Shown: in pieces, positions 1 through 13,700 of the stretch
Layout: the number at the start of each line of letters is the position of its first letter
How positions within the stretch are numbered: position 1 is the stretch's first letter
Source of the DNA: Gammaproteobacteria bacterium
GTDB taxonomy: Bacteria; Pseudomonadota; Gammaproteobacteria; Steroidobacterales; GCA-2729495
Assembly: GCA_023150055.1 (NCBI GenBank)
Contig: JAKLLP010000003.1
Location: 9,497 to 23,196, forward strand
Reading direction: 5' to 3'
DNA length: 13,700 bases
Notes under the pieces: generated by a model
Databases searched by the model: none
What the model was told of the DNA's origin: nothing
The model's input: only the letters and a program-made list of their open reading frames with translations
Position numbers and translations under genes: made by a program

Positions 1-422
1 TTGTCGAAATCGAGCGGCTGGCCGAAGACAAGGCTGTCGGTGAGGATGTTTCCCTGCAGGAGCCCGAGCAGCGGGCCGCGCACCCAGCGGCCGCCGATCC
101 TCACCTCGTCGAACCACAGCGCCGGCACGCCGAAGTAGGAAAACCGGTCGTTCAGGCGGTAGACCAGCCCGGTGGCGTGATACGCATCCTGGTCGACCCG
201 ATCGAACCGCATCAGCAGACCGTGCGCCTGCAGTGCCGCCACGTAGTCGCGCAGCGAGTCGAACGGGGGCTGCGGTGCGCCGGCAACGCCTTCCTCGCCC
301 GCAGCCGCCGCCCGCACCGCCCCGGGCCGCCATGCGGCCAGCGACGCGGCCGCGACGCTGCCCGCCGCGAGCATCTCGCGGCGCGACCACCCTGAACTCT
401 CTCGATCATCCCGCTGGGTCAT
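1..422 (-). CDS. UbiD-family decarboxylase with Tat-type signal, N-terminal part only
   Basis: The first 140 codons are present and the rest lies beyond the left edge. UbiD enzymes are prenyl-FMN-dependent reversible decarboxylases of aromatic or unsaturated acids. From about residue 54 the sequence looks like a UbiD N-terminus: FDSLRDYVAALQAHG, then RFDRVDQDAYHATGLVYRL, then ALWFDEVRIGGRWVRGP. In front of this sit about 50 extra residues starting MTQRDDRESSGWSRREML, followed by an Ala-rich hydrophobic stretch and a possible cleavage region near VRAAAAG. That is a twin-arginine (SRRxxL) signal layout, unusual for a family normally regarded as cytoplasmic. The start is the ATG at 422; the same frame stays open upstream to another ATG, and no strong Shine-Dalgarno decides between them. 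It lies 214 nt downstream of the small cysteine-rich gene on the same strand. The family call rests on pattern recognition of a partial protein, and the substrate is unknown. Confidence 0.62.
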   Translation of the reverse strand, partial: MTQRDDRESSGWSRREMLAAGSVAAASLAAWRPGAVRAAAAGEEGVAGAPQPPFDSLRDYVAALQAHGLLMRFDRVDQDAYHATGLVYRLNDRFSYFGVPALWFDEVRIGGRWVRGPLLGLLQGNILTDSLVFGQPLDFD

Positions 423-636
423 GGACCGACATCCCGGCTCACCGAGCGCACGCCGCGCCCGGCCGGATTGTCGCCGCGTAACAGGTCGGTGGGAATACCC
501 GTCACCACCGTCACGGCCACCTCGACCCGGCATCTCCCGTCACTGCAGGACGACCAGGCGCCACGCCCCCGCCAGTTCGCGAACCTCCCTACGGGCCGGG
601 CCGAAGCCTCAGCCCTGACCTACCAGCGTCTGGTAT

Positions 637-981
637 TCATTCCTTTACGCATACCCAGTACCAACTACCGCCGATATATCGCCACTGCCAGACGCAGTCC
701 GCTTCGGCCGCACCATCGGTGGATACCTGCTCGACTTCAACGAGGACCGTTTCCTTCTTGATATTAGTGGGGTAGCAGGCAGGATCAGCTTTCTTGTTCC
801 CGCTGTTGAAGTCGCACTCCTGCTTCTTTTTGCCGAGACCATCGGACCAGTAGCGGCATCCCTTGTCGGAGTCGCACACCAGGGACCATTTCGGCTCATC
901 AGCGCGGACTGGCGCCGAGAACAGGATTCCCGGCAGGAGCGCGCCAAGCAGGGCAGCGATCAGGGCGGTTTTCGATTTCAT
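637..981 (-). CDS. small secreted six-cysteine protein of unknown function
   Basis: A 114-residue protein that I do not recognise. It opens MKSKTALIAALLGALLPG and has a clear Sec signal peptide with likely cleavage after residue 27 (PVRA, then DEPKW). The mature part of about 87 residues has six cysteines, at about 36, 42, 56, 69, 96 and 111, enough for three disulfides in the periplasm or outside the cell. It is rich in Lys, Asp and Trp and ends with an aromatic run, WQWRYIGGSWYWVCVKE. The frame is open upstream to 1032, but the ATG at 981 is preceded by a strong purine-rich Shine-Dalgarno (GAGGGGAGGGAAG, 985-997) and yields the signal peptide, so it is preferred. The gene is poorer in GC than its neighbours: the row 781-840 has 29 G/C of 60. 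It lies 89 nt downstream of the FecR-TPR-barrel gene and could be co-transcribed with it. Confidence 0.72.
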   Translation of the reverse strand: MKSKTALIAALLGALLPGILFSAPVRADEPKWSLVCDSDKGCRYWSDGLGKKKQECDFNSGNKKADPACYPTNIKKETVLVEVEQVSTDGAAEADCVWQWRYIGGSWYWVCVKE

Positions 982-1070
982 GGACTTCCCTCCCCTCTTC
1001 GGGTGTTGGTGGATCGACACGTTCGTCGGCACCGGATCGTGTTGTTCTGCCTCCCGGCGCCGACAGGCGT

Positions 1071-4000
1071 TCAGTAAGCGATGGTTGCCCGCAGCAGAAT
1101 TGTCCGCTCAGGGAAAATGCGCGGATTCTGCGGATCAACGTCCTGGAACTGGATCGACCTGTCGAACAGGTTCTGAGCTTCGATTCGTATCACGCCGTGC
1201 CGGCCTGGCAGCCGGAAGGCCGCGAAGGCATCCGCAACCCAGAAATCGTCGGAGTCGCGTTCGGTCGGGGCGAACGGGAAGACCTGGAAGTCGCCGCGCT
1301 GCCAGACGCCGGTGGCCACCACCCCGGCGGAAAAACCGGAAGGATGGAAGTAACTGGCCTCCAGCGGCAACCGGTGGGTCTCCAGCGTGAGATAGCCAAA
1401 CGGGAAGAAATTGGCATCGTTCTCGAACAGGTCGTACTCGTACGACGCGCCGGCGCTGATTCGATCCGAGGCAAGCCAGTACAGATAGCCGCGGGCCTGG
1501 CTCTCGGTGACGTCGGTCGTGACGGTACGCAAGCTCACATCGGGCGGCGGCGTCTGCTCGAAAAACGGGATATCCAGCCAGCGCCTGGAGATCTCCAGGC
1601 CCGCCTGCAGTTCGCCCGAAAGGCGATGGTCGATACCCAGACCGAGGCGCCGGGCCTCTTCCGCCTCGGATCCAGCGAAGAACTGGTTGAATCCCGCGAC
1701 CGGTGTCGGCTCCAGTGAAGGTTGAATGTCGAGACGCGATGGGTTCGGACGTTGCAGCGTCTGGAAGGCGGCCAGCCGCACGGTGGTGTCCGTCGTCGGC
1801 TGCCAGACCACACCAAGCTTCGGGTTGAAGCGATCACGCTCGAAGTTGCGTCCCTCCAGCAGGTCGATGCTCGCGCCGGCAGTCAGCACGACGTTGGCCG
1901 GAAGCGCGAAATTCGCATAGGCATAGCCGCTGATGTCCTGCGGGCGGAAACCGTCACTGCCCTGGACGGGGATTTCAAATGGCGGATCCGGAATGGGTAT
2001 GAGCAGCGTCGTATTCTCATCGACCGTGGAGCCGTAGTAGCGAACCCCGCTCGTCAGGCTCCAGTTCACCGCCCGATGGAGCACCTGCAGTTCCGCCGTG
2101 TAGTTATCCACATCCTGCGCGATTCGGAACGAACCGACACTGGAGAAGTTGGCAAGCGAAACGTCTTCGTAGGCGATGAGCGCCAGCCCGGTGGTCGACG
2201 GACTGAAATCATGGCGCAAGCCTATGCGTACCGTGGCCGAATCGTCGCTGGCGCGCCCGGTAGACGGAAAGGGCGGTTCCTTCGCGCGCAGAACGAGGTC
2301 ACCTTCTTCGCGGTCAGTGGCCCGAACCTCCGCGAGGACGCTGGTGTCTGCCGACAGACGACGCTGTACGAGAAGACTACCGACGCTCTGTTCGAGGTCG
2401 TTGTTTTCACGGAATCCGTCTGTCTCGAAGTGGTATCCACCCAGACTGGCCGACCAGGGACCGTCGATGCCGGCCACCACCGCGTCTGCGCCCCATGTGT
2501 CGTTTCCGCCGACGACGGCGGAACTCTGGATCGCGAGACGATCGCGATTGAACAGCGGGTTGAACTCATTGAAGGAGATGGCAGTGGGGCCAGCCGTATC
2601 CAGTATGAACAGGTTCGCCTCGCCCAACTGAGGCTGCACTGGAGTGATGTTCAAGGGTTGCAGAAGCTGGGACTGCAGCAACTCGTTCACCCGCGCGATC
2701 TCGTGCCGTGGCAGGCTGGAATAGGAATCCGCCAGCAGGCGGTGGCCCGAGAAGTCGGACGGATCCGTCGCCACCGATTTCCAGCCCTTGCGCAATGCCA
2801 GCTCGTCGAAACTCAGATCGCGGTAAGTCCGCCCGACGGCGGCGCTGCGCGCCGCGAGGTCTTCGTCGAGCAGCAGGCGCGAGCGGTACACCGCGCGGTT
2901 GTCGTTGAGCGCGACGGACTCCGTCATGTCCTCGAGAGCCTCGACCGGACGGTTGACGGTCTGCTTGCGGATCGCGTCGTAAAAGAACGCGGTGGGGTCG
3001 TTCGGGTCGAGCTCCTTGGCGATGCCGAGCTGGGTCGCGGCCAGTTCGTCACGCTTCTCCTCGTAATACGCCTTGCCGATGTAGGCGCGGATCAGCGCGT
3101 TGCCCGGGTCGAGGATCACCGCGATGTCGATCTGCTCGCGCCCTGCCGTGAGCTCGCCGTCGCGGATCAGGGCGAGCCCGAGCCCGAGCCGCGGCAGCGG
3201 CGCGGCCGAATCGAGCCGGATCGCCTCGGTGAACGAGGCGCGCGCGAGCGCGGTGTCCACGCGCGCGAGGTACGCGAACCCGAGCACGGCATGCGGCAGC
3301 GACAGCGCCGGATCGGCGGCGACCGCGTCCCGGGCGGCGTCGATCGCCTGCCGCGTGTCGCCGACGGCGAGCCAGAGCTCCGCGAGACGCGCGGCGGCCA
3401 GTACGTTGCCCGGCTCGGCGGCGGTCGCCGCCTGCAGGGACTGCAGCGCGCCGCCGAGATCGAAATCGGACCGCTGCACGTAGGAGCGGGCGATCAGGGC
3501 GGCGGCGGAGGCCGGATCCGCCGCGACCGCCTGCCCGGCGAGGCTGCGCGCCCGCTCGCGATCGTTCTGGGTGAGGGCCATGATCGAGCGCAGCGCGAGC
3601 GCGACGGCATCGGTGGAGTTCTTACGCAGGGCCGCGTCGAGAAGCCGCTCGGCATCATCAAACCGCCCCACGGCGAGCGCGGCCGCGGCCCGGCCTGCCT
3701 CGTCGGAGGCGCCGGCGGTCACCGGCGGGTAGTACAGCGTCCATTGCACCGCATCGCGCGGCCGCACGACCGTCGCGAGGACGGGTGCGGCGCCCGCGCC
3801 TGCGCTCACCCTCGTGCCGCTGCCTGCCGAGGCGCGGCCGCTCGCGTTCTCCATGGTGACCTGGCCCTCGAAAACGAGTATCGAGGCGTCGCCGGCCGAC
3901 ACGGTCACGAGGAATTCGGTGCCGTCGATACCCGCGTTGGCAAACGGGGTGAGCACGCGCAGTGCCCGCCGGTCGCGGGTGACGATGTGCAGCGCTCCTT

Positions 4001-4361
4001 CGAGCACTTCCAGCCAGGTCTTTTTCTCGTCCGCGGGCGGCGGGAAGTGAATGACCGTGTTCTGGTCGAGACGGGTGACGGTCTCGTCGGGCAGCGCGAG
4101 CGCTGCACGGCTGGCGGCCCGCGTCCTCAGCCGGTCGCCGAAACACAGGCGCTCATCGAGCGCTGCCGGGGCCCACACGGGCTGACCGCTGCGCTGGGTC
4201 TCGACGGTTCCCTGCAGCGATACCAGGCGCGCTACCGGCGGCTCGCAGCTCGCCGCCGCGGCCTCGACAGCCGCGAACAGGCCATACGCCATCAGTACGG
4301 CCCGGGCGCAGCGCGTCACGGGCGATTTGCCGACACCGACGCCGGCTGCAGACTCGTTCAC
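1071..4361 (-). CDS. exported FecR-TPR-outer-membrane beta-barrel fusion protein
   Basis: About 1,096 residues. Order: signal peptide (1-37, ending AAAA before SC); FecR-like periplasmic domain (about 42-195, with VARLVSLQGTVE, FGDRLRTRAASRAALALPD and TPFANAGIDGTEFLV); tetratricopeptide repeats (about 220-500, several 34-residue units such as LLDAALRKNSTDAVALALRS); a linker; then a beta-barrel (about 595-1096) resembling the C-terminal barrel of TonB-dependent receptors, with FNPKLGVVWQP, an IEAQNLFDR motif and a terminal aromatic (TIAY). No receptor plug domain or TonB box is visible, so it is not an ordinary receptor; TPR plus barrel recalls exporters such as BcsC and PgaA, though those lack FecR. 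I chose the GTG at 4361, which follows a purine-rich stretch at suitable distance. An in-frame GTG at 4415 has its GGAG immediately adjacent, too close. It lies downstream of the cyclase gene, suggesting the two work together across the envelope. Domain calls are firm; function is inferred. Confidence 0.85.
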   Translation of the reverse strand: MNESAAGVGVGKSPVTRCARAVLMAYGLFAAVEAAAASCEPPVARLVSLQGTVETQRSGQPVWAPAALDERLCFGDRLRTRAASRAALALPDETVTRLDQNTVIHFPPPADEKKTWLEVLEGALHIVTRDRRALRVLTPFANAGIDGTEFLVTVSAGDASILVFEGQVTMENASGRASAGSGTRVSAGAGAAPVLATVVRPRDAVQWTLYYPPVTAGASDEAGRAAAALAVGRFDDAERLLDAALRKNSTDAVALALRSIMALTQNDRERARSLAGQAVAADPASAAALIARSYVQRSDFDLGGALQSLQAATAAEPGNVLAAARLAELWLAVGDTRQAIDAARDAVAADPALSLPHAVLGFAYLARVDTALARASFTEAIRLDSAAPLPRLGLGLALIRDGELTAGREQIDIAVILDPGNALIRAYIGKAYYEEKRDELAATQLGIAKELDPNDPTAFFYDAIRKQTVNRPVEALEDMTESVALNDNRAVYRSRLLLDEDLAARSAAVGRTYRDLSFDELALRKGWKSVATDPSDFSGHRLLADSYSSLPRHEIARVNELLQSQLLQPLNITPVQPQLGEANLFILDTAGPTAISFNEFNPLFNRDRLAIQSSAVVGGNDTWGADAVVAGIDGPWSASLGGYHFETDGFRENNDLEQSVGSLLVQRRLSADTSVLAEVRATDREEGDLVLRAKEPPFPSTGRASDDSATVRIGLRHDFSPSTTGLALIAYEDVSLANFSSVGSFRIAQDVDNYTAELQVLHRAVNWSLTSGVRYYGSTVDENTTLLIPIPDPPFEIPVQGSDGFRPQDISGYAYANFALPANVVLTAGASIDLLEGRNFERDRFNPKLGVVWQPTTDTTVRLAAFQTLQRPNPSRLDIQPSLEPTPVAGFNQFFAGSEAEEARRLGLGIDHRLSGELQAGLEISRRWLDIPFFEQTPPPDVSLRTVTTDVTESQARGYLYWLASDRISAGASYEYDLFENDANFFPFGYLTLETHRLPLEASYFHPSGFSAGVVATGVWQRGDFQVFPFAPTERDSDDFWVADAFAAFRLPGRHGVIRIEAQNLFDRSIQFQDVDPQNPRIFPERTILLRATIAY

Positions 4362-4558
4362 GGGCAGCCCCCCCACCCCTCTCCGGCGAGACCTCGGGAC
4401 GCTGGCCCGGCGCACCTCCCCCCGGTTCCGATTGGAGCGCGCCGACCTGCCCGCGATCCCAGAATATTTCGTTTTCTTCTCAGGATGTTGGCTCGAAAAT
4501 CGAGGCTAGCACCACGGACACGCCGCGGCAAGCGCGGCCCCCCTTCGGCATTATCAAT
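4362..4558 (-). other. 197-nt leader between cyclase and FecR-TPR-barrel genes
   Basis: No gene is supported here. On the minus strand the stretch holds a small perfect hairpin (4492-4504, arms CTCGA and TCGAG around AAA) without a U-tract. It also holds an AT-rich island at 4462-4480 (complement of AGAATATTTCGTTTTCTTCT) that could contain a weak promoter -10. A G-rich purine tract at about 4367-4384 precedes the chosen GTG start of the fusion gene. The length allows either co-transcription with the cyclase or a separate promoter; the sequence does not decide. Confidence 0.35.
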
Positions 4559-6805
4559 CTACTTGGCCTGGATACGCACCGCGCCGCCGGTGAACGACAC
4601 GGGTCCGTTTGCGAGGTAGTCCTCGCACAGCCGCAGGTAGTAGCGCGCGGGCCCGTCATCGGCAACGCGCTCCAGGTACCGGGCAAACAGCTGCCGGGCT
4701 TCGCCCCAGCGCCCGGCGCGAAACTCCGCCAGCGCCGCGCTGAACAACTGGACGTTCCGCGCTGCGGTGCCGAGCGGCTGCTCCGCCTGACCGAGCAGCT
4801 CGTGCACCACCACCGGCACCGTCTTGCCGGCCAGCAGGAAGGTCCCGACCTCGCGCGTCGCCAGTCCGCCGACACCGGCGAGCGCTTCTGCCGACACCAG
4901 GATTCGTGTGCCGAGCTGCTTGTTGAGCGACTCGATGCGCGTTGCCGTGTTGACGATGTCGCCGACGGCCCGGTACTCGAAATGCTGGCGCGCGCCGATC
5001 TCGCCCAGCCGGATTTCTCCGGAATGCAGGCCGATACGTGTCGGCAGGGCCGCCCGATCGCCGGCCAGGGCACGCGCCTGCAGTTCGGCCGCCAGGTGCA
5101 ACGCCGCGTCGCAGGCGTTTCTTTGCACGGTAGCTTCCGGACGGGCGGAGGCCCATATCGCCATCATCGCGTCACCCACCACGTCCGAGACCTGCCCGCC
5201 GAAGCGCTCGACCTCGGTGAAGAGCAGTTCGTAATAGGCGTTCATGAGGCGCGTCAGCTCGTCCGGCGCCAGCGTTTCGGCCATCAGCGTGTACTGGGCC
5301 GCATCGGTGGCCATGCAGGTGCCGTGCACGATCTCCACCGCAGCCGCGCTGGCCCGGCTCTCGTCGACGAGCCGCTCCACCAGCCGCGGCGGCACGTAGC
5401 GGCCCAGGGCGGCGCTGATACGTGCACGCTGCCGCCGGGCCTCGCGGAACTGCAGGACGAGCGCGCCGACCGTCGCCAGCGTGGTCTGCAGGAACACGGG
5501 CACCATCACGGGCATCCAGAGGTCCGCTGCGGAAAACAGGCCAACCGCGAACACCAGGTAGAGCGAGGCGCTCGCGATGCCGGCGGCGACACCGACCGCT
5601 CCCGGCAGCGCCCGGCAGACGAAGCCGAGGTAAGCGCCCCAGGCGAACAGGACCGCCAGCGCCGGCAACGGCCCCAGCGGGCGCAACGGGCGGCCCTCGA
5701 GCAGGTTGGCGGTGGCCGTCGCCGCGATCTCCACGCCGCTCAGGTTGAGCCCGCTCTCCTCGGAGAACACCGAGAAGAAACTGTCCTTCTGGTCGGCCTG
5801 ACGGCGCGCGGCAAAACCGACGAACACGATGCTGTCGCGCAGGTCGAGCGGGCGGCCTTCGACCGTGCGCAACGGCTCGCCGCTCACCGCCTCGTGATAG
5901 GGAATCGTCGGCACGCTGAGCGGCGGACCATAGTAGTTCAGGTAATAGCTCGACGGCCCGGCGTAAAGGCGCAGCAGGCCGGCGAGCCGCAGCGCCGGCG
6001 CCTCGGGCAAAAACACCGCGGGGCCCGCGTCGATCGCTTGCGCAAGCGCCTCGACCCTGGCCGGCTCGGCAAGACAGAGTTCACGCAGCGCCTGCATGAA
6101 ATCCGTCAGTGTGCGCGCCTCGACCGCCGCCACGCCTCTGTCCGGAATCCCGGCCGTGCGGACAGCCCCCGTCAATTCGTCGCGCAAGCCCGCCGCATAG
6201 GCCTGCAGCGCGACCATCGGCAACGTCGGATACTCTCCGGCTTCCTCGTTGAAGGCCCAGAACTGGCTCACCTTCATCGGCCACGCCGGCAGCAGGAACG
6301 GCGCAGTGGCGAACGCGCTCGCGCTCAGCACCTCGATGGGTGGCGCAAGCTCCACGCGAACTGCCTCCAGCGCCCGGTTCCCCGCGCCCGCGCGCCCGAG
6401 GGGCACGTAGCGCCGCTCGAGGCGCATCGTCAGCACCACGTTACCCGCCGCGCGCAGGGCTGCTGCGAAGGCCGCGTCATCATCGGGCGACCCCGGCTCA
6501 CCGAAAAAAATGTCGAGGACTATGACGCGCGCGCCTGCCGCGGCGAGGTTTTCCACGAGCTTCGCATGCAGGGAACGCGGCCAGCGCGCCGGGTCCGCCG
6601 GCACGCCGAGCGCCTCGGCAGAAGGGCGATCGATCCGGACCACGTGAACATTGCCCGGCGGCTGGCGCGGCCCGCGCAGCGCGAACAGCCAGTGCAGGCC
6701 GGCGCTTTCCTCGACCCGCAGGGTGAAAGGAACCATGCCGACGGCAACGCCGATTGCGCCGATGGCCAGCCCGAGCAAGGCGGCGCTTGTCCTACGGCCC
6801 AGCAT
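4559..6805 (-). CDS. CHASE2-domain class III adenylate/guanylate cyclase
   Basis: A 748-residue membrane cyclase that would make a cyclic nucleotide from ATP or GTP. Layout: TM helix 8-28; periplasmic CHASE2 sensor about 35-370 (VHVVRID, ARVIVLDIFFGEP, LRDSIVFVGFAA); three TM helices about 378-397, 401-425 and 430-453; cytoplasmic class III catalytic domain about 488-640; a C-terminal TPR-like helical tail (FSAALAEFRAGRWGEARQLF). Metal-binding Asp501 (MATDAAQYT) and Asp545 (VVGDAMMAIW) are present, as are transition-state Asn619 and Arg623 (VNTATR). The two purine-selecting positions are unusual: Asp541 where Lys is standard, and Arg612 where Asp or Thr is standard. Substrate specificity therefore cannot be read off. 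The ATG at 6805 opens the frame; its Shine-Dalgarno is weak. It lies 107 nt downstream of a Crp/Fnr regulator with a cyclic-nucleotide-type pocket and upstream of the FecR fusion, an arrangement that suggests a sensor-messenger-effector set. Confidence 0.92.
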   Translation of the reverse strand: MLGRRTSAALLGLAIGAIGVAVGMVPFTLRVEESAGLHWLFALRGPRQPPGNVHVVRIDRPSAEALGVPADPARWPRSLHAKLVENLAAAGARVIVLDIFFGEPGSPDDDAAFAAALRAAGNVVLTMRLERRYVPLGRAGAGNRALEAVRVELAPPIEVLSASAFATAPFLLPAWPMKVSQFWAFNEEAGEYPTLPMVALQAYAAGLRDELTGAVRTAGIPDRGVAAVEARTLTDFMQALRELCLAEPARVEALAQAIDAGPAVFLPEAPALRLAGLLRLYAGPSSYYLNYYGPPLSVPTIPYHEAVSGEPLRTVEGRPLDLRDSIVFVGFAARRQADQKDSFFSVFSEESGLNLSGVEIAATATANLLEGRPLRPLGPLPALAVLFAWGAYLGFVCRALPGAVGVAAGIASASLYLVFAVGLFSAADLWMPVMVPVFLQTTLATVGALVLQFREARRQRARISAALGRYVPPRLVERLVDESRASAAAVEIVHGTCMATDAAQYTLMAETLAPDELTRLMNAYYELLFTEVERFGGQVSDVVGDAMMAIWASARPEATVQRNACDAALHLAAELQARALAGDRAALPTRIGLHSGEIRLGEIGARQHFEYRAVGDIVNTATRIESLNKQLGTRILVSAEALAGVGGLATREVGTFLLAGKTVPVVVHELLGQAEQPLGTAARNVQLFSAALAEFRAGRWGEARQLFARYLERVADDGPARYYLRLCEDYLANGPVSFTGGAVRIQAK

Positions 6806-6841
6806 GGGAAATTGCCGAAGGGCGACTCCGCGTGATGCAAC

Positions 6842-6892
6842 CGTCGCCAGAATACTGTATTTCCGCCGGACCGCCCGCCGGCGCTGGCGACG
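6842..6892. repeat. 9-bp inverted repeat between Crp/Fnr and cyclase genes
   Basis: CGTCGCCAG (6842-6850) and CTGGCGACG (6884-6892) are exact reverse complements separated by 33 nt. The gap contains an 11-bp AT-rich palindrome, AATACTGTATT (6851-6861), and two copies of CCGCCGG. In RNA read on the minus strand this could fold into a hairpin just before the cyclase gene, perhaps limiting read-through. Alternatively, the AT-rich core could supply a promoter -10 for the cyclase. No U-tract follows, so it is not a standard terminator. Confidence 0.35.
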
Positions 6893-6912
6893 CGCGGAGC
6901 GACCGGGAACCG

Positions 6913-7623
6913 CTACCTCGGGTCGCCGTTACGCGCGGGCCTGTGCTTCGCGAGATCGGCCAGGGCTTCGGGGTCACGGATGACGACCTTGCCGCGCGAC
7001 AGTTCGATCCAGCCTTGCTCGCGCCAGCCCTGCAGGTTCTGGTTGACCACCTGGCGCGACGCGCTCAGGAAGTTCGCGAGATCGCCCTGCGATATGTTCA
7101 ATACCTTGCCGCCAGGGGCCTTCGTACCGTGCTGGTTGCACAGCCGCAGCAGGCGGCTTGCGAGCCGCGCAGGCACGTCGAGGAAAGCCGCCTCCTCCAC
7201 CAGCTCGCTCGCCCAGCGCAGCCGCTGGCAGAACACCTGCAGCAGGTGCCGGGCCAGCGCGGGATCGCGCTCCAGCAGGTGGAGCAACTCCACCCGGGTG
7301 ACGAGAAACAGGCTCGTGTCGCTGGTCGCGATCGCGGTGGCCGTCCGCGGCCCGCCATCCAGCATTGCAACCTCGCCGAAGACATCCCCCGATTCCATGA
7401 TGTTGAGGAACACCTCGCGACCGGAGGGTTCCTGCGAGCTGATGCGGACCTCGCCCGAGATGACCGCATACAGCGCATCACCGGCATCGCCCTGGCGGAA
7501 GATGACGGTTCCCCGCGGGTAGCTGCGGCGCAGAGCGAGCTCGGCCACCCGGTCGAGCGTGCTCTCGGCGAGCCCGCGCAGCAGCAGGTTCGCCCTCAGG
7601 ACCGCTTTCGCCGTGATCGCCAC
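6913..7623 (-). CDS. Crp/Fnr-family transcriptional regulator
   Basis: A 236-residue regulator, full length for the family. The N-terminal cyclic-nucleotide-binding fold (about 10-130) has a cassette FGEVAMLDGGPRTATA at 82-97. Glu84, Arg93 and Thr94 stand where Crp and protein kinase A bind the sugar and phosphate of cAMP, so a cyclic nucleotide ligand is plausible. There is no N-terminal cysteine cluster as in Fnr. A long dimerisation helix follows, then a winged helix-turn-helix (about 175-215, ISQGDLANFLSASRQVVNQNL) with recognition residues Arg190, Gln191 and Gln195 where E. coli Crp has Arg, Glu and Arg. The frame is open back to 7854 and has an ATG at 7686, but the GTG at 7623 is preceded by AGGAGGAGG at 7628-7636 and yields a normal family length. 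It is the first gene of the left-hand minus-strand series. It could respond to the neighbouring cyclase and may regulate itself through the palindrome at 7681-7696. Confidence 0.92.
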   Translation of the reverse strand: MAITAKAVLRANLLLRGLAESTLDRVAELALRRSYPRGTVIFRQGDAGDALYAVISGEVRISSQEPSGREVFLNIMESGDVFGEVAMLDGGPRTATAIATSDTSLFLVTRVELLHLLERDPALARHLLQVFCQRLRWASELVEEAAFLDVPARLASRLLRLCNQHGTKAPGGKVLNISQGDLANFLSASRQVVNQNLQGWREQGWIELSRGKVVIRDPEALADLAKHRPARNGDPR

Positions 7624-7627
7624 CGCG

Positions 7628-7636
7628 CCTCCTCCT
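7628..7636 (-). promoter_or_regulatory. strong ribosome binding site deciding the Crp/Fnr start
   Basis: On the minus strand AGGAGGAGG ends four bases before the GTG at 7623. It is a tandem Shine-Dalgarno that can be read with 4- or 7-nt spacing. No comparable site precedes the upstream in-frame ATG at 7686, which is why the shorter 236-residue product is preferred. Confidence 0.7.
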
Positions 7637-7680
7637 GCAGCTGCCGAGAAATGGCCCTGGACCACCCCTTTCGCGCGATG

Positions 7681-7696
7681 TGTCATCCAGGTGACA
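7681..7696. promoter_or_regulatory. candidate Crp/Fnr-type operator (TGTCA-N6-TGACA)
   Basis: TGTCATCCAGGTGACA is a perfect 5-bp inverted repeat around a 6-bp centre, the same spacing as the Crp site TGTGA-N6-TCACA. The fourth base of each half-site differs from Crp. CO sensor CooA, also of this family, uses a TGTC-type half-site. The palindrome lies 57 bp before the regulator's GTG and just downstream of a possible -35 (complement of 7721-7726), so binding here could repress or tune the regulator gene. This is inferred from geometry and position; I noticed no second copy in the other intergenic stretches. Confidence 0.5.
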
Positions 7697-7995
7697 GAAC
7701 AGGACCGTTCCGGTTGGCACTGTAAACCATATGGAGATGACCCGGATGGCCAACCGAAACGCAGGAGATCCGCGCGCCAGGGAGGGCGCCGCTGCGGCCG
7801 CCGTTCGGGCAATTCGTACAATGCCTGGTCGGTCCCGGTTTGCCGAGGGACCAATCCGCGTTCCGGCTGGCCAAGGGGTGCAGATCACGCGCATTCCATG
7901 GACATTCGCGGCCCCCTCGACAAACCCGCCGCCGGGTTCCTCCAGGCCGTGGGCAGGGGCCGACCAGGCTCCCTTGATCGACAGCAGGAGACGCC

Positions 7996-8217
7996 ATGAA
8001 TCGCACTGACCGCCCGGACCCCCGCCGCATCGACTCGCAGAGCGCCTGTGCCGCGATCGCCCTGGCACTGGCGCTGGGCCTCGGCTGGAGTTTCGTGTCA
8101 TCGACCCGCATCGTGCAGTGGCCGGCCAGCCAGGCGCTCGTCGCCGGCATCCGTGCAGCCGTGGTGAACGTGGCGACGCAAGGGGAGGCGGAGGCGAACG
8201 CGCCCCCCGCACACTAG
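7996..8217 (+). CDS. small single-pass membrane protein, unknown function
   Basis: A 73-residue protein that I do not recognise, and the only plus-strand gene I believe here. It has a charged N-terminus (MNRTDRPDPRRIDSQS), one hydrophobic helix at about residues 18-35 (ACAAIALALALGLGWSFV) and a C-terminal tail ending EAEANAPPAH. The positive N-terminus predicts N-in topology with the tail in the periplasm, or an uncleaved signal anchor. The ATG at 7996 has a good Shine-Dalgarno (AGGAG, 7986-7990, 5-nt spacing), which is the main reason to accept it. It is transcribed away from the Crp/Fnr gene and convergent with the aldehyde dehydrogenase, 35 nt from its end. A link to the cyclase system is possible but rests only on position. 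Confidence 0.55.
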   Translation: MNRTDRPDPRRIDSQSACAAIALALALGLGWSFVSSTRIVQWPASQALVAGIRAAVVNVATQGEAEANAPPAH

Positions 8218-8229
8218 CTACGCGGTGAT

Positions 8230-8243
8230 GCCCGGCGACGGGC
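8230..8243. terminator. hairpin between convergent genes, possible weak terminator
   Basis: GCCCG and CGGGC form a perfect 5-bp GC stem closed by GCGA, a GNRA-type tetraloop when read on the plus strand. It falls in the 35-nt gap between two convergent genes, where a bidirectional terminator would be expected. No U-tract follows on either strand, so this is tentative. Confidence 0.3.
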
Positions 8244-8252
8244 GACAGGACA

Positions 8253-9686
8253 CTACCCGCTGATCGCCGCAGGAACCCCCGTCTGCGCGAGCAGGGCCTT
8301 CCTGCGGAAAAACCGCAGCAGGCCGGCCTCGCCATGGCGTGAACCGCCGCAGCCGGAGAGCCCGAAGGAATTCTTCTCCGCCTCGTAGGTCTCGCGGGTG
8401 AGCCCGGCGTCGTTGAGGCTCATGCCGCCGGCATCGATGCGCTCGGCGACGGCGCGCGCTTCCGCCAGCGTTGCGGCGAAAACGGCGCCGGACAGGCCGT
8501 ACACCGTGTCGTTGGCGAGTGCGACCGCTTCCTCCGTCGTGGCGAAGGGCATGACCGGCATGATCGGCCCGAAGGTCTCCTCGGTCATGAGCTTCATGCG
8601 GTGGTCGACGTGGGTGACCACGGTGGCCGGAACATAGCGTCCGCCGCCCAGTACCCGGCTCTTGCCGCCACAGCGGATCACGGCGCCGCGGGCGACGGCA
8701 TCGTCGAGGTGCTCGTCGATGATGTCGGCCTGCCGGTCGAAGATGATCGGCCCGATCTCGCCGTCGTCGATGTCCGGGTAATTGAAGCGCGTGCGCTCGG
8801 CCTTGCGGACCAGCAGGTCGACGAAACGGTCGTGAATGGCTGCGTCCACGTAGACCCGCTCGAGCGCGAGGCACACCTGCCCGCTCGCCACGGCCGACAC
8901 GCGCAGGATCGCATCCGTAGCCCTGTCGATGTCCGCGGAGGCGAGCACGATCGCCGGATCCTTGCCGCCGAGCTCGAGGAAGGCGGGGATGAAGTGTTCG
9001 GCGGCCGCCACCGCCACCTTGCGGCCCGTGGCCACGCTGCCGGTGAAGCAGATCGCGTCGACCGCCGCCACGAGCCGTGCCCCCGTAGCGCGATCGCCTG
9101 CCACCACGTCGAACACGCGCGCGAGTTCCGGCACGGCGCCGATCGCCGCGCGCAGGGGCGGCACGAAGCGCGGCGTCACCTCGCTCGGCTTGACGATGAC
9201 GGCGCAGCCGGCGAGCAGCGCCGGCACGGTGTCGATCAGCGAGAGCGCGAGCGGAAAGTTCCACGGGCTGATGACGCCCACGAGCGGGTAAGGCACGAGC
9301 TGGTGCCCGATCTGCAGCGTGGGCATCGCCTGCGACTGAAACTCCGCAGTGCTGATGATGGCCGGAGCGCGCTCGCACCAGCGGCGCAGGTTGCGCACCA
9401 CGGACAGGAGTTCGCCCATGGCGATCTTCGTTCGCCCGGTATCCACGGCGAGCGCGGCGACGATGTCATCCCGCCTGGCCTCGAGCACGTCCGCGAAGCG
9501 GCGCAGGGTGGCGCAGCGGGAATCGACACCTGCATCGCGCCAGGCCGGCTGGGCGAGGCGCAGCTCACGGCAACGCGCGTCCAGCTCGCTCGCCGCTGGC
9601 GGCGTGAACTCGTAGTCGATCTGGCCCGTGCGCGGATTACGTACCTGCATGACACTCGGTGACTGGCACCATGCGTTCGACACCAT
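8253..9686 (-). CDS. NAD(P)-dependent aldehyde dehydrogenase
   Basis: A 477-residue aldehyde dehydrogenase superfamily enzyme that would oxidise an aldehyde to its acid in the cytoplasm. The usual landmarks appear in order: ISPWNFPL with Asn143; KPSEVTP with Lys166 for cofactor binding; FTGSVATG (214-221); FLELGGKDP with general base Glu238; SGQVCLALERVYV with catalytic Cys272; and EETFGPIMPV (369-378) contacting the nicotinamide ribose. The C-terminus (NSFGLSGCGGSRHGEAGLLRFF) is also typical. No signal peptide is seen. The ATG at 9686 lies 4 nt after the stop of the dehydratase-family gene, which suggests translational coupling. Met13 (ATG at 9650) is an alternative start; neither has a strong Shine-Dalgarno. 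Substrate is not readable from sequence. By context it might process a semialdehyde linked to a 4-hydroxybutyrate-like route, but that is inference. Confidence 0.93.
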   Translation of the reverse strand: MVSNAWCQSPSVMQVRNPRTGQIDYEFTPPAASELDARCRELRLAQPAWRDAGVDSRCATLRRFADVLEARRDDIVAALAVDTGRTKIAMGELLSVVRNLRRWCERAPAIISTAEFQSQAMPTLQIGHQLVPYPLVGVISPWNFPLALSLIDTVPALLAGCAVIVKPSEVTPRFVPPLRAAIGAVPELARVFDVVAGDRATGARLVAAVDAICFTGSVATGRKVAVAAAEHFIPAFLELGGKDPAIVLASADIDRATDAILRVSAVASGQVCLALERVYVDAAIHDRFVDLLVRKAERTRFNYPDIDDGEIGPIIFDRQADIIDEHLDDAVARGAVIRCGGKSRVLGGGRYVPATVVTHVDHRMKLMTEETFGPIMPVMPFATTEEAVALANDTVYGLSGAVFAATLAEARAVAERIDAGGMSLNDAGLTRETYEAEKNSFGLSGCGGSRHGEAGLLRFFRRKALLAQTGVPAAISG

Positions 9687-9690
9687 TCAT

Positions 9691-11244
9691 TCAAACCGGC
9701 CGGAACACCCGGGCCATGTACTGCGCCTCGTCGTCGGCCGGTTCCTCGGCCGACTCCGGCGCGATGCCGGCGAGCGCCCTCGCCAGTGACTTCTTGAACT
9801 CGACCTCCATGGCGCGCTGGATCTGGATGCGCTGGGCCTGTGGCGAGCCGGCTCCGTGCAGCGACTCGGTCAGGTAGCCCACCGCGTTGCGGCCGAGCGT
9901 CATGTTCTCGATCAGGCGCAGGATGCGCAGGCGGTCCTCGGTGGGGATGTCGGCCCGGCCCTTGAGATACTTGCGGATGAGCTCACCCACCTCGGGGCTC
10001 GCGAGATCCTGTTCCGAGGGCAGCGTCACCATCAGCCCGCCGGCTAGGTCCTGGGCGAGGCGGCCGATCTCGTAGGGCAGCTTCGTCACGTGGTGCTTGC
10101 AGACGTTGGAGAGCATCTCGTCGGAGAGGTAGACGCCGGAGGGCATCGCCGTCGCCTGGTAGCTCGCCGCCACGCCGGTGCCGTAGATCGTCTCGTTGAG
10201 GTGTGTCATCTCGACGAGCTTGTCGCGGATGTGAGAGGCCTTCTCGATGCCGTTGTAGTCCGCGATCGTCGCGGCCGCGCCGATCAGCACGTCACCGACG
10301 CCGGTCTTGCACACGTAGCTGCGGCGGTGATAGCAGGTAAAGCGCTCCACCAGCGGGGCCGCGAACTCGACCTCGCCGTCCATGAACACGTGCTCGGCCG
10401 GGACGAACACGTCGTCGAAGATGATCATCGCCTCCTGGCCGGAGAACTTCTGGTTGCCGCTGTCGAGTTCGCCCTCCATGGCGCGGGTATCGCAGCTCTG
10501 CCGGCCATAGATGTAGGTGATCCCGGGCGCCTCGACCGGCAACGCGGCGACCACGGCATAGTCGCGGTCGGCCGGGCCGAGCCGCATGGTCGGCATCACC
10601 AGCAGCCAGTGCGAGTTGATGCAGCCGGTCTGGTGCGCCTTCGCCCCGCGCAGCCATATCCCGGCCGCGTCGCGCCGGCTGATGTGCACGAACAGGTCCG
10701 GGTCGGCCTGCTCATGCGGCGCCTTGCTGCGGTCGCCTTTCACGTCGGTCATGGCCCCGCCGATGACGTAGTTCTGTCGCTGGGCAAACGCGATGAAGTC
10801 CCGGAAGCGGCGGTGATAGTCGGTCCCCTGCGCCTGGTCGATGTCGAAGGTCACCGAGTGCAGCGCGTTGAAGGCGTCCATGCCGACGCAGCGCTGGAAG
10901 CAGGTGCCGGTGAGCTGGCCGAGCCGGCGCTGCATCTTGTTCTGCATCACCAGGTCCTCGGGCGAAGTCGCCACGTGCAGGAAGCGGTTCACCGCCTCTC
11001 CCGTGTAAGGCGACGCTGCGGTCGCCAGTTCAGGGTTGCGCAGCGCGAGATCGTAAGTCTCGGCGACCGCGTTGATCGAGGGGCGGATGATCGGGTGATC
11101 CACGGGCTCCTCGACCCGCTCGCCGAAGAGATACACCTTGAGGTTGCGGCCACGAAGCGACTCGATGTACTCCGCGCCGCTGCGGAGCGGCTTGCCAGCT
11201 TGCCTGCCCTGCCCTGCGGCGAGCTTGTCTGCACGCGCTGCCAT
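9691..11244 (-). CDS. 4-hydroxybutyryl-CoA dehydratase / vinylacetyl-CoA isomerase family protein (HpaB superfamily)
   Basis: A 517-residue protein close along its whole length to clostridial AbfD, which dehydrates 4-hydroxybutyryl-CoA to crotonyl-CoA using FAD and a [4Fe-4S] cluster. Candidate cluster ligands are Cys115 and Cys119 (GTCFQRCVGMDA), His306 and Cys312 (YHRRSYVCKTGVGD). Catalytic counterparts are present: Thr206 (AKAHQTG), Glu271 (SGQEAMIIFDDVF), Tyr310, Lys313 and Glu460 (TESLHGAGSPQAQR). One oddity: the His-to-Cys loop is one residue shorter than in the AbfD sequence I recall (HRQSYGGCK against HRRSYVCK). About 20 extra N-terminal residues and a 24-residue acidic tail are present. 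Start: ATG at 11244 with AGAGG at 11254-11258. An intrinsic terminator lies upstream, so this gene and the coupled aldehyde dehydrogenase may be a separate unit. AbfD is oxygen-sensitive, so the enzyme may work in low oxygen or on another substrate. Confidence 0.85.
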   Translation of the reverse strand: MAARADKLAAGQGRQAGKPLRSGAEYIESLRGRNLKVYLFGERVEEPVDHPIIRPSINAVAETYDLALRNPELATAASPYTGEAVNRFLHVATSPEDLVMQNKMQRRLGQLTGTCFQRCVGMDAFNALHSVTFDIDQAQGTDYHRRFRDFIAFAQRQNYVIGGAMTDVKGDRSKAPHEQADPDLFVHISRRDAAGIWLRGAKAHQTGCINSHWLLVMPTMRLGPADRDYAVVAALPVEAPGITYIYGRQSCDTRAMEGELDSGNQKFSGQEAMIIFDDVFVPAEHVFMDGEVEFAAPLVERFTCYHRRSYVCKTGVGDVLIGAAATIADYNGIEKASHIRDKLVEMTHLNETIYGTGVAASYQATAMPSGVYLSDEMLSNVCKHHVTKLPYEIGRLAQDLAGGLMVTLPSEQDLASPEVGELIRKYLKGRADIPTEDRLRILRLIENMTLGRNAVGYLTESLHGAGSPQAQRIQIQRAMEVEFKKSLARALAGIAPESAEEPADDEAQYMARVFRPV

Positions 11245-11280
11245 ATGGGTTTACCTCTTCGACACCACGGATCGGCTCGA

Positions 11281-11286
11281 ATTATT
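11281..11286 (-). promoter_or_regulatory. possible promoter -10 for dehydratase-aldehyde dehydrogenase unit
   Basis: On the minus strand AATAAT lies in an AT-rich island just after the terminator and about 37 nt before the dehydratase-family start codon. No good -35 is found 16-18 bp upstream (the 17-bp position reads TAGCAG), so the promoter would be weak or activator-dependent. Low confidence. Confidence 0.25.
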
Positions 11287-11294
11287 GCACTGCC

Positions 11295-11322
11295 AAAAAA
11301 CGCCTGCTATCGGCGCAGGGCG
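11295..11322 (-). terminator. intrinsic terminator at the end of the amine oxidase gene
   Basis: On the minus strand CGCCCTGC and GCAGGCG pair as a 7-bp stem with one bulged C around a 7-nt loop (GCCGATA), followed directly by six T. The stem overlaps the last codons and the TAG stop (11307-11309) of the amine oxidase gene. It would end or attenuate transcription before the dehydratase-family gene. Confidence 0.7.
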
Positions 11323-12734
11323 CCCATCCGCTCCATGACCGCGAGCGCCTCGCGCTCGGCCGATTCCATCGCACCTTCGATGCCCTGTTGCAGCACTGCG
11401 ACATGCTCGCCGATCCAGTGCACCGGGCCCCAGGGTTCGCGGGCCAGCCGGCCGGACTGGCGCACCTGGCCCGGGGCCCAGAAGTGATAGGCGCCGAGGG
11501 CGTAGGGGTTCTGGCCCCAGGCGGTCACATCGAGCACTTCGAGGTTGCCCGCCGCGGCCGGCCGCGCGCTGCTCAGCTCACGCACCACGAAGCGGCCGAT
11601 ACGGTCGTTCGTCCAGTCATCGAGCTTCGCCGCTTGCTGCCCGTCGATCCAGCAATTGAGTTCGTTCAGCGAACCGTCTTCGGCCGGCACGGCAAACACT
11701 TTCTCGAAGGGCCGGTCAGAGATCATCGCCGGCGGCAGTCCATCGTCCTCCCAGAAGCGGCGCCGGAAAGCGAGCTTCACCTGGGTGATCTTGTTGTAGG
11801 GCAGGTCGCGGATGATCTCCGCCTGCGGCGGGCGCGGCAGCAGGATCACCTGGCGCAGCACCGACCATGGAATGGAGCAGAGTGCAAAGCGCGCGCGGTA
11901 GCGCTGCCCGTCGGCGCAGCGGACTTCGACGCCGTCGCGATCGATCTCGATGCGGGCCACCGCCTGGCGCAGGTGCACCTCCCGGTCGAGACGCCCGGCC
12001 ATGGTCTCGGGCAGGCGCGCGCTGCCGCCACGGATCCGGAAGAGTTCGCCGCCCCCGGCACGCGCCACCAGGCGCTTGCGATAGGCAAACAGCGCGGAAA
12101 CATTGTCGAGGCCGCGGCCGTCGTAGAGGATCTCCATCAAGCGCAGCGCCTCGGCCGAGGCGCCGAGGCGTTCGAGCTCGACGCGCAGCGAGCGCGCATC
12201 GAGCGCGGCGAATTCCCCGCGCAGCCAGTCGTCGTGGCCCCTCAGGGGAGAACCGCGGTCGAGATGGAAATCCGCGAGCCGCTGCGGCAGCACGTCGCGC
12301 TCCGCTCCGGCGAGGCGGTTCGCGCGCGAACTGCTCCACGCGGCGGCATCCAGCAGCTCGCCGTTGACGTGCAGCGCGACACCCGGCGCGAACGCGCGGC
12401 GCGGGAAGGCACCGAGGCCGAGATCGGCGAGCGCGGCGAAGGTCCGCGCATAGAGCGCATCGAGCGTCTGGCCGCCGGCCTCCGGCGCTCCGCGCAGGTG
12501 GTCGAGCGTGAGGAGCCGCCCGCCGAGCCGATCGCTCGCCTCGATCACCAGCGGCTGGAGGCCCTGCTGCTGCAGGAGCCAGGCCGCATACAGCCCGGAG
12601 ATACCCGCGCCGATGACGAGCACCTCGGCCTGCTCCGGTGCGCGCGCACAACGCGCGAGCAACGGCACGGCCGCCGCTGCCGCCACCGAGCGCGCGAACG
12701 CGCGGCGCGACAGCCCCTTACGGAGTGAGGTCAC
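11307..12734 (-). CDS. FAD-dependent amine oxidase family protein with Tat-type signal
   Basis: A 475-residue flavin amine oxidase (monoamine oxidase/phytoene desaturase-like fold). The N-terminus MTSLRKGLSRRAFARS plus a hydrophobic Ala-rich run has twin-arginine form (SRRAFA), suggesting folded export with FAD. A cysteine at residue 29 (LLARC) is not a proper lipobox because Arg precedes it. The dinucleotide-binding fingerprint is VLVIGAGISGLYAAW (38-52), with Glu65 for ribose and DRLGGRL after it. The C-terminal FAD segment reads WIGEHVAVLQQGIEGAMESAE. Such enzymes oxidise amines to imines and aldehydes, or oxidise other C-N or C-C bonds; the substrate is unknown. The start is a GTG at 12734, overlapping the SUMF1-like gene by 17 nt, which implies translational coupling. 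An intrinsic terminator covers its end. If the product is an aldehyde, the downstream aldehyde dehydrogenase could use it, but the two would sit in different compartments. Confidence 0.85.
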   Translation of the reverse strand: MTSLRKGLSRRAFARSVAAAAAVPLLARCARAPEQAEVLVIGAGISGLYAAWLLQQQGLQPLVIEASDRLGGRLLTLDHLRGAPEAGGQTLDALYARTFAALADLGLGAFPRRAFAPGVALHVNGELLDAAAWSSSRANRLAGAERDVLPQRLADFHLDRGSPLRGHDDWLRGEFAALDARSLRVELERLGASAEALRLMEILYDGRGLDNVSALFAYRKRLVARAGGGELFRIRGGSARLPETMAGRLDREVHLRQAVARIEIDRDGVEVRCADGQRYRARFALCSIPWSVLRQVILLPRPPQAEIIRDLPYNKITQVKLAFRRRFWEDDGLPPAMISDRPFEKVFAVPAEDGSLNELNCWIDGQQAAKLDDWTNDRIGRFVVRELSSARPAAAGNLEVLDVTAWGQNPYALGAYHFWAPGQVRQSGRLAREPWGPVHWIGEHVAVLQQGIEGAMESAEREALAVMERMGALRR

Positions 12735-13638
12735 GCGCCACCCGGAAGCCGAAGAAAGAAAACAAGGTCGTTTCCGGATCGCGTCCGCGAAAACTCACGC
12801 GTTGCCGGTCCGGCCGCGTGATCCAGCTGCCGCCACGCACCGTGCGCCGCGCGCAGGGGCCGTCCGCCTCGACCGCGCTGCCGTCGACGGGCTGCGCCGG
12901 GTAGGGCGCGCGGTAACAATCCGCCGTCCACTCCCAGACGTTGCCGATCATGTCGTACAAGCCGAACGCATTCGGCCGGAACGATCCGACGGGTGCGGCC
13001 CGGGCGAAGCCGTCGTCACAGTCGAATGCCGCCCAGCCGAAACCGTTGCCGGCCACCCCCGCGCGGTCGTAGACGTTCGCATACTCGCAAGCGCTCGCCA
13101 TGTCGTCCGCGCCCCCGATACCACTCCAGAAAAATCCGCCGCTCGTCCCGGCACGCGCCGCGAACTCCCATTCGGCTTCCGTCGGCAACCGGTAGGGCGC
13201 GCCGGTGCGCTGGGCGAGCCAGCCGACGTAAGCCCGGGCATCGACCCAGGACACGCAGGTCACCGGTTCATCGTCGAAGGGCAGGCGTCCGTAACCCGGG
13301 TCTACCCAGCTCGCGCCGAGCGGTGTGGCCCACCCGTCCTTCCAGACCTGGCAGCCGCCGCGCATGGCGTAGCCGGTGTCCGCGACGAACGCGGCGAACT
13401 GCGCCTGCGTCACCTCGTGCCTGCCGAGAGCGAAGGCGTAGCCGATCCGCACCTCGCGCACGGGCCCCTCCGGACGGCCGGGCTCCCCGCCCTCGCCGCC
13501 CATGCGGAATTTCCCCGGCGCAATCACCATCATCGCGGGACAGGTCGGGCAATCGCGAAACTCCGCACCGGCGCGCGGACTCCTGCCGGCACAGGCACCG
13601 AGCGCCACGCAAAACAGCAAGAGCGCCAGGCGCCGCAT
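12718..13638 (-). CDS. SUMF1/FGE-like lipoprotein without formylglycine-generating cysteines
   Basis: A 306-residue protein of the formylglycine-generating-enzyme (FGE-sulfatase) fold. It starts MRRLALLLFCVALGACAG, a lipoprotein signal with lipobox LGAC and lipidated Cys16, so it should be anchored in the periplasm. Fold motifs run in order: HEVTQAQFAAF (74-84), PVTCVSWVDARAYVGWL (125-141), RLPTEAEWEFAARAG (150-164), VGSFRPNAFGLYDMIGNVWEWT (217-238), RTVRGGSW (265-272) and FGFRVARD (297-304). True FGE has two copper-binding cysteines just after the GGS motif; here the segment is GGSWITRPDRQRVSFRGR, with none. It is therefore probably not a sulfatase activator; PvdO-type relatives act otherwise in periplasmic maturation. 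Its ATG directly follows the stop of the upstream gene, and its end overlaps the amine oxidase by 17 nt. A role in maturing or supporting these exported oxidoreductases is inference. Confidence 0.88.
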   Translation of the reverse strand: MRRLALLLFCVALGACAGRSPRAGAEFRDCPTCPAMMVIAPGKFRMGGEGGEPGRPEGPVREVRIGYAFALGRHEVTQAQFAAFVADTGYAMRGGCQVWKDGWATPLGASWVDPGYGRLPFDDEPVTCVSWVDARAYVGWLAQRTGAPYRLPTEAEWEFAARAGTSGGFFWSGIGGADDMASACEYANVYDRAGVAGNGFGWAAFDCDDGFARAAPVGSFRPNAFGLYDMIGNVWEWTADCYRAPYPAQPVDGSAVEADGPCARRTVRGGSWITRPDRQRVSFRGRDPETTLFSFFGFRVARDLTP

Positions 13639-13700
13639 TCAGACCAGCCCGTGGCGCGCCAGCGGCAGGGTGCGAACGCGCCGGCCCGTGGCCGCATGCA
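13639..13700 (-). CDS. C-terminal end of a probable xanthine-dehydrogenase-family molybdenum subunit
   Basis: Only the last 19 codons are in the window; the gene enters from the right edge. The tail contains AATGRRVRTLPL and stops with TGA at 13639-13641, directly against the ATG of the SUMF1-like gene. That tail resembles the ATGKRxRxLPL ending common in molybdopterin-binding subunits of the xanthine dehydrogenase/isoquinoline 1-oxidoreductase type, which are often exported by Tat. With so few residues the family call is tentative. The zero-gap junction supports one transcript with the following two genes. Confidence 0.45.
   Translation of the reverse strand, partial: HAATGRRVRTLPLARHGLV

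Follow-up and report, generated by a model that had tools for sequence, protein, structure and literature searches.

Three neighbouring genes in the window (the whole 13,700-nucleotide stretch of gammaproteobacterial DNA that was analysed) most likely encode one signalling line, from an outer-membrane protein to an inner-membrane enzyme and on to a regulator. The whole is probably best explained as a trans-envelope receptor module of the NsrA type, named after a protein of the plant symbiont Sinorhizobium meliloti. In this model the barrel would meet an outside signal in the outer membrane, the periplasmic FecR and TPR part would relay it across the periplasm to CHASE2, and the cytoplasmic class III domain would then make a cyclic nucleotide; in Gammaproteobacteria the adjoining Crp-like protein would be the likely nucleotide receptor, and it may control its own operon through an upstream palindrome. 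We infer that the signal flows as in S. meliloti, that FecR-TPR touches CHASE2 and that Crp is the effector.

Gene layout and protein architecture

ORF calls and a domain scan place the three genes side by side on the minus strand, in agreement with the earlier note on this DNA: a Crp/Fnr regulator (6913..7623, 236 aa; Pfam cNMP_binding 8.4e-27, HTH_Crp_2 1.3e-17), a CHASE2 membrane class III nucleotide cyclase (4559..6805, 748 aa; CHASE2 3.4e-29, Guanylate_cyc 3.3e-12) and an NsrA-like exported FecR-TPR-barrel protein (1071..4415, 1114 aa; FecR 6.9e-16, several TPR families, TonB_dep_Rec_b-barrel 2.4e-09). Gaps of 107 nt (crp to cyclase) and 143 nt (cyclase to barrel gene) separate them, and crp starts with GTG, with AGGAGG just upstream. 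Between positions 400 and 8400 we found no promoter-like sites (shuffles 0.3) and five terminator-like sites, which is chance level (shuffles 4.4); Rfam gave no match anywhere in the window. A small Cys-rich secreted ORF (637..981, minus strand) lies 89 nt downstream of the barrel gene, a gap that the earlier note had right. It has no Pfam match, and we rejected it as a fourth part of the module because no credible relative appeared among the loci fetched to that point (best E 0.078); it is probably outside the conserved unit.

The barrel protein comprises FecR (94–186), TPR (about 240–510), strong conservation to about residue 600 and a predicted outer-membrane barrel (about 610–1114), with conserved Cys57 and Cys91. 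The barrel assignment draws on Pfam, a C-terminal Phe or Tyr (31/50 full-length relatives) and homology to NsrA; the Pfam barrel is above threshold in the window protein and two of seven relatives, and sub-threshold or missing in the other five. Neither the window protein nor any of the seven relatives scanned has a Pfam plug match, so the plug-then-barrel order of TonB-dependent receptors is not found here. A search of the genome itself (73 percent complete) yielded no second copy, only two TPR-level matches. Co-evolution of CHASE2 with FecR-TPR was also considered: an initial unbalanced partial correlation was positive and was removed by an equal-column control, the length-balanced test giving no special tie (bootstrap differences near zero).

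The window Crp has the phosphate-binding residues Gly83, Glu84, Arg93 and Thr94, and the corresponding Gly, Glu, Arg and Ser/Thr, as in cAMP-activated CRP, are retained in 33/33 partner Crps, window included. Ala138-Ser139 stands at E. coli CRP Thr127-Ser128, and the recognition helix reads SRQVVN. The base-reading Thr of cAMP-activated CRP (E. coli 127, Clr 140) is thus Ala in the window, and is Thr in only one of the 33 partners. It is equally absent from all 20 relatives that do not sit beside such a cyclase (found with the Crp of locus L037 as query, on other contigs or in other genomes, and labelled by place), so we rejected its loss as co-adaptation to a new nucleotide.

Upstream of crp, 57 nt from its start, lies a perfect palindrome, TGTCA-N6-TGACA (7681..7696, unstranded), which is a candidate operator. 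The 2.65 Mb genome has three copies: this one, another roughly 100 nt ahead of a crp-family paralogue that shares the SRQVVN helix, and a third on contig 299 with no crp gene seen nearby; locus L033 has the palindrome at the corresponding place with one mismatch. The motif occurs in 85/114 genomes of the class and so is not specific by itself, and because it was chosen for its position before crp, independent support comes only from the paralogue and L033 sites. Around the relatives' three genes, searches for CRP, FNR and Clr boxes gave only scattered matches with no common site; the window palindrome alone held, in part.

Conservation of the neighbourhood and the S. meliloti precedent

The adjacency of cyclase and FecR-TPR-barrel genes is far beyond chance. 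We took the best 80 of 343 related loci (81 with the window), clustered their ORFs into families and assigned group labels from record titles. In 66 of these best 80 the barrel gene is the next one downstream of the cyclase, and such loci occur in records labelled Gammaproteobacteria, Betaproteobacteria, delta/Desulfobacterota and Nitrospirota. Among the 14 others, the DNA ends within 420 nt of the cyclase in four, the barrel gene is farther away or on the other side of the cyclase in four, and one (L106) has an ORF for part of the barrel protein, interrupted by the contig end; in five of the best 80 the gene is absent from the DNA examined. Besides the cyclase, only two families occur anywhere in the stretch in more than 6 of the 81 loci, FecR-TPR-barrel (71/81) and Crp (36/81, a count that misses the window's own Crp because ORF picking took an overlapping frame there).

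Of the best 80 loci, 32, mostly gammaproteobacterial, have a Crp gene no more than 1 kb from the cyclase; it is upstream and divergent in 22, upstream on the same strand in 6 and downstream in 4. Where at least 1 kb was available on both sides, the figures are 24/32 for gamma/Proteobacteria-labelled loci and only 2/27 for other labelled groups, and Crp is absent beside most beta, delta and Nitrospirota loci. A class-wide sample selected without regard to neighbours (80 of 98 listed places analysed, at most three candidates scored per genome), free of the search-pattern bias described below, gives a contrast between pocket types. Cyclases with Asp/Arg at the base-selecting positions have the FecR-TPR gene next in 22/27 (one interrupted by a contig end), Crp within 1 kb in 18/27 and both in 15/27, the barrel gene being absent from the DNA examined in 5/27; for Lys/Thr CHASE2 cyclases the counts are 0/50, 1/50 and 0/50. 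Some FecR-like match lies within 3 kb of 5/50 Lys/Thr cyclases, and the long barrel protein near none of the 50. The earlier note would have abandoned its model had adjacency proved rare; the cyclase–barrel pair survives that check, and the Crp link comes out weaker.

That note knew of no described system of this make-up, but NsrA-CyaK-Clr of S. meliloti is one (excerpts of PMC7529298 and PMC10463352). In the excerpted sources the signal needs NsrA as well as CyaK (PMC7529298), perception by CyaK depends on the outer-membrane barrel NsrA (PMC10463352), and NsrA is placed ahead of the CHASE2 AC/GCs and Clr (PMC13001267); the FecR-only protein SMc02177 is dispensable for signal perception (PMC5498481). 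On pSymB, a FecR-TPR-barrel ORF of 1200 codons from the first Met overlaps the record's only CHASE2 gene. It matches the window-family profile over the greater part of its length (E 1.9e-42; hhalign 99.9 percent over 952 columns) and shows 23–27 percent blastp identity over 475–605 aa to the best six of 51 family members. From their size, place and CHASE2 content, these ORFs are presumably nsrA and cyaK. The window likewise has a FecR-TPR-barrel gene adjoining a CHASE2 class III cyclase, and its Crp matches Clr (7pza) at 7.1e-32. This precedent supports by homology the proposed step from barrel to CHASE2; that FecR itself contacts CHASE2, as the earlier note also supposed, we only presume. The pSymB cyclase carries a Lys/Ser pair, which makes this precedent a cAMP system.

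The base-selecting pocket of the cyclase

Beyond its CHASE2 domain (residues 29–390), the window cyclase has the two metal-binding Asp (Asp501, Asp545) and the transition-state Asn and Arg (Asn619, Arg623) of class III nucleotide cyclases, with Asp541 and Arg612 at the base-selecting positions. These roles are assigned by comparison with class III numbering and with PMC4215837 and PMC4886424. Asp501, Asp545 and Arg623 are present in 81/81 cyclases and Asn619 in 78/81 (best 80 of 343 plus the window). In the same set the Lys of ATP-specific cyclases occurs in 0/81 at the first base-selecting position, which is Asp in 68 and Glu in 3 (Asp or Glu, 71/81). Asp541/Arg612 is the usual pair, found in 25/25 of set A1, window included, although Arg612 counts among the 80 loci are biased, one of the two patterns used to find them having contained this residue; 15 outliers of the 81 carry pairs such as Glu/Arg, Asp/Gly and Glu/Asn. 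The window enzyme lacks the canonical adenylate cyclase pair (Lys plus Asp, Thr or Ser); at the lysine position, where class III guanylate cyclases carry Glu, it has Asp.

These residues speak against a usual ATP pocket and make a guanine pocket, with cGMP as product, plausible for the Asp/Arg cyclases: excerpts report Glu at the lysine position in published guanylate cyclases (PMC4215837) and, for Bacteroidetes relatives, take Glu with Lys/Arg to form a GTP pocket (PMC4886424). A rival that concerns the product only, and is compatible with the receptor module, is an adenylate cyclase with swapped base-contacting charges (Asp for Lys, Arg for Thr/Asp), which would give the module the same product, cAMP, as NsrA-CyaK-Clr. 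In such a pocket adenine could be contacted by Arg, as donor to N1, and by Asp, as acceptor from N6; moreover, the S. meliloti CHASE2 cyclases make cAMP, with Clr as its receptor (excerpt of PMC13001267), and a Mycobacterium cyclase with Lys/Asp retains some guanylate cyclase activity (excerpt of PMC4215837), so the residue pair alone does not fix the base. The missing Lys, the prevailing acidic residue and the outlier pairs weigh against it, and we hold this rival to be quite possible, at rather less than even confidence. Our own leaning is to cGMP, at just under even confidence, with cAMP a serious contender and another cyclic nucleotide the further option. Relative to the S. meliloti line, what is new is a cyclase whose unusual pocket suggests a different product. 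More tentatively still, the Asp/Arg CHASE2 cyclases may be a large family, hitherto unrecognised, of receptor guanylate cyclases, in which the barrel senses, the FecR-TPR arm relays and, in Gammaproteobacteria, cGMP acts on an adjoining self-regulating Crp.

A Pycsar reading was rejected by a control. PycC models match the window cyclase (1.3e-20) but match two Lys CHASE2 cyclases better (4.2e-26 and 1.1e-28), and the sole match of the TIR-effector models is to the window Crp (1.7e-12), a protein with a DNA-binding domain in place of TIR.

Alternative readings and known systems

The unit might instead be barrel and cyclase only, the nucleotide acting through another receptor and Crp being a neighbour with its own input. 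This fits the lower frequency of Crp within 1 kb (32/80, against 66/80 for the barrel gene, in the best 80 of 343), its near confinement to gamma/Proteobacteria-labelled loci and the locus tags of PMC5498481, in which S. meliloti Clr lies with cyaD1, away from the pSymB pair. It also fits the adjacent Crps themselves, which lack the usual base-reading Thr and fall into at least two subgroups (window and L037 share 30 percent identity). Two unlike subgroups beside one cyclase family, however, suggest repeated recruitment, and adjacency stays while orientation varies (22/6/4), so that we find this reading unlikely. The earlier note's idea that the cyclase product feeds Crp stands best in gamma/Proteobacteria loci, as the weaker link of the chain.

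Two further readings reassign the barrel. TPR plus barrel recalls PgaA, and an export pore with cyclase-controlled traffic, carrying information outward, has in its favour weak matches to the NCBIfam PgaA model (22.7 bits for the window protein, 32.2 for that of S. meliloti); both fall far under the cut-off of 366.65, Crp apart each gene family accompanying the pair is found in at most 6 of 81 loci, and NsrA is required for signal perception (excerpt of PMC7529298), which leaves this reading quite improbable. The FecR domain and TonB-receptor-like barrel would also suit classical FecI-FecR-FecA cell-surface signalling with an ECF sigma factor, but the nine window proteins scanned contain no sigma factor family, no third family exceeds 6 of 81 loci (small clusters being only partly annotated), and in the window protein FecR forms a single chain with TPR and barrel; we give it hardly any credence.

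With the NsrA-type receptor module as the preferred reading, a single S. meliloti pathway becomes a broad class of outer-membrane receptor and cyclase modules in environmental lineages, and a cyclase family with a pocket unlike either textbook pattern puts the ATP-or-GTP question sharply. The ligands of CHASE2 domains, which are widespread as sensors, are described as not known (excerpt of PMC5192318); the existence of a dedicated barrel partner suggests that many of these domains may read an outer-membrane protein and bind no small ligand at all. If the receptor guanylate cyclase reading is true, trans-envelope cGMP signalling would be common in Gammaproteobacteria, Betaproteobacteria, Desulfobacterota and Nitrospirota.

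Synechocystis Cya2 is not known to have a barrel partner. It is a CHASE2 membrane class III guanylyl cyclase in which the lysine position is likewise acidic (PDB 2w01; excerpts of PMC5995499 and PMC4886424), and differs from the window enzyme in its Glu/Gly pair. NsrA-CyaK (CyaD1, CyaD2)-Clr shares with the window an exported FecR-TPR-barrel protein (about 1,200 aa) beside a CHASE2 class III cyclase and a Crp-family receptor in the pathway, whereas the pSymB barrel gene comes before the cyclase, Crp is elsewhere and the cyclase has Lys/Ser rather than Asp/Arg. For a Campylobacterota CHASE2 adenylate cyclase cluster, a single pathway is proposed on the basis of clustering; unlike the window, it has FecR and TPR in separate genes and a phosphodiesterase (excerpt of PMC9239204). 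The Burkholderia BiofilmReg operon likewise pairs a periplasmic FecR protein with a CHASE2 sensor, there on a histidine kinase with a response regulator, its FecR joined to LysM and a barrel unmentioned in the excerpt (PMC5192318). Rhodospirillum centenum, for which cGMP is demonstrated and the excerpt mentions no CHASE2 or barrel receptor, resembles the window in that the cyclic nucleotide acts on a CRP homologue, CgrA, that raises expression of itself and of the cyclase subunits (PMC4681086).

Conservation of the cyclase–barrel pair

A scan with A1, an alignment of 25 cyclases, taking one genome per species, found 343 relatives, and the best 80 of these were kept. Among these best 80 of 343, a FecR-TPR-barrel gene lies directly downstream of the cyclase, on the same strand and within 1 kb, at 66 loci. 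Grouped by record titles, these comprise 17/18 delta- or Desulfobacterota-labelled, 6/6 Nitrospirota-labelled, 12/16 beta, 1/1 Rokubacteria-labelled and 30/39 gamma- or Proteobacteria-labelled loci. In four of the 14 misses the contig stops less than 420 nt away (L041, L065, L096 and L104), and in four more the barrel gene is elsewhere (upstream in L052, at 2.3 kb in L061, divergent in L067, at 5.6 kb in L076). At L106 the contig end truncates a barrel-part ORF that lies 862 nt off on the opposite strand; the other five have no barrel gene in the available DNA (L057, L063, L078, L081 and L091), of which L057 offers just 191 nt on its upstream side and L078 2.8 kb on its downstream side. Besides the cyclase, the only families found at more than 6 of the 81 loci (relatives plus window) are the barrel family (71/81) and Crp (36/81). 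Crp lies within 1 kb of the cyclase at 32 of the best 80 of 343; where both flanks reach at least 1 kb, it does so at 24/32 gamma/Proteobacteria-group versus 2/27 other-group loci.

Two Nitrosomonas loci (L080:7376–14788 and L105:10418–17830) carry a tandem pair of FecR-TPR-barrel genes behind a single cyclase, perhaps two receptors serving one enzyme. At L070 (10429–12890), L177 and L079 (2418–4452), the FecR-TPR and barrel parts are separate successive ORFs, either true gene splits or sequencing frameshifts.

An Asp/Arg nucleotide pocket

All 81 cyclases have the metal-binding residues Asp501 and Asp545 as well as the catalytic Arg623, and 78 have Asn619. The base-selecting position four before Asp545 holds Asp in 68, Asn in 6, Glu in 3, Gly in 2, and Ala and Gln in 1 each; none of the 81 has the Lys that ATP-specific enzymes carry there. 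The second base-selecting position is Arg in 73/81. Guanine is a fair guess as the base of the Asp/Arg cyclases, by analogy with the available text of four papers: Glu replaces Lys in guanylate cyclases, with the second position varied (PMC4215837, on a Mycobacterium cyclase); a GTP pocket is proposed for Glu with Lys/Arg (PMC4886424); Glu contacts guanine N1 and N2 in a cGMP receptor (PMC3770947); and the CHASE2 cyclase Cya2, whose Lys position is occupied by Glu, is a guanylate cyclase (PMC5995499, PMC4886424). The pairs named in those portions do not include Asp/Arg. We consider a charge swap between the two positions, with ATP still the substrate, a real possibility, if somewhat short of even. 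Delta-labelled family members L098, L061, L083 and L086 carry Glu/Arg, Glu/Asn, Glu/Gln and Asp/Gly pairs, natural variants useful for testing the substrate.

A class-wide search, scoring at most three candidates per genome, matched the window cyclase in 83/274 genomes at 1e-30. From the 98 places listed we took 80, excluding the window itself, two second gene pieces and the 15 weakest; their pairs are Asp/Arg (27), Lys/Thr (50), Arg/Arg (2) and one cut. The 27 Asp/Arg cyclases have an adjacent FecR-TPR gene in 22 (L005 counted from a contig-cut piece), Crp in 18 and both in 15, with no FecR match at L155, L158, L169, L175 and L027; the corresponding counts for the 50 Lys/Thr cyclases are 0, 1 and 0. 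The Asp/Arg group is also set apart by score (at least 777 bits versus at most 371; cut gene 652), on a model built from Asp/Arg members. Arg fills both base-selecting positions in two CHASE2-query cyclases of the class, L129 and L138, and at L129 a Crp-like ORF of 622 aa lies 24 nt upstream.

The window and its Crp-like regulator

The source genome is fragmented (2.65 Mb, 517 contigs, 73 percent complete). All nine scanned window genes lie on the minus strand, in the order, upstream side first, of a formylglycine-enzyme-like protein, a flavin amine oxidase, an HpaB-type hydroxylase, an aldehyde dehydrogenase, a 629 nt gap, the Crp-like gene (6913–7623), the CHASE2 cyclase (4559–6805), the FecR-TPR-barrel gene (1071–4415), a small ORF rich in Cys and a cut one with a Tat signal. 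The domain scan bears out the earlier note's assignment of a Crp/Fnr regulator, a CHASE2 cyclase and a FecR-TPR-barrel fusion, and gave no Pfam match for the last two ORFs. The formylglycine-generating-enzyme-like protein (12718–13638) has pyoverdine enzyme PvdO as best NCBIfam match (197.6 bits against a cut-off of 500). The hydroxylase and dehydrogenase (8253–11244) recur in the nearest relative, L033 (700–5338), whose HpaB-containing open frame spans 963 codons; a start similar to that of the cut ORF (3–533), with its Tat-like signal, lies about 2.4 kb downstream of the L033 barrel gene. Contig 138 of the source genome (L002) encodes a second CHASE2 protein, without a class III cyclase match.

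The window regulator retains the phosphate-binding residues and has Ala at the place of Thr in E. coli CRP and Clr, the S. meliloti receptor (PMC10127613). Alignments likewise put Thr there in the CRPs of C. glutamicum and M. tuberculosis, which respond to cAMP. Crp relatives located elsewhere commonly lack the Thr too, so its absence is uninformative on the nucleotide. Self-control has a candidate site 57 nt ahead of the crp start, where TGTCA-N6-TGACA forms a perfect palindrome. The genome holds three copies, and the second stands about 100 nt ahead of a crp-family paralogue whose helix also reads SRQVVN; L033 has the palindrome at the same place with one mismatch, within a stretch that is well conserved overall.

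Comparison with the NsrA line of Sinorhizobium meliloti

Replicon pSymB (NC_003078), to which SMb tags refer, has a single CHASE2 match. It falls within a cyclase, and the preceding ORF, 1200 codons long when counted from its first Met, runs past the start of that cyclase. This ORF carries FecR, TPR and the same barrel, the last by the window-family profile (Pfam reported none there), and hhalign pairs it with the window family over 952 columns (99.9 percent probability, E 2.5e-31). These genes are very likely nsrA and cyaK, because CyaK is the one to bear an SMb tag (PMC5498481) among the three CHASE2 cyclases of S. meliloti (PMC13001267), according to the accessible text. Accessible portions of PMC7529298, PMC13001267, PMC10463352 and PMC5498481 describe NsrA as an outer-membrane protein, with its barrel at residues 600–1200, required for signal perception with CyaK and CyaD1/D2, CHASE2 cyclases that make cAMP for the receptor Clr. 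Consecutive tags for clr (SMc02175), cyaD1 (SMc02176) and a FecR protein (SMc02177), in the same part of PMC5498481, give the window's trio of Crp, CHASE2 cyclase and FecR. SMc02177 is described there as dispensable for perceiving the signal. This speaks for the barrel-bearing protein, rather than FecR as such, as the receptor.

Among the titles and abstracts listed in literature searches, none deals with an Asp/Arg cyclase–barrel family; most subscription papers were beyond their reach, leaving absence unproven. The best explanation is an NsrA-type line with an unusual nucleotide pocket, in which an outer-membrane receptor would act on the CHASE2 cyclase and, in this lineage, the cyclase on Crp. 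This kind of signalling line is already known from NsrA, and the window version would be a variant of it with an unusual pocket.
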